From: Desulfovibrio psychrotolerans
GTDB lineage: Bacteria; Desulfobacterota; Desulfovibrionia; Desulfovibrionales; Desulfovibrionaceae
Direction: 5' to 3'
NCBI RefSeq assembly: GCF_013340305.1
Contig: NZ_BLVP01000006.1
Span: forward strand, 124,001 to 188,000
Length of the DNA: 64,000 bases
A program made the position numbers and the translations under genes. Positions 1-64,000 of this stretch are shown piece after piece; the first letter of the stretch is position 1, and every line of letters starts with the position of its first letter. The notes under the pieces were generated by a model. It was not told the DNA's origin, ran no database searches, and was given only the letters and a program-made list of their open reading frames with translations.

Positions 1-1358
<1,358 letters not shown>

Positions 1359-2012
1359 ATGAGTTTGCACAAGGTAACGCTTCACGTCCCCCCGAAAACC
1401 AAACTCTCAGGCAGACTTGATGTCCTGATGATGGTTTCCGGCTTCCTGCTGGCGGTCTTTGTGGGAATGCACATGCTCTTTGTGGGCACGGTCATTCTCA
1501 GCCCCCGGCTCATGGACGCGCTGGCGTGGTTCTTCGAGGAACTGTATCTGGTCCAGATCGGCGGGCCGCTCATCCTGCTGGTCATGGTGGGGCACTTCAT
1601 CCTCGGCGCGCGCAAAATGCCCTTCCGGCAGAAGGAATTCATCGCCTTCCGCACCCACACAGGCATGATGCGCCACACAGACACCACCCTGTGGCTGGTG
1701 CAGGTGGCCACGGCCATCATCGTTCTTATCATGGCCAGCATCCACATCTACGTCATGCTGGACACCCTTCCCATCACCGCCACCAAAAGCGCGGTCCGCA
1801 TACAATACGGCAACTGGCTGCCCTTCTACGTGGTCCTGCTGGCGGCTGTGGCCGTGCACATTATCATCGGCCTGTACCGTCTGGGCGTCAAACTGGCCGT
1901 CATCACGCGGAAAAACCGCCCAAAGGCCCGCAAACTGCTCCTGTATGTGCTTGCCGCAACGGCTGTGGTCAGCCTGCTCACCCACCTGCGCCTTTCCCTC
2001 ATGACCGTCTAA
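1359..2012 (+). CDS. frdC: Fumarate reductase cytochrome b subunit FrdC
   Basis: Membrane anchor of quinol:fumarate reductase. It passes electrons from menaquinol through two b-type hemes to FrdB. The start at 1359 is chosen over 1248 because GGAGGAG lies directly upstream (1344-1350). The 217-residue protein has five hydrophobic helices (about 23-47, 67-84, 111-134, 153-177, 192-212). Histidines at 38, 79, 129 and 167, one in each of the first four helices, are candidate axial ligands, as in the Wolinella-type diheme family. FrdA and FrdB follow in the order C-A-B that is usual for this type. A 176-bp gap separates frdC from frdA, and I see no gene in it. Confidence 0.93.
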   Translation: MSLHKVTLHVPPKTKLSGRLDVLMMVSGFLLAVFVGMHMLFVGTVILSPRLMDALAWFFEELYLVQIGGPLILLVMVGHFILGARKMPFRQKEFIAFRTHTGMMRHTDTTLWLVQVATAIIVLIMASIHIYVMLDTLPITATKSAVRIQYGNWLPFYVVLLAAVAVHIIIGLYRLGVKLAVITRKNRPKARKLLLYVLAATAVVSLLTHLRLSLMTV

Positions 2013-2188
2013 CTGACTGTTCCTAAAGTCATTTTCTGCGGGTCGTTTACAAATGGGACGATGCACAATGCAAAAAAGGCTCTGGCCAATATGTGCAGGC
2101 GCGCAACAAGACATGCGCGGCTATCTGAGCATGTTGCAGCAGCGCAGCAGATTCCCGTTTTTCAGCGACCGGCAACAAGGAGAATCCC

Positions 2189-4075
2189 ATGCAGATTTTT
2201 CATACAGACCTGCTCTGCATCGGGGCAGGCCTCGCCGGTGAACGCGTGGCCGTGGAAGCGGCCATGGCCGGGTTCGGCGTCACCTGTCTTTCCATCGTCC
2301 CTCCGCGCCGCTCCCACTCCTCTGCGGCGCAAGGCGGCATGCAGGCTGCTCTGGGCAACGCGGTCATGGGCAAGGGCGACAGCCCGGACGTGCATTTCGC
2401 CGACACGGTAAAAGGCTCCGACTGGGGCTGCGATCAGGAAGTCGCACGCATTTTTGCCGACACGGCCCCCATCGTCATGCGCGAAATGGCCCACTGGGGC
2501 GTGCCGTGGAACCGCGTGGTGGCGGGCACCCATACCTATTATAAAGGCGGCAAGCCCTTCGAGGCGGAAGAAGCCGCAGACAAGCACGGCCTCATCCACG
2601 CCCGCGCCTTCGGCGGCACGGCCAAGTGGCGCACCTGCTACACGGCAGACGGCACAGGCCGCGCGGTGCTGAACACGCTGGATACCAAGTGTCTGCAATA
2701 CGGCGTGAGCATCCACGACCGCACGCAGGCAGAGGCGCTCATCCATGACGGCACGCGCTGCATGGGGGCCATCGTGCGCTGCCTGAAAACCGGCCAGCTC
2801 ATGGCCTACCTCGCACGGGCCACACTCATCGCCACGGGCGGCTACGGCCGCATCTACCGCGCCACCACCAACGCGGTCATCTGCGACGGCGGCGGCCAGA
2901 TCATCGCACTGGATACGGGTCTTGTCCCCATGGGCAACATGGAAGCCGTGCAGTTCCACCCCACGGGCACCGTCCCCACGGATATTCTCGTGACCGAAGG
3001 CTGCCGGGGCGACGGCGGCACCCTGCTCGATGTGAACGGCTACCGCTTCATGCCCGACTACGAGCCGGATAAGGCCGAACTGGCCTCGCGCGACGTGGTT
3101 TCGCGCCGCATGATAGAGCACATGCGCAAGGGATTCGGCGTGCCCAGCCCCTACGGCGAACACCTCTGGCTGGATATCCGCCACCTCGGCGAGCGGCACA
3201 TCACCACCAAGCTGCGCGAGGTGTATGACATCTGCACAAACTTCCTCGGCGTAGACCCCATCCACCAGCTCATTCCCGTGCGGCCCACCCACCACTATTC
3301 CATGGGCGGCGTGCGGGTAGACAAGTCCGGCGCAGCCTACGGCCTCTCCGGGCTGTTCTCGGCGGGCGAATCCGCCTGCTGGGACATGCACGGCTTCAAC
3401 CGGCTGGGCGGCAACTCGCTGGCAGAAACCGTGGTGGCAGGCTCCTACATCGGCAAGCAGGTGGTGCAGTTCCTTCAGGGCACCGAGGTGGACTTCTCCT
3501 CCGCCGCCATCCGCAATGCCCATTCCAAGGTGGCGGAACGCATCGCCCGCATAGAGAGCAACGGCAGGAGCGGCGAAAACTGCTTCACCCTGCGCAATGC
3601 CATGCAGGACGTGATGATGGAACACGTGGGTATCTTCCGCAACGAGGCGGACCTTACGGCAGGCGTGGAAAAACTGCAGACACTGCTGGAGCGTTCGGCC
3701 AACATAGGCCTGCAGGCCCCGTCACGCGGCTTCACCCCGGAAATGTCCATGGCCCTGCGCCTTCCCGGCATGCTCAAGCTGGCCCTGTGCACGGCTTACG
3801 GGGCGCTCATGCGCACCGAATCACGCGGGGCGCACACCCGCGAAGACTACCCGGAACGCAACGACCGCGACTGGCTGAACCGCACCCTCGCCTACTGGGC
3901 AGAAGGCGAAACCCTGCCCACCCTGAAGTATGAGGACGCCTCCCCCTACTTTGAAATCCCCCCCGGCGACCGGGGATACGGCGGCGGCAAGATCATTCCC
4001 GCCGACCTGCCGCCGGAAAAGCTCACCGTTCCCGGCAGGCCCGCCCCCCACACCGCCACCCCCGAGAAGCAGTAA
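2189..4075 (+). CDS. frdA: Fumarate reductase flavoprotein subunit FrdA
   Basis: Catalytic subunit reducing fumarate to succinate on the cytoplasmic side. The 628-residue length is normal. The N-terminal dinucleotide fold reads LLCIGAGLAGERVAVEAAMA (about 8-27). RSHSSAAQGGMQAA follows, with His43 in the position that binds FAD covalently. The capping and active-site region includes HPTGTVPTDILVTEGCRGDG, where the family's substrate-binding HxTG and catalytic Arg region is expected. FNRLGGNSLAE is the conserved C-terminal FAD motif. The ATG at 2189 follows AAGGAGA. The reaction direction (fumarate reduction rather than succinate oxidation) is suggested by the diheme anchor and by the anaerobic context, but the sequence alone cannot prove it. 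Confidence 0.96.
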   Translation: MQIFHTDLLCIGAGLAGERVAVEAAMAGFGVTCLSIVPPRRSHSSAAQGGMQAALGNAVMGKGDSPDVHFADTVKGSDWGCDQEVARIFADTAPIVMREMAHWGVPWNRVVAGTHTYYKGGKPFEAEEAADKHGLIHARAFGGTAKWRTCYTADGTGRAVLNTLDTKCLQYGVSIHDRTQAEALIHDGTRCMGAIVRCLKTGQLMAYLARATLIATGGYGRIYRATTNAVICDGGGQIIALDTGLVPMGNMEAVQFHPTGTVPTDILVTEGCRGDGGTLLDVNGYRFMPDYEPDKAELASRDVVSRRMIEHMRKGFGVPSPYGEHLWLDIRHLGERHITTKLREVYDICTNFLGVDPIHQLIPVRPTHHYSMGGVRVDKSGAAYGLSGLFSAGESACWDMHGFNRLGGNSLAETVVAGSYIGKQVVQFLQGTEVDFSSAAIRNAHSKVAERIARIESNGRSGENCFTLRNAMQDVMMEHVGIFRNEADLTAGVEKLQTLLERSANIGLQAPSRGFTPEMSMALRLPGMLKLALCTAYGALMRTESRGAHTREDYPERNDRDWLNRTLAYWAEGETLPTLKYEDASPYFEIPPGDRGYGGGKIIPADLPPEKLTVPGRPAPHTATPEKQ

Positions 4076-4087
4076 GGAGAACGCCCC

Positions 4088-4876
4088 ATGTCCCGCAGAC
4101 TTCATCTGGAAATCTTCCGCTACAACCCGCTGGACCCGGACTCCGTGCCGCGCATGCAGTCGTTTTACGTGAACGAATATGATTCCATGACCCTGTTCAT
4201 CGCCCTGAACCTCATCCGCGAGGAGCAGGACCCCGGCGTGCAGTTCGACTTCTGCTGCCGCGCGGGCATCTGCGGTTCGTGCGGCATGGTCATCAACGGC
4301 CGCCCAGGCCTTGCCTGCCATACCCAGACCCGCGACCTGCCGGACCACATCGTGCTGCACCCGCTGCCCGTGTTCAAGCTCATCGGCGACCTGTCGGTGG
4401 ATACGGGCACATGGTTCCGCAACGTAGGCAAACGCATAGAGGCGTGGGTGCATACGGACGACACCGCCTTCAACCCCGCCGACGAAGAATCGCGCATGGA
4501 AAACGCGCTGGCCGAACAGATATTCGAACTGGACCGCTGTGTGGAATGCGGCTGCTGCATCGCGGCATGCGGAACGGCCCGCATGCGTGAAGACTTCATG
4601 GGTGCCGCCACCATCAACCGCGTGGCCCGGTTCTACATAGACCCCCGTGACAAGCGCAGCGATGACGACTACTACGATGTCATCGGCAACGACGAGGGAG
4701 TGTTCGGCTGCATGGGGCTTCTGGGCTGCGAGGACGTGTGCCCCAAAAAGATCCCCCTGCAGGACCAGCTCGGCATCATGCGCCGCATGCTGGCGCTGAA
4801 CTCGGTCAAGGGCATCCTGCCCAAGGGCATACTGGACAGGCTGAGGCACAAAGGCTGCTGCCATGAGAAACATTGA
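4088..4876 (+). CDS. frdB: Fumarate reductase iron-sulfur subunit FrdB
   Basis: Electron-transfer subunit linking FrdC hemes to the FrdA flavin. In 262 residues it shows the [2Fe-2S] motif (Cys57, Cys62, Cys65 and Cys77, in CRAGICGSC...C) and, in the second half, CVECGCCIAAC followed by GCEDVCPKK. These supply ligands for the [4Fe-4S] and [3Fe-4S] clusters. The ATG lies 12 nt after the frdA stop, with AAGGAGA before it. The last 14 nt overlap the start of the fumarase alpha gene, so the two are very probably translationally coupled. Confidence 0.96.
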   Translation: MSRRLHLEIFRYNPLDPDSVPRMQSFYVNEYDSMTLFIALNLIREEQDPGVQFDFCCRAGICGSCGMVINGRPGLACHTQTRDLPDHIVLHPLPVFKLIGDLSVDTGTWFRNVGKRIEAWVHTDDTAFNPADEESRMENALAEQIFELDRCVECGCCIAACGTARMREDFMGAATINRVARFYIDPRDKRSDDDYYDVIGNDEGVFGCMGLLGCEDVCPKKIPLQDQLGIMRRMLALNSVKGILPKGILDRLRHKGCCHEKH

Positions 4877-5699
4877 GGCAAGAGAAATTCATGAAGCCGT
4901 GGTCGGTCTGGTCACTCAGGCCGCCCGGCATCTTCCGCCGGACGTGAATCAGGCCCTCGCCGCCGCGCTGGCGCGCGAGGAATCGGACTCCGCCCGCGAA
5001 ATACTGGGCCAGCTTCTGGAAAACGCGGAACTTGCGGCCCGCACGGGGCTGCCCCTGTGTCAGGATACGGGCGTGGGCGTCTTCTTCGTGGAACTGGGGG
5101 CAGATGTCCGCGTGCAGGGCGTCCTGCCGGAAATCATCAACGCCGCCATGGTGGAAGGGTACGCCAAGGGCCTGCTGCGCAAGTCCCTGTGCCACCCCCT
5201 CACCCGCAAGAACACGGGCGATAACAGCCCCGCCGCCATCCATGTGGACATAGTGCCCGGCGACAGGCTTACCATCATGCACATGGCCAAGGGCGGCGGA
5301 TCGGAAAACATGTCGCGCTGCACCATGCTCACCCCGGCGCAGGGCTGGGCAGGCATCAAGGATTTTGTGGTGCGCCGCATGGCAGAGGCGGGGCCGAACC
5401 CCTGCCCGCCCACCATCGTGGGCGTGGGCATCGGCGGCACCTTCGACATGGCCCCCGCATTGGCCAAAAAAGCCCTGTTCCGGCCTGTGGGCATCCGCAA
5501 CCCGGACCCGGAAATAGCGGCCATGGAGCTGGAACTGCTGGACGCCGTCAACGATCTGGGTATAGGTCCCATGGGACTGGGCGGCAGAACGACCAGCCTT
5601 GACGTCAAGATAGAGATGCGCCCCTGCCACATCGCCAGCCTGCCGCTGGCTGTGAATGTGCAGTGCCATTCCTCGCGCGTCCGGGAGGTTGTCCTGTGA
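4863..5699 (+). CDS. Class I fumarate hydratase, alpha subunit
   Basis: N-terminal half of the heterodimeric, oxygen-sensitive [4Fe-4S] fumarase that interconverts malate and fumarate. The 278 residues include RTGLPLCQDTGVGVFFVE, KNTGDNSPAAIHVDIVPGD, MAKGGGSENMSRC and GVGIGGTFDMAPALAKKAL, all characteristic of the TtdA/FumA alpha domain. The cysteines in LPLCQD and SRCTM are cluster ligands. The ATG at 4863 overlaps the frdB stop. Linkage to frdCAB makes fumarate supply for respiration the obvious role. Confidence 0.95.
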   Translation: MRNIEAREIHEAVVGLVTQAARHLPPDVNQALAAALAREESDSAREILGQLLENAELAARTGLPLCQDTGVGVFFVELGADVRVQGVLPEIINAAMVEGYAKGLLRKSLCHPLTRKNTGDNSPAAIHVDIVPGDRLTIMHMAKGGGSENMSRCTMLTPAQGWAGIKDFVVRRMAEAGPNPCPPTIVGVGIGGTFDMAPALAKKALFRPVGIRNPDPEIAAMELELLDAVNDLGIGPMGLGGRTTSLDVKIEMRPCHIASLPLAVNVQCHSSRVREVVL

Positions 5700-5758
5700 T
5701 GGCCGCACATCTTCCCGGCCATATTCCCGCCGCGTATCCGGCACCGGAGGTGTAGTTC

Positions 5759-6304
5759 ATGGCAACCTACTCCCTTACCGCCCCCCTGCGGGACGAAGAC
5801 CTGCGCAAACTGCGTGCGGGCGATGTGGTGCGGCTTTCCGGCACGGTCTACACTGCGCGCGACGCCGCCCACAAACGGCTGTGTGAGCAGCTGGACAACA
5901 ACGAGGAGCCGCCCTTCCCCCTGCAGGGCGCTGTCATCTACTATGTGGGGCCAAGCCCCGCGCCCGAAGGCAGGCCCATAGGTTCCGCCGGGCCCACCAC
6001 CAGCTACCGCATGGATACCTACGCCCCGCGCCTGCACGCACTGGGCGTCAAGGCCAGCATCGGCAAGGGCAAACGCAGTCAGGCCGTGCGCAATGCCCTG
6101 CAGGAGCACACGGGGGTCTATTTCGGGGCCACGGGCGGCGCGGGCGCGCTGCTGTCGCAGTGCATCACCGCGGCAGAGGTCATCGCCTATGCAGACCTCG
6201 GCCCGGAAGCCGTCCGCAGGCTCACCGTTCAGGATTTTCCGTTACTGGTGGTCAACGATTCCCACGGTAACGAACTCTACGCCAAACCCAACTACGACCT
6301 GTAG
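5759..6304 (+). CDS. Class I fumarate hydratase, beta subunit
   Basis: C-terminal (swivelling) domain of the two-subunit class I fumarase. The 181 residues contain LRDEDLRKLRAGDVVRLSGT near the N-terminus, YYVGPSPAPEGRPIGSAGPT with the substrate-binding region, and HTGVYFGATGGAGALLSQC later on. The ATG follows GGAGGTG. It is separated by 59 nt from the alpha subunit, and together the two chains cover the length of a fused FumA. The neighbours frdB and malic enzyme place it in a C4-acid module. Confidence 0.94.
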   Translation: MATYSLTAPLRDEDLRKLRAGDVVRLSGTVYTARDAAHKRLCEQLDNNEEPPFPLQGAVIYYVGPSPAPEGRPIGSAGPTTSYRMDTYAPRLHALGVKASIGKGKRSQAVRNALQEHTGVYFGATGGAGALLSQCITAAEVIAYADLGPEAVRRLTVQDFPLLVVNDSHGNELYAKPNYDL

Positions 6305-6335
6305 CGGAGCCTTCCGCACAGCACAGGAGAATCCC

Positions 6336-7658
6336 ATGGCCCTGTATACCAAAGAAGAGGCGCTGGACTACCACCGCCTTCCCCGCCGCGGCAAGGTGGA
6401 AGTGGTTCCCGTAAAGCCCTGCAATACCCAGAAGGATCTTTCCCTGGCCTATTCCCCCGGCGTGGCGGAAGCGTGCATGGCCATCCATGCAGACCCCTCG
6501 CTGGTCGATGCCTACACCGGCCGCTCCAACCTTGTCGGCGTGGTGTCAGACGGCACGGCGGTGCTTGGCCTCGGCAACATCGGCCCCAAGGCGGGCAAGC
6601 CGGTCATGGAAGGCAAGGGCGTCCTCTTCAAGACCTTCTGCGATATTGACGTCTTCGACATAAACCTCGCCGTAAAGAGCGCGGACCAGCTTATAGAAAT
6701 CGTCAAGGCCATGGAACCCACCTTCGGCGGCATCAATCTGGAAGACATCAAGGCACCGGAATGCTTCTATATCGAAGAGACCCTCAAGCGCGAGATGAGC
6801 ATCCCCGTATTCCATGACGACCAGCACGGCACGGCGGTCATCTCCGGCGCGGGCATCATCAACGCCTGCGAAATAACCAACCGCCGCATAGAAGACCTCA
6901 AGGTCGTGGTGGTGGGTGCCGGTGCGGCGGGCATTGCCTGCGCCAACTTCTATGTGCAGCTCGGCGTGGACCGCAAAAACATCTTCATGTTCGACTCCAA
7001 GGGCCTTATCCACAAGGGTCGCGAGGCCATGAACAAATACAAGGCCTCCTTCGCGCAGGACAAGGACCACGGCTCGCTGGCCGACTGCCTCAAGGGCGCG
7101 GACTGCTTCCTCGGCCTGTCGGTCAAAGACCTGCTGAACAAGGACATGGTGCAGTCCATGGCCAAAGACCCCATCATCTTCGCCATGGCCAACCCTGATC
7201 CGGAAATTCCCTACCCCGCCGCCAAGGAAGCCAGCCCCAACTGCATCATGGGTACCGGACGTTCAGACTTCCCCAATCAGGTGAACAACGTCTCCGGCTT
7301 CCCCTACATCTTCCGGGGCGCGCTGGACGTGCAGGCCACAGAGATCAACGAGGCCATGAAGATAGCCGCCGCCAGATCGCTCGCCGCCCTTGCCAAGGAA
7401 CCCGTGCCCAGCGAGATATGCGATGCCTACGGCGTGAAGGAGCTTTCGTTCGGCGTGGACTACGTCATTCCCAAGCCGCTGGATGCCCGCATACTGGAAT
7501 GGGAAGTTCCCGCCGTGGCCAAAGCGGCCATGGAGACAGGCGTTGCCCGCAGCCCCATTGCCGATCTGGAAGCCTACACCGCCTCCCTCAAGGAACGCGT
7601 GGCCGCCTCCCGCAAACGCATCAATGCCTATGTGAAGAGCTACGGCTTCGAATTCTAA
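6336..7658 (+). CDS. maeB: NAD(P)-dependent malic enzyme, short form
   Basis: Oxidative decarboxylation of malate to pyruvate with NAD(P) reduction. I chose the ATG at 6336 (AGGAGA just upstream) rather than the longer open frame, giving [20 protein letters not shown] and 440 residues. This matches bacterial malic enzymes without the phosphotransacetylase-like tail. Visible motifs are [14 protein letters not shown] at the N-terminus, [20 protein letters not shown] around the metal site, [20 protein letters not shown] for the nucleotide fold, and [14 protein letters not shown] plus [14 protein letters not shown] near the C-terminus. It is followed by a strong hairpin at 7716-7746, so it probably ends the frd-fum-mae transcription unit. 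Confidence 0.95.
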
Positions 7659-8129
7659 GCCCCGACCCCACGCCATGGTCACAGCAAGGCCGTGGCCTGC
7701 TTCAGATGCTCTCCAAACGGCCCGCCGGCAGCACCGGCGGGCCGTTCCGCATAATGGCAAAGATTTTTGAGTTTTTTCGCCTCCGGAGCGCAGCAAAATT
7801 CGCCCTGCTTACACTCCCTTACGCTCCCTATTCCCCCCGGCGGCGAAAAATGGTACCCATCACCATCAATCATGCGGGAAGACTGGCCTTTGCAGCCCGT
7901 TCACTATATCATGGCTTCCACACGAAATTTCACCACGCGGCGGCCTGCCCGCCGTATACGGAGGCGTTCTGCCGCAAGTCTTCCGGATGCAGTCCGGCAG
8001 TCATAAGGCGCACAAATGGGCGCACACGGGCAGCCGCAGCCCCGTACGGACAAAAGCAACCGCAGCACGCGACAGGCCAGACAGCCCATGCGGCACAACG
8101 CATTCCCAGAACCTCAACAGGACAACCCC
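7659..8129. other. Intergenic maeB-nfnA with nested inverted repeats
   Basis: A 471-bp gap with no credible gene. Beyond the 7716-7746 hairpin it holds a long interrupted inverted repeat: 7773-7786 pairs with 7837-7850 (13 of 14 positions, TTTTTCGCC near one end and GGCGAAAAA at the other). Shorter nested arms lie inside (AGCG 7787-7790 with CGCT 7822-7825). The rest up to nfnA shows nothing I can identify. The nfnA promoter should lie here. Confidence 0.5.
7716..7746 (+). terminator. Strong GC hairpin after maeB
   Basis: Thirteen perfect base pairs (7716-7728 with 7734-7746) around a 5-nt CAGCA loop, 58 nt after the maeB stop. It lacks a T-run, so it may be a rho-dependent or mRNA-stabilising hairpin. 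Its place suggests the end of the frd-fum-mae unit. Confidence 0.6.
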
Positions 8130-8978
8130 ATGGCAAACACCATTCTCAAAAAAGAGCGGCTCATCCCCGGCCAGACCAGCAAACTGGTCATCCACGCGCC
8201 GCACATTGCGGCAAAGGCCAAGCCGGGCAACTTTGTCATCCTGCGCGTGAATGAAAAGGGCGAACGCATCCCCCTGACCATAGCGGACACCGACAAGGAA
8301 CACGGCACCATCACCATCGTCTATCTGGTTCTGGGAAAAAGCACCGCCCTGCTGGAAGAACTGAACGAAGGCGATGCCATCCTCGACCTGTGCGGCCCGC
8401 TGGGCAAAGCCACCCACATCCGCACCGGCGGCACCATCATCTGTGTGGGCGGCGGCACGGGCATAGCCGCCATGCACCACATCGCCAAGGGGCACCATGA
8501 AGCGGGCAACCACGTGGTCGCCATCATCGGCGCACGCAGCAAAGACCTGCTGCTCTTCGAGAAGGAACTCAAAAGCTTCTGTCCGGAAGTGCTCATCTCC
8601 ACAGACGACGGCAGCTACGGCCACAAGGGCCTTGTGACCGAACTGCTGAAGGACCGGCTGGAAAAAGACACCACCGTCACCGAGGTGGTGGCCGTGGGCC
8701 CCGTGCCCATGATGGCCGCCGTGGCCCGCACCACGGAACCGTTCGGCGTATACACCACGGTCAGCCTGAACTCCATCATGGTGGACGGCGTGGGCATGTG
8801 CGGTGCCTGCCGCGTCACCGTGGGCGGCGAAACCAGATTCGCCTGCGTGGACGGCCCGGAATTCGACGGCCACAAGGTGGATTTCGCGGAACTGCGGCAG
8901 CGGCTGGCGGCCTTTTCGCCCATGGAGAAGCAATCGTACGAACATCACTGCAGGTGCAAGTGCAATGACAAAAAGTAG
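8130..8978 (+). CDS. nfnA: NfnA-like ferredoxin-NADP reductase subunit (FAD/NAD and [2Fe-2S])
   Basis: Small subunit of the NADH-dependent reduced ferredoxin:NADP oxidoreductase, which couples NADH, NADPH and ferredoxin by flavin-based bifurcation. The start at 8130 gives MANTILKKERLIPGQTSKLV and 282 residues. The flavin domain has ERIPLTIADTD. The nucleotide fold reads IICVGGGTGIAAMHHIAKGH. The C-terminal cluster motif VDGVGMCGACRVTVGG plus RFACVDGPEFDGH gives a C-x2-C-x(about 12)-C pattern for one [2Fe-2S]. The C-terminus is Cys-rich (CRCKCNDKK). The last 14 nt overlap nfnB. The same fold occurs in sulfide dehydrogenase SudB and PyrK; the nfnB partner favours Nfn. Confidence 0.9.
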   Translation: MANTILKKERLIPGQTSKLVIHAPHIAAKAKPGNFVILRVNEKGERIPLTIADTDKEHGTITIVYLVLGKSTALLEELNEGDAILDLCGPLGKATHIRTGGTIICVGGGTGIAAMHHIAKGHHEAGNHVVAIIGARSKDLLLFEKELKSFCPEVLISTDDGSYGHKGLVTELLKDRLEKDTTVTEVVAVGPVPMMAAVARTTEPFGVYTTVSLNSIMVDGVGMCGACRVTVGGETRFACVDGPEFDGHKVDFAELRQRLAAFSPMEKQSYEHHCRCKCNDKK

Positions 8979-10389
8979 GAAGGAAACCGCCCCCCGCGTT
9001 CCCATGCCCAACCAGCCCGCCGATGAACGCAGGCGCAATTTCGATGAAGTGGCGCTGGGCTACACCAGAGAAATGGCCATGCAGGAGGCGCAACGCTGCC
9101 TCCAGTGCAAAAAGCCCAAGTGTGTGAAGGGCTGCCCGGTGGAGGTGCCCATTCCCCAGTTCATCGCCGAACTTGCCAAGGGCGATGTGGAAAAAGCCTA
9201 TCAGGTCATCAAATCCACCAACAGCCTGCCCGCCGTGTGCGGTCGCGTCTGTCCGCAGGAAATCCAGTGCGAAGGTGCCTGCATTCTCGGCGTCAAGGCA
9301 GAACCCGTTGCCATAGGCCGTCTGGAACGCTTCGTAGCGGACGAGTACATGCACATGGACGCCTGCGACCTCATCACCGCAAAGCCGGAATGCCCCCTCA
9401 TCGACGAAGAAAAAAAGGTGGCCTGCATCGGTTCCGGCCCGTCCAGCCTCACGGTCGCCGGCTATCTGGCCTCGCGCGGCTGCAAGGTCACGGTGTTCGA
9501 GGCACTGCATGAGGTGGGCGGCGTGCTGGTCTACGGCATTCCGGAATTCCGCCTGCCCAAGGAAAAAATCGTTGCCAAAGAAGTGAACGCCCTGCGTGAA
9601 CTGGAAGTGGAGTTCGTCACCAACTTCGTGGGCGGCAAGACCTTCAGCATTCAGGACCTGTTCGATCAGGGCTACAAGGCTGTCTTCATAGGCGTGGGTG
9701 CGGGGCTTCCCAAATTCCTGCGCATTCCGGGAGAAAACTTCAACGGCGTGTTCTCCGCCAACGAATATCTCACCCGCGTCAACCTCGGCCGCGCCTACGA
9801 CTTCCCCAATTACGACACCCCCATCATCCGGGGACGCAAGGTCACAGTCTACGGCGGCGGCAACGTGGCCATGGATGCAGCCCGCACGGCCCAGCGTCTG
9901 GGGGCGGAATCGGTGCACATCGTCTACCGCCGCACAGCGGACGCCATGCCCGCACGGCACGAGGAAATCGAGCACGCCGTGGAAGAAGGCATTCATCTGG
10001 AAGTGCTGGCCAATCCTGTGGAATTCAGGGGCGATGAACGCGGCTGCCTCACCTCCGTGCTGCTGCAGCGCATGGAACTGGGCGAACCGGATGCCTCCGG
10101 CAGACGCTCGCCCAAGCCCATTCCCGGCAACACCTACGAGCTGGAAACCGACCTTGCCGTCATTGCCGTGGGCACCAACCCAAACCCGGTGCTGCTGGAA
10201 AATGAACCGGACCTCAAGCTCAACAAATGGGGCTACATACAGGCGGACGAGACCACGGGCGAAACCTCCATCCCCAATGTCTTCGCGGGCGGCGATATCG
10301 TCACCGGCGCAGCCACGGTCATCCTCGCCATGGGCGCGGGACGCCGCGCCGCGCGGGAAATTGCCCGCCGCCTCGGCATACCCGAATAA
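8965..10389 (+). CDS. nfnB: NfnB, glutamate-synthase-small-chain-like flavoprotein
   Basis: Large subunit of NfnAB, holding the bifurcating FAD and two [4Fe-4S] clusters. It runs 474 residues from the ATG at 8965, which overlaps nfnA; an ATG at 9004 is an alternative. CLQCKKPKCVKGCPVEVPIP and CGRVCPQEIQCEGACILG form the N-terminal cluster domain. VACIGSGPSSLTVAGYLASR is the FAD fold, and TVYGGGNVAMDAARTAQRLG the NADPH fold. NVFAGGDIVTGAATVILAMG ends the FAD domain. Paralogous GltD of glutamate synthase is similar, but no large GltB subunit lies nearby and the adjacent nfnA settles the call. Confidence 0.93.
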   Translation: MTKSRKETAPRVPMPNQPADERRRNFDEVALGYTREMAMQEAQRCLQCKKPKCVKGCPVEVPIPQFIAELAKGDVEKAYQVIKSTNSLPAVCGRVCPQEIQCEGACILGVKAEPVAIGRLERFVADEYMHMDACDLITAKPECPLIDEEKKVACIGSGPSSLTVAGYLASRGCKVTVFEALHEVGGVLVYGIPEFRLPKEKIVAKEVNALRELEVEFVTNFVGGKTFSIQDLFDQGYKAVFIGVGAGLPKFLRIPGENFNGVFSANEYLTRVNLGRAYDFPNYDTPIIRGRKVTVYGGGNVAMDAARTAQRLGAESVHIVYRRTADAMPARHEEIEHAVEEGIHLEVLANPVEFRGDERGCLTSVLLQRMELGEPDASGRRSPKPIPGNTYELETDLAVIAVGTNPNPVLLENEPDLKLNKWGYIQADETTGETSIPNVFAGGDIVTGAATVILAMGAGRRAAREIARRLGIPE

Positions 10390-10406
10390 CAGAACATCCG
10401 GAATAC

Positions 10407-10430
10407 GAGGGGGGGGGCCACTCCCCCCTC
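10407..10430 (+). terminator. G-run/C-run hairpin after nfnB
   Basis: GAGGGGGG (10407-10414) can pair with CCCCCCTC (10423-10430), 18 nt after the nfnB stop, within a nine-G tract (10409-10417). No T-run follows. It is a possible terminator or mRNA 3' hairpin between nfnAB and the hdr-flx genes. The long G tract is also a likely sequencing or slippage hotspot. Confidence 0.45.
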
Positions 10431-10652
10431 ACCGGCTGAAAGCATACAGAGCCCTCCCCGTATGGGGCCGTTCACTCACTTCCCTGCCATTTTCCGTGCG
10501 ATTTTCTGCAAAACAGGATATGGTCGGAACAGGAGCCATACGGTTCCGCCGCTCCGCCCGATGGCCGGGGCACAGAAACGCAACCACGTTCAACACGGCG
10601 CATGCCAGCCTTGGGCACCCGCGCCAACGACGCACTACCGGAGCATCCACGC

Positions 10653-11975
10653 ATGTCGGATACCACCAGCAAGCCCAAATCCCTGCCCAAGCATTCCGGC
10701 CCCTCCTTCAAGGACCAGGTGGCCGACCTGCTGCCGGAAGGCGGCAACCTGAACCTGTGCCTCACCTGCGGAGCCTGTTCCGCAGGCTGTCCCGCCACCG
10801 GGCTGGAAGGCATGGACCCCCGCAAATTCCTGCGCATGGCCGCCCTCGGCATGGACGAGGAACTCACGTCCACCCCGTGGGTGTGGATGTGCACCATGTG
10901 CACCCGCTGTGTGCACGTATGCCCCATGCGCATAAATATTCCCCAGCTGGTCTACCACGCCCGCAAAAGCTGGCCGGAAGAAAATAAGCCGCGCGGCATA
11001 GTAAATTCCTGCCTGCAAGCCTTCAAGAACGAAGGCTTCAGCGCCATGGGCGCAAGTTCAGACGATTTCCGCTTCGTGGTGGAAGACATGCTGGAAGAGG
11101 TGCGCGAGAACCAGCCCGGACAGGAAGACCTGCAAGCCCACGTAGACAGGCACGGTGCCGAGTACTTCCTCAACCAGAACTCGCGCGAACCGGTGACCGA
11201 GCCGGACGAAATGGCCCCCCTCTGGAAAATCCTGAACAAGGCGGGCTGCGACTGGACTTACGGCTCCGTGGGCTGGGCGGCAGAGAATTACTGCCTCTTC
11301 GCCGCAGACGATGAACGGTGGGAAGCCATGGTCCGCACCAAGATAAAGGCGGTGGAGGACCTTGGCTGCAAATACTGGCTGAACACGGAGTGAGGCCACG
11401 AACTGTACGCAGTCCGGTTCGGACTGCAAAAATTCAATATCAAGACAGACGTACAGATAGAATCCATCATCCGCCTTTACGCGCGCTGGGTGCGTGAAGG
11501 CAAGCTGTCCGTAAACTCCGACTGGAACAAGGACAACATCAAGTTCACCGTGCAGGACCCCTGCCAGCTGGTGCGCAAATCCTACGGAGACCCCGTGGCA
11601 GATGACCTCCGCTTCGTGGTCAAGGCGGTGGTGGGCGAAGACAACTTCATAGACATGTGGCCCAACAAGTCCAACAATTACTGCTGCGGCGGCGGGGGCG
11701 GGTTCCTGCAATCCGGCTTCCCGGAAGCCCGCCGCTACTACGGCAAGCGCAAGGATGAGCAGATTCGCAACACGGGCGCGCCTTACGTCATCGCGCCCTG
11801 CCACAACTGCCACTCGCAGATTCACGACCTGTCGGAATTCTACGGCGGCGGCTACCATGTGGTGCATCTGTGGACCCTCATCGCCCTGTCGCTGGGCATG
11901 CTCGGCGAAAACGAGCGGGAGTATCTGGGCGCGGACCTGTGCGACTGCGGGCTGTGCGAGACAAACGGCGAATAA
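10653..11975 (+). CDS. HdrC-HdrB fusion (heterodisulfide-reductase-like), selenoprotein with in-frame UGA
   Basis: Disulfide-side subunit of the Flx-Hdr complex. Reading through the TGA at 11391-11393 joins two open frames into one 440-residue protein with Sec at position 247. Residues 1-100 are HdrC-like with two [4Fe-4S] motifs (Cys36, 39, 42, 46 and Cys80, 83, 86, 90). The C-terminal half is HdrB-like: WLNTE[11 protein letters not shown] is the first CCG-type half, and DPCQLVRK ... NYCCGGGGG ... APCHNCHSQ (spacing C-x39-CC-x37-C-x2-C) is the second. Relatives have Cys in the ECGH motif. A perfect 8-bp hairpin (11409-11427) with loop GTT follows the UGA. Alternative: a nonsense mutation. 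Reading frame and homology continue exactly, and a second such UGA lies in the next gene, so Sec is much more likely. Confidence 0.88.
11391..11427 (+). promoter_or_regulatory. UGA selenocysteine codon with SECIS-like hairpin (HdrC-HdrB)
   Basis: The UGA is 11391-11393. GCAGTCCG (11409-11416) pairs perfectly with CGGACTGC (11420-11427), leaving the loop GTT. The apical loop starts 23 nt after the UGA and begins with G. Both fit the loose bacterial SECIS rule: a stem-loop roughly 16-37 nt downstream with G early in the loop. SelB binding is inference. Confidence 0.8.
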
Positions 11976-12010
11976 TCCCACGAACACGCTACCCACGCGG
12001 AGAGGAAGCC

Positions 12011-15000
12011 ATGATCGCAGCAAACGATGAAACTCCGGCCCCCCGGCACACCAAAGCCGTAGGCAATGCGGTGCAGGGTGCCGTCATGGTGGTGGGCGGC
12101 GGCATAGCAGGCATGCAGTCTGCGCTGGACCTCGCCAACGCCGGATTCAAAGTCTATCTGGTGGAGCGCAGCCCCGGCATCGGCGGCATGATGGCGCAAC
12201 TTGCCAAAACATACCCCACCAACGACTGCGCCCTCTGAATACTCTCACCCAAGCTGGTAGAGTGCGGTCGGCACTTGAACATAGAACTCATGCCCCTCAC
12301 CGAGGTGCAGAAGGTGGAAGGCGAAGAAGGCGACATGACCGTGCACCTGCGGCAGTCGCCCCGGTATGTTGACCCGGAAAAATGCATCGCCTGCGGCGAA
12401 TGCGCGCGCAAGTGTCCCAAAAAGGTGCCGGATGCCTTCAATGCGGGCCTGAATACCCGCAAGGCGGCCTACATCCTCTATGACCAGACCGTGCCGCTCA
12501 AATACGCGCTGGACGCGGAGCACTGCATCTACCTGCAAAAGGGCAAGTGCGGCGCGTGCGCCAAGGTCTGCCCGGCAGACGCCATCCGCTTTGACGATGC
12601 ACCGCGCGACCGGACCGTGCGCGTCGGCTCGGTGGTGCTCGCCCCCGGCACAGCCGTCTTCAACCCCGCCCCCTACGACAGTTACGCCTACTCCCGCATC
12701 CCGGACGTCATCACCAGTCTGGAATTTGAGCGCCTGCTTTCCGCCTCCGGCCCCTGTCAGGGGCATGTGCGGCGACCTTCAGACGCCACGGAACCCAGAC
12801 GCATCGCATGGCTGCAATGCGTGGGTTCACGCGCCAACAACCGCTGCGACAACGACTACTGTTCCAATGTCTGCTGCATGTACGCGCTGAAGCAGGCACT
12901 GGTCACGGCAGACCACGCGCAGGGGTCGGGACACGGGCAGGCCATCTTCTTCATGGACGTGCGCGCCCACAACAAGAGCTTTGAAGAATATTACCAGCAG
13001 GCGCAAAACAAGGGCGTGCGCACCCTCAGGGCGCGCCCCCACTCCCTGCTTCCCGGCGAGAACAACCGGGGAGTGGAGGTCGGCTACGTGGACGAGGCAG
13101 GCACCGCCCACACAGAGACCTTCGACCTCATGGTCCTTTCCGTGGGGCTGGAAGCCCCGCCGGAAGCCAAACGGCTGGCAGACCTGTTCCGCATAGAACT
13201 GGACCGCTGGAACTTTGCCGCGACCAATCCCTTCGATCCCGTACGCACCTCACGCAACGGTGTGTATGTGTGCGGCGGCTTTCAGGAGCCCAAAGACATT
13301 CCCCGCTCCGTCATGGAAGCCAGCGCGGCAGCCGCAGCCGCAGCCGCCACCGCCGTCCTTGCCCCCGCGCGCGGCACACAGGCTGCGGAACGCGCCCTGC
13401 CCCCGCAGACAGATGTGCAGGGCGAACCTCCCCGCATAGGCGTGTTCGTCTGCGCCTGCGGCATAAACATCTCCGGCGTCATAGACGTGCACACCCTTGC
13501 GGACTTCGCAGCCACCCTGCCCGGCGTGGTCTACACAGACAACAACATGTTCTCCTGCTCGCAGGATACGCAGGTGCTCATTGCACAGGCCATCCGCACC
13601 CACCGCTTAAACCGCGTGGTGGTGGCAGCCTGCACCCCGCGCACCCACGAACCGCTGTTCCGCAACACGCTGGAATCCGCAGGGCTGAACAAATACCTCT
13701 TCGTCATGGCAAACATCCGCAACCACGGCGCATGGGTGCATGCATCAGACCCGCAGGCCGCCACGCGCAAGGCCATGGATCAGGTGCATATGGCCGTGGC
13801 CAGCGCGCGCCATCTGGCCCCCCTGCGCGAGGTGGAACTGGGCGTCACCCCGGCGGCACTGGTGGCTGGCGGCGGCGTGGCAGGCATGACCGCCGCGCTG
13901 ACCATTGCCGATCAGGGCTTTCAGGTCCACCTTGTGGAACGCCGCCCGGTGCTGGGCGGCAACGCCCGCAGGCTGCGCGTGGCGCAGGGCAACCACCCCG
14001 TGGCCCCCTACCTCGCCGAACTGGAGGCCAGCGTCCGCGCCCATGAACACATCACCCTGCATCTGGAATCGGAAATAACGGCCATAGACGGGTTTGTCGG
14101 CAACTTCGTCACCAGCCTGCGCAGCGGCGCGCAGGAAACAACACAGCTGCGCCACGGCGCGGTGGTGCTGGCAACCGGCGGGCGCGGGCTGGAACCGGAA
14201 GGACTCTACGGCTACGGCACCCATCCAAACATCATGACCCACCAGCGCATAGACGCCGGATTCATGGACGGCAGCCTGAACCCCGCCCATCTCAACACGG
14301 CGGTGTTCATCCAGTGCGTCGGTTCGCGCGAGCCTTACCGCCCCTACTGTTCGCGCGTGTGCTGCACCCACACGGTGGAAAGCGCGCTGCACATCAAGCG
14401 CGAAAACCCGGACACCCGGGTCATCGTCCTCTACCGCGACATGCGCACCTACGGCCAGCGCGAGCTGCTCTACAAGGCGGCGCGTGAGGCAGGCGTCATC
14501 TTCTCCCGCTTCTCGCTGGAACACAGGCCGCAGGTGTCCGTGCGCGACAACGCCATCAGCGTCACCTTCCGCGACCATGTGCTCCAGCAGGACCTGACCG
14601 TGGAAGCGGACCTGCTGGGCCTCGCCTCTGCCATCATCGCCCCGGAAGACAACCCCCCGGCCCACATGGTCAAGGCCCCGGTCAGCGACGAAGGCTGGCT
14701 GGTGGAAGCCCACGCCAAACTGCGCCCGGTAGATTCCGTCACAGACGGCGTCTTCATCGCAGGGCTGGCCCAGTACCCCAAACCGCTGGAAGAAGCCGTC
14801 ACGCAGGCACGCGCCGCAGCCGCCCGCGCCACGGCAGTGCTCTGCCGCACGCACATGACGCTGGCGGGCACCGTGGCTGTCATCAACAAACGCAAATGCG
14901 TGGGCTGCGCGGTGTGCTGGCAGGTCTGCCCCTACAACGCCATCGCCCCGGATGATACGAACCGCGCCGAGGTCAACCCCGCCCTGTGCAAGGGCTGCGG

Positions 15001-15094
15001 GCTGTGCGTCGCCGCCTGCCGCTCGGGTGCGCCCGACCTGCAAGGATTCACCACACGCGACATCATGGCGCAGGTATCCGCCATGCTCGGATAG
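12011..15094 (+). CDS. hdrA: HdrA-type flavo-iron-sulfur protein, extended tandem form, selenoprotein with in-frame UGA
   Basis: Bifurcating flavin subunit of the Flx-Hdr complex. The ATG at 12011 follows AGAGGAAG. Reading through TGA at 12236-12238 gives 1027 residues, far longer than a standard HdrA (about 650). Residues 24-76 hold the first FAD fold ([20 protein letters not shown]) and the HdrA signature TNDCAL[11 protein letters not shown], with Sec at 76. [12 protein letters not shown] and CGACAKVCP follow. After an Ala-rich linker, a second HdrA unit begins ([19 protein letters not shown]) with another FAD fold ([20 protein letters not shown]), but without the CxxC/U cluster motif. The C-terminus has two ferredoxin motifs, [12 protein letters not shown] and [11 protein letters not shown]. 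So the tandem appears to have one cluster-bearing and one plain flavin half. It resembles fused HdrA and QmoB-like proteins. Confidence 0.9.
12236..12276 (+). promoter_or_regulatory. UGA selenocysteine codon with SECIS-like hairpin (HdrA)
   Basis: The UGA is 12236-12238. AGTGC (12261-12265) pairs with GCACT (12271-12275), with G12260-T12276 as a wobble. The loop GGTCG begins with GG, 27 nt after the UGA, as expected for a bacterial SECIS. A competing upstream hairpin (ACTCT 12241-12245 with AGAGT 12259-12263, plus inner ACC/GGT) is also possible. Confidence 0.7.
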
Positions 15095-15103
15095 GAGAAA
15101 GGC

Positions 15104-15658
15104 ATGAAAGAACCGGTTCCGTTCCAACCCCGTATCGTGGCCTTTTTCTGCCACTGGTGTTCCTACGGCGCGGCAGACCTTGCCGGGGTCAGCCGTCTGG
15201 AATACCCGGCAGATTTCCGTGCCGTGCGCATTCCCTGCACCGGCAGCATGAGCCCAAAATACATCCTGCACGCCCTGCGGCAGGGCGCGGACGGCGTGTG
15301 GGTTTCCGGCTGTCATCCCGGCGACTGTCACTACGCCACCGGCAACCTGCACGCCCGCAGGCGGCTGGAACTGCTCAAGAACATGCTCGCCTACATCGGC
15401 ATAGAAGAAGGCCGCATCCATTTTTCATGGATATCCTCGGCAGAGGCGCAAAAATTCCAGCAGATGGCCATTTCCGTGGTGGAATCGGTGCGGGCGCTCG
15501 GCCCGAACACCCGTCTGGTCAAAAGCATCCGCAACAACGCCATTCCGCCCATCCCGCCCTTTACCAACGGGAACGGATACGCGGATAACGGCTACACCCG
15601 CGGCGGCGCGCAAACCACCTCCGGCAATGCCGCAGGCGGCAGGGAGGAGCAGTCATGA
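15104..15658 (+). CDS. flxD: FlxD/MvhD-like [2Fe-2S] electron-transfer subunit
   Basis: Links the NADH-oxidising Flx part to HdrA, as MvhD links hydrogenase to Hdr in methanogens. The 184 residues open with RIVAFFCHWCSYGAADLAG (Cys16, Cys19), then RIPCTGSMSPKYILHALRQG and VSGCHPGDCHYATGN, the four or five conserved Cys of the family. The C-terminal 40 residues are Gly/Asn/Pro-rich, low in complexity and not part of the domain. It begins 9 nt after hdrA behind AGGAGAAAGG, and its stop overlaps the next start as ATGA. FlxD letters follow the usual gene naming; no biochemistry is visible here. Confidence 0.92.
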   Translation: MKEPVPFQPRIVAFFCHWCSYGAADLAGVSRLEYPADFRAVRIPCTGSMSPKYILHALRQGADGVWVSGCHPGDCHYATGNLHARRRLELLKNMLAYIGIEEGRIHFSWISSAEAQKFQQMAISVVESVRALGPNTRLVKSIRNNAIPPIPPFTNGNGYADNGYTRGGAQTTSGNAAGGREEQS

Positions 15659-16635
15659 TGCACCAGCGCACACAGGCCATCCGCGCCGCCGCCCGCAAAC
15701 TCCTTGCACAAGGCAGGGTGGATGTGGTCATCGGCTACACGCAGGGCACCATTCCCCTGCGCGCCCAGCCGTATCTGGCCTACACGCCGGAAGAATGCGA
15801 CAGGCTCATCTGGAGCAGCTTCTGCGGCGGCAACCTTGCCACCTTCGCCTCCGGGCGCACAGACCGCGTTGCCGTGGTGGCGCAGGGCTGCGTTTCGCGC
15901 AACCTGAACGGCCTCATCCACGAAAAACGCCTCCGGCGTGAGAACCTGTATGTCATCGGCGTGCCCTGTCTGGGCATGCTGGACCAGCGCAAGGTGGAGA
16001 CAAAAACCGCCGGACGCATCGTGGCAACGCTGGAAAACGACCCCGAAGAGGACATGGGCGAAATAACGGTCAGCGGCTGCGATGCTGCGGGCGAGTGCTT
16101 TACCGAACGCCTCAAGCGGCGCGATGTAAAGCGCGACAACTGCTACACCTGCATGCACCGCAACCCGGTCATCGCGGACGAGATGGTGGCTGAGCCCGTA
16201 ACCGAGACCGCCGGGGGCGACATAAACGCCGTTGCCGCCCCGTGGGAGCGGTTCGATGCCGAACGCCGCTGGGCGGAGTTCACCAAAACCTTCGAGGACT
16301 GCATCCGCTGCTACGCCTGCCGCGACATCTGCCCCCTGTGCTACTGCACCACCTGCTTCACGGACGAATCAGACCCCCAGTGGTGCGGCAAAACGCAGGA
16401 CCCGGCAGACGTGCAGACCTTCCACATCCTGCGCGCCTTCCACTGCGCGGGGCGCTGCACCGACTGCGGCGCGTGCGAAACAGCCTGCCCGCAGGGCATC
16501 CGCATGCGCCGCCTGACCAGCAAACTGGAAAAGGACGTGCGCACCCTGTGGGGGCACGACCCCGGCATGGACAGCGAGGCGGAACCGCCCCTCGCCACCT
16601 ACCGCCCGGACGATCCCCAAGAGCACTTCAAATAG
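15655..16635 (+). CDS. flxC: FlxC-like iron-sulfur subunit
   Basis: A 326-residue cytoplasmic Fe-S protein of the flx cluster. The N-terminal half (to about 190) has no ferredoxin motif but contains WSSFCGGNLATFA, VVAQGCVSRNLNGLI and IGVPCLGMLDQ, resembling the F420-hydrogenase-beta-like fold seen in FlxC and related proteins. NCYTCMHRNPV precedes a C-terminal cluster domain: DCIRCYACRDICPLCYCTTC and CTDCGACETACPQGI, giving at least two [4Fe-4S] sites with an excess of Cys. It overlaps flxD by ATGA and is followed 9 nt later by flxB. The exact electron path through it is unknown to me. Confidence 0.82.
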   Translation: MMHQRTQAIRAAARKLLAQGRVDVVIGYTQGTIPLRAQPYLAYTPEECDRLIWSSFCGGNLATFASGRTDRVAVVAQGCVSRNLNGLIHEKRLRRENLYVIGVPCLGMLDQRKVETKTAGRIVATLENDPEEDMGEITVSGCDAAGECFTERLKRRDVKRDNCYTCMHRNPVIADEMVAEPVTETAGGDINAVAAPWERFDAERRWAEFTKTFEDCIRCYACRDICPLCYCTTCFTDESDPQWCGKTQDPADVQTFHILRAFHCAGRCTDCGACETACPQGIRMRRLTSKLEKDVRTLWGHDPGMDSEAEPPLATYRPDDPQEHFK

Positions 16636-16644
16636 GAGGCAACC

Positions 16645-17679
16645 ATGCGACACCGTATACTCAGCAAGGACAGCCTCGCCGGATTTCTGGAAGAACTGCG
16701 GGCAGAATACACCGTTTTCGCCCCCCGGCAGGACACCAAGGTGCCCAGCAAAACCGTATGGAAAGAACTGCAGCAGGACGAGGTGCCGGATTTCCGCTTC
16801 GTGAACACCGACATGTCGCCCAAGCACTTCATGTTTCCGCAAAGCGAATGCATGCTGCGGTATGAAGACCCCGCAGCCCCCGTGCTCGCCCCCGTGGAGC
16901 ACGACAGCCGAAAGAGGCTGCTCCTGAACGTGCGCCCCTGCGATGCACGGGCCCTTGCCTTCATGGACACCGTGTTCTGTCAGGACCAGCGCACCAATGA
17001 TGCCTACTGGCAGGAAAAACGCAACCGCACCGTCATGGTGGGGCTTGCCTGCAACAACCCCTGCCCCACCTGTTTCTGCCATCAGGCAAACAGCGGCCCG
17101 CACGATGAAACAGGGCTGGACCTGCTGCTGGTGGACCTTGGCAACCGCCTGCTGGCAAAGCCCCTTACGGAGGCGGGCAAATCCATGGCTGCCGGGCTGC
17201 CCGATGCGGAGGAAGAAGACATCCTGCGCGGCAAAGAACTTATGCAGCGCGCCCACGAGGCCATGCCTCCGGTCATCGCCACAGACAATCTGGAACACCG
17301 CACCCTGCTGGAACTCTACAACCTGCCCTACTGGAAACGGGTGTGCGAAACCTGCATAAACTGCGGCACCTGCACCTTTGTGTGCCCCACCTGCCACTGC
17401 TTCGACATTCAGGATGAGACAACGCCCGACGGTGGCAAGGGCCGCCGCGTGCGTAACTGGGATTTCTGCATGGCCCCGCTGTTCACACTGCACACCTCCG
17501 GGCATAACCCGCGCGGCGAAAAGGCGGCACGGGTGCGGCAGCGGTTCATGCACAAATATAAATACATCCCCATGCGCCAACCGGCAGAGGTGGGCTGCGT
17601 GGGTTGCGGCCGCTGCGTGCGGCTGTGCCCCGTAAACATAGACATCCGCGATGTCATAAACGCCATGAATCAGGGCTGA
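16645..17679 (+). CDS. flxB: FlxB-like iron-sulfur subunit (sulfhydrogenase beta / AsrA family)
   Basis: A 344-residue protein that partners FlxA in moving electrons from NADH. The N-terminal 240 residues are the domain shared with archaeal sulfhydrogenase beta and anaerobic sulfite reductase subunit A, with LLNVRPCDARALAFMD and VGLACNNPCPTCFCHQANSG. The C-terminal ferredoxin domain has CETCINCGTCTFVCPTCHCF and GCVGCGRCVRLCPVNIDI, two [4Fe-4S] clusters. The ATG at 16645 follows AGGAGGC. Its position between flxC and flxA and its Cys pattern support the call. Alternative family names are HydB or AsrA. Confidence 0.87.
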   Translation: MRHRILSKDSLAGFLEELRAEYTVFAPRQDTKVPSKTVWKELQQDEVPDFRFVNTDMSPKHFMFPQSECMLRYEDPAAPVLAPVEHDSRKRLLLNVRPCDARALAFMDTVFCQDQRTNDAYWQEKRNRTVMVGLACNNPCPTCFCHQANSGPHDETGLDLLLVDLGNRLLAKPLTEAGKSMAAGLPDAEEEDILRGKELMQRAHEAMPPVIATDNLEHRTLLELYNLPYWKRVCETCINCGTCTFVCPTCHCFDIQDETTPDGGKGRRVRNWDFCMAPLFTLHTSGHNPRGEKAARVRQRFMHKYKYIPMRQPAEVGCVGCGRCVRLCPVNIDIRDVINAMNQG

Positions 17680-17826
17680 TGCCTGAACCGAATCCTCGCA
17701 GATTTCACGGCCCACGCGGCACAGGCAGCCGCAGACTCGGTTTCCGCAGGCCGCAAGCGCGCCGGGAGCAGTTTACAGCAACGCAGCAGATTGCCGTTTC
17801 CAACGGCCTGAAAGGGTACAAAGACC

Positions 17827-18666
17827 ATGCTGAACCCCTACCTCCCCTACCCCGTCCGCATTGCAGAGGTGCGCACGGAAACAGAGGATAAGACCCTGCG
17901 CACCTACGCGCTGGACTTCCTGCACGAACGCGATGCGGCAGCCTTCGCCTACCGTCCCGGCCAGTTTGCGGAACTTTCCGTGGCCGGTGCGGGAGAGGTT
18001 CCCATCGGCATTGCCTCCAGCCCCACGGAAGGCACCCGCCTGCTCTTCACCGTCTTCCGCGCGGGCACGGTCACATCGCGCCTGCACCAGATGCGCGAAG
18101 GCGACCTCATGGGCGTGCGTGGTCCGCTGGGCAACGGCTTCCCGCTGCAATCGCATGAAGGGAAGAACATCCTCATCGTGGCGGGCGGTTATGCCGTCAC
18201 CACGCTCCGGTCGGTCATGGTCTGGCTGCAACACCCGCAAAACCGCTCCCGCTTCGGCGAAGTGGATTTCGTCTACGGCGCGCGCACGCCGGGAATGCTG
18301 CTGTACCGGGATGAAATGAACGCATGGTCGCAGACCGCCGGGGTGCGCTGCCACATCACCGTGGACAGGGAAGCCCCCGGATGGACAGGCCTTACCGGAT
18401 TCGTGCCCGCCGTGGTGGAACAGCTGGCCCCCGACCCGCATAACGCCATTGCGCTGGTCTGCGGCCCCCCCGCCATGATCCGGTTCACCCAGCCCGTGCT
18501 TGATGCCCGTGGCTGGCAGGGCGACCAGATTTTCCTCTCGCTGGAAAACCGCATGAAGTGCGGCATAGGCATCTGCGGCCGCTGCAACGTGGGGCATCAG
18601 TATGTCTGCAAGGACGGCCCCGTGTTCAGCAAGGCCGAGCTGGACCTGCTGCCTGCGGAGTATTAG
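17827..18666 (+). CDS. flxA: FlxA, FAD/NAD(P)-binding subunit
   Basis: NADH dehydrogenase subunit of Flx-Hdr, related to the gamma subunit of sulfhydrogenase and to AsrB. The 279 residues show the ferredoxin-reductase-like flavin domain with AYRPGQFAELSVAGAGEVPI and GIASSPTEGTRL, and the nucleotide domain with GPLGNGFPL, ILIVAGGYAVTTLRSVM and ALVCGPPAMIRFTQPVL. The terminal CGICGRCNVGHQYVCKDGPVF gives four Cys for a [2Fe-2S]. It starts 147 nt after flxB, a gap with no gene that I can see. It ends the 13-gene block and is followed by a canonical terminator. Confidence 0.92.
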   Translation: MLNPYLPYPVRIAEVRTETEDKTLRTYALDFLHERDAAAFAYRPGQFAELSVAGAGEVPIGIASSPTEGTRLLFTVFRAGTVTSRLHQMREGDLMGVRGPLGNGFPLQSHEGKNILIVAGGYAVTTLRSVMVWLQHPQNRSRFGEVDFVYGARTPGMLLYRDEMNAWSQTAGVRCHITVDREAPGWTGLTGFVPAVVEQLAPDPHNAIALVCGPPAMIRFTQPVLDARGWQGDQIFLSLENRMKCGIGICGRCNVGHQYVCKDGPVFSKAELDLLPAEY

Positions 18667-18740
18667 CGGAACGGCTGCGCTTTCTTGCTGTCCACAAGCC
18701 ACCAAACTCCCTGAACTTCAGCTCATTTCTGCAAACAAAA

Positions 18741-18769
18741 ACGGACCGGCCCAAACCGGTCCGTTTTTT
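18741..18769 (+). terminator. Rho-independent terminator of the hdr-flx block
   Basis: Nine perfect pairs (18741-18749 with 18756-18764), a 6-nt loop and a T6 run at 18764-18769. It lies 75 nt after the flxA stop and just before the convergent chemoreceptor gene. Confidence 0.93.
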
Positions 18770-18789
18770 CTTTCAGATACCCCTTCTCT

Positions 18790-20949
18790 CTACTGCCCTT
18801 CCAGCTCCACGATAAGCTTCTTCAGTTCCCCGGCCTGCTCGCTCAATTCGGCAACGGCGCGGGAGGCCTCGCGCATGGCGTCCGCCGTCTCGCTGGATAT
18901 GCGGTTCACGTCCTCTATGGAGTTGCTTATCTCCTCAGTGGCGGAAGACTGCTGCTCCGCCGCCGTGGCTATGGCACGCACCTGATCAGACGCCTTCAGG
19001 GAAAACGAGACAATGTGCCCGAGCAGCTCCTCGGCCTTGCCCATGCCCTCCATGGACTGGGCAAGCACGCCCTTGTTCTTGTCCATGCCGCCAAGGGTTT
19101 CCCGCACCGCCTGCTGTATGGCAGAAATAGACTGCCCCACTTCCTTGGTGGCGGTCATGGTCTTTTCCGCCAGCTTGCGCACCTCATCCGCCACCACGGC
19201 AAATCCGCGTCCGGCATCTCCGGCACGGGCCGCTTCAATGGCCGCGTTCAGGGCCAGCAGGTTGGTCTGGTCGGCAATATCCTCAATGGTCTGGGCAATC
19301 ATGCCTATGCCGTCCGCCTTGCGGCTCAGTTCTTCAACCGAACCGTACACGGTCATAAACCCGTTATTCACCGCGCCCACATCGCGCAGCACCACGGCAA
19401 ACTGCTCAGCCCCCGCCTGCGCCGCCTGCCGCGATTCTTCAGAGAGCGTTGCCGTTGCTTCGGCATTGCGGGCAATCTCCATAACGGAAGCACTCATCTC
19501 CTCCATGGCAGATGCTGTTTCCGCCACCCGTTCCGACTGCGCCTCCGCCCCACGGCTGGATTCGTCAATCTGGGCAGAAAGTTCCGTGGACGCGGAAGAA
19601 ACAACCTCCACCACGCCCTGCAGACGCTGGGCTGCCGCGTGCATCCCCTCGCGCTTGGCGCTCTCTGCCTTGCGGGTGGCCTCTTCCGCCACGGCCCGTG
19701 CGCTTTCCGCAGCCTGCGCGCTGGCACGGGCTTCCTGCGTCTGCATTTCCGCCTCGCGCATCTTTTCCTTCAGCGAAGCCACCATGGAAACCATGGCCCC
19801 GCGCAGTACGCCGAATTCACTATGGAAGCTGCCCTGAATGGACGCGTCCAGATTCCCCTCCGCCACGGCACGCGAAAAGCCGGAAAGCGCCATAATGGGC
19901 CGTATGACCATGGCGTTCAGCGCTACCAGAATCACGCCCGACAGCAGCAGCAACGCGGCAATAACGCCTGCCGTGGTCCACGTGTTCGCCTGCATCAGCG
20001 CATTGGCCTGCGCAAAAAGTTCCGGTGCAGGCACGGCAATGCCCAGTCCCATGCCCGTCTGCGTCACGCTGTAAAAGACCAGATGTTCCACGCCCTCAAT
20101 CTGCGTCGTAAACTGGGTGCTCTGCCCGCTTCCAAGGTTCATCAGCCCCTTATCTGCCTCCATGGAAAAGGGCAGGCTGGAAACCGGCTTGAGCAGGCGC
20201 GCATTATCAGCGGGATAGGCCGCAATAAGCCCGTAGCGCGTGTCCACGGCAAAAGCCAGCGACGACTCCGTAACGCGTATGTCGCCCACCACGCGCCGCA
20301 GGTCCTCCATGCTCACATCCAGCGTAGACATGCCCGCAATGGCTCCGTCCGGCCCGTAGAGAATACCCCCCACGGTAATCATGAGCGCGTTGGTCCCTTC
20401 GGAATCCTCATACGGTGCAGACCAGTAAACCCGTGCATCCCTGCGCTGCCTGCGGTTCCAGTCGGCGGGAATGGCCTGTGTGTACCAGTCCTGCTTGTGG
20501 TAATCGTACTCTGCCGTATTGTAGTCCATGGTAAAGGCTATCTTGCCGCTGTCCCAGTAGGCATAGGGGCCGTAATACTGCCTGTCCTCAAAAAATACAT
20601 TGGGCTCAAACCACAGCCCGCTGCCCACTGCCGTAGGGTACTTCGCCACCGCAGACTCAAGGAAGGCACGCACCTGCGCCTCTATGTCCTCACCCGTGGC
20701 CTGCCGCACGCGCAGAAGCGCTTCTCCCGCCGTGGCTATGCTGTCCGCCGCATCCTGCATAACCGCCATGTAGGTGTTAATTTTCTCGGCTTCCGTCTCT
20801 ATGCGGCTTTCCACAGCCCGCTTCGTCTCTTCCACATATCTGGCTTCCATTTCCCGCACGTTGCCGAGCAGAATCACATATCCCGCCAGCGAAACCACAA
20901 TGGTCACGGCGATAAGCGCCAGCACCTTGTACCGAACCGACATATTCAT
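18790..20949 (-). CDS. Methyl-accepting chemotaxis protein with double-Cache sensor
   Basis: Transmembrane chemoreceptor, 719 residues. A short cytoplasmic start is followed by TM1 (about 8-28), a periplasmic dCache-type domain (about 35-325; [31 protein letters not shown] and [10 protein letters not shown] are typical), TM2 (about 330-352), HAMP and the signalling helices. The hairpin tip [20 protein letters not shown] and [15 protein letters not shown] are unmistakable. The ATG at 20949 follows AGAGG. There is no C-terminal pentapeptide for CheR tethering. The ligand is unknown. Adjacency to the divergent octaheme cytochrome may hint at an electron-acceptor signal, but this is only positional. 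Confidence 0.95.
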
Positions 20950-21177
20950 ACCTCTTCCCCCTTACCTATGTTCCTTTCTCCCACCGAACCCCATAAGCCC
21001 GGTGCCGCACCGCGTATACTGTAAAGATTATGCCCGTTGTGTCGCAACGCCGTTACGCGCTACGGGCAACCACTCTATCGCTCTTTTCGGCATTTTCCAA
21101 ATTATTATGAGTAATCCCGAATAGGTCTGACCAATCTCCTGTCATAATCCCCTGCCGGAACTTTTTTCACCCCCTCT

Positions 21178-21208
21178 GGACAATATACCCCCATAGGGTA
21201 TATTGTCC
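21178..21208. promoter_or_regulatory. Inverted repeat 1 (13-bp perfect arms)
   Basis: GGACAATATACCC (21178-21190) and GGGTATATTGTCC (21196-21208) are perfect reverse complements around CCATA. No T-run follows on either strand, and it sits between divergent genes, so an operator is likelier than a terminator. Confidence 0.65.
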
Positions 21209-21216
21209 CATCGTGA

Positions 21217-21230
21217 GGATGTGCACATCC
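21217..21230. promoter_or_regulatory. Inverted repeat 2 (14-bp perfect palindrome)
   Basis: GGATGTGCACATCC is a perfect 14-bp palindrome placed 9 bp after repeat 1 and directly abutting repeat 3. It has a different sequence from the flanking repeats. Confidence 0.6.
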
Positions 21231-21259
21231 GACACAATACCCCCAAGGGGTACTGTGTC
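21231..21259. promoter_or_regulatory. Inverted repeat 3 (12 of 13 bp arms)
   Basis: GACACAATACCCC (21231-21243) and GGGGTACTGTGTC (21247-21259) match at 12 of 13 positions around CAA. Its half-site (CAATACCCC) closely resembles that of repeat 1 (CAATATACCC), suggesting two sites for one protein about 50 bp apart. Confidence 0.62.
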
Positions 21260-21571
21260 GTTACCCTGCAGGTAGCGCTGTCGGGGGCACGCAAAAGCCC
21301 GGAAGCACATTGCCTTAACCGGTGCGTCAGGATAGTGTGGTATGTAACCACTTACGCACATCACGGCCCACAGCTCAGGCTGCACCGGACAGAGCGTCCA
21401 CCATGGCAACCTTCCGGCAAGGCGAGCTTCCGGCAGCAAAACCATCCGGCAGAGCGGCACAACACCCGCCTGCCGCACATCGCGCCTGCCCCGCAGGCCA
21501 TGGTTATACAGAACAACTGTTCAGTCAAACAGTATCGGTTAACAGCGCAGACGACAAACGGAGGAGGTTCC

Positions 21572-23224
21572 ATGCAACACACAGACAGGAGAACAACACC
21601 GCGCCTGTTCATTCTCGGCGCATCCTGCTTCCTGCTGGCCGTGCTCATGGTCGCGGGGCAAGCCCCCCGCGCGGGGGCGTCGGAAGAGGGGTACAAGACC
21701 TACGGCGCGGAACAGGCGCGCAAGGTCTCGCGCGAGGTAAAACGCTGGATCACCACAGACCACAGCAAGCACCCCGCGCTGCAGCAAGATTTCGCCACGC
21801 CGGAAGAAGTGACCAAGGCCTGCCTCACCTGCCACAACGAGGCCGCCCTGCAGGTGCACAACACCATTCACTGGATGTGGATAGACCCGGCAGATACCGA
21901 GCGCAAGATGGGCAAAAACGGCCTCACGCTCAACAACTTCTGCATTTCCATCCATTCCAACCAGCCGCGCTGCACCTCATGCCATGCGGGCTACGGGTTC
22001 AAGGACGCCAGCTTCGACTTTTCCAGCCAGGAAAAGGTGGACTGTCTCGTCTGTCACGACACCACCGAAACCTACAAAAAATTCCCCACCATGGCGGGGT
22101 ACCCGGTTTCCGAGCCCACCCCCTTTGAAAAAGAAACCTTTCTGCCGCCCAACTACCGCGTTATCGCCGGTGCTGTCGGACGCCCGGACCGCGACAACTG
22201 CGGCAACTGCCACTTCTACGGCGGTGGCGGCGACGGCGTGAAACACGGCGACCTCGACTCCTCCATGCTCAAGCCCAGCCGCGATCTGGACGTGCACATG
22301 AACGCAGAAGGCGCCAACTTCTCCTGCCAGCGGTGCCACACCACAGAGGCGCATTTCATCGCCGGGCGCAGCTACAAGCAGCCCGCCTATACCGAACGCA
22401 CCAGCCTCATCGAGGACGACCTCGTGAAGCGCATCTCCTGCGAATCCTGCCACACCGACAAGCCCCACATGGCAGGGCACAAGGCCAACGACCATACGGA
22501 CAAGGTCGCCTGCCAGACCTGCCACATCCCCGCCTACGCGCGCGTGCTGCCCGTGAAGATGGAGTGGGACTGGTCGCAGGCGGGCAAGATGAAGGAAGGC
22601 AAGCCCTACACGGTCATGGGCGATCTGGGCAGGTCCACCTACGACTCCAAGAAGGGCTCCTTTGTCTGGGAGAACAACGTCAAGCCTGAATACATGTGGT
22701 ACAACGGGCGCATGAACTTCATGCTCGCCACAGACACCATAGACCCCGAACAGGTCATCCGGCTGAACAGCGTGCAGGGCAGCAGAAACGACCCTTCGGC
22801 CCGCATCTTCCCCATCCGCGTGCACCGGGGCAAGCAGCCCTACGACTCGGTACACAAAACCATGGCCATTCCGCACCTCTTCGGCAAGGACGACAACGCC
22901 TACTGGAAAACCTACGACTGGAACAAGGCCCTCACGGCAGGCATGGCCGCCGCAGGTCTCCCTTACAGCGGCGAATATGACTTTGTGTCCACCGAGTATC
23001 ACTACCCCATCACCCACATGGTTGCGCCCAAGGAAAAATCGCTGCAATGCGGCGACTGCCACTCCAGAGACGGCAGGCTGGCCACCCTTGCGGGCTTCTA
23101 CATGCCCGGCAGAGACGGCAACACTCCCCTGAACACCATGGGCTGGATGGCGGTGCTGGCCGCGCTGGCGGGCGTGCTCGGCCACGGCCTGCTGCGCATG
23201 GTTTCCCGCCGCAAGCAGGATTAG
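21572..23224 (+). CDS. Octaheme c-type cytochrome (tetrathionate-reductase/OTR-like family), membrane-anchored
   Basis: Periplasmic multiheme reductase or electron-transfer protein of 550 residues. The start at 21572 is set by GGAGGAGG just upstream and gives a signal peptide (LFILGASCFLLAVLMVAGQA, cleaved near AGASEEG). I count eight CxxCH motifs: CLTCH, CTSCH, CLVCH, CGNCH, CQRCH, CESCH, CQTCH, CGDCH. The C-terminus has one membrane helix (MGWMAVLAALAGVLGHGLL) followed by RRKQD. This layout matches the octaheme tetrathionate reductase family. The true substrate (tetrathionate, nitrite, hydroxylamine or another) cannot be read from the sequence. It is co-oriented and 9 nt from a cytochrome b gene, so a quinol-linked complex is likely. 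Confidence 0.9.
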   Translation: MQHTDRRTTPRLFILGASCFLLAVLMVAGQAPRAGASEEGYKTYGAEQARKVSREVKRWITTDHSKHPALQQDFATPEEVTKACLTCHNEAALQVHNTIHWMWIDPADTERKMGKNGLTLNNFCISIHSNQPRCTSCHAGYGFKDASFDFSSQEKVDCLVCHDTTETYKKFPTMAGYPVSEPTPFEKETFLPPNYRVIAGAVGRPDRDNCGNCHFYGGGGDGVKHGDLDSSMLKPSRDLDVHMNAEGANFSCQRCHTTEAHFIAGRSYKQPAYTERTSLIEDDLVKRISCESCHTDKPHMAGHKANDHTDKVACQTCHIPAYARVLPVKMEWDWSQAGKMKEGKPYTVMGDLGRSTYDSKKGSFVWENNVKPEYMWYNGRMNFMLATDTIDPEQVIRLNSVQGSRNDPSARIFPIRVHRGKQPYDSVHKTMAIPHLFGKDDNAYWKTYDWNKALTAGMAAAGLPYSGEYDFVSTEYHYPITHMVAPKEKSLQCGDCHSRDGRLATLAGFYMPGRDGNTPLNTMGWMAVLAALAGVLGHGLLRMVSRRKQD

Positions 23225-23233
23225 GAGGCATTC

Positions 23234-23875
23234 ATGTCAGCAAAACGACTCTATCTCTACACACGGTTCGAGCGGTTCTGGCACTGGGCGCAGACCCTGC
23301 TCATTCTGGTACTGCTGGTCACGGGATTCGAAATCCACGGCTCATATACCCTGCTGGGGTTTGAACAGGCCTTCACCGTGCACAACTTCTGCGCATGGAC
23401 ATGGCTTGTCCTGTACGCCTTCATCGTGTTCTGGATGGCCACCACCGGAGAATGGAAGCACTATGTGCCCACCTTCGTAAAGATGTTCGAGGTCATCCGC
23501 TTCTACGCCGTGGGCATCTTCAAGGGCGAGCCGCACCCCGTTCCCAAGTCGGAGCGCGTCAAGCACAACCCCCTGCAACGCATCACCTATCTGGGTCTTG
23601 TGTCGCTGCTGGTGCCGTTCCAGATCATAACGGGCTTTCTGTACTATTATTACAACCAGTGGCCCACCATGGGGTGGAACTGGGCACTTGAGCCTGTCGC
23701 GGTGCTGCACACGCTGGGAGCCTTCGGCTTTCTGGTCTTTGTCATCGTGCATGTGTACATGACCACCACGGGGCACACCATCGGGGCGCATATCAAGGCC
23801 ATGTTCACCGGGTACGAAGAGCTGGAACCGCACGACAAGTCGAGGGATGAAGAACCGCGCCAGTATCACGTGTAA
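23234..23875 (+). CDS. Cytochrome b561/thiosulfate-reductase-type membrane cytochrome b
   Basis: Quinone-reactive diheme b subunit, 213 residues, partner of the octaheme cytochrome immediately upstream. LYTRFERFWHWAQTLLILVL opens helix 1 with its heme-ligand His. FTVHNFCAWTWLVLYAFIVF, QRITYLGLVSLLVPFQIITG and GAFGFLVFVIVHVYMTTTGH supply three more helices with His residues in the positions usual for this family. The start follows AGGAGGC. The C-terminal tail (EELEPHDKSRDEEPRQYHV) is charged and cytoplasmic. Confidence 0.92.
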   Translation: MSAKRLYLYTRFERFWHWAQTLLILVLLVTGFEIHGSYTLLGFEQAFTVHNFCAWTWLVLYAFIVFWMATTGEWKHYVPTFVKMFEVIRFYAVGIFKGEPHPVPKSERVKHNPLQRITYLGLVSLLVPFQIITGFLYYYYNQWPTMGWNWALEPVAVLHTLGAFGFLVFVIVHVYMTTTGHTIGAHIKAMFTGYEELEPHDKSRDEEPRQYHV

Positions 23876-23952
23876 GCCTTGCGCGTCCCCTTGTGTCCGC
23901 CTCTTACACGGGCCCTGACGGCAGCGAACGACAAGTTAAGGCAACAACAAAC

Positions 23953-23980
23953 GGCCCGGAAACGCATGCGTTTCCGGGCC
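23953..23980. terminator. 28-bp perfect palindrome between convergent genes
   Basis: GGCCCGGAAACG (23953-23964) and CGTTTCCGGGCC (23969-23980) around CATG form a strong hairpin on both strands, 77 nt after the cytochrome b stop and before the 3' end of the minus-strand gene at 24071. T-runs are weak, so rho-independent activity is uncertain. It is probably a bidirectional terminator. Confidence 0.7.
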
Positions 23981-24070
23981 TCAACATGATGACAAAGAAT
24001 TTTTATGACTCTTCCGTCTCCGGCGGGCAAGGCCAAGCGGCCCATGCTGCCATACGCAGTCGCAGAACTG

Positions 24071-24868
24071 TCAGCGCACCCTGCCCCGAACCACACACGC
24101 GCCCTGCGCCGTCCGGTTGGGCTGATACACAAACTCCATCTCCTTGAAATACACCCCGCCGCAACCGGGGCGGGTGGTCCAGTTCTTCAGCCAGCGCGTC
24201 ACGCGCTTCTCGCTGTCCAGACTGGGGGTATGAAAATACTGCACCGGGCGGGTATACACGGTCTTGCTGTCCAGTTCCGCAAACATGTCGGCCAGCAGGT
24301 TTATCTGCCGCCACAGCGTCATGTTTCCGGCATCAGCGCCTTCGCTGCCGGTCGGCGCGGCCTCGGACTGCCCGGAAAACACATCGTAGATGCGAAAATG
24401 CGGCAATCCCTGCTGAACGGGAATAAGCACCCCGTCCATACCGCCCACGCCGCCCACGTCTGGCACACAGGCAGCAGGCGTTGCGGCAGAATTCCCGGAA
24501 CCTCCTCCGGCAGCGTCCCCTGCACTTTCCCCGGAGATTTGCCCTGCACCTTCCCCGTCACTTTCCCCGAAGCCTTCCCCGGCCCCTCGCCCGCCACAGT
24601 GCGGAGGCAGCGCGGAACCAAATGCCGCAAGGCCCCGGTCACGCACCATGCGCAACTCCGCCGTAAGATGGTCCAGACCGGGAACAACCACTCCCTCCGG
24701 CGAAATGAACTCTTCCGTGGCGGCATCCCACAGAATGCGCGTCCCCAAATACCGGGCGCAATGCATGGTTCCGCCAAGGTGCCCGCCACGGGCAAGGCGA
24801 AAGGCCTCCACATCGTCGGCATAACGCATCTGCCGCAGGGGGCTTTTCGCCATGGAAGCTATACGCAT
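24071..24868 (-). CDS. Hypothetical protein with Gly/Ser-rich insert
   Basis: 265 residues; I do not recognise the family. The ATG at 24868 has AAGGAT 9 nt upstream, and codon use resembles the neighbours, so I think it is real. The N-terminal 95 residues (RLARGGHLGGTMHCARYLGT, ILWDAATEEFISPEGVVVPG) and C-terminal 85 residues (LWRQINLLADMFAELDSKTV, VTRWLKNWTTRPGCGGVYFK) look globular. Between them lies a roughly 55-residue Gly/Ser/Ala/Glu segment encoded by a repetitive TTCCCCGGA-like stretch at about 24515-24590. There is no signal peptide, membrane helix or known catalytic motif. Opposite-strand open frames here look like shadows. Confidence 0.6.
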   Translation of the reverse strand: MRIASMAKSPLRQMRYADDVEAFRLARGGHLGGTMHCARYLGTRILWDAATEEFISPEGVVVPGLDHLTAELRMVRDRGLAAFGSALPPHCGGRGAGEGFGESDGEGAGQISGESAGDAAGGGSGNSAATPAACVPDVGGVGGMDGVLIPVQQGLPHFRIYDVFSGQSEAAPTGSEGADAGNMTLWRQINLLADMFAELDSKTVYTRPVQYFHTPSLDSEKRVTRWLKNWTTRPGCGGVYFKEMEFVYQPNRTAQGACVVRGRVR

Positions 24869-25073
24869 GAACGATATCCTTATCAGGCTGTTATGAACGT
24901 CATTCCCGCAGGGCCGTCCCGCGCGGAACCCCCACCGCAGCAGGCCCGACGACAGATTGTAGCCGGTAGCGACAGCCCTTAACAGGTCACGAAAGACCGC
25001 AACAGATCAACTGGTCGTAGCCGATTCCAGACGGTTTTAGCAGGCCACGCGGCAGGCCCCGGCAGCGGATCTG

Positions 25074-25556
25074 CTAGCCCTTGTAGCCTATCATGCGCAA
25101 AAATCCCTTGCGCTTGGCCACATCCTCTTCCGTTTCCACCCCTGCGGGCGAAAACCCGTCAATCACGCCCATCACGCCGCGCCCCTGCTCGGTCTGCGCC
25201 ACCACAACCTGCAACGGATTGGCCGTGCAGCAGAACAGGCGCACCACCTCGGGCACGCTCAGCAGCACGTTTTTGATGTTGATGGGAAACATATCGCGCA
25301 TGAAGATGAAAAAGGTATGTCCCGCGCCCACGGCAAGGGCGTTGCGCGTTGCCAGTTCCACCAGGGCCTCGTCCGTGCCGCTGGTGCGTACCAGCCGCTC
25401 GCCGGAAGCCTCGCAGAAGGCGATGCCGAATTTTGCTCCGGGCACGGTGCCCACAATGGCCTCGTGCACATCTTCCACGGTCTTGATGAAATGCGACTGC
25501 CCGAACACCAGATTCAACGCATCCGGGTTCTCAACGGCTACGAGCGAAAATTCCAT
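25074..25556 (-). CDS. Adenosine-specific kinase family protein
   Basis: 160-residue single-domain protein of the adenosine-specific kinase family (archaeal and bacterial, about 160 residues). FSLVAVENPDALNLVFGQSH, FIKTVEDVHEAIV, PGAKFGIAFCEASGERLVR and TANPLQVVVAQTEQGRGVMG are characteristic. I prefer the ATG at 25556 because GGGAGGG lies immediately before it; the ATG at 25568 overlaps that ribosome site. The enzymatic role (adenosine phosphorylation) is assigned from the family only. It stands alone, divergent from gdhA across a 470-bp gap. Confidence 0.85.
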   Translation of the reverse strand: MEFSLVAVENPDALNLVFGQSHFIKTVEDVHEAIVGTVPGAKFGIAFCEASGERLVRTSGTDEALVELATRNALAVGAGHTFFIFMRDMFPINIKNVLLSVPEVVRLFCCTANPLQVVVAQTEQGRGVMGVIDGFSPAGVETEEDVAKRKGFLRMIGYKG

Positions 25557-27373
<1,817 letters not shown>

Positions 27374-27419
27374 GCGGCACCGCCCCGTATAGTGCCCTTC
27401 AGAACAACGCCCCTCAGCT

Positions 27420-27467
27420 GATTGCCATCATGTTGCCGTGCATGTGCATGACAATGTGATGGCAATC
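27420..27467. terminator. Long inverted repeat after gdhA
   Basis: GATTGCCATCA (27420-27430) pairs perfectly with TGATGGCAATC (27457-27467). The 26-nt interior contains further short complementary pieces (TTG/CAA, GTGCAT around the centre). It lies between convergent gdhA and tag. It is a probable terminator or stabilising hairpin without a T-run. Confidence 0.5.
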
Positions 27468-27522
27468 TTAACATACAAAGCGTCATACAAAACAACACCA
27501 AAACAACGACAAATGGTCCTGT

Positions 27523-28107
27523 TTACGGGCACATTCCGTCAACTTCCGCATGGCGGAAGCAGGAAACAAGGTGGTCGTTCACCAGTCCCGCCGCCTGCAG
27601 ATGCGCGTATACGGTGGTGGTTCCCACAAACTTGAACCCGTGCCGCTTCAGGTCCTTGGCAACCGTATCAGAAAGCGGCGTGCTGGGCGGCACCTCTTCC
27701 ATGCGCTGCCACGTGTTGCGCACAGGGCGTCCGTCCACGAACCGCCACAGATAGTCGCTGAAGCTGCCGTACCGTTCCCGCATCTCCAGAAAACGCCCGG
27801 CATTGTTTATGGCAGCCTCAATCTTCAGCCGGTTGCGGATAATGCCGGTATCCTGCATCAGCCGCAGCACATCCTCCTGAGAAAACCTTGCCACCTGCTC
27901 AGGATCAAATCCGGCAAAGGCTGCGCGGTATCCTTCCCGGCGTTTCAATATGGTCAGCCAGCTCAGCCCGGCCTGCGCGCTCTCCAGCGTCAGAAAGGCA
28001 AAGTGGGTCGTATCATCATGCACGGGCACACCCCACTCCGTGTCGTGGTAGCGGGTCATTATCTCCGGTGCCGCCGCCCACGGGCAGCGGATTCGCTCTG
28101 TCGTCAT
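27523..28107 (-). CDS. tag: DNA-3-methyladenine glycosylase I
   Basis: Removes 3-methyladenine from alkylated DNA. I place the start at 28107 (AGGAGAG 5 nt upstream), giving MTTERIRCPWAAAPEIMTRY and 194 residues, the family length. The longer open frame to 28392 is a GC-rich extension without homology. Key features: RCPWA and YHDTEWGVPVHDD (substrate pocket and a Zn ligand), FLTLESAQAGLSWLTILKRR (helix-hairpin region), FSDYLWRFVDG, and KRHGFKFVGTTTVYAHLQAA followed by NDHLVSCFRH with Zn-binding residues. Confidence 0.93.
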   Translation of the reverse strand: MTTERIRCPWAAAPEIMTRYHDTEWGVPVHDDTTHFAFLTLESAQAGLSWLTILKRREGYRAAFAGFDPEQVARFSQEDVLRLMQDTGIIRNRLKIEAAINNAGRFLEMRERYGSFSDYLWRFVDGRPVRNTWQRMEEVPPSTPLSDTVAKDLKRHGFKFVGTTTVYAHLQAAGLVNDHLVSCFRHAEVDGMCP

Positions 28108-28454
28108 GATCTCTCCTGTTTTGCGTTGCGCAGCCGCCCGCCCAACCGCTCGTGAACCGCTCGCGTAATCGCCCGTGAACCACTCGTACAGCCATCCGTG
28201 CAGCCGCCCGTGAGACGCCCGTGCAGCCGTCAGTGCAACCATGTGCATCCGCTCTTGCGGCCAAGCAAACTCAAACCGCAACCCGTTCCGCAACATACTA
28301 TGCACCTTAGCACAATCCGCCCGCCTGCGGAACACCACAAAGGGCGGACGCCCCGCAGGACGCCCGCCCTTGATGGACGGTTCACCAGACAATCTTTGCC
28401 GTAACCGGTCAACCGATCAACCGATCAACCGGACAATCGGACAACCGGCCTTGG
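28108..28454. other. Intergenic region with short degenerate tandem repeats
   Basis: 347 bp between two minus-strand genes. 28135-28245 contains many variants of CCGTGCAGCC/CCGTGAACC at roughly 10-bp spacing, and 28404-28447 a run of CCGATCAA/CGGACAA units of about 8 bp. Apart from the hairpin at 28340-28371, no gene or RNA was recognised. Confidence 0.5.
28340..28371 (-). terminator. Hairpin downstream of second chemoreceptor
   Basis: Arms 28340-28350 and 28361-28371 pair at 10 of 11 positions (AAGGGCGG with CCGCCCTT at the base), with a short TTT at its 3' end on the minus strand. It lies 84 nt after the stop of the chemoreceptor gene. It is a likely terminator. Confidence 0.6.
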
Positions 28455-30557
28455 CTATTTGCCGCCTTCCCGCTTCAATTCCCGTATCAGCGCGGTCAGC
28501 TCACCCGTCTGGGCAGAAAGATCGCGCAGGGCATCGGTGGTCTCTTCCACGTTAGAAGCGGTTTCCATGGCAATGGTGTTTATCTCTTCAATGGCGCTGG
28601 TAATCTCTTCCGATGCGGCAGACTGTTCCTCCGCTGCCGTGGCAATGGACTGAATCTGCCCTGCGGAATCCACCGTGCCCTTCACTATCTCCGTAAGCGC
28701 CTCGCCGGATGTATTGGCAAGCTCCGTGGCCCGCTCCAGATCCTTCACCGCGCTCTTCATGGCAGCCACGTTGTTTGCCGCCACCTTCTGAATGGACTGG
28801 ATGGAGGCTCCCACCTCCTGCGTGGCGTGCATGGTCTTTTCCGCCAGCTTGCGCACCTCGTCCGCCACCACGGCAAACCCGCGCCCCGCCTCGCCCGCAC
28901 GGGCGGCCTCAATGGCGGCGTTCAGTGCCAGCAGGTTGGTCTGGTCCGCAATGTCGGAAATCACCGTCATAATGTTGCCTATGGCTTTGGCCTGCTCATC
29001 CAGCTGGGCCATGTCCGCGTTCAGGGCTTCAGCCTGCTGCTGGGTAGAATTCATGGCCTTGATGGACTGGTCCACCACCCGCGCCCCTTCCTGCGCCTTG
29101 TCGCGCACGGAAGACCCCTGATCCGCCGCATTCCCGGCGTTCTGGGCCACTTCCAGCACGGTGGCGTTCATCTCTTCCATTGCGGTTGCGGTTGTCTGAA
29201 TGCGGTCACGTTGCGTTTCCGTGCCGCTGCGTATGCGGTCCGTCTTGCTGGATATCTCCTTGGTCGCGTGCGAAATGGCGGCAACCACTGCCTCCAGCTG
29301 CGTTGCTGCATGCAGCAGCCCCTCTGCACGGGCGCGCTGCGCCTGATCCAGCGCCTGCCGCGCCTGTGCCGTGGCGTCCACTGCCACACGCGCCTTCTCT
29401 TCCGCCTCTTCGGTCTTGCGGGTAATCTCCCGCATGTTCTCATCCAGCTTCTGGGCGGTGCTGTTCAGTGAGGTAAATATCTGGCCCACCTCATCCTGTG
29501 ACACAACCGCAAGCTTGCGGTCGTATCTGCCTGCCGCAATGTCATTCAGGAAGCCCACCACGGTCCGCAGCGGGCGGGCGGTGGTCCGCTCCACAAATAT
29601 CCAAATAAACAGGGCCATGATCAACAGGCTTACAAAGCCGATGAGTATCAGCCGTGTCAGGGTTTCATACACCGGAGCCATTATTTCCGTCTGTTCCTTC
29701 AAGCCTACCAGCTTCCACTTGGTATCGGGCGAGGTGAGGATAACACCCAGATATTCTTTGCCGTCCACCATGACCGTGGCATCGCCCTCTCCCTTGCGGA
29801 ACAGAAGGTCAAGGTGGGTTCCTGCCACCTCCCCTACGGTCTTGAAGTTGTAGTCCGGGTGCCTCGGGTCGGCCAGGATCACGCCGTCGTCCTGTATGAG
29901 CACCATATACCCCGTATCGCCAAGGCGGATAGCCTGCACAATATCGGTCAGTTCCTTCAGCGATATGTCCACGCCCACGCAGCCTATAACCTTGCCGCCG
30001 CGTTTCACCACGCGCATCACGCTGGTAACGGCCTCACCCGTAGTAGAACGGTACGCTTTGGAAACGGCAGCCGCGTCCGGGGTCTGCATGGCTTCCTTAT
30101 ACCAGGGGCGGGCGCGCGGGTCATATCCGGCGGGCATATCGCTTTCCACAAGGGCGCTTACAAACCCACCCTTTTCCGTGCCCACAAAGACCTCCACGTA
30201 GGCAGGATGCGCCTTCTGCACGGCACTGAAAATATCCACCACCGCCTGCCCCACCGGGTCGTCCGGGTCGGGCTGCGCCTTGCGCTTTGCCGTGGTGCCC
30301 ACGTGCGAGGTGGTTATCTCATCAATACGCTGGGTAACGGGAAAAGAGGCCAGCATGTTCGCATTCTTCTTGCTTTCCTCAAGGAACAGAGAGATGGCGG
30401 TATCCACCTGCCCCAGTTCCCCTTTCATGGCTCCCATACTGGTCCGCACCGACTGATTGCTCACCGTGATGGAAACCGTGGTCACAATGCCCACCATCAT
30501 CAGCGTGGCAACAGCCAAAAGTCCCGCAACTATCTTGAGTTTAATTGAGCGGTTCAT
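28455..30557 (-). CDS. Methyl-accepting chemotaxis protein with Cache sensor
   Basis: 700-residue chemoreceptor. TM1 is about 9-32, a dCache domain spans about 40-300 ([20 protein letters not shown] and [20 protein letters not shown] are the diagnostic pieces), TM2 is about 310-333, then HAMP and a long signalling coiled coil. [20 protein letters not shown] and [15 protein letters not shown] mark the tip. The ATG at 30557 follows GGAGGGGAGC. The sensor sequence differs from that of the receptor at 18790-20949, so the two probably sense different ligands. The ligand is unknown. Confidence 0.95.
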
Positions 30558-31015
30558 GCTCCCCTCCTAGGGCTTGTTCCGGCCATATTGCCGCCGCCGA
30601 CCAGTGCTTCCATGCACCGGCCGCGGGCCTTCCCCCGCCTGACTCGTCTTCCGCCCTGCCGGGTGTCTCCGGCCCCGCACTTCCGGGGCCGTAATCCCCT
30701 GCATATTGCCCCTATGTATTCTACACTACTCCAGCACAAATTACAGCACGGCGACAAAATAATAAAACCTACCATACCATCTATACACGCAAAAAGGGCC
30801 GACATCCGCATGCCGGCCCTATACTTGCTGCAAAAGAGCTCACAAATCTCATACAAACTCCCGAAAAACACATTTCCTTGCACTACTGCATCTTACGGAA
30901 ATGCGTGTCCGGAATACAATCAATGCGTACGTTGCCTCACTTCAGCGCCAAATTGCTCTCAAATGACACGCAAACATATATGCACAAACATATACCTCAG
31001 CGTTGCAGCAGCAAA
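30558..31015. other. Intergenic region between chemoreceptor and nitroreductase
   Basis: 458 bp upstream of the chemoreceptor gene, AT-richer than average from about 30715. It contains the terminator at 30791-30820. A 109-codon minus open frame here has atypical composition and no ribosome site. I see no other feature. Confidence 0.45.
30791..30820 (-). terminator. Rho-independent terminator of the nitroreductase gene
   Basis: On the minus strand AGGGCCG and CGGCCCT (30814-30820 with 30795-30801) form a hairpin, extended by inner CAT/ATG pairing, followed by TTTTT (A-run 30791-30795 on the plus strand). It lies about 195 nt past the nitroreductase stop. Confidence 0.75.
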
Positions 31016-31843
31016 CTAAAAGGATACCGTATGCAGTTTCTGGTCGCCGCGCTGCACGGTCCGGCAATACTGCACGTCCGGGTAGCCGAACATTATGGCA
31101 TACCCCGCCGTATGGTTCTCCGGCACGCCCAGCCTGCCTTTCATCTCCGGCAAAACCTGTGTGAACGCCCATTTGGCAAACCCGCACCATACGGTTCCCA
31201 GCCCCAGTGCCGCCGCCATAACCTCAAAATAGCTCAGCGCTATCATGGGGTCCGCTTCCGGCGCGGCGGAATCCGCAGGTGCCGTCACCCACAGCAGGTG
31301 CGGTGCCCCCCGGAACAGAATGTCCACCTTCCGTGTATTCCACAGCTTGGCTGTAGTGCCGAAGAATTCAAAACCCGCCGGCAGCCCGCTGCCCTTGGAC
31401 AGTTCGTCAATCCCGGCATAGGTGGCCTCGCGTATGGCCTGCATGGTGGCCATGTCGTCCACAACGGTAAACTGCAGGTTCATCGCGTTCTTGCCGGTAG
31501 GAGCATTGCGGGCCACGTCCATAAGCCGCGCCAGCACGGCCCTGTCCACATTTTCCTGCCGGTACCGGCGCACGGACCGGCGGGACTTCAGCAGCATCTC
31601 CACCTCATCCGCCGTGGGCAGATTGCCCGCAATTTCCAGGCTGTCTTCGGGCTTTTTGCCCAGTATGGACACCGCCCCCGTAGGGCACACAACCATACAG
31701 TGCTGACAGCCGATACACTGCGCTTCCTTGGCCGCCGGAACCTCCGGTACGCCGTTGTCCATGGAAATAATACCCATCACGCAGTCTTTGGCACACTCGC
31801 CGCACTGAATGCAGGCGCTTTCATCCACACAAAAATCGATCAT
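31016..31843 (-). CDS. Nitroreductase with N-terminal ferredoxin domain
   Basis: 275 residues. Residues 1-60 are a 2x[4Fe-4S] ferredoxin (CIQCGECAKDC and CIGCQHCMVVCPTGAV). The rest is an FMN nitroreductase fold with LLKSRRSVRRYRQENVDRAV, MDVARNAPTGKNAMNLQFTV and AAALGLGTVWCGFAKWAF. This fusion is common in anaerobes, probably using ferredoxin-linked electrons to reduce nitro compounds, quinones or flavins. The substrate cannot be told. The start at 31843 follows GGAGAGC. Confidence 0.92.
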   Translation of the reverse strand: MIDFCVDESACIQCGECAKDCVMGIISMDNGVPEVPAAKEAQCIGCQHCMVVCPTGAVSILGKKPEDSLEIAGNLPTADEVEMLLKSRRSVRRYRQENVDRAVLARLMDVARNAPTGKNAMNLQFTVVDDMATMQAIREATYAGIDELSKGSGLPAGFEFFGTTAKLWNTRKVDILFRGAPHLLWVTAPADSAAPEADPMIALSYFEVMAAALGLGTVWCGFAKWAFTQVLPEMKGRLGVPENHTAGYAIMFGYPDVQYCRTVQRGDQKLHTVSF

Positions 31844-32207
31844 TTATGCTCTCCTGTAGGCCTGCGGGCTGCGCCCGTGACCTGTGATGTCAGTTCTGCC
31901 CGACACGGCTATGCTACGAATACGCTACAGATGCGGCAGGAATGTTCCGCGTGCCCGGTTTGGCGAACAGGCCGGATCGGGCATGCCAAGCCTACCGGAC
32001 GTATCGGACATTCGCCGGACATGATTGTGCGCCCGGTCAACAGGGCAATCATAACGCCTGCATTCAAAAAAGGAAGAAGGCACCGTAAAGTGCCTTAGCA
32101 ACCACAAAACAACCCGCCTTCACCCAATGCCCACCATCTAGCCTTCGCCGTATGGCAGCCGTCTCAGGCCGTTCTGACACCTTGCCCGCCGCGCCCCATG
32201 CGGCACA
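31844..32207. other. Intergenic region upstream of nitroreductase
   Basis: 364 bp. The part at about 31960-32030 contains several GGCCGGATCGGG/CGGACGTATCGG-like units with roughly 10-bp spacing. The hairpin at 32077-32096 terminates the gene at 32208. No gene recognised. Confidence 0.45.
32064..32096 (-). terminator. Terminator of the 2,3-DPG-synthetase-like gene
   Basis: AAGGCAC (32077-32083) pairs with GTGCCTT (32090-32096) around CGTAAA. On the minus strand the stem is followed within a few bases by a T-rich tract (the A-run ending at 32071). Confidence 0.6.
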
Positions 32208-33569
32208 TTATCTGCCCATCATCACCCCCGCCTGCTCAAGGCGGGCAAACAGGGCCTTCTCCAGCGTGGTTCCCGGTGTATCCAGCCCGCAGTCCTGCCC
32301 GGCCCGGCAGTCCTGATACGCATACTGCACGCGCACACAGGGCACATGCATACGGATGAGCCGCTCAAGGCGTATGGGCGTCCCTAGAAGAATCACATCG
32401 CAGGGCACCGCACGTATGCTGGCTTCCAGATCGGCAAGCTGCCTGCCGGAATATCCCATGGCGGGCAGGCACCACCCGATATGCGGATATGCCGCAAAGG
32501 TGGCGGCTATGCTGCCCTGCGCATAAGGGCGCGGGTCCACCACCTGCGCCCCGTGCTGCAACGCAGCCACCTGCGCCGCGCCGTAGGCCATCTCCCCGTG
32601 GGTCAGGGTGGGGCCGTCTTCCACCAGCAGCACCCGCCTGCCCTTCAGTTCCTGCGGATTCTCCACACTCACCACGGACTGCGCCAGCACCAGCTCTGCG
32701 CCGGGGGCACATTCCCGCACCGAATCCGCCACTCGCGCCACGGCAGAAGGCAATGCCCCGTTCACCTTGTTGATGACGGCAATATCCGCCATGCGCAGGT
32801 TCGTCTCTCCGGGGTGGTAACTGCGCTCATGCCCCGCCCGCAGCGGGTCCAACACCGTGATATGCACCGTGGGGCGGATAAAAGGCGTGTCGTTGTTGCC
32901 TCCGTCCCACACCAGCACATCGGCCTCCGCTTCCGCGGCCTTGAGGATGCGCCCGTAGTCCACTCCCGCGAACACGGTCAGCCCCTGCTCAATATGCCGC
33001 TCGTACTCCTCGCGCTCTTCAATGGTGCAGTCAGCGGCGTCCATGTCCTCAAAGCTGGCAAACCGCTGCACCGCCTGCCGCTCCAGATCGCCATAGGGCA
33101 TGGGATGCCGGATAACGGCAGGATTCAGCCCCCGTTCGCGCAGCAGTGCGCACACATGCCGGGTAACGGGCGACTTTCCGCACCCCGTGCGCACGGCACA
33201 CACGGCCACCACAGGCTTTTCGGCCCGCAGCATGGTCCGTTCCGGGGCAAGCAGCAGAAAATCCGCGCCGCAGGCATTCACCAGCGAGGCGCGGTGCATC
33301 ACCGTCTCGTGGGAAACATCACTGTAAGAAAAGATCACCGTATCCGCCCCGTACTTGCGGATAAGAGCGGGCAGCCGTTCCTCCGCCACCACGGGAATGC
33401 CTTCGGGATACCCCTCCCCGGCAAGCGCGGCGGGATAGCAGCGGCCGTCTATGTCCGGTATCTGCGCGGCGGTAAAAGCCACCACGCGATACTCGGGCCT
33501 GTCGCGGAACAGCATGTTGAAATTATGAAAATCGCGTCCCGCCGCTCCCATGATGATAACCGTGCGCAT
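32208..33569 (-). CDS. Cyclic 2,3-diphosphoglycerate synthetase-like P-loop protein
   Basis: 453 residues. The N-terminus is a Rossmann-like segment (TVIIMGAAGRDFHNFNMLFR, YPEGIPVVAEERLPALIRKY, VIFSYSDVSHETVMHRASLV). The centre has a P-loop, CAVRTGCGKSPVTRHVC, and VLVWDGGNNDTPFIRPTVHI as a Walker B-like region. IAVINKVNGA resembles a GTPase NKxD-type element. This architecture is that of cyclic 2,3-DPG synthetase and its bacterial homologues, usually annotated simply as GTPase. Whether it makes cyclic 2,3-DPG here is unknown. The start at 33569 follows AGGAGAG. There is no close operon partner: 98 nt separate it from the yhaN-like gene. Confidence 0.8.
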   Translation of the reverse strand: MRTVIIMGAAGRDFHNFNMLFRDRPEYRVVAFTAAQIPDIDGRCYPAALAGEGYPEGIPVVAEERLPALIRKYGADTVIFSYSDVSHETVMHRASLVNACGADFLLLAPERTMLRAEKPVVAVCAVRTGCGKSPVTRHVCALLRERGLNPAVIRHPMPYGDLERQAVQRFASFEDMDAADCTIEEREEYERHIEQGLTVFAGVDYGRILKAAEAEADVLVWDGGNNDTPFIRPTVHITVLDPLRAGHERSYHPGETNLRMADIAVINKVNGALPSAVARVADSVRECAPGAELVLAQSVVSVENPQELKGRRVLLVEDGPTLTHGEMAYGAAQVAALQHGAQVVDPRPYAQGSIAATFAAYPHIGWCLPAMGYSGRQLADLEASIRAVPCDVILLGTPIRLERLIRMHVPCVRVQYAYQDCRAGQDCGLDTPGTTLEKALFARLEQAGVMMGR

Positions 33570-33667
33570 GTGTCTCTCCTGCGTTGCTGCCCGCCTGGTC
33601 GTAGGCCGTTCTCATCGGGTGGATTCGGAACACAGGCAACTCTGCGGTCCGCTCCGCCTTTTTCCGG

Positions 33668-36600
33668 CTACCCTGCCTGAAACGTGCCGTCCGCCACCCG
33701 GTACACCGCCGCATCCGGCACGGCCCTGCACAGGGTTTCCGCCGCCTGCGGGTGGCACGTGAAGTACAGAATCTGGTTGTGCCGCGCCAGTTCCCCCAAT
33801 GCCTCTGCGGTCCGCGCCGCGCGTCCGGGGTCAAAGTTGACCAGAATATCATCCATGACCACGGGCAGCGGTTCGCCCTGCGCCGAATGACTCAGAATAT
33901 ACCCCAGCCGCAGCGAAAGAAACAACTGCTCCTGCGTTCCCCGGCTCAACTGTTTCTGCTCCCGCACCTCACCGCCCGCCGTAACCGCACGGATGGCGCT
34001 GTCATCCAGACTGGCATGCAGCCCGGAATACGCCCCGCCGGTAATGGTGCGGAAGAACCCGCTGGCATGGCGGATAACACCGGGCTGCTGTTCCGCCTCA
34101 AAATTCCTCTTGGCTTCCAGAACAAGATGCCGGGCAAGGGCCAGCCGCGCCCACTGGCGGCTGAGCACGCGGATATCTTCACGCACCGCCTGTTCACGCC
34201 CCCGCAGTTCCGCCATCTTTCCGGCGGAGACAAGCCCCTCCAGCCTCGCGGAAAGATCGCTCACCTGCTGCCGCAACCCGTTCTCGCGGGCCTCGTCCTC
34301 TTCCATCTGTGCCGCCAGTTCCGCCACACGGGCTTCCATATCCTCACGCCGCACAGCAGCCAGTCGCCGCGCCAGCCCGTCAAGCCCGCTGACGCCCTCA
34401 CCCGCAACCTGCGCCCCCGCGCCCTCTCCACGGGCAGCATCCGGCTGTACGGGTAACAGCCCCAATGCCATACCAGACGCCACACCAGTTGCCGAGCCTG
34501 ATGCGGAACCTGATGCGGAACCTGACGCAGAACCTGGCGCTGAGCCTGCCGCCACACCAGCTACCACACCGGATGCCGGGCCTATCAACGTCCCGGCCAG
34601 TACAGAAGATGGTACAGGCGATGTTAGAGGCGATGTTACAGCCGACTGCACAAGGCCCTGCACAGCGCTTTCCAGCGTAGCCCGCAGGGGAATGTACTCC
34701 TGAACAATCTGCTGCCGCCGCGCATAGGCTGCCCCCCGCAGCCGGAACAATTCCTCGGCCTGCGCAAGAGTCGCCGCACCTTCCAGGCCTTCAGGACCGT
34801 GCGGTTCTTCCGAACCTTGCGAACCTTGCGAACCTTCAGAGCCTTCAGCCCATTGGCCCGCCCTGTGCCCGCCGTACCCGTCCTGCGGCGTAAAGGCCGC
34901 GCCGCCCAGTGCCAGAAGCTCCAGCCTGCGCTCCTCCAGAACGGCACACTGCGCGGCAAGCCCCTGCTCGGCCTCCTGCGCTCCGGGCAGTTCCCGCCGC
35001 AGGGTCGCCTCCTCCGCCTGTGCCGTGCGCGCCGCCACCAGTGCCTGTACCAGCGCATCCACCCCGGCAAGCCGCTCGTCATGCCCTGCCGCACCACGGC
35101 TCTCCGCGCCACCGGGCAGCAGGACCAGCAAATCTTCCAGTCTCTTCCGAAAATCTTCCACCCCGGCCTCAAGGGCCGCAGCCTTGCCATGCAGGGCATC
35201 CAGCGCGTCCAACTGCGCCACGCAGCCGGATATGGTCTCCAGCGCGGCCTGCGCCGTGGCCGGGCTCAAGGTTTCCGCAAGCCCCCTTCCGGCCAGCCAT
35301 CCGCGCCACTCCCGCTCCACATCCGCACACGCGGCAGCAGCAGCCCGGCAGCGCTTCCGGGCCTCTTCCAGCGCCTGTTCCCGGCGCGCCAGCAGTGTGC
35401 CGCGTTCCCGCAGGGCTTCTTCCGCACGGGCCCGCTCCTTTTCAGACTCGCGCGCAGCCCTGGCCGCATCCAGCACCCGCACCGTCTCCCGCAGCACGTC
35501 CGCATCCGTCATGCCGTCTCCGGCCCCTTCCTGCCCCATCTCCGCCAGCAGCGTCCGTGCCATGGCAACGTATGCTCCCACGGTCTCATGCAGTCCCGCC
35601 AGCTCTTCCGCCTGCATGTCCAGCGTGTGCAGCCGTGCGCGAATACCCTCCACCCGGTCAAAAATAGAAAGCGCCGCCTCAGGCGTGGTGGTTGCAGGCA
35701 GCGCAAGCTCCCGGGCGCGCACGGCCCATGCCTGACGGGCAAGGTCGCGCTCGTTGCGGGCAGCATCCACGGCACGCGCGGCTGCCTCTGCCTGCTCCTG
35801 TGCGCGAACCGCTTCGGCCTCGATCTCCGCTATGCCCCGCTCCACCTGTTCACGCGCATGCACCTCGTCCCGCAGCAGATCAATCTCTATCTCGGCCAGC
35901 TCCAGCGCGGCGTCATCAGGTAAATCGTCACGCAAATCGTCATACATATCGCCAGTCATATTGCCCGACATGCGGCCCTGTATACTGTCAGCCACTTCGC
36001 CGTACGCCTCATCCGCAACACTTCCGGCCGCGAATCCTGCGGGCCCTGCGGCCCTTGCGACACCATTGCCCCGCGCGGTACCCCGCATTCCGCTCCCTAT
36101 TCCGGCCTGCACCGCCAGCGCCAGAGCCTGCTCGACCAGCCTTCCGGCCTCTGCCCGCAACTGTACCAGCCGCTCCTCAGGCGCCACGCCCCGGACCGCC
36201 CCAACTCCGCCTGCGCGCTCTGCCGGGCCTGTATCCATTGCCTGACCAGATCGTCCAAATTGCTCAATTCGCCCGGACCGCCATATGACCGCGCCGGATG
36301 CCGCACCAAGCACACAGGCCATCAGCAGCCCATACCCCATGGTCATCATGCCTTGGCCGCCGTTCCAGTCAGGCCACCACGCGGGTGCGGAAAGCAGAAT
36401 CCCGCCCGCAATACCGCAAAGCGCAGCCGCCCCCATCACCACGGCAAACAACGCCTTTATGCCGCCCCTGCCCCCGGCTGCCGCCAGCTTCATGGCCTCT
36501 TCTGCGGCCTGCATACCGGCAAGCGTCTGCCGCACTCCTTCCAGCTTACGCAACACAGGCCGCAGGGCGCGCAATGCGTCCTTCCGCTCCTTCATGGCCT

Positions 36601-38245
36601 GCCGCGTCACTCCCCGCGTAAAGCGGTTCAATTCTGCCCGGCGCACCTCCAGCCGCTCCCGCAGCGGCGCAACACGCCCGGCGGCCAGCTTGCGCGCGGC
36701 TTCGGCATCGCGCAATTCCTGCTCTGCCCCGGCAAGGTTTCTTCCTGCCCACGCCACAGACTCTCTGGCGGAAAACGAGGTATCCAGCGCGCGGATATGC
36801 CCCCGCCGCCAATCCGGAACCAGTCCCGCAATGTCCGCGTCCAGTTCCCTTCCGGCAGCGGAATGGGCCTGTTCCCGGCGCGGCATCTCTTCCCACAACG
36901 TCTGCACATGTTCCCGGCGTGCCGCCAGCGTTTCCAGCAAGGCCTCTTCTCCCACGGGCCGCCCGCCTCCCAGCCGCTGCACCAGCGCCGCAGCTTCCGC
37001 ATGCGCGGCATGGGCTTCCGCCGCATCGCGCTCGCACACCTGCAAGGCTTCTCCCGCCGCAGCCTCTCCCGCCGCAGCCTCTGTCATGCGCTGCCCGAAC
37101 TGCGCTATACGCTCCCGGGTGAACACCGAACGGTCAAACCCGCGTATACGTTCCGCGTCCCACCCCGCGCCCAATTCCTCTCCGGCGCGGCGCACCTCTG
37201 CCCGGCGGGCTGCCTCTTCACGCCGCAAATCCGATAACTGTTCGACAAGTTCCCGATACCGCCCCTTTTCCCCGGCCAGCGCATCAATCTCCGCCTGCCG
37301 CCCCAGCAACGGCCTGTGGCGTTCCATCTCCAGTGCCTCGGAAGCCGCCATCAGGCGTTGCACCCGGCTCCGCGCCGTCTCATATTCGCGCATCCGCTCA
37401 TCCAGCTGCCCGCGCAGGCTTTCCAGACGCTCCACGCCCTCATTCGGAAAGCTATCGACAACTGGCGAAATGGCGGCAAGCTCGCCTTCCAGTGCCCGCA
37501 TGCGCTCCAGCTGCTCCCACAGGGCAAGCTGGCGCTCCATGGCGTTCCGCTCTGCCTGCCGTCTGCCGCGTTCGGTCCGCAGCCGTGTCAGTTCCGCCTG
37601 AACCGCCTCCCGCTGTGCCGATGCCTCCTCGTATGCGGCAAGCGCGCTGCCCCCCGCCCGCAGTTCCGCCTGAACAGCCTCCAGTTCCTTCAGCTTCAGG
37701 TTCAGGGGCTGTTTCTGCCCGCGTTCCAGAAACAACGTGTCCATGGCTTTAGTCATGCCGCCCAGCACCTGTCCCACGGGTCTGGTCCCGGCACCGAAGC
37801 TGGCACCGTACAACGAGTGTCCTTTCTTGCTATCTTCCTGCTCTCCGAAACTAAGCAATTCGGAAAGAGAAAACCCGTACACGGAGCGATACACCTCCCG
37901 GGTCGTGCCTCCCAGCAGGGTGTCCAGCAACGCACTGTCCAGCCGCTCGCCGTCCGGACGCAGCAGCACGGGCGTTCCCCCGCGCACACCGGGTCGCCGT
38001 TCCAGCCGCAGGGTGCCGTGCCTGCGTGTTTCCAGCAGCAGGCTGCCGCCGGGGTCACCTCCCCGCAGCGGGGGGTACAGGGCATCCTTCACAAACCCAT
38101 AGAGCATGCCCCGGAAAAAGCCCAGACAGGTGGATTTTCCCGCCTCGTTGTCACCGAGAAACACCGTCACACCGTCCGGCAGTCCGCTCACGTTCTGGTC
38201 AGCGAAAACTCCGAACCCGCCAATGCCGAAGGTCCGTATAATCAT
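33668..38245 (-). CDS. yhaN: YhaN-like SMC/Rad50-type AAA ATPase
   Basis: 1525 residues, partner of the upstream nuclease. The N-terminal ATPase half has FLGDNEAGKSTCLGFFRGML (Walker A 31-39). Long Arg/Glu/Ala-rich coiled coils follow, interrupted near the middle by two hydrophobic segments (ALFAVVMGAAALCGIAGGIL and YGLLMACVLGAASGAVIW), as in the YhaN family. The C-terminal half carries LSRGTQEQLFLSLRLGYILS (signature) and LPVVMDDILVNFDPGRAART (Walker B). Two low-complexity inserts, encoded at about 34490-34560 (Gly-Ser-Ala, 12-nt repeats) and 34800-34850 (Gly-Ser-Glu-Gln), lengthen it beyond the usual size. The start codon shares one base with the stop of the nuclease gene. Confidence 0.88.
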   Translation of the reverse strand: MIIRTFGIGGFGVFADQNVSGLPDGVTVFLGDNEAGKSTCLGFFRGMLYGFVKDALYPPLRGGDPGGSLLLETRRHGTLRLERRPGVRGGTPVLLRPDGERLDSALLDTLLGGTTREVYRSVYGFSLSELLSFGEQEDSKKGHSLYGASFGAGTRPVGQVLGGMTKAMDTLFLERGQKQPLNLKLKELEAVQAELRAGGSALAAYEEASAQREAVQAELTRLRTERGRRQAERNAMERQLALWEQLERMRALEGELAAISPVVDSFPNEGVERLESLRGQLDERMREYETARSRVQRLMAASEALEMERHRPLLGRQAEIDALAGEKGRYRELVEQLSDLRREEAARRAEVRRAGEELGAGWDAERIRGFDRSVFTRERIAQFGQRMTEAAAGEAAAGEALQVCERDAAEAHAAHAEAAALVQRLGGGRPVGEEALLETLAARREHVQTLWEEMPRREQAHSAAGRELDADIAGLVPDWRRGHIRALDTSFSARESVAWAGRNLAGAEQELRDAEAARKLAAGRVAPLRERLEVRRAELNRFTRGVTRQAMKERKDALRALRPVLRKLEGVRQTLAGMQAAEEAMKLAAAGGRGGIKALFAVVMGAAALCGIAGGILLSAPAWWPDWNGGQGMMTMGYGLLMACVLGAASGAVIWRSGRIEQFGRSGQAMDTGPAERAGGVGAVRGVAPEERLVQLRAEAGRLVEQALALAVQAGIGSGMRGTARGNGVARAAGPAGFAAGSVADEAYGEVADSIQGRMSGNMTGDMYDDLRDDLPDDAALELAEIEIDLLRDEVHAREQVERGIAEIEAEAVRAQEQAEAAARAVDAARNERDLARQAWAVRARELALPATTTPEAALSIFDRVEGIRARLHTLDMQAEELAGLHETVGAYVAMARTLLAEMGQEGAGDGMTDADVLRETVRVLDAARAARESEKERARAEEALRERGTLLARREQALEEARKRCRAAAAACADVEREWRGWLAGRGLAETLSPATAQAALETISGCVAQLDALDALHGKAAALEAGVEDFRKRLEDLLVLLPGGAESRGAAGHDERLAGVDALVQALVAARTAQAEEATLRRELPGAQEAEQGLAAQCAVLEERRLELLALGGAAFTPQDGYGGHRAGQWAEGSEGSQGSQGSEEPHGPEGLEGAATLAQAEELFRLRGAAYARRQQIVQEYIPLRATLESAVQGLVQSAVTSPLTSPVPSSVLAGTLIGPASGVVAGVAAGSAPGSASGSASGSASGSATGVASGMALGLLPVQPDAARGEGAGAQVAGEGVSGLDGLARRLAAVRREDMEARVAELAAQMEEDEARENGLRQQVSDLSARLEGLVSAGKMAELRGREQAVREDIRVLSRQWARLALARHLVLEAKRNFEAEQQPGVIRHASGFFRTITGGAYSGLHASLDDSAIRAVTAGGEVREQKQLSRGTQEQLFLSLRLGYILSHSAQGEPLPVVMDDILVNFDPGRAARTAEALGELARHNQILYFTCHPQAAETLCRAVPDAAVYRVADGTFQAG

Positions 38246-39960
38246 TACTCAACCTCCAGCATATCCATGCACAGCAGTTCCGCCTCTTCCAGCAACGCCG
38301 CCATCTCCGCCGCATCGGGCGGCTCCACCACCTTGCGCAGCCGTGCCTTGCCGAACAGGGCTTCCAGCGCAGGCTGGGCTGCCTCCATCTCCGGCTCTCC
38401 GCGCAGGGACGCCGCTACCCGCAGGGCTTCCCCCAGCAAGTCAGACCGGCGGCGCAGTGCCTCCATATCGTGTGCCGGACGACAGGCAAGCTCCATATCC
38501 TTAATCCAGACAAAAGGACGCTCTTGCGCCCACGTCTCCCGCAGGCGTTCCAGCAACGTGTCCACAGCACCGGGCTTGCGCAGGATGCCGTCCAGCACGC
38601 CGCGTCCCGTCAGGCGCAGGCGCAGCACCACGCCCTCTACCTCCGGCGCGGGCATGCGTTCACCGTCCGCACCACGCAGCCACGGTAATCCCGCAGGAGC
38701 CTCCATCCTTGAAATATCCGCCTGCCCTTCTCCCCCGTCCGCTCCCTCCCAATCCTCTCCGGCATGCCGGCAGCGATCCGCTGCGGCTGCCACAATTCCG
38801 TTCAGGGCGTTGTCCAGCGCATCCTCTGTCTCAAACCCGGCAATATCCACCACTTCCGTCACCCACACCACAGGCGCAAGCTGCTGATACGCAAGGGAAA
38901 CCGCTCCATCCCGGCTCACCTCCGCCACCACGCAGCCATGTGCCCCCCCTTCATTTATGTGCAGTCCCTGCGGGCTGCCGGGGTAGACCACATACGGGCT
39001 GCGGCTGACCACCTGCGGCTCATGGATATGCCCGAGCGCCCAGTAATCAAGGCCGGATTCCCGCAACTCCCGCATGGTTGCAGGAGCATACAGGTCCGAT
39101 GTCGCCACGGCGTCCAGCGTACAGTGCAGCACCCCTATCTGAAAGGCGTCATGCAGCGAGCGAGAAAATTTCCGGGCCAGCGAACGGCGTTCCTTGTCCG
39201 TCCAGTGGCTCACGCCGTGCACCACGGCGGCAGGGGCATCGGGCGGGGATATGGCGAAGAATTCCGGCGTATCAGCCCTGAACACGGTCACGTTGTCCGG
39301 CAGGCGGATGGAGGCGGACTGCCTGGACAGCGGGTCGTGGTTGCCATGGGCGATAAACACGGGCACCCCTGCCGTTGCAAGCCGCGCACACCCGTCCCGC
39401 AGTGCAAGGCGGGCCTTCAGGCTGCCTTCCTCAAAATTATGGATATCGCCCGCCAGCAGCACAAAGTCCGGACGCAGGGCGCAGCCCAGGTCCACCAGAC
39501 GCGAAAAGGCCGTGAATGTGGCCCTGCTCAGCACCGTGCGCACAGCCTCGGGCACTTCGGATGAAAGCCCTCTGAATGCGGCATCCAAGTGCAGGTCTGC
39601 CGCATGGATGAACCGCAGCGGCCGGTCCTTCTGCGAAGATGCGCTCAAGGCTCCGCCGGAAGCCGCCAGCCCGCCATATATGCCGGATGTGCCAGATATG
39701 TCGGATATGCCGGATATGTCGGATATGCCGGATATGTCGGACATGTCGGATATGCCAGAATCGTGGACCGCAGCAGCCTCAACGGCACCCTCGACAGCAG
39801 ACACCACCGCAGGCACCGCGGCAGGCATCATGTCGGGCACAATGGCAGACTCAACATCAAGCGCACTCCCATACTCGGAAGGGGTGCCCGGAGCACGTGC
39901 GGCACTCTGTTCGGGGCCTGTTCGGGAGTCGTTGTTGTCCCCCGGAGATGATGCGTTCAT
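38245..39960 (-). CDS. yhaO: YhaO-like metallophosphoesterase (SbcD/Mre11-type nuclease)
   Basis: 571 residues. From about residue 115 it is a calcineurin-type nuclease: RFIHAADLHLDAAFRGL, LLAGDIHNFEEGSL, PVFIAHGNHDPLSRQ, VLHCTL and YWALGHIHEPQVV give all the metal-binding His, Asp and Asn motifs. The C-terminal part resembles the YhaO capping domain. Residues 1-114 are an unusual Ala/Ser/Gly/Asp-rich extension containing repeated ISDISG units encoded by a 9-nt tandem repeat at about 39680-39755. Family members normally start just before RFIHAADLH, so the annotated start may be too early. It probably acts with the overlapping ATPase in DNA end processing. Confidence 0.87.
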   Translation of the reverse strand: MNASSPGDNNDSRTGPEQSAARAPGTPSEYGSALDVESAIVPDMMPAAVPAVVSAVEGAVEAAAVHDSGISDMSDISGISDISGISDISGTSGIYGGLAASGGALSASSQKDRPLRFIHAADLHLDAAFRGLSSEVPEAVRTVLSRATFTAFSRLVDLGCALRPDFVLLAGDIHNFEEGSLKARLALRDGCARLATAGVPVFIAHGNHDPLSRQSASIRLPDNVTVFRADTPEFFAISPPDAPAAVVHGVSHWTDKERRSLARKFSRSLHDAFQIGVLHCTLDAVATSDLYAPATMRELRESGLDYWALGHIHEPQVVSRSPYVVYPGSPQGLHINEGGAHGCVVAEVSRDGAVSLAYQQLAPVVWVTEVVDIAGFETEDALDNALNGIVAAAADRCRHAGEDWEGADGGEGQADISRMEAPAGLPWLRGADGERMPAPEVEGVVLRLRLTGRGVLDGILRKPGAVDTLLERLRETWAQERPFVWIKDMELACRPAHDMEALRRRSDLLGEALRVAASLRGEPEMEAAQPALEALFGKARLRKVVEPPDAAEMAALLEEAELLCMDMLEVE

Positions 39961-40438
39961 AAGGGTTTTTCATAGGCTGAAGGGTTGTCATAAGGGCGGC
40001 AGCCACGCAGACCGGGCCTTCCGGCCAGACCATACGGCCAAGACCAAACGACCGGGCCATACGACTAGACCAGTCGGCCACGCGGGCAGCAGACGCACCC
40101 TAGCACAAACCGCCACCGACTTGAATGGGCAAAAGCCCACCACTCCTACGTGCGGAGACAACGCCTATGAAACGCCGGATAAGAAGGCTCCGCGACAACG
40201 CGAAAATGGAGGGAGGGAGGGAGGGAGGGAGGGAGGGCAAGCCCGCGCAGGAACGGATAAAGCCGAATGAACCAGATACGCCGGATGGGGCCAAGTCAGA
40301 CCGAATGAGGCCAGATGAGGCCAGAGAAGGCCAGAGAAGATCGGGCGAGACCAATAAAATCGGATACAATCAGATGGGATCGGACAGAGACCGGATGCGG
40401 CCCGGTGCGGCCGGACAAGGCTGGGTGCGGAAAACGGA
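39961..40438. other. Intergenic region of degenerate short repeats and a GGGA tract
   Basis: 478 bp without a recognisable gene. 39990-40085 has units such as GACCGGGCCAT at about 10-bp spacing. 40211-40237 is a (GGGA)6GGG tract. 40255-40435 has GGCCAGATGA/GGCCAGAGAA/GATCGGAC-like decamers in direct order. Open frames across it are repeat-driven and have no homology that I recognise. Confidence 0.6.
40211..40237 (+). repeat. (GGGA)n tetranucleotide microsatellite, G-quadruplex candidate
   Basis: Seven GGG tracts separated by single A residues, preceded by GGA. The spacing is ideal for an intramolecular G-quadruplex on the plus strand. It lies upstream of the yhaO-like gene (minus), about 250 bp from its start. 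Confidence 0.8.
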
Positions 40439-40882
40439 TCAGGACTCCGGAGTAACGACCATGCCCGTGTGCAGGTTGCGGGCAATAATCTGATGGATGG
40501 CGTCCGCCACAGCCATGGCCGTGGCCTGATCCTGCTGGAACACGTTCTTGCCCGCCTCCACCCGGACCCGCGTCACCGTGTCCGTGATGCGGTGCAGTTC
40601 CACGGTAACGGGGTACTCCGCTGTCTTGGCGTGGAACACATCGCCTTCCTTCACGCCCTCCACATTATCCAGGCCAATGGACATTTCGTGCAGGGCTGCA
40701 TGGGTGGCCCGGTACACGCACCAGTAAGGCTGCACGTATGAGCGTTCCACCACTTCTTCCATGGTGCTTTTCGCAGTGGTCACGCCGGCCGCGGCAATCC
40801 CCACAGCGGCCACAACGCAGCCGGACTGCAACGGCATAAGCCCCAGCAGCAGAATGCACAGCAGGCGTTTCATCCATGGCAT
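40439..40882 (-). CDS. DUF3568-type small lipoprotein
   Basis: 147 residues with a lipoprotein signal peptide (MKRLLCILLLGLMPLQSGC, with the Cys about position 22). The mature part reads VVAAVGIAAAGVTTAKSTME, VYRATHAALHEMSI, GDVFHAKTAEYPVTVELHRI and VRVEAGKNVFQQDQATAMAV, a short beta-alpha domain matching the DUF3568 family of exported proteins. The function is unknown. An alternative start is the ATG at 40873; neither has a clear ribosome site. It stands alone between a repeat-rich gap and the pseudouridine synthase. Confidence 0.75.
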   Translation of the reverse strand: MPWMKRLLCILLLGLMPLQSGCVVAAVGIAAAGVTTAKSTMEEVVERSYVQPYWCVYRATHAALHEMSIGLDNVEGVKEGDVFHAKTAEYPVTVELHRITDTVTRVRVEAGKNVFQQDQATAMAVADAIHQIIARNLHTGMVVTPES

Positions 40883-41013
40883 AAGCTAAAACCGGGCTCC
40901 CGTATCAGCAATTACCGCCGTACCTTCATGCCCCGGTCCCCATTCCGCAAACATGACGTACCTGCCGCGTAAAACGCGGTCCTGTTCCAGTGTGGGTGAC
41001 GATAGCAACACAC

Positions 41014-42420
41014 TCAATATCCGTCAATGGGATGCCCGGCAGGAGCCCGGCGTAATTCCGGCGGAAAGACAGAACGCGCAAAATCGTGCAGCAATGCCGC
41101 ATCCACCGCATAAGGCGGCGTCCATTCCGGCAGGCAAAAGAATGTTTCGGTCATGCCCTGCTCTGCGGATTCAGCATGTTCCACGGCCCCTGCTATCAGG
41201 CCGGACGTGCCCGCGCACAACGCGTCAAGGGTAGCAATTGGGGCAACAATTGGAGCAACAATTGGCGCAACGGCAGGCACAACGGCAGGTACAACAGGCA
41301 CAGCAGCCACAACGGGCAAACCCGATGCGCCAGACTCTACAGACGCTACAGGCACGTCAGGCATAACAGGCATAGCAGGCATAGCAGGCAGTGCCAAATG
41401 CCACGCATGCAGCAACATACCCTGCGCACAGGCCGGGCCGCCGTATTTTCGGTCCCCCACAATGGGGTGCCCCTGTCCGGCAAGCTGCACCCGTATCTGG
41501 TGCGTTCTGCCGGTGTGCAGCCACACGGCCACCAAAGAATAATCCTTTCCCGGCTGCACGGAATACACCGTGCAGGCGGCCTCCCTGCCCTGATCCGGGC
41601 CCTGATCCGTGCCCTGTTCCGTACCCTGTTCCGTGCCCGCAACCCTGACCACGCGCTCACCGCTCCCGGTATCCCGTTTGTCCAGCCGGTCTTCCAGCCG
41701 CACAGGCTGGCCTGACCGCCACGTTCCGCGCACCCACGCAAGATACACCTTGCGCAGCCCGCCTCCCTGCCGGAAAAGATCGTGCAGTGCCCGCAGCCGC
41801 CAGTATTCCGTGGCCACCAGCAACAGGCCGGAGGTATCCTTGTCCAGCCGGTGCGCGGGGGTGGGCATAAACGGCGCACCGGCAAAACACCGCGCCAGCC
41901 GGACGGTAACGGCATCCGCATGCCCCGTCCCCGGCTGCACCGGCAGTCCGGCAGGCTTGCGCAGCACCAGCAGTCCGGGAGCGCTTCCCGCCAGTTGCAG
42001 CCCTGCCTGTGCAAGGCATGCGGTCGCATTGTCCGGGTTCAGTCCTTCGCCCATCCCGCAGGGCACGGGGGAAAAGGGCGAAACGCTGGACGCTGGAGCA
42101 ACAGGAAAACCTGCTCCACCGGAAACAAATGCGGCATCAGGTGTTCCGGATATTCCGGGCGGACTGAACGTACAAGGCGCAACATCACACGGCGGCACAC
42201 GCACCACATCTCCGGCAGCCAACCTGTCGTACGCTTTGGCACGCCCCTTGTTCACACGCACCTGCCCGGTGCGCAGCCAGCGCATAATAGCAGACTGCGG
42301 CATGCCGCCCAGCCTGCGTTGCAGAAACTGCAGCAGCTTTTGCCCTGCCTCTTCCGGCGTAACCGTTATGTGCCGAACCGTTCCCATATCCTGTTCCCCA
42401 GACGGGCACTCCCGTACCAT
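41014..42420 (-). CDS. RluA-family 23S rRNA pseudouridine synthase
   Basis: 468 residues. An S4 RNA-binding domain (about 20-75; LLQFLQRRLGGMPQSAIMRW, GQVRVNKGRAKAYDRLAAGD) is followed by the catalytic domain with PTPAHRLDKDTSGLLLVA (catalytic Asp) and LHTGRTHQIRVQLAGQGHPI. Order and spacing fit RluC/RluD-type enzymes. Two repetitive inserts are visible. One is a TEQGTEQG/TDQGPDQG stretch (12-nt repeats at about 41585-41640). The other is a roughly 85-residue Pro/Val/Ala-rich segment near the C-terminus, encoded at about 41220-41395. It is divided from the family core and ends in HPIDGY. An ATG at 42387 is an alternative start. Confidence 0.88.
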   Translation of the reverse strand: MVRECPSGEQDMGTVRHITVTPEEAGQKLLQFLQRRLGGMPQSAIMRWLRTGQVRVNKGRAKAYDRLAAGDVVRVPPCDVAPCTFSPPGISGTPDAAFVSGGAGFPVAPASSVSPFSPVPCGMGEGLNPDNATACLAQAGLQLAGSAPGLLVLRKPAGLPVQPGTGHADAVTVRLARCFAGAPFMPTPAHRLDKDTSGLLLVATEYWRLRALHDLFRQGGGLRKVYLAWVRGTWRSGQPVRLEDRLDKRDTGSGERVVRVAGTEQGTEQGTDQGPDQGREAACTVYSVQPGKDYSLVAVWLHTGRTHQIRVQLAGQGHPIVGDRKYGGPACAQGMLLHAWHLALPAMPAMPVMPDVPVASVESGASGLPVVAAVPVVPAVVPAVAPIVAPIVAPIATLDALCAGTSGLIAGAVEHAESAEQGMTETFFCLPEWTPPYAVDAALLHDFARSVFPPELRRAPAGHPIDGY

Positions 42421-42521
42421 GCATCACCTGAAACGATACATGCAAAAGCCCGGTGAAGTGGGCTGTGCTCGCTTCACCGGGCCGGTTTTCCGGATGCAAA
42501 ACCGCGTGTACGCGGCCCGCC

Positions 42522-44189
42522 CTATTCCTCGTCGCTGTATTCCCGGTGCGCTTCAGTTGCTCCGGTCTGCGAAAGGTCCAGCGGGAAGGCAAGCAGCATG
42601 GTCTTGCGCTGCTTGAACCCTACGTTGCCGGGATGGGTGTTTATGCACACCACAAGGTCCTTGATACCATCGTTGTTCAGGTCCTTGATGTCATAGCCCA
42701 CAACACTGCCCTTAATGCGGCGGGTCTTCCACTGCAGACCCATCCCCACGCCGTCCCAGTAGAGAGAGTGTATCTCTCCCTGCGGGTAGAAGCGGTAGTT
42801 GTCAAAGAACTGCGCCGCGACAGAGATGGGCTTGTTCACAATAATCTCGTGCCGCCCTTCCTTGTCCAGGTCCACCGTCAGCATGGGCATGGGTATGTAG
42901 TACTTGGAACCCATCAGGTAAGAATCCTTGCCAAAGGAACCGAACGATTGGTCCTGCACAAGCCCGATGGTAGCACCGGAGTAACTCTCAGATGTTTCCG
43001 CCAGCCGTGCCAGCTTTTCAGAGAACACGCGCAGACGCTCGCCTGAAGGTTCCACCATGATAAGCTTGGCGTCTTCGCTTTTGCTCGGGGGCAGCCACGC
43101 AAAGTTGTACACGTTGGCACCGGGGGGCAGGGTAACTCTGCGACCCTTTTCATACGTGCCGCCCATGGGCATCATTTCGTGCACGGGTTCGCGCCACATG
43201 TCGTTCCCGCGCGACGTTTCCTGCCCTATCAGCACGGGCATGTAGTCGGGGGGCATGCGCACCACGTTCAGAAGATACTTGATCTTGTCCGCCACCACGG
43301 TGAGCGCGTTGTTCTGGAAATTGAGGATAAAGGAATACGGAGCCTGCACCGTGTCCACGGCGCTGACCACTATCTCCATAATGCCGTCGCGGTTCAGGTC
43401 CACCGTACGCACGGTGAGCAGCGTAAAGCGCATGGGGGCGGAGTAGCTGGCAAGGGGCTCCAGCCTGCCGTTGGTAAAGGAGTACACCTGCACTTCACGC
43501 TCGGTGAGCAGAATCACTTCGTTCTTGCCGTTGCCGTTCAGGTCTTCCACCGCCATACCGTGGGCGGCTATGTTCAGGCTGTTGGAGCGCAGGCGGTTGC
43601 CTTCTTCAGAATCGCCCGCATAGCGGAACTGCGGGTTCAGGAATACCTGCTGGTCCTGCGTAAGCTGGTTCTGCTGAATCACGGGGTTCATCTGGTTCAC
43701 CATGTTCGGCTGAGCCACTTCCGACGCCGCATCCGCACGCTTGAACACTTCACTGTTAATGGCTTCCGCAAGGTTGCGCAGGGTGGGTATCATCTGATCC
43801 ACCTTGCTGCTGGCAGAACGCGGCCAGCTTGTGCCGTCGCTGCCTACCACATGCACGTCAACGGAACTTTCATCACCGATGATGGTGGTGGAACCGTATA
43901 CGAGATAATCCACACCCACCTTCTGCAGCACGGTCGCTGCCTCTGCGGACGAGGTGGGCACTGCTATGCCTTCATATGCAGACTGGTCCACCGCCACGAA
44001 GTGGTCCTTCCAGTACAGCCGGGAGGTAAGCATCTGCGGAATGGCACGCTCAAGGTGCTTGTACGATGCCGGACCATTAACCTGAAAGGGAAGCACCGCA
44101 AAAGTTTTTGCCCCGTCAGCCAGGGCCGAAACAACGCCCGCCGCCAGCAGCAGGCAGGTCAGGACTGCCGTACGCACGAAAACTCGCAT
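42522..44189 (-). CDS. Exported FG-GAP/VCBS-repeat protein
   Basis: 555 residues from the ATG at 44189 (GGAGAC upstream), beginning with a signal peptide (VRTAVLTCLLLAAGVVSALA). The N-terminal 170 residues (KTFAVLPFQVNGPASYKHLE, DYLVYGSTTIIGDESSVDVH) resemble the lipoprotein-type domain that predicts periplasmic nucleotide-binding-like folds of TolB-N type. The rest carries FG-GAP-like Ca-binding repeats: DLNGNGKNEVIL, DLNRDGIMEIVVS, DLDKEGRHEIIVN and DLNNDGIKDLVV. It is probably a periplasmic or surface beta-propeller. The function is unknown. The open frame extends to 44480, but that extension overlaps the divergent methyltransferase gene. Confidence 0.82.
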   Translation of the reverse strand: MRVFVRTAVLTCLLLAAGVVSALADGAKTFAVLPFQVNGPASYKHLERAIPQMLTSRLYWKDHFVAVDQSAYEGIAVPTSSAEAATVLQKVGVDYLVYGSTTIIGDESSVDVHVVGSDGTSWPRSASSKVDQMIPTLRNLAEAINSEVFKRADAASEVAQPNMVNQMNPVIQQNQLTQDQQVFLNPQFRYAGDSEEGNRLRSNSLNIAAHGMAVEDLNGNGKNEVILLTEREVQVYSFTNGRLEPLASYSAPMRFTLLTVRTVDLNRDGIMEIVVSAVDTVQAPYSFILNFQNNALTVVADKIKYLLNVVRMPPDYMPVLIGQETSRGNDMWREPVHEMMPMGGTYEKGRRVTLPPGANVYNFAWLPPSKSEDAKLIMVEPSGERLRVFSEKLARLAETSESYSGATIGLVQDQSFGSFGKDSYLMGSKYYIPMPMLTVDLDKEGRHEIIVNKPISVAAQFFDNYRFYPQGEIHSLYWDGVGMGLQWKTRRIKGSVVGYDIKDLNNDGIKDLVVCINTHPGNVGFKQRKTMLLAFPLDLSQTGATEAHREYSDEE

Positions 44190-44341
44190 ACCGTCTCCTT
44201 GAAAATAATGGGTAAAACGGCTTTTATAGCCGGAAAGCTCATATCCAGATGCCATCCATAATACCTCTTGCCCGTTCAGGCAACCATGAGGTACAGCCGC
44301 ACGACCCTGAAAACAGGCAAAAAAGCACGAGGAACCGCACC

Positions 44342-45682
44342 GTGACCGCACAGAAACGCCACCGCAAACCTGCCGCATCTCCCCGGAGCGGAAACACCGC
44401 CCCGCCGCAACCGGCCCGTTCGTTCCGCCTGGTGTGCGATGCGGCCATGCGCCCGCTGGTGGAAGACCTGCTCCGCGCACAGGGCTACGACTTCGTACCG
44501 GAACCTTTTTCCCCGTGGTGCCGCAGGCTGGTACACGAGCCCAAGCCGCTGGGCTCCAGTCTGGCAGCCTTTTTCGGCCTCATCTACATTCAGGACCGCT
44601 CCTCCATGCTGCCGCCCCTTGCGCTCAACCCCGCCCCCGGAAGCGCCGTGCTGGACATGTGCGCCAGCCCCGGCAGCAAGACCGGCTTTCTGGGCCAGCT
44701 GGTAGGGCCGCAGGGCTTTGTCATGGGTAACGAGCCAAACCACACCCGCCTTGCCACCCTGCGCCAGAATCTTTTTACCCTCAACCTGCTGCATACAGCC
44801 ACCTGCTCATACGGCGGCGAGGCATTGCCCCTGCCCTCCGGCATGTGGAACCAGATTCAGCTCGACCCGCCATGCAGCGGATGGGGCACCGTAGAACGCC
44901 ACCCGGACGTGCTCAAGCTGTGGCAGGGCGACAAGGTCAAACCGCTGGTGGGCATCCAGCGCAAGCTGCTGGAAGAAGCCGCCCGCCTGCTGGCTCCCGG
45001 CGGCAGGGTGGTTTTTTCCACCTGCACCACCAACGTGCAGGAAAACGAAGAACAGGTGCTCTGGGCACAGGAAACGCTGGGACTGGAGACCGCCCCCATC
45101 GCCCCGTTCGCAGGCTTCACCTTTGAGGAACCGTATCTGCCCGGCTGCGAAGGAACCCTCCGGGTAGACCCGCAGGCATCCAATGCGCAGGGCTTCTTCA
45201 TCGCCGCCTTCCGCAAGCCGCAGTCCGCTCCCGTGCCGGAACCCGGCACCGATTGTGAGCCGGGGCTTGCGGCAGACATCCTGCCCCGCCACCATCTCGC
45301 CATGGCGGGTTTCGACCCGGAACGGCTGCCGGAAGGCGAAATCGCCGTGGTGAACGAGCAGGCCATCTTTTTGCAGCGGTTCGCGCTGGACCATTTTCCC
45401 AAAAGCTTCCGCTGGCGCGGCTTTCCGCTGGGCAAGGCAGCGGGCGGAGAGGTGCGCCCCTCGCCGCGCCTGCGCACCCTCATGCCCGACTATGCAGACG
45501 GCAGCCACGGCACCCCCTGCAACGGCATAAACATGGACGACCCCGCCCCTGTGCAGGCCCTGCTCACCGGGCAGAGCCTTGCCGTGGACACGCAGGAAAA
45601 GGAACTGGGCCTCTACTTCCGCGGCCTTCCTCTGGGCAGGCTGCGCGTGAAGGGCAAGCGGGCGCTGTGGTCGGAGAAGTAG
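44342..45682 (+). CDS. rRNA m5C methyltransferase (RsmF/NOL1-NOP2-Sun family)
   Basis: SAM-dependent cytosine-5 RNA methyltransferase, 446 residues if the GTG at 44342 is used (GAGGAA 7 nt upstream). The ATG at 44249 has no ribosome site and overlaps the divergent gene's upstream region. Motifs: LDMCASPGSKTGFLGQLVGP (SAM site), VMGNEPNHTRLATLRQNLFT, IQLDPPCSGWGTVERHPDVL (catalytic-region DPPCSG) and VVFSTCTTNVQENEEQVLW (the nucleophile Cys TC). The C-terminal 150 residues (RFALDHFPKSFRWRGFPLGK, LGLYFRGLPLGRLRVKGKRA) are the RsmF-type extra RNA-binding domain. A terminator follows at 45771. Confidence 0.9.
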   Translation: MTAQKRHRKPAASPRSGNTAPPQPARSFRLVCDAAMRPLVEDLLRAQGYDFVPEPFSPWCRRLVHEPKPLGSSLAAFFGLIYIQDRSSMLPPLALNPAPGSAVLDMCASPGSKTGFLGQLVGPQGFVMGNEPNHTRLATLRQNLFTLNLLHTATCSYGGEALPLPSGMWNQIQLDPPCSGWGTVERHPDVLKLWQGDKVKPLVGIQRKLLEEAARLLAPGGRVVFSTCTTNVQENEEQVLWAQETLGLETAPIAPFAGFTFEEPYLPGCEGTLRVDPQASNAQGFFIAAFRKPQSAPVPEPGTDCEPGLAADILPRHHLAMAGFDPERLPEGEIAVVNEQAIFLQRFALDHFPKSFRWRGFPLGKAAGGEVRPSPRLRTLMPDYADGSHGTPCNGINMDDPAPVQALLTGQSLAVDTQEKELGLYFRGLPLGRLRVKGKRALWSEK

Positions 45683-45770
45683 GAAGCGGCAAGAATGGCA
45701 ACGGCAGCGGCCTGAAGAAGGGCATCGCAGCCCTGCCGGTACCGCATGCAGCGCAACAGACCAAAATCAT

Positions 45771-45808
45771 ACACCGGGCCGGACCGTTCCGCCCGACCCG
45801 GTGTTTTT
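45771..45808 (+). terminator. Rho-independent terminator
   Basis: ACACCGGG (45771-45778) pairs with CCCGGTGT (45797-45804), followed by TTTTT (45804-45808). It lies about 90 nt after the methyltransferase stop and faces the convergent DUF2087 gene. Confidence 0.88.
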
Positions 45809-45867
45809 ATGCAACTCCCCGCATCACAACCGCCCCCTCAGCACTGCGGTCCCTGCGGGCATTCCGT

Positions 45868-46452
45868 TCAATGCAGCCGGCGGATAAGAAGCAGTGCCGC
45901 TGCGGGCGGACAACTCTCCCGGCGCACATAGCGCCGCCCGTCCGCCGTCCGGCTTACAAGCCCCCGGTCCACAAGTTCACGCCGCAGCAGAGCATGGTCT
46001 CCGAACAAATGCAGGTCATTCAGGCGCTCGTTCACCTCCCGCTCGGAAATACCTACCCCTGAAGGCAGCCGCGACCAGAGCACCCACAGGCACAGGGCCT
46101 GCTGGCTGAACTTTTTTGGCCAGCGCACAAGCGCCCTCTTGTCATCAAAATAGCGGCCAAGGCGTTCCACCCGCCGGACCTCTTCAGGATGCATCGCTTC
46201 CTGCTCAGCAGCCGCGCAGAGTGCGCCCTTCAATTCCTCTGCCGCCGGACCATCCGTACTTCCGGCAGGCACCGCAGCAGCCTGTCCCGCTGCGCGGAAG
46301 TGCTGGAAATTGCGATAGCCCCCCGCTCTGGCAAGCAGGTTCAGCATCTCAACATGGCTTGGAGGCTGGCTCCGCCCGTCCATCTGGCGGCGCAGACTAC
46401 GGGCAAAACCGGAGATATCGCCCACGGAAAAGGGCAATCGTTCTTTGGACAT
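45868..46452 (-). CDS. DUF2087-domain protein
   Basis: 194 residues. The N-terminus (FSVGDISGFARSLRRQMDGR, HVEMLNLLARAGGYRNFQHF) resembles a short helical module. The C-terminal 95 residues (LGRYFDDKRALVRWPKKFSQ, ISEREVNERLNDLHLFGDHA, LLRRELVDRGLVSRTADGRR) are a DUF2087 winged-helix-like domain, often fused to transcription regulators. A DNA-binding or regulatory role is plausible but unproven. The start at 46452 lacks a strong ribosome site. The gene is flanked by terminators on both sides, so it is probably monocistronic. Confidence 0.8.
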   Translation of the reverse strand: MSKERLPFSVGDISGFARSLRRQMDGRSQPPSHVEMLNLLARAGGYRNFQHFRAAGQAAAVPAGSTDGPAAEELKGALCAAAEQEAMHPEEVRRVERLGRYFDDKRALVRWPKKFSQQALCLWVLWSRLPSGVGISEREVNERLNDLHLFGDHALLRRELVDRGLVSRTADGRRYVRRESCPPAAALLLIRRLH

Positions 46453-46666
46453 GACTTATCCTCGCTCACGCGCCTACCGTATAAGGGACTGTCTGTGGTC
46501 GCCGTCTTCTGACTCGGCACGGGATAAGATGTCGGTAGAATGAAAACAAAGGCAGGTTTAGCTCCCCTCGCGGGGCGGCGACGCCTGGGAGTGCTGCCGT
46601 CCGGTATCGGAAATACCGCAAGCCGGAAATGTTGGCAACACCTTGCCACATGGCAGGCAACAAAAA

Positions 46667-46695
46667 ACGGCCCGCAATCCTGCGGGCCGTTTTTG
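46667..46695. terminator. Bidirectional terminator
   Basis: ACGGCCCGCA (46667-46676) and TGCGGGCCGT (46681-46690) pair perfectly around ATCC. A6 precedes and T5 follows, so it works in principle on both strands. It most likely ends the minus-strand CsoR-family gene. Confidence 0.88.
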
Positions 46696-46730
46696 AACGC
46701 GGTGGAGGAATATTTCCGCCTGCGCGCCTG

Positions 46731-47030
46731 TCAGTCATCCACGTACTGTGCCAGCACATCGATAACCTTTTCAAAGGGTTCGCTGTCACCTTCCGACACA
46801 CCTTTCAGCGCATCCATGTGGCATCGCAGAATATAGCGGCGCAGAATAAGCTTGCTGGCCGATTGCAGCGCGGAACGGGCGGCGCGTACCTGCACGAGAA
46901 TATCCTCGCACTCCTTGCCTTCCTCAATCATGCGCTGAATGCCGCGAATCTGCCCCTCTATCCGTTTAAGCCGCTTCTGCACGTTCTGCTTTACGGCTTC
47001 CTGTTCCTTATTCATTTCGGCTTCTTTCAT
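46731..47030 (-). CDS. CsoR/RcnR/CstR-family repressor, CstR-like ligand set
   Basis: 99-residue four-helix repressor of the DUF156 family. I use the ATG at 47030 (GGAGCG upstream), giving MKEAEMNKEQ; an internal ATG six codons on is possible. RLKRIEGQIRGIQRMIEEGK is the family hallmark. The metal-site positions read Cys41 (KECEDILVQ), Tyr66 and Cys70 (RRYILRC). Copper-type CsoR has His four residues before the second Cys; here it is Tyr, while both Cys are kept. That combination is typical of the persulfide-sensing CstR branch rather than Cu(I) or Ni(II) sensors. The target genes are not adjacent. Confidence 0.88.
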   Translation of the reverse strand: MKEAEMNKEQEAVKQNVQKRLKRIEGQIRGIQRMIEEGKECEDILVQVRAARSALQSASKLILRRYILRCHMDALKGVSEGDSEPFEKVIDVLAQYVDD

Positions 47031-47154
47031 ACACGCTCCCTGCAAAGGCATCCCAAGATGCCGGATAGCAACGCGGCTACCCTGCAACACTTTGCAAAAA
47101 GCTGCAACTCATACCCCCAAGGCAGGAAATCCCCCTTCCTTGCGCCTTCGCAGG

Positions 47155-48465
47155 CTACTGACTGATCTGCCTGCGCACGCCCTCATGCTGCATAATGCCG
47201 CGGCGCGGCAATACGGGCATGGTGCCGTTCAGATAGGGCATTACCTGTTCATAAATACGGTCCCTGTTTTCCGGGACATACAGATTGGGATAGTTGGTTC
47301 CGCCCGGCGAGGTCATGGCGGCGAGGATGCGCCGGTAATAGATGTCTGCCTGCAACTCCGGCAGATCGAATATGCCCAGCCGCGCCGGAGCCAGATACCG
47401 GGGCACGGGCACCCCGCCCCGGCTGCCGCCGGAGAATATGATGTCACGGTAGGTGGCGTCCTGCATCATAAAGGCATAGAACTTCTCTGCCGCCGCAGCG
47501 GTGGCGGTATCCATATCCTTACGCGCAATGTAGGCATCGCCCAGAAGCACGTTACGGTTCACCCTGCCCACTGGCAGCGGAGAAACATACCACTCCTTGG
47601 AAATAGCCCCGTACTGCGCCATGTACCACATGCTTTCAGAAAATCCCTGCAACGCAGCATACTCGCCGCGCACCGTACGCTCGAAAATGGGGGAAAAATC
47701 GTTGTAGTACGTGCCGTCCACGCAGGGGTTGGCACCGTTTTCATCACACAGGGCAGTCGCTACGGAAAGCGTACCCACCGCGCCGCTGTCAATGGCACCG
47801 GTTATGGCGGGTTGCAGGTCATCCGTGCCGGGGCGATTTTCGCCCCACGCCTGCGTGTAGTAGAGCACCAGGTAGGAATTGCCCGCGTAGTTGCCCGCAA
47901 GCCATGGCCCCTGCGGCTTTATTTCGCGGATACGGCGGTACATATCCTCCACGCCCTGCGATCCGGCAAGCTGCGCATCCCGCGTGATGAGAAAGTTGCC
48001 GCACAGCCAGTGCGGCACCCCGTAGCGCACGCCGTTCACGGTGGTCGCCTGCACGATAAGCGGATGCCAGTCCGTCATGCTGAACGTCTGCGGACGCAGA
48101 ATCCCCGCCAGAGCCAGATCCCCCATCATAATGGTGTCCGACTCCACAATGTGCACGCCATCCCTGCCGGTATCCGCAGTAAGCACCTTGGCAAGGTAGC
48201 CCAGATCATACACATCCGACACATCCGCCCGCACCAGCACCAGATCAATATCCGGATGCTGCGCCTCAAAGCCCGTTTCCACAATGGCGAGCATGGTGTC
48301 AAAATCGCCGGGAATGTCCGGATACGGAATAACGCGCAGCACGGTGCGCTGGTTCTGCGCCGCGCATCCCGCCGATGCGGAAAACACCACGGCGGCAACC
48401 GCCAGAAGAACGGCAGATGCCACGTATCGGCAACACCGCGGAAGAAGACCGGAAGACATGCGCAT
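47155..48465 (-). CDS. Thiaminase I-like (thiamine pyridinylase) lipoprotein
   Basis: 436 residues from the ATG at 48465 (GGGGG upstream). The N-terminus is a lipoprotein-type signal (VASAVLLAVAAVVFSASAGC, Cys34). The mature part has the periplasmic-binding-protein-like fold of thiaminase I: LRVIPYPDIPGDFDTMLAIV, GVHIVESDTIMMGDLALAG, GVPHWLCGNFLITRD with Cys155 at the position of the catalytic Cys, and LQGFSESMWYMAQYG holding the Glu expected in the active-site GYSE/GFSE motif. PVPRYLAPARLGIF matches the family's PARxxxY region. It would cleave thiamine with an exchange nucleophile; a binding-only role is possible. No thiamine gene is adjacent. Confidence 0.82.
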   Translation of the reverse strand: MRMSSGLLPRCCRYVASAVLLAVAAVVFSASAGCAAQNQRTVLRVIPYPDIPGDFDTMLAIVETGFEAQHPDIDLVLVRADVSDVYDLGYLAKVLTADTGRDGVHIVESDTIMMGDLALAGILRPQTFSMTDWHPLIVQATTVNGVRYGVPHWLCGNFLITRDAQLAGSQGVEDMYRRIREIKPQGPWLAGNYAGNSYLVLYYTQAWGENRPGTDDLQPAITGAIDSGAVGTLSVATALCDENGANPCVDGTYYNDFSPIFERTVRGEYAALQGFSESMWYMAQYGAISKEWYVSPLPVGRVNRNVLLGDAYIARKDMDTATAAAAEKFYAFMMQDATYRDIIFSGGSRGGVPVPRYLAPARLGIFDLPELQADIYYRRILAAMTSPGGTNYPNLYVPENRDRIYEQVMPYLNGTMPVLPRRGIMQHEGVRRQISQ

Positions 48466-48612
48466 GGAACCCCCTTGGGCAAGCTTACATATTGTTGCGT
48501 ATACCATACCCTGTAGAGCAGGCTGCGGCAAGCAGGAACCACCCTGCGCAGGCCAGATCAGACCAGATAGGGCCGGACCGAGCCGTATCGGGCCGTATCG
48601 GGCCGGATCGCG

Positions 48613-48924
48613 TCAGATATGACACTCCCGCCGTTTGGCCGTTACCGCCAGCCGCAACCCCATAGCGCCCAGAATGGCCTGAAAGCTCCGGAGTTCAGGG
48701 TTCCCCGCAGGCGAGAGCGTACGGTAGATAGTCTTCGGGTTCAGATGCGCCGCCTCGGCCACCTCTTTCATGCCAAAGGCCTCGGCAATGCGGCGTAACG
48801 CCACCATCAATTCTTCCTGTGTGCCGTCTTCCAGTACGGCGTTCAGATATTCGGCGGCAAACTCGGGGTCGTCCCTGAAGCTGCGCACCGTTGCCTCCTC
48901 GTGGGAAACATGCGGCTTATTCAT
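48613..48924 (-). CDS. higA: HigA-type antitoxin (HTH)
   Basis: 103-residue antitoxin of the addiction-module antidote family. VRSFRDDPEFAAEYLNAVLE is followed by LMVALRRIAEAFGMKEVAEA and AAHLNPKTIYRTLSPAGNPE, a clear helix-turn-helix, then LRSFQAILGAMGLRLAVTAK. GGAGGTG lies just before the ATG at 48924. Its first 8 nt overlap the toxin stop (ATGAATAA), so the order is toxin then antitoxin, as in HigBA systems. It should neutralise the toxin and autoregulate. Confidence 0.92.
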   Translation of the reverse strand: MNKPHVSHEEATVRSFRDDPEFAAEYLNAVLEDGTQEELMVALRRIAEAFGMKEVAEAAHLNPKTIYRTLSPAGNPELRSFQAILGAMGLRLAVTAKRRECHI

Positions 48925-49252
48925 GGGGCACCTCCTTTATACGGCGCAGGTAATCGGCCTTGTATTCCAGAGACATCGTTATGTCCTTTTCCTGACTGGC
49001 CTTGTCTCCGCCGCAGAGCAATACAACAAGCTTGGTTCCATGCAGAAAATAATACACCCGATAGCCCGGCCCATGGTCAATGCGCAATTCGCACACGCCG
49101 CCCCGGCAGGATTTATAATCACCGAAATTCCCCTCCGCAACACGGTCCAGACGGCGCAAAATGGCCACCCGTGCGCGTACGTCCCGAAGTTTGTCAACCC
49201 AGCTCTGGTAAGGGTCAACGCCCTCTTCCGTGATGTAGTGCACTATCTCCAT
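48917..49252 (-). CDS. higB: RelE/HigB-type toxin
   Basis: 111 residues from the ATG at 49252 (an ATG at 49270 is possible but lies inside the -10 and start region of the promoter). YQSWVDKLRDVRARVAILRR, NFGDYKSCRGGVCELRIDHG, GYRVYYFLHGTKLVVLLCGG and DKASQEKDI are the typical HigB-like core, predicting a ribosome-dependent mRNA interferase. It forms an operon with the overlapping antitoxin. The gene is flanked by cydB's terminator, and the pair stands isolated. Confidence 0.92.
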   Translation of the reverse strand: MEIVHYITEEGVDPYQSWVDKLRDVRARVAILRRLDRVAEGNFGDYKSCRGGVCELRIDHGPGYRVYYFLHGTKLVVLLCGGDKASQEKDITMSLEYKADYLRRIKEVPHE

Positions 49253-49258
49253 GACAAG

Positions 49259-49286
49259 AAAGTAGCCCAAAAGCTACCAATGTCAA
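49259..49286 (-). promoter_or_regulatory. higBA promoter with overlapping inverted repeat
   Basis: On the minus strand TTGACA (49286-49281), a 16-bp spacer and TACTTT (49264-49259) form a promoter whose start would be very close to the toxin ATG (almost leaderless). GTAGC-N6-GCTAC fills the spacer and overlaps the -10, a natural operator for autorepression by the antitoxin. Confidence 0.6.
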
Positions 49287-49301
49287 CCCCGGCCTTGTAA
49301 A

Positions 49302-49333
49302 CAAAACAGGGCCGCCCCTGCGGACGGCCCTGT
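49302..49333 (-). terminator. Terminator of cydAB
   Basis: ACAGGGCCG (49306-49314) pairs with CGGCCCTGT (49325-49333). On the minus strand the stem runs into TTTTG. It is 24 nt after the cydB stop. Confidence 0.85.
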
Positions 49334-49356
49334 AGAATCACAACGGACGGAAAGGG

Positions 49357-50385
49357 TTAGTATGCCTCGTCGGAGGCAAGGTCCTTATCCGTAATCTTGA
49401 AGGAGAACACCCGGTACACCCATGCCTGATAGCCTATGACCACAGGCACAAAGGTCAGGGCAACGCCCAGCATGATCTTCAGGGTCAGCGTGCTGGAGGC
49501 CGCGTTGTAGATGGTAACGGAGTAGATGCTGTCAATGGAGGAAGGCAGCAGGGCCGGATACATGCCCACCACGCCGAACAGGGTGCAGCTGAAGATGGTT
49601 ACGGCACTGCACGCCCACGCCATGGGCGCGGAATCGCACCCGATGAACATGCGTGTGGTAAACAGTCCCACCACAGCCAGCAGCAGAATAATCAGCAGCG
49701 GCGGAATGGCGAGGTAGTTGGCATACAGGTTGGTGTATACGGCGGTAGCCGCCAGAAACGCCAGGGTGGCTGCAAGGAAGTAGGGCCATATGCCGGAAGC
49801 GGCACGCATGGCCTTTTCGTGTATTCTGCCGGTAGACTTCACGCCAAGCCACAGGGCACCGTGCAGGGAAAACATAAGAACAAACAGCACGCCGCCAAGC
49901 AGCCCGTAGGGGTTCAGCAGCTTGATGAGGCTGCCGTGGTACACGCCATCGCCGTCCACGGGAATCCCCTGGAAGAGGTTGGCAAAGGCCACGCCCAGCA
50001 GCAGCGCGGGAAGAAAGCTCCCCAAAAACAGGAACGTGTCCCACACCTTGCGCCATGCATCGGAATCAATCTTGTTGCGGAATTCAAAGCTCGCCGCACG
50101 GAAGATAAGCCCGAAGAGCAGCAGGAACAGCGGCGCATACAACGCACTGAACATCACGGCATACGCCTTGGGGAAGGCGGCAAAGGTCACGCCGCCTGCG
50201 GTGATAAGCCACACCTCGTTGCCGTCCCAGAACGGAGCGGCCGAATTGTATATGGTGCGCTTTTCCTGCTCGCCTTCCGCAAGGAAAGGCATAATCGTCC
50301 CCAAGCCCAGATCAAACCCGTCCAGCACAAAGTAGACGGCCCAGAGTATACCCCAGATGACAAACCATGTGGTTTCCAGAAACAT
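49357..50385 (-). CDS. cydB: Cytochrome bd oxidase subunit II
   Basis: 342 residues, eight or nine membrane helices. WFVIWGILWAVYFVLDGFDL, GLGTIMPFLAEGEQEKRTIY, NSAAPFWDGNEVWLITAGGV and TFAAFPKAYAVMFSALYAPL are the conserved CydB N-terminus; WDGNEVWL is diagnostic. The start follows AGAGGG and lies 39 nt after the cydA stop. With CydA it forms a quinol:O2 oxidoreductase, used by sulfate reducers for oxygen defence at very low O2. Confidence 0.96.
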   Translation of the reverse strand: MFLETTWFVIWGILWAVYFVLDGFDLGLGTIMPFLAEGEQEKRTIYNSAAPFWDGNEVWLITAGGVTFAAFPKAYAVMFSALYAPLFLLLFGLIFRAASFEFRNKIDSDAWRKVWDTFLFLGSFLPALLLGVAFANLFQGIPVDGDGVYHGSLIKLLNPYGLLGGVLFVLMFSLHGALWLGVKSTGRIHEKAMRAASGIWPYFLAATLAFLAATAVYTNLYANYLAIPPLLIILLLAVVGLFTTRMFIGCDSAPMAWACSAVTIFSCTLFGVVGMYPALLPSSIDSIYSVTIYNAASSTLTLKIMLGVALTFVPVVIGYQAWVYRVFSFKITDKDLASDEAY

Positions 50386-50424
50386 ATGTGTAACCCTCTG
50401 TCGTAAAGGTTCCTGACCAATGCC

Positions 50425-51729
50425 CTAAGCCTTCTTTGGTCCCTTCAGGGCGAACTTGCGCAGCAGGTAGATGTCCAGCAGCCCAAGCCCGGAATAGACC
50501 ACAATAAAGGCTATGATGGAAACCATCACCGAAGAGGCGTCCACGGGGGAAACCGCATCGGTCGTGCGCATCATGCCGTAGACAATCCACGGCTGCCTTC
50601 CCACCTCCGCCACGGTCCAGCCCAGCATAATGGCCACGTACGGCAGCGGAATGTTATACATAAGTGCCCGCAACAGCCACGGTTTTTCCTGAATCCGCTT
50701 GCGCCACAGCCACGCAGCCCCCGCCAGAAGCGGGAAGAGCGTGCCCAGCGCCACCATGACACGGAAGCTGGCAAAGGTTATGAGCACGGGCGGGCGGTCT
50801 TCCTTGGGAAAGTCCAGCAGTCCCTTCACTTCCGCATTGGGGTCGTTGAAAGCCAGAATGGACAGCACGCTGGGAATGCCCAGTGCCTGCACGGCGTTGC
50901 CTTCGTTCTTTTCATCCGGCAGCACCAGCAGGTACATGGGGGCGTTGGTCCGGGTTTCCCAGTGCGATTCCATGGCGGCGAGCTTGGCAGGCTGCAGTTC
51001 GGCAACCACGTTGCCCTGATGATGCCCGCTAATGGCAACCACTATGGAACAGACAAGCGCGGTAACCGTGCCGTACTTGAACGACTTGTTAAAAAATTCC
51101 TCTTCATTCTTGCGCAGCAGGTGCCATGCGGAAACGCCCATGACAAAGAACCCTGCGAGCATCCACGATGCGATGACCGTATGCGGATACTGTCCCAGCG
51201 AATAGGGGTTGAACAGAACCTCAAAAAAGTTCTCCAGTTCTGCCCGTCCGTTGCGGATCACATAGCCCACCGGATTCTGCATGAACCCGTTGGCAACAAT
51301 GATGAACAGGGCCGACAGGTTGGAAGCTATGGCCACCATCCATATGGCGAACAGGTGCACCCGCTTGGAAACCTTTTCCCACCCGAACCACCACACCGCA
51401 AGGAATGTGGATTCAAGGAAAAAGGCCGCCGTCGCCTCAATGGCAAGCAGCGAGCCGAAGATATCGCCCACGTATTCCGAGTAGCGCGACCAGTTGGTCC
51501 CGAACTGGAACTCCAGCGTTATGCCGGTGACCACGCCCAGGGTGAAGTTGATAATGAACAACTTGCCCCAGAACTTGACCATGCGTTTGTACATCTCGTT
51601 TCCGGTACGCACGTACATGGTTTCCATCACCGCCAGCATGACAGAAAGCCCCAGCGTCAGCGGGACGAAGATGAAATGGAAAAATACGGTTATGGCGAAC
51701 TGCAACCGTGACAACAGAACAACATCCAT
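50425..51729 (-). CDS. cydA: Cytochrome bd oxidase subunit I
   Basis: 434 residues, the short CydA type with a short Q-loop. SRLQFAITVFFHFIFVPLTL contains the heme b595/d ligand His. The loop from GNVVAELQPAKLAAMESHWE to the next helix is compact, typical of the short form. EVGRQPWIVYGMMRTTDAV is the conserved segment before the last helices. The start follows AGGGGG. The upstream region (51730-52421) should hold its promoter. Confidence 0.96.
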   Translation of the reverse strand: MDVVLLSRLQFAITVFFHFIFVPLTLGLSVMLAVMETMYVRTGNEMYKRMVKFWGKLFIINFTLGVVTGITLEFQFGTNWSRYSEYVGDIFGSLLAIEATAAFFLESTFLAVWWFGWEKVSKRVHLFAIWMVAIASNLSALFIIVANGFMQNPVGYVIRNGRAELENFFEVLFNPYSLGQYPHTVIASWMLAGFFVMGVSAWHLLRKNEEEFFNKSFKYGTVTALVCSIVVAISGHHQGNVVAELQPAKLAAMESHWETRTNAPMYLLVLPDEKNEGNAVQALGIPSVLSILAFNDPNAEVKGLLDFPKEDRPPVLITFASFRVMVALGTLFPLLAGAAWLWRKRIQEKPWLLRALMYNIPLPYVAIMLGWTVAEVGRQPWIVYGMMRTTDAVSPVDASSVMVSIIAFIVVYSGLGLLDIYLLRKFALKGPKKA

Positions 51730-51888
51730 AATGTTCCCCCTTTCAGAGAAGGACTCCGGCGGTAACGCGCACTGCCGGTCTAAAAGGATTAGTGTGCTAT
51801 ATCCCGTCCCGGTGTGGCCGCCGGGTCGTGTGCCATGAACAAAGAATAGTTACCAATACCGAATCTGCCTCATTATGCAAGCAAAAAT

Positions 51889-51902
51889 TTGTGACGCCAC
51901 AA
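51889..51902. promoter_or_regulatory. Possible operator upstream of cydA
   Basis: TTGTG and CACAA arms separated by ACGC, 160 bp upstream of cydA. The arms resemble redox-regulator half-sites in general shape, but the spacing does not match the Rex consensus exactly, so I do not assign a regulator. Confidence 0.3.
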
Positions 51903-52076
51903 GCGGTTACATGCAACCTTCACTGCAAAAAAGTTTTGCGGCACTCCTGCTGCTCCTTTTCCGGCACGCGGCGGGCACTGCCCGGCGCAGGACAGCCAAC
52001 CGCAGGCGTCTCTGACGACTAGCCGCCCTTTAGCACATATTCATGTATAATGTCAGCATGATTTCCGCAGGCGGGC

Positions 52077-52113
52077 CATGTTGGCAACATGTTGCCTGCA
52101 TGTTGCCAACGTG
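52077..52113. repeat. 15-bp hairpin with nested TGTTGGCAACA palindromes
   Basis: 52077-52091 pairs with 52099-52113 (one G-T wobble) around TTGCCTG. Each arm contains its own near-palindrome, TGTTGGCAACA and TGTTGCCAACG. It lies in the nrdD-cydA gap, about 350 bp before the cydA ATG. Confidence 0.6.
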
Positions 52114-52362
52114 TCGCCAGCATGCCCATGCCACGGCGGCGGCAATGCGGCGGTTCTGTAAGGTCTGCGCGAAACCGCAACGCCCGGGGAACCTGCTCCG
52201 CAACGGGCGTAATCGGTCCAACCGCCTGCAGGCATCTTTACTCGGACAACCCATAGCCGGCATGTCCGCAAGCTTTCCCAGACAAACATCTCCGGCCAAA
52301 TATATCCCGACAGGTATATCAGGCAGACATGCCGGGCAGACATATCAGGCAGGCAGTTGCGC

Positions 52363-52399
52363 AAAAAAACAGGCGGGCACGGCTTCCGCCGCACCCGCC
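52363..52399 (-). terminator. Rho-independent terminator of nrdD
   Basis: GGCGGGCACGGC (52372-52383) pairs with GCCGCACCCGCC (52388-52399) over 12 positions, two of them wobble, around TTCC. On the minus strand it runs into TTTTTTT (A7 at 52363-52369). Confidence 0.9.
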
Positions 52400-52421
52400 C
52401 GGTTATCCGCAAAACGTCGCG

Positions 52422-54467
52422 TTACATGCCGTTGTAGCACACGCGGTCGTCATATTCCATCTGCTTGCCCTTGTTCCACTGGGAAACAGGCCGGTAATAC
52501 CCCACAATGCGCGTATACACCTCTGCCTCGCCGCCGCAGGTGGGGCAATTCTGATGCTCACCCTGCAGATACCCATGGTCCTTGCATATGGAAAAGGTGG
52601 GCGTAATGGAAATGTACGGCATCTTGGTCTTGGAAAACGCCTTTACAATGAACTTCTTCAGCGCCTTATGGTCCGCCACCGACTCGCCCAGATAGGTATG
52701 GAACACGGTGCCGCCGGTGTACAGGGGCTGCAGCTTGTCCTGATGCTCCAGGGCAAAGAACACGTCATTGGTCGTGCCCACGGGCAGCGCGGTGGAGTTG
52801 GTGTAATAGGGCGTGCCGTTACCGGAGGCCTTGATGTCCTCGTACAGCTTCTTGTCTATGCGTGCCAGCCGGTAGCTGGTGCCTTCTGCGGGCGTGGCTT
52901 CCAGATTGTACAGGTTGCCCGTTTCTTCCTGATAGCGCGATGTCAGCCCGCGCAGATGGTGCAGCATCCGCTGCATGAGCCGGATGCCGGACTCGGTCTC
53001 AATGCCCTTGCCCAGCAGGTTCAGGCAGGCTTCATGCCCGCCCACCAGCCCGATGGTGGAAAAATGCGCCTTGAAGCCGTTCTTGAGATACCGCGCAGAC
53101 CACGGGAACATGCCCCGGTCCAGATTCTCCTGAATCAGCTTGCGTTTGAACTCCAGCGATTCCTTGGCCAGTTCCGCATATTCGCTCACCAGATCAAGGA
53201 AGTCCTCTTCCCCTTCGGAAAGATAGGCCAGCTTGGGCAGGTTCAGCGTCACCACGCCTATGGAGCCGGTAAGGTCGCCCGCACCGAACAGTCCGCCCGT
53301 TTTCTTGCGCAGCTCCCGCAGGTCCATCTGCAGGCGGCAGCACATGGAACGCACGTCTTCCGGGTTAAGGTCGGAATTGATGAAGTTCTGGAAATACGGC
53401 ACCCCGTACTTGGCGGTAAGCTGCATAAGCAGGTCGCCTATCTCCGAATCCCACGGAAAATCCTTGGTCACGTTGTACGTGGGAATGGGGAAGGAGAAAA
53501 TGCGCCTGTCGTGGTCGCCCGCCAGCATCACTTCAAGGAAGGCCTTGTTGATCATGGCCATTTCCTCTCCGTACTCGCCGTACGTGCTCTCCTGATATTT
53601 GCCGCCTATGATCACGGGTTCATTGGCAATATGCTTGGGAGCCACAAGGTCCAGCGTCAGGTTGGTAAACGGGCTCTGCCCGCCCCAGCGTGAGGTGGTG
53701 TTCAGGTTGAAGATGAACTTCTGCATGGCCTGACGCACCTGCTTGTAGCTCAGCTTGTCATGCCGCACAAAGGGCGCAAGGTAGGTGTCCACGTTATTGA
53801 ACGCCTGCGCCCCTGCCCACTCGTTCTGGAGCGTGCCCAAAAAGTTCACCATCTGGCCCAGCGCGGTGTCCATATGGCGCGCCGGACCGGCACTGGAGCG
53901 TCCCTCCAGATTGAACCCTTCCAGCAGCAGGTCGCGCAGGCTCCAGCCCGCACAGTATCCCGCAAGGCCGAAGGAAAGATCGTGGATGTGAAAATACCCG
54001 TGCTCGTGCGCCTGCCGTATCTCGACAGGGTACTTCTCCAGCGCGTACTTGGCCTGCAGCGTGCCGGAAAGATGCAGCATGAGCCCCTGGAACGAATGCG
54101 TCATGTTGGCGTTTTCGCTGACACGCCAATCCGCCTTGTCCAGATAGTTATTTATGGTTTCCTTGATATCGAGGTAGGCCGCGCTCTGTTCGCGCAACTG
54201 CCTGCGCTGTTCGCGGTAGATGATGTAGCGCTTTGCCACATGGTACAGGCGCGACTCCATGAGCACCTGTTCCACCGTGTCCTGCACGGATTCCTGCGCG
54301 GCAATGTCCACATCCGCCAGCTTCAGTTCCACCTTCCGCGCCATGCGGCGCGCCAGCAGGGGGTCTTTAATGCCGCTGGCTTTCAGGGCCTTCAGAATGG
54401 CTTGGGATATCCGCTCCAAAGACCACGTTTCCAGGCATCCGTCCCGCTTCAGTATCTGCTTCGGCAT
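52422..54467 (-). CDS. nrdD: Anaerobic ribonucleoside-triphosphate reductase
   Basis: Class III glycyl-radical ribonucleotide reductase, 681 residues from the ATG at 54467 (GAGGAG just upstream). MPKQILKRDGCLETWSLERI is an ATP-cone, about 1-90. FHIHDLSFGLAGYCAGWSLR, NDVFFALEHQDKLQPLYTGG and TPTFSICKDHGYLQGEHQNC follow, with the C-terminal Zn site CPTCGGEAEVY. The radical glycine lies in RVCYNGM at the very C-terminus. The N-terminal 100 nt overlap the end of the upstream nrdG gene. Confidence 0.97.
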   Translation of the reverse strand: MPKQILKRDGCLETWSLERISQAILKALKASGIKDPLLARRMARKVELKLADVDIAAQESVQDTVEQVLMESRLYHVAKRYIIYREQRRQLREQSAAYLDIKETINNYLDKADWRVSENANMTHSFQGLMLHLSGTLQAKYALEKYPVEIRQAHEHGYFHIHDLSFGLAGYCAGWSLRDLLLEGFNLEGRSSAGPARHMDTALGQMVNFLGTLQNEWAGAQAFNNVDTYLAPFVRHDKLSYKQVRQAMQKFIFNLNTTSRWGGQSPFTNLTLDLVAPKHIANEPVIIGGKYQESTYGEYGEEMAMINKAFLEVMLAGDHDRRIFSFPIPTYNVTKDFPWDSEIGDLLMQLTAKYGVPYFQNFINSDLNPEDVRSMCCRLQMDLRELRKKTGGLFGAGDLTGSIGVVTLNLPKLAYLSEGEEDFLDLVSEYAELAKESLEFKRKLIQENLDRGMFPWSARYLKNGFKAHFSTIGLVGGHEACLNLLGKGIETESGIRLMQRMLHHLRGLTSRYQEETGNLYNLEATPAEGTSYRLARIDKKLYEDIKASGNGTPYYTNSTALPVGTTNDVFFALEHQDKLQPLYTGGTVFHTYLGESVADHKALKKFIVKAFSKTKMPYISITPTFSICKDHGYLQGEHQNCPTCGGEAEVYTRIVGYYRPVSQWNKGKQMEYDDRVCYNGM

Positions 54468-55083
54468 GGGCTCTCCTCGGGGGCACAAAGTTCTGAATCT
54501 TCAGGGCAAAGCCTTGGGGAAGATAGCTTCCGGCCTCCTCCACGTCCGCGATGTCAAGGGCCGGAACATGGGTCAGCCGGAAGAGAAAGGCCTGGGGCTG
54601 CGCAGCAGCAAGCTCAAATATGCGGCCAAGGTTGCGCTCCGCCTCGTCCGGCGAGGTGGTGCCCCCGGAAAGCTGCGGATACTTGCGGTACGGTCCCTTC
54701 ACATCCACGGCAAACAGGTCCACCAGCCGTTCGGCAAGCAGTGCCTCCACCACGTCGGGGCGCATACCGTTTGTGTCCAGCTTCACGGGCATGTCCAGCA
54801 CCAGCAGGTCGCGGACAAGCTGCACCAGACCGGGAACGGTGGTGGCTTCTCCGCCGGTTATGACCACGCCGTCAATCCACCGCGCCCGCGCCTTGAGATA
54901 GCTCTCAATATGCCGGCGGGGGACGACGGGCATGGTGTGCGGATTCCACGCAAGGGAGTAGTTATGGCAGGTGGGGCAGCGCATGTTGCACCCCCCAAGA
55001 AAAATGACGCTGGAGCTCATGCCGGGCCAGTCACACAGGCTCACCCGCTCGAAACCGTGAATTCTATCCCACGCAGAGTGCAC
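54367..55083 (-). CDS. nrdG: Anaerobic ribonucleotide reductase activase (radical SAM)
   Basis: Generates the glycyl radical on NrdD. FLGGCNMRCPTCHNYSLAW holds the CxxxCxxC [4Fe-4S]/SAM motif, and GVVITGGEATTVPGLVQLVR the SAM-binding GGE. KLDTNGMRPDVVEALLAERL and FAVDVKGPYRKY continue the radical SAM barrel. I place the start at the GTG 55083 (AAGGA 8 nt upstream), giving 238 residues; a TTG at 55122 extends the frame. The C-terminal tail after QNFVPP (about 30 residues) overlaps nrdD, so the two are probably translationally coupled. It sits upstream of nrdD, the reverse of the common order. Confidence 0.93.
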   Translation of the reverse strand: MHSAWDRIHGFERVSLCDWPGMSSSVIFLGGCNMRCPTCHNYSLAWNPHTMPVVPRRHIESYLKARARWIDGVVITGGEATTVPGLVQLVRDLLVLDMPVKLDTNGMRPDVVEALLAERLVDLFAVDVKGPYRKYPQLSGGTTSPDEAERNLGRIFELAAAQPQAFLFRLTHVPALDIADVEEAGSYLPQGFALKIQNFVPPRRAHAEADTEAGRMPGNVVFGADIPSHSEGPESQRH

Positions 55084-55729
55084 GCAAAACGTCCTTGAAG
55101 CGCTGTGGGAGCAGGCCTTCAAAAGAAGGAAATCGACCGGCTTCAGTCGACATCACCCACACAACCAGCAGCTTTGATTGAAGAAATAAAAATCGAGAAA
55201 ATCTCTTGCAAAACTTTAAACTTGCTTTGACCACTCGAAATGGACTCTAGCCAATGGTCGGTTTTTTGTACAGGGGGAGAAAACTCATATCGGCTACTCA
55301 GCGCCGCCATCTGGCCGGAACCCCATATGAACAGTGGACAAAAAAAATTTGCCGCCGCGTGCAAAAACCACCCTCCTTCGCGCTTTGCACAGGGAAAAAA
55401 CTGTGGATAACTCCCCCACGCCTCAAGGGCCAGCAACCTTCTCAGAACCGGACCGCCCATAGCCAATATTCTTCTATATAATCAGCACAATAGGCTGTGG
55501 ACAATCCGGCAGCACACATCAGGCATACCCGACACCCGCTGTGGATTACCATGGGATTTTTTGCACAAGCTCCGCCTGCCCTTCCGGGCTTGCCAAAGGC
55601 ACCTGTTCCGGCCCGGCAGGCATCCCTTCCATTTGTCAAAGCACCGTTGCCGCGCTACACAGGAACGGGCGCGCTTTGTCCGTTTGTTGTCCTTGTGCTG
55701 TCCGCGCGCCCGCAAAACGGAAACCAACC
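55084..55729. other. AT-rich intergenic region upstream of nrdG with DnaA-box-like sites
   Basis: 646 bp between divergent nrdG and the glycosyltransferase gene, AT-rich for this genome. Four TGTGGATAA-like sites lie in the same orientation at 55333, 55402, 55496 and 55540. No gene, tRNA or hairpin convincing enough to list otherwise. Confidence 0.55.
55402..55410 (+). promoter_or_regulatory. DnaA box (perfect consensus)
   Basis: TGTGGATAA is the reverse complement of the DnaA consensus TTATCCACA. Near matches lie at 55333-55341 (AGTGGACAA), 55496-55504 (TGTGGACAA) and 55540-55548 (TGTGGATTA), all in one direction. Confidence 0.6.
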
Positions 55730-56839
55730 ATGCGTACATACATCTTTCTTCCGCCCCTCAAGGGCATGACCGGCGGGGTCGCGGTGCTGCATCAGGTGGC
55801 GGAACACCTGCACGCAGGCGGCTTTGCCGTTTCCGTGGTTCCCCGCGAACCGGGCACCCCCCTCCCTGCGGGCGTGCCCGTCTGCCCGTGGAACGAACTG
55901 ACCCTCAGCCAGCACGACCTGTGGCTGGTGCCGGAAGGCTGGGTAAACGCACTCACTCCGGGCCTGCAGGCAGGCGCACGCTGCGTGGTCTACGTGCAGA
56001 ACTGGTCGTACCTGCTCTCTTCGCTGCCGCCGGGTGTGCAGTGGACGCAGCTTCCCGTTTTCTTCCTCAACGTATCGCAGCCTGTGGCGTGGTTTACGGA
56101 ACAGGCCACGGGACGCAGCGGTCCCATCCTGCGCCCCGGCATAGATACCCGGTTGTTCTGCCCCGCCCCGTCCGGGCAGAATACAGAGATATCGTCATCG
56201 CACGATGCCGCCTCCGCACCCGGCTCGACATCAGGCACAACATCAGGCTCGACATCCGGTTCAACATTTGGCCCGATCACAACCCCGACCATCGGATGGA
56301 TGCCCCGCAAGAACAAGGCCCTTGCCGTACGCATCCGCGAAACCTTCGAGGCACGGCGCGCCCTGCAGGGCAAACCGCCCGCCCGCTGGCTGGAAATTCA
56401 CGGCATGACCCGCCAGGGGGTTGCCGATTCCCTGCGCAGTGCGCATATCTTCCTGTCCACCGGCTTTCCGGAGGGCTGCCCCCTGCCCCCGCTGGAAGCC
56501 CTTGCCAGCGGCTGCATTCTGGCAGGCTTTTCCGGCATGGGCGGCTGGGACTACATGCGGCAGGCCCTGCCCCCGCATGAGGGCGGCTATGTCCCATGGT
56601 GGCCCCTGCGGGAAGTCCCGTGGCAGGGCAACGCCCTTGTGGCTGCAGACGCAGACGTGCCCGCCGCCGTCAACGGGCTGGAAACCGCCGCCCGCTGGCT
56701 GGAAACCGACGCACCGCAACTGGCCGCCCTGCGCGCCAACGCGGCCCGCACTGTCAGCCACTACACGCTGGAGTCACAGCGGCAGGCCGTGCTGGAACTC
56801 TGGCGTCAGGCGGCGGAAGGCTCACTGTTCATGCGGTAG
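55730..56839 (+). CDS. Glycosyltransferase family 4-like protein
   Basis: 369 residues from the ATG at 55730. The N-terminal domain starts MRTYIFLPPLKGMTGGVAVL and continues with HQVAEHLHAGGFAVSVVPRE, a Rossmann-like start; the C-terminal domain has HIFLSTGFPEGCPLPPLEAL, the conserved E-x7-E donor-binding region, then ASGCILAGFSGMGGWDYMRQ. A Thr/Ser/Gly-rich insert (GSTSGTTSGSTSGSTFG, encoded at about 56215-56275 in 12-nt repeats) separates the two. The acceptor is unknown. It could belong to surface-polysaccharide synthesis, but no neighbours support that. Confidence 0.85.
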   Translation: MRTYIFLPPLKGMTGGVAVLHQVAEHLHAGGFAVSVVPREPGTPLPAGVPVCPWNELTLSQHDLWLVPEGWVNALTPGLQAGARCVVYVQNWSYLLSSLPPGVQWTQLPVFFLNVSQPVAWFTEQATGRSGPILRPGIDTRLFCPAPSGQNTEISSSHDAASAPGSTSGTTSGSTSGSTFGPITTPTIGWMPRKNKALAVRIRETFEARRALQGKPPARWLEIHGMTRQGVADSLRSAHIFLSTGFPEGCPLPPLEALASGCILAGFSGMGGWDYMRQALPPHEGGYVPWWPLREVPWQGNALVAADADVPAAVNGLETAARWLETDAPQLAALRANAARTVSHYTLESQRQAVLELWRQAAEGSLFMR

Positions 56840-56934
56840 AAACATCCCTCCCGCCACCGTCCGTTCCCCCCTGCCCATTGTGCAGGCCGAAACTTCACGC
56901 ACGCAGAACAACCTTTCAGGAATTGATACACAAT

Positions 56935-57768
56935 ATGTCCAAGAAAAAGACCAAAGAACCGCTGCCGGAACCGCACTCGCTTAACATGCCCCATACCGGC
57001 GTGGAATCGCACGCCCATCTGGACCTTGATGCCTTTGCCGAAGACCTGCCGCAGGTGCTGGAACGCGCCCGCGCCGCCGGGGTACGTCACATGGGCAACG
57101 TCTTTCTGGGGCCGCAGGCCTATGCCCGCAACCGCGCCCTGTTCGAACAGACCCCGGATGTCTTCTTCCTGCTGGGCATCCATCCCGGCGAAGCCGACAC
57201 CTGCGACGAAACCGCCGTGGAGGCCATGCGACACGCCTTTCTGCACGACCCAAGGCTCAGGGCCGTGGGCGAAATAGGGCTGGACTATTACTGGGACGAC
57301 CATCCCAGAGATATGCAGCAGCGCGTTTTCATCATGCAGCTCGCCCTTGCGCGCGAGGTGCAAAAACCCGTGGTCATCCACTCGCGCGACAGTAACGAAG
57401 ACGTGCTGCGCATCTTGGAACAGGAAGGCTTTGCGGGCTATCCCATGCTGTGGCACTGCTTCGGGGCTGATGCGTCACTGGCGCAACGCATTGTGGACAA
57501 CGGCTGGCACATCTCCATCCCCGGCCCGGTCAGCTATCCGAAGAACGATGCCCTGCGCGAGGCTCTGCACGTCATTCCGCAGGAACGGCTGCTGCTGGAG
57601 ACAGACTGCCCCTACCTCACGCCCATGCCCTACCGGGGCAGGCGCAATGAACCGGCCTATCTGGTTTTCACCGCACAGACGGTGGCGGAACAGCTGGGCA
57701 TGGCTCCGCAGGCGCTGTGGACCCTGTGCGGCAGCAACGCAGCGCGGTTTTTCGGTCTGGATGCATGA
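56935..57768 (+). CDS. tatD: TatD-family metal-dependent DNase
   Basis: 277 residues. TGVESHAHLDLDAFAEDLPQ holds the HxH metal site, AVGEIGLDYYWDD the family Glu, VVIHSRDSNEDVLRILEQEG the third His site, and LLLETDCPYLTPMPYRGRRN the Asp-containing motif followed by NEPAYL. The ATG at 56935 has no strong Shine-Dalgarno sequence (CAATATG), but the other ATGs fit less well. It lies 95 nt after the glycosyltransferase stop. The role is probably DNA repair or turnover. Confidence 0.93.
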   Translation: MSKKKTKEPLPEPHSLNMPHTGVESHAHLDLDAFAEDLPQVLERARAAGVRHMGNVFLGPQAYARNRALFEQTPDVFFLLGIHPGEADTCDETAVEAMRHAFLHDPRLRAVGEIGLDYYWDDHPRDMQQRVFIMQLALAREVQKPVVIHSRDSNEDVLRILEQEGFAGYPMLWHCFGADASLAQRIVDNGWHISIPGPVSYPKNDALREALHVIPQERLLLETDCPYLTPMPYRGRRNEPAYLVFTAQTVAEQLGMAPQALWTLCGSNAARFFGLDA

Positions 57769-57855
57769 AAAACGCAGTTTATAATTAGCCACGGGCTTCC
57801 GCTGTGATACGGTCGCATCTGACCACATCCGACTTCGGAACAACGGGAGACATCC

Positions 57856-58239
57856 ATGAAGACCATATATCTTGCGGAAGACGATATCGTAACCCGAACA
57901 CTCATCGCGGAACAGGTCAGGGAATGCGGCTACTCCGTGGTGGCGTTCGAGGACGGCATATCGGCATATGAAGCGCTGCTGGCAAATCCCGGCGGTGCGG
58001 ACCTGCTCATAACGGATGTGCGCATGCCCGGCATGGACGGCACGGAACTCATAGACAGGCTGCGTTCCATGCCCGTGTTTTCCCGCCTGCCCATCATCAT
58101 CATGTCCGGCGTGGTGGGCGTGCGGGATATAGCCGACCTGCTCAGACACGGGGCAAGCCGCTTTCTCGCCAAACCCATAGATCCCAGGGAACTGTGCGAG
58201 AACATCAGCCGGGCACTCACCGTGCCGCACCATCTGTAA
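57856..58239 (+). CDS. Single-domain response regulator (CheY-like)
   Basis: 127-residue receiver domain. Asp9 and Asp10 form the acidic pair, Asp54 (LITDVRMPGMDG) is the phosphorylation site, Ser84 (IIIMSGV) the switch residue and Lys106 (FLAKPIDPREL) the conserved lysine. GGGAG precedes the ATG. There is no output domain. It may serve chemotaxis, given two chemoreceptor genes in the window, but no cheA or cheB is adjacent. Confidence 0.95.
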   Translation: MKTIYLAEDDIVTRTLIAEQVRECGYSVVAFEDGISAYEALLANPGGADLLITDVRMPGMDGTELIDRLRSMPVFSRLPIIIMSGVVGVRDIADLLRHGASRFLAKPIDPRELCENISRALTVPHHL

Positions 58240-58317
58240 GGCTTGGCTTCCGGAGTACATACCCCGGCAAACGCTTTTCCGGTCCGCCAGACGACCTTAC
58301 TGCCTCAAGCCAAGCCT
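58239..58317. repeat. Inverted repeat bridging two convergent stop codons
   Basis: AGGCTTGGCTT (58239-58249) and AAGCCAAGCCT (58307-58317) are perfect 11-bp arms, 57 bp apart. Each arm begins in the stop codon of one of the converging genes (response regulator and M48 protease). It may act as a shared transcription terminator structure. Confidence 0.55.
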
Positions 58318-59566
58318 ATCCGGCTGCAGGCGGCCCGAATGCCCGCAACCGCTGCAAACGCTCCACCACTGGCGGATGCGAATAGTGCAGCAGCACATGG
58401 AACCGGTGCGGCGTAAGGTTTGAAAGATTCCCCACAGATAGACGCTTCAGGGCAGAGGCCAGTGCCTCTGCCCCACGCGTTGTGCGTGCGGCAAAGGCAT
58501 CCGCCTCAAACTCGTAACGGCGGGAAAGGGCGTTGGCCCACACCCCCGTGAGCAACGCCAGCGGCGTGTACAGCAGGCTGAAGAACACAATGCCCGCATG
58601 CAGGCTCATATGCTGCATGCCAAAGGCATCGAACAGCGGCCGCGATTGCAGCACAAACGAGAGCAGCAAAAAAGTCACCCCCGTGCGCACCACGCCCGCC
58701 GCCACCATGCGGTGCACATGGCGCAGGCGGCAATGTCCCACCTCATGCGCCACCACCGCCACCACCTCCTCCTCCGGCATGGTCTCCACAAGGGTGTCGA
58801 ACAGGGCTATGCGCTTCTTTTTGCCGAACCCCGTAAAAAACGCGTTGCCCTTGCCGGACCGCTTGGAACCGTCCATCACAAAGAGGCCGGAAAGGGAAAA
58901 CCCCTGCTCCCGCACATAGCGTTCTATGGCCCCGCGCAGCGTGCCCTCCGGCAGCGGCGTAAAGGTGTTGAAGAGGGGCAGTATGAGCACCGGGGCCACA
59001 TACTGCACCCCCAGCGAGACCACCACCGTAAACGCCCATGCCACCAGCCACGCCCATTCACCCAGTGTGGCAAAAAACCACAGCACACCCGCCAGCAACG
59101 GCCCGCCGATACTCACGCCCAGCAACACCCCCTTTATCCTGTCCCGGATGAACAGGGCCGGAGTGGTGCGGTTAAAGCCGAAACGCGCCTCCAGCACAAA
59201 GGTGCGGTAGACGGAGGCAGGCACAGTGAGCACTCCGCTCGCCAGCGCCAGAATGCCGAAAAAGGCCAGCCCCTGCGGGATGTAGTGGTCAAACATTCCG
59301 CGCACCACCCTGTCCAGAAACGGAAAAGCCCCAGCCAGCACCGCCGCCGCAAGCGCCACGGTGCCCGCAGTTTCCGTCACCATGTCCAGCTTCGCGTTGG
59401 CGCGGGCATACTCCTGCGACCGGGCATAGTGCTGTGCCTCGGCCACATCCGCAAACTCTTCCGGCACGGCGGGAGACAGGGCGCGCAGATTCAGCAGGGT
59501 GGATGCTGTTTCCAGAAGCCACGCGCCTGCCAGAAACACCAGCACCAGCAACAGGTATATGTTCAT
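58316..59566 (-). CDS. M48-family (Ste24-type) membrane metalloprotease
   Basis: 416 residues from the ATG at 59566 (GAGGAG upstream); the longer frame to 59764 is not supported. Several membrane helices (about 3-21, 70-88, 105-125, 150-170, 185-205, 300-320, 340-360) surround a zinc site: VVAVVAHEVGHCRLRHVHRM with the HExxH motif, and SRRYEFEADAFAARTTRGAE with the third ligand Glu. The KKRIALFDTLVETMPEEEVV region is typical. It resembles CAAX prenyl protease 1, but in bacteria it likely works in membrane protein quality control or housekeeping. Confidence 0.93.
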   Translation of the reverse strand: MNIYLLLVLVFLAGAWLLETASTLLNLRALSPAVPEEFADVAEAQHYARSQEYARANAKLDMVTETAGTVALAAAVLAGAFPFLDRVVRGMFDHYIPQGLAFFGILALASGVLTVPASVYRTFVLEARFGFNRTTPALFIRDRIKGVLLGVSIGGPLLAGVLWFFATLGEWAWLVAWAFTVVVSLGVQYVAPVLILPLFNTFTPLPEGTLRGAIERYVREQGFSLSGLFVMDGSKRSGKGNAFFTGFGKKKRIALFDTLVETMPEEEVVAVVAHEVGHCRLRHVHRMVAAGVVRTGVTFLLLSFVLQSRPLFDAFGMQHMSLHAGIVFFSLLYTPLALLTGVWANALSRRYEFEADAFAARTTRGAEALASALKRLSVGNLSNLTPHRFHVLLHYSHPPVVERLQRLRAFGPPAAG

Positions 59567-59876
59567 GTACTCCTCACGTCTTGCATTGCCTCTACATCCT
59601 CTCCGCTTCCAGACCTCTCGGCTCCAGGCCTCACCGCTTCCGTCCTCAACGTTCCGGCCCTGTCCGCGCCCGCCAGATACCCGCACCGTTCTGCCAAAGC
59701 ATACATAATGCCCGCGCGCTTGCCCATGATGCGTTTTTTTCTTATGTCTGGTTGCTCGACCCATAAAAAACGGAGCCGCCCGACCCTGTGCCGGTCGGCC
59801 CTATCCGTACCGGGCCTGCGGAAAGGCACCACACCCCCGCATGGCCGCAACACTCCAGCACGACAAGGACCCTACC

Positions 59877-61082
59877 ATGAAACCGCTCGAAATAAAAAAG
59901 GATGTCTTCTGGGTAGGCGCGGTGGACTACGTAAGCCGCGACTTCCACGGATATTCGCTCTCCCCGCAGGGCACCACCTACAACGCTTACGTGGTCAAGG
60001 ATCAGAAAAACGTCCTGTTCGACAACGTAAAGGACGGCTTTCTGCCCACCCTGCTGTGCCGTCTCTCGCAGGTGTTGGAACCGGAAAAAATTGATTACAT
60101 CGTCTGCAACCATCTGGAGCCCGACCACGCAGGCTGCCTGCCGGAACTGGTCAAACTGTGCAAGCCGGAAAAGATTTACTGCTCCCCCATGGGCAAACGC
60201 GCCATGGAGGCCCATTTCGACATCACCGGCTGGCCCGTGGAAGTGGTAAAGACCGGCGACTCCATCAACATCGGCTCGCGCGACATCCACTTCGTGGAAA
60301 CCCGCATGCTGCACTGGCCGGATTCCATGGTTTCCTACATCCCGCAGGACAAGCTGCTCATCTGCAACGATGCCTTCGGCCAGAACATCGCCTCCACCGA
60401 ACGCTATGCCGATGAAGTGGACCGTGCCGTGCTCGAGCACGCCATGACCGAATACTACCACAACATTGTGCTGCCCTTCTCGCCCATCGTCATAAAGACG
60501 CTGGACCTCATCGCCGAGATGAAGCTGGACATAGACATGCTGGCCCCGGACCACGGCCTCATCTTCCGTGGCGACGATGTGGCATGGTGCCTGAACAAAT
60601 ACCGCGAATTCGCGGAACAGGCATGGAAGAAACGCGCCGTGATCGTGTATGACACCATGTGGCATTCCACAGAAAAAATGGCCTATTCCGTTGCCAGCGG
60701 GCTGGAGTCGGAAGGCGTGCCCACCCGCATCATGTGGCTGAAGGCCGACCACCACAGCTCCGTGATGACAGAACTGGCCCGCAGCGGCGCGGTCATTTTC
60801 GGCTCGCCCACGCACAACAACGGTCTCCTGCCCAACGTGGCCAAAATGCTCACCTACATGAAGGGCCTGCGCCCGCAGAACAAGATAGGCGGCGCGTTCG
60901 GCTCCTTCGGCTGGTCCGGCGAATGCGTGAAGCAGCTCACGGAATGGATAGGCGACATGGGCTTTGAAATGCCTGTGGAGGGCGTAAAGGTGAAGCATGT
61001 GCCCACCCATGCCTCCTATCAGGAATGCTTCGACATGGGCGTGGCCATTGCGAAGGCGCTCAAGGAAAAGTGCGGCGAATAA
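59877..61082 (+). CDS. roo: Rubredoxin:oxygen oxidoreductase (FprA-type flavodiiron protein)
   Basis: 401 residues, the length of the Desulfovibrio enzyme. The N-terminal metallo-beta-lactamase domain has the diiron motif H79-x-E81-x-D83-H84 (CNHLEPDHAG), with further ligands in HWPDSMVSY and LAPDHGLIFRG. From about 255 a flavodoxin domain carries IVYDTMWHSTEKMAYSVASG and FGSPTHNNGLLPNV. It reduces O2 (and possibly NO) with electrons from rubredoxin. I chose the ATG at 59877 (AAGGAC upstream) over 59841. A hairpin follows at 61140-61169. Confidence 0.95.
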   Translation: MKPLEIKKDVFWVGAVDYVSRDFHGYSLSPQGTTYNAYVVKDQKNVLFDNVKDGFLPTLLCRLSQVLEPEKIDYIVCNHLEPDHAGCLPELVKLCKPEKIYCSPMGKRAMEAHFDITGWPVEVVKTGDSINIGSRDIHFVETRMLHWPDSMVSYIPQDKLLICNDAFGQNIASTERYADEVDRAVLEHAMTEYYHNIVLPFSPIVIKTLDLIAEMKLDIDMLAPDHGLIFRGDDVAWCLNKYREFAEQAWKKRAVIVYDTMWHSTEKMAYSVASGLESEGVPTRIMWLKADHHSSVMTELARSGAVIFGSPTHNNGLLPNVAKMLTYMKGLRPQNKIGGAFGSFGWSGECVKQLTEWIGDMGFEMPVEGVKVKHVPTHASYQECFDMGVAIAKALKEKCGE

Positions 61083-61139
61083 CCCCGCCCCCCCTTGAAC
61101 CACCGCTGCCCCACCGCAGCCACCCCCATAATAACCACC

Positions 61140-61169
61140 ACACCCCCGGGCATCCGTGTCCGGGGGTGT
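61140..61169 (+). terminator. Terminator hairpin after the ROO gene
   Basis: ACACCCCCGG (61140-61149) pairs with CCGGGGGTGT (61160-61169), 57 nt after the stop. No T-run follows. Confidence 0.65.
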
Positions 61170-61229
61170 TCCGCATTCTGTGCTCCCCGCAGAGCATCGC
61201 CCGCCGTCTCAGAAGCCCTGCACGCAAAG

Positions 61230-61269
61230 TATAGCCATTTATTGGCCATTTACCCAATAAATGGCTATA
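61230..61269. repeat. AT-rich inverted repeat, 16-bp perfect arms
   Basis: TATAGCCATTTATTGG (61230-61245) and CCAATAAATGGCTATA (61254-61269), loop CCATTTAC. It is strikingly AT-rich for this genome. Both strands lack T-runs directly after the stem. Its outer arm sequence (TATAGCCA) is shared with the palindrome at 61386. Confidence 0.65.
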
Positions 61270-61380
61270 AACGCCTCACGCCCGGCGTCACGCCTTCAAC
61301 CTACTCAATTCAAAGAATATTATTTCGTCAACCTGCTTATCAACCTCACAGGCGTGCTGTTTCAGAAGGATTTTCACACA

Positions 61381-61419
61381 AAAAAAGCCAATTATACGGC
61401 CATGACCGTATAATTGGCT
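61381..61419 (-). terminator. Terminator of the U32 peptidase gene
   Basis: AGCCAATTATACGG (61386-61399) and CCGTATAATTGGCT (61406-61419) are perfect 14-bp arms around CCATGA. On the minus strand the stem runs into TTTTTT (61386-61381). It is 23 nt after the stop at 61442. Confidence 0.9.
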
Positions 61420-61441
61420 ATACATTGGTTTTCCGCTCCCG

Positions 61442-63451
61442 TTACAGCAGGGGAATATCCCAGTTGAACGGAGAGGTGCGCCGCGCTTCGGGCACAGCCT
61501 GCGGCGGCTGCTCCATCATGGTCACAAACATGGTGTATCCCGCAGCCACAAGCTGATCGCGCTTGTCCTCAATACTCAGGGGCCAGCCGGGATAAATCCA
61601 CGAATTCTGCCCGTACTTGCGAATCCAGAACACCTCACCCTTGGGTGACTGGAACGGCTCGTTGGGCTTTACGCCTTCCAGCGGCAGACGGGAAACACCC
61701 ATAGGCCAGTAGCCGGAAAGCACTATACCCAGCGGCAGGCAGCTTTGCTTGGGCAGGGCCAGCACGTCCTCCGAGGAAAGCTCCGGCGAAACAATGGCTC
61801 CACGGAAGCCAAGCTGCTTCAGCGCGGCAATGGCGGCAGGGTTGGAAGGATTGCAGAACGGTCCGGCCACAAGGTCGGCCTTGGCATCTTCAAAAAAAGC
61901 CACCTGCCACGGCGAACCGAGCACAAAGTGCCGTGCCCCGTCGCGCAGGGCCTGCTGCACCATCTTCTGCCATCCGGCCTCTTCATCAGGCCACACCACC
62001 GGGGGCAGCCACCATGAGATGCGGGAAAAAAGCGTCCGCCCCACAGTCTGCAATGTTCTCGGTCCCAGCCACAGCCCGTTCACGTTCCCCGTAAACTTGC
62101 CCGCCTTGCCTTCCTTGCCGTGGGGCAGGCCGGGCCGCAGCAGCACGGATACCACGGGCAGCCGCTTGTCCGGGCCGGGATATTGCGGCGTAAACTCCAC
62201 GGCAGAGGGGGTGCGCCCCTTGCATTTGCGCAGCTTTGCCTCCCACTCGTCCAGCAGGCGCACCATCTGGGGCTCCCGCCGGTCTATGAGAAACACGGGC
62301 GTGCCGGACTTGGGGTCCTTGCGGGCAGGCGCGCGCAGCATATAGGTACCGGCCTTGGGCACCCGCTTCACCACGCGGTCAGTAAAGTGCCACGGCTCAT
62401 CCTCGTACCCAATGCGCAAAAAGTCGTGCTGCAGCAGTTCCATGCGCGGCTTGAAGAAATATTTGGGATAGGTGCGCTCACCCTTCTTGGCCTTGGGTGC
62501 AGGTTCCATAACCACCTTGCCCACCAAAAGGCCGGAACTGGTCTGCTCTCCGGGCTGCGTGGGCGCATGGGGCTTCTGTGGCAGAAAGAGGGAATGGGTG
62601 GAAGGACGCCCGAGCGCCTGTTCCAGCAGTTGCTCCGCCTGCTTGCGCGCGGAAGGGTCTTCGGGATGATCCCGCAGCAGCCTGTAGGCCGTTGTGGTGT
62701 AGAAGACATAATGAGGCCCCTTCTTGCGGCCCTCTATCTTCCACGAACGCAGGTTGGGCACCGAGAGCAGGGTCTTGGCCAGCACGTCCAGCGAAAGGTC
62801 CATGCACGAGAAGAACCGCCCCTTGCGCTTGTTCTGCTGATACACGCGGCGGCAGGGCTGCACACAGCGGCCGCGCAGGCCGGACTTGCCGCCCATATAG
62901 CTGGACCAGTAGCAGCGCCCGGAAACGCAGTAGCACAGCGCGCCATGCACAAACATTTCAAGGCTCATCCCTTCGGGACAGGCCTCGCCGCACTGGCGCA
63001 CCTCGTCCACATTCAGTTCGCGCGGCAGAATAACGCGCGATACGCCCATATCCTTCGCCACCCGTAACGCGGCAGGGTGGGAGACGTTGGCCAGAGTGGA
63101 AAGATGCATCTCGCCCTCAAACCCCACCTGACGGGCAAGCTCCACCGCGCCCAGGTCCTGCATGATAAGGGCGTCCGGCTGCACGTCGCGCTTCAGGCGG
63201 GCGATAAGCCGACCCGCTGCGTCCGGGTCACCGGGCTTGAGCAGGCTGTTCAGGGCCACGTAGATGCGGCGGTTTTCCTTGTGCGCCAGCTCCACCACAC
63301 GAGAGAGCTCGCTTATGGAAAAATTGCCTGCCTGCGCCCGTGCGGAAAAATGCTTCAGGCCAAGATATACCGCGTCCGCGCCGGCAGCCAGCGCCGCAAG
63401 ACATGCCTTGGCGTCTCCGGCCGGGGCAAGAATTTCAGGAATGTTCAACAT
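61442..63451 (-). CDS. U32-family peptidase / tRNA-hydroxylation-type protein
   Basis: 669 residues. The U32 core is clear: PEILAPAGDAKACLAALAAG, DAVYLGLKHFSARAQAGNFS, FVHGALCYCVSGRCYWSSYM, GGKSGLRGRCVQPCRRVYQQ, and LDVLAKTLLSVPNLRSWKIE. The Cys residues in CYCVSGRCYWS and GRCVQPCR are the conserved set. Modern work links several U32 proteins (TrhP, RlhA) to RNA hydroxylation rather than proteolysis, so the name is only the family. The last 350 residues are an extra domain. The ATG at 63451 follows a weak AGG. A strong terminator follows the gene. Confidence 0.92.
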   Translation of the reverse strand: MLNIPEILAPAGDAKACLAALAAGADAVYLGLKHFSARAQAGNFSISELSRVVELAHKENRRIYVALNSLLKPGDPDAAGRLIARLKRDVQPDALIMQDLGAVELARQVGFEGEMHLSTLANVSHPAALRVAKDMGVSRVILPRELNVDEVRQCGEACPEGMSLEMFVHGALCYCVSGRCYWSSYMGGKSGLRGRCVQPCRRVYQQNKRKGRFFSCMDLSLDVLAKTLLSVPNLRSWKIEGRKKGPHYVFYTTTAYRLLRDHPEDPSARKQAEQLLEQALGRPSTHSLFLPQKPHAPTQPGEQTSSGLLVGKVVMEPAPKAKKGERTYPKYFFKPRMELLQHDFLRIGYEDEPWHFTDRVVKRVPKAGTYMLRAPARKDPKSGTPVFLIDRREPQMVRLLDEWEAKLRKCKGRTPSAVEFTPQYPGPDKRLPVVSVLLRPGLPHGKEGKAGKFTGNVNGLWLGPRTLQTVGRTLFSRISWWLPPVVWPDEEAGWQKMVQQALRDGARHFVLGSPWQVAFFEDAKADLVAGPFCNPSNPAAIAALKQLGFRGAIVSPELSSEDVLALPKQSCLPLGIVLSGYWPMGVSRLPLEGVKPNEPFQSPKGEVFWIRKYGQNSWIYPGWPLSIEDKRDQLVAAGYTMFVTMMEQPPQAVPEARRTSPFNWDIPLL

Positions 63452-63759
63452 AGGACCTACTTGTTATAACAGCGGCGGAAGCAGAATGGCCTTCGCCGTA
63501 AGCGTGGTTGAAGAATCGTATTGTGGTGCCGCTGTGCATACGGCGGGCACTGCTCATAACCTTAGATGCGCTTGCCCGCAACTGCAAGCGGACAACATAA
63601 AAATCAAACCTTGCCACTGACGGAATGACGGTCTATGTCAGTGCAGGGGGCGTGCGCCGTAACCAAACCGTGCCGGAACCGACGTCCGCCCGGCATCTGG
63701 CGCCGGGTACAGACGGTCGTATAGCCCGTCCTCCGATTTTTCTCAAAGGTGACGACATA
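63452..63759. other. Divergent intergenic region upstream of pyrK
   Basis: 308 bp between the U32 gene and pyrK. Hairpins are visible at 63615-63643 (CACTGAC with GTCAGTG) and 63689-63707 (CCCGGC with GCCGGG), in what may be the pyrK leader. No gene, tRNA or recognised riboswitch. Confidence 0.4.
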
Positions 63760-64000
63760 ATGACCAAAGAACAATGCACCGTCCTGAAGGTGCTGGATAA
63801 TGTTCCCTTCGGGCAGGTAGCCGGGGAACACCTCTTTTTCGCCCTGCGTCTGGAGCGCCCCGAATGGACCAACTGGCTTCCCGGCCAGTTTGTCATGGTG
63901 CGTCCCTCCGGCTGGGCGCTGGACATGCTCTGGGCACGGCCCTTTTCCATCTGCCGGGTAAGCCCGCGCGACCTTGTGCTCTTCTTTCAGGCCGTGGGCC
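63760..64000 (+). CDS. pyrK: Dihydroorotate dehydrogenase electron-transfer subunit PyrK (truncated by window end)
   Basis: Only the first 80 residues lie in the window. Translation from the ATG at 63760 (AAAGGTGA upstream) gives MTKEQCTVLKVLDNVPFGQV, then WLPGQFVMVRP and LDMLWARPFSICRVSPRDLV. The RPFSI segment is the FAD-binding motif of the PyrK/ferredoxin-reductase fold. PyrK passes electrons from dihydroorotate dehydrogenase to NAD; pyrD should follow. An NfnA- or SudB-like protein has the same start, so the call rests mainly on the WARPFSI signature and needs the missing part. Confidence 0.72.
   Translation, partial: MTKEQCTVLKVLDNVPFGQVAGEHLFFALRLERPEWTNWLPGQFVMVRPSGWALDMLWARPFSICRVSPRDLVLFFQAVG

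Follow-up and report, generated by a model that had tools for sequence, protein, structure and literature searches.

The closest described systems are cited here from those parts of the reviews and papers that were available to us. A 2026 review lists an "Fe-S oxidoreductase-like protein" selenoprotein with the motif UGH and credits it to Kryukov and Gladyshev (2004), while the same UGH selenoprotein is named GlpC (COG0247) in a 2022 review. Zhang (2006) listed GlpC as a selenocysteine (Sec) family, D. vulgaris included, and described an operon of the order glpC-hdrA-frhD-frhG-frhA. Strittmatter (2009) listed HdrD4, a protein made of HdrC plus HdrB, as Sec containing (PMC2702500), and the FlxABCD-HdrABC system of D. 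vulgaris has been linked to NADH and DsrC in published papers. In the membrane protein EtfD of mycobacteria, the ligands include Cys581 for the linear cluster D1 and His583 for the noncubane cluster D2, and the accessible portion of that paper (PMC13083937) calls the His583-capped noncubane cluster noncatalytic. Our literature search, which covered papers other than the main ones on Flx, found no description of an Flx-linked Sec version, which may be in print, and returned nothing on noncubane clusters with DsrK/DsrC or on a DsrMKJOP cryo-EM structure with a trisulfide.

Here, we analyzed a stretch of 64,000 nucleotides from Desulfovibrio psychrotolerans (contig NZ_BLVP01000006.1, positions 124,001 to 188,000), referred to as the window, in which all the features described below lie on the forward strand. 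The gene at 10653 to 11975 codes for an HdrD-like protein of 440 residues, in which family scans recognize an HdrC-type part with two [4Fe-4S] motifs fused to an HdrB-type C-terminal CCG domain. Only one TGA interrupts this frame, at 11391 to 11393, and translation together with the comparison of homologues has it read as Sec at residue 247, within the motif NTE-U-GHE. A first-pass annotation had already proposed a lone in-frame TGA at 11391 in an HdrC-HdrB fusion belonging to an Flx-Hdr cluster, and the translated gene bears out both the TGA and the union of the two domains in a single gene, although the 194 codons that it counted after the TGA are actually 193 sense codons, followed by the stop at 11973 to 11975. 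Among 96 homologous stretches covering the site (the best 80 of 391 loci plus the genus and own-genome loci, with the window gene counted and at least three genomes present twice), the codon in column 247 was TGA in 90, TGC in five, and TGT in one, so that all 96 homologues checked have either TGA or a Cys codon. The same column is Cys or Sec in 74/74 rows of a protein alignment built from 73 of 120 homologous stretches and the window gene. This alignment omits L054 (internal stop) as well as L129, L124:1489, and L045:5001 (second TGA), and the other omitted rows are mostly close copies, picked by hand.

Downstream from the TGA, folding and orthologue comparison locate a bacterial SECIS hairpin at 11409 to 11427, GCAGTCCG-GTT-CGGACTGC, with 8 bp and an apical loop GTT. 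The stem begins after a gap of 15 nt and the loop after a gap of 23 nt from the TGA, exactly the hairpin that had been noticed at first pass, and it belongs to the minimum-energy fold for all three stretch lengths. Taken by itself, it is unusual compared to dinucleotide shuffles (z of -2.15 to -2.30 for three lengths) and not unusual compared to synonymous-codon shuffles (z of -0.80). Since the window fold alone is ordinary by the latter measure, the strength of the SECIS case comes from the orthologue comparison. Each of the 102 distinct TGA orthologues, among them the window gene, has a hairpin of at least 4 bp, with the loop starting at +23 (99 cases) or +22 (three cases) and with G as the first loop base in every one of them. 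Among the Cys orthologues, the best hairpin was found at +23 in only 1/11, and 5/11 had G at the first or second loop position. Paired stem cells amounted to 775/816 in TGA orthologues versus 58/88 in Cys orthologues; the hairpin-position and stem-pairing counts refer to orthologues with an identity of at least 60%, which excludes eight distant rows (seven Cys and one TGA). Synonymous-codon shuffling gave a mean z of -2.11 for TGA genes (n = 102), +0.08 for Cys orthologues (n = 11), and -0.59 for distant Cys paralogues (n = 7), the latter being the seven Cys rows below 60% identity. The alifold energy was -9.8, compared to about -3.9 when synonymous codons were permuted within columns (50 sets), while the mean single-sequence hairpin score was barely above that of permuted sets (19.7 versus 19.3, with 1/200 reaching the observed value). 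An Rfam scan of window positions 8000 to 20000 at a permissive threshold gave five weak matches, none of them to SECIS and none near the TGA.

The next gene (12011 to 15094) is HdrA-like by family scans, with two HdrA-type flavoprotein stretches and a second in-frame TGA at 12236 to 12238, which translation places at residue 76 (C-A-L-U). Its context, TNDCAL-U-ILSPKL, corresponds to CxxU, a Sec motif of HdrA already published according to the part of the 2026 review available to us. Family scans also identified an FlpD/MvhD-type electron-transfer subunit without an in-frame TGA (15104 to 15658, FlxD position), a Fer4 protein with weak FrhB similarity (15655 to 16635, FlxC position), and an AsrA/HydB-type Fe-S protein (16645 to 17679, FlxB position); an FAD/NAD(P)-binding AsrB/HydG-type protein (17827 to 18666) occupies the FlxA position. 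We take the genes from 15104 to 18666 to be Flx genes by position and not by an Flx-specific model. Gene order and family matches together put FlxA-, B-, C-, and D-type genes and HdrA in the same window, and the Flx-Hdr setting proposed at first pass is supported on these grounds. Directly upstream of the HdrD gene, family scans found a sulfide/dihydroorotate dehydrogenase-like FAD/NAD-binding protein (8016 to 8978) and a GltA-type NAD(P)H flavoprotein (8803 to 10389, with a mechanical ORF start), presumably NfnA-like and NfnB-like, respectively; an NfnB-like gene is also found upstream in L134, L136, and L141.

The complete HdrD-HdrA-FlpD-FlxC-B-A set was present in 5/21 stretches (the window and 20 from relatives), and in all five complete clusters the Sec/Cys state of HdrA matched that of HdrD, with Sec codons in both genes in the window, L134, L136, and L141 and Cys codons in both in L148. 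Across 348 genomes, the 26 strongest FlxC matches include 11 that share a contig with an HdrD match within ca. 17 kb, a linkage that rests on distance, as the intervening genes are mostly unread. Ten of these 11 HdrD matches have an internal TGA (Sec site confirmed in five), and one has none. The Flx link of HdrD does not hold throughout, since six of the ten members of the genus have HdrD without an HdrA or Flx match within the stretch, with the contig of L138 ending just past the gene. In two loci (L021 and L041), HdrD(U)-HdrA(U)-FlpD is followed by hydrogenase-like genes, an order that resembles the 2006 operon; a family scan, of L041 only, gave scores below the model cutoffs, with the genes cut by the locus end. 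Among the best 80 of 391 loci, many of which are incomplete, an HdrA-like match of at least 30% identity was detected in 31, and FlpD was directly upstream in 17. One locus (L055:6304-8025) carries a CoA-disulfide-reductase-like flavoprotein, scoring below the family cutoff, between Sec-HdrD and Sec-HdrA, a hint at a thiol/disulfide substrate.

The predicted structure of the HdrD-like protein (pLDDT 89, pTM 0.87) found its best fold match in mycobacterial EtfD (9ojn; Z of 26.4, rmsd of 3.4, and 373 aligned positions) and also matched HdrB (5odc_B; Z of 21.2, rmsd of 2.8, and 253 aligned positions). The positions invariant across the 74 rows include 247, all eight Cys in the pair of [4Fe-4S] motifs, and all five in the C-terminal CCG motif. 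The second CCG motif, which had been noted after the TGA at first pass, is indeed found there (C304, C344-C345, C383, and C386) with a complete C...CC...CxxC pattern. As for the earlier assignment of Sec to the first CCG half, the site does lie in the N-terminal half, but the motif is not intact and most ligand Cys are missing. Neither CC nor CxxC occurs within residues 160 to 249 in the 74 rows; the only positions of this range that are commonly Cys or Sec are 214 (67/74), 239 (54/74), and 247 (74/74), and a Cys at any position from 160 to 213 is kept in at most 6/74 rows. When the two CCG halves were compared by profile, nothing significant emerged, and C214 was not established as the counterpart of a CC ligand of HdrB.

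Profile alignments to PDB sequences, with the residues counted by hand, match U247 with EtfD Cys581 and H249 (kept in 70/74 rows) with His583, while E250 stands at Cys584. In Elp-HdrB, U247 falls on the first Cys of ECNGC (CxxC), and in the alignment to 5odc HdrB the Sec site is outside the aligned range. An equivalence of Sec with the second Cys of CxxC was also considered and dropped, as the PDB alignments put Sec on the first. Because E250 replaces Cys584 and few other N-terminal Cys are widely kept, the first CCG half has lost most of its cluster ligands, and the N-terminal cluster is probably absent. Sec247 probably sits beside the remaining noncubane cluster, given that U247 falls on Cys581 and H249 on the cluster-ligating His583. 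In DsrK, TmcB, and HmcF from this genome, the residues aligned with the Sec site read E-C-G-H, which suggests that Sec may mark a redox residue common to this group.

We consider it likely that the gene encodes a functional selenoprotein and that this protein serves an Flx-HdrA complex linked to NAD(P)H as its soluble HdrD-like (HdrC plus HdrB) subunit. The UGA at 11391 would be decoded as Sec through the hairpin at 11409 to 11427, and electrons would pass from FlxA via FlxB/C/D to HdrA (bifurcation) and then, by way of the [4Fe-4S] cluster pair in the HdrC part, reach the C-terminal CCG half with its single intact noncubane cluster. Sec247, located on the degenerate N-terminal half facing this cluster, would help to cleave a disulfide or a trisulfide, for which DsrC is the most likely carrier, with the widely kept C214 as a possible partner. 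For this catalytic step alone, we judge the chances to be about even. The first pass had placed Sec where disulfide reduction is catalyzed, a plausible proposal that is supported by position (the ligand Cys of EtfD, the first Cys of the HdrB CxxC, and the vicinity of the His583 equivalent); the N-terminal cluster that a full CCG motif would bind is probably absent.

It is also quite possible, with somewhat less than an even chance, that Sec is only structural or involved in electron transfer, all else being as proposed except the catalytic step. The selenium would then ligate an iron of a small D1-like cluster or of the noncubane cluster and tune its potential or oxygen stability, with no attack on a substrate. 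The alignment of U247 with a ligand of the linear [3Fe-4S] cluster of EtfD points in this direction, and so does the conserved H249 at the place of the residue that caps a noncubane cluster called noncatalytic in the accessible EtfD text; on the other hand, counterparts seem to be missing for two of the four D1 ligands, with E250 at Cys584 and no widely kept Cys in residues 160 to 213, where an equivalent of Cys503 would be expected. The retained C386 corresponds to Cys234, the bridging Cys whose displacement is seen in catalytic HdrB, but it does not decide between a catalytic and a ligand role because EtfD also keeps that Cys. The chalcogen of E-[C/U]-G-H could be what attacks the substrate throughout the DsrK/TmcB/HmcF/HdrD-like group, acting on the DsrC disulfide or trisulfide, a generalization that we offer tentatively and regard as less likely than not. 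The N-terminal CCG half would have given up its cluster and become a Cys/Sec redox site that faces the one noncubane cluster, and the natural Cys-Sec swap in a soluble member would mark the DsrC-handling residue. A catalytic Sec would also make one particular Cys a target for mutation in DsrK, an enzyme central to sulfate respiration.

The genes for Sec synthesis and insertion, proposed at first pass as a check, are all present in the genome, namely, selA, selB (366 bits), selD, and the tRNA-Sec gene selC (79.4 bits, anticodon TCA). Together with the TGA/Cys column and the hairpin of the orthologues, they support Sec insertion as first proposed. That the TGA reflects a pseudogene, a sequencing error, or a true stop is scarcely credible, for although TGA is a stop in table 11 and the window hairpin alone is only moderately unusual, the same TGA recurs in the 90 stretches mentioned above, from many organisms, with the sequence on both sides and the SECIS pairing conserved. 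A sequencing error in particular is very unlikely because the identical TGA is present in many other genomes. Equally negligible is a genome-wide reassignment of TGA, since reading TGA through does open the frame, but doing so for every TGA yields long frames with up to 43 TGA, SelA, SelB, SelD (itself with one internal TGA), and tRNA-Sec are present, and the site is Cys in homologues. On this comparative evidence, the TGA at 11391 is almost certainly read as Sec in an iron-sulfur protein of a sulfate reducer.

On a rapidly built tree with 122 rows (105 Sec and 17 Cys; SH-aLRT support only, rooting uncertain), the Sec/Cys label requires seven changes, fewer than in any of 500 shuffles. One clade of seven Cys copies (support of 100) includes the tandem Cys copies and the Cys HdrD of the L148 Flx cluster. 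Sec and Cys HdrD genes stand in tandem in five genomes (L142, L143, L146, L124=L145, and L059=L144), and the grouping of the tandem Cys copies in one separate clade speaks against their being recent selenium-responsive isoforms. One genus member (L018, genome G001) has the Cys codon TGT at the site, probably a recent Sec-to-Cys change, which is not explained by loss of selA or selD, as both are kept. A distant paralogue with 33% identity (L061:2776-3990) likewise has a TGA at the ECGH position, and matches of 33 to 35% identity with a TGA somewhere inside were seen in six genomes (G044, G045, G046, G048, G052, and G053).

An old selenoprotein prediction is now supported by a strong comparative test, and its Sec could be placed on solved structures that postdate the first listing of the family (HdrB in 2017 and EtfD in 2025). 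What is added here is a new hint at where the selenium sits: Sec could be positioned relative to HdrB and EtfD, and it matches a Cys that DsrK, TmcB, and HmcF retain. With regard to known systems, the window protein shares U-G-H with GlpC (COG0247/PTHR43551), along with the Fe-S motifs and CCG domain, and GlpC likewise adjoins a Sec-containing hdrA in Deltaproteobacteria, as far as the available text goes. The same text gives the GlpC operon the hydrogenase genes frhGA where the window has Flx genes, and the likeness to the published GlpC members, for which WP_174406253.1 is a listed accession, is one of motif and description only. HdrD4 of Desulfobacterium autotrophicum HRM2, likened by its description in the accessible part of the source, is a soluble Sec-containing HdrC plus HdrB fusion like that of the window. 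The FlxABCD-HdrABC system of D. vulgaris combines an Flx module with HdrA, as in the window, but the portions available to us name HdrB and HdrC as separate subunits instead of one fused Sec gene. DsrK, TmcB, and HmcF are profile relatives that share the E-C-G-H position but, unlike the window protein, are membrane-complex subunits with Cys, and the window protein scores far below their curated cutoffs (153.4/750 bits for HmcF, 149.1/735 for TmcB, and 104.5/400 for DsrK). The CPH of the EtfD CxxC aligns with U-G-H, but EtfD has Cys in place of Sec and a linear [3Fe-4S] cluster whose ligands the window protein mostly lacks. The window protein is a real selenoprotein from a family known for about twenty years, and its operon is a variant, linked to Flx, of one already known.
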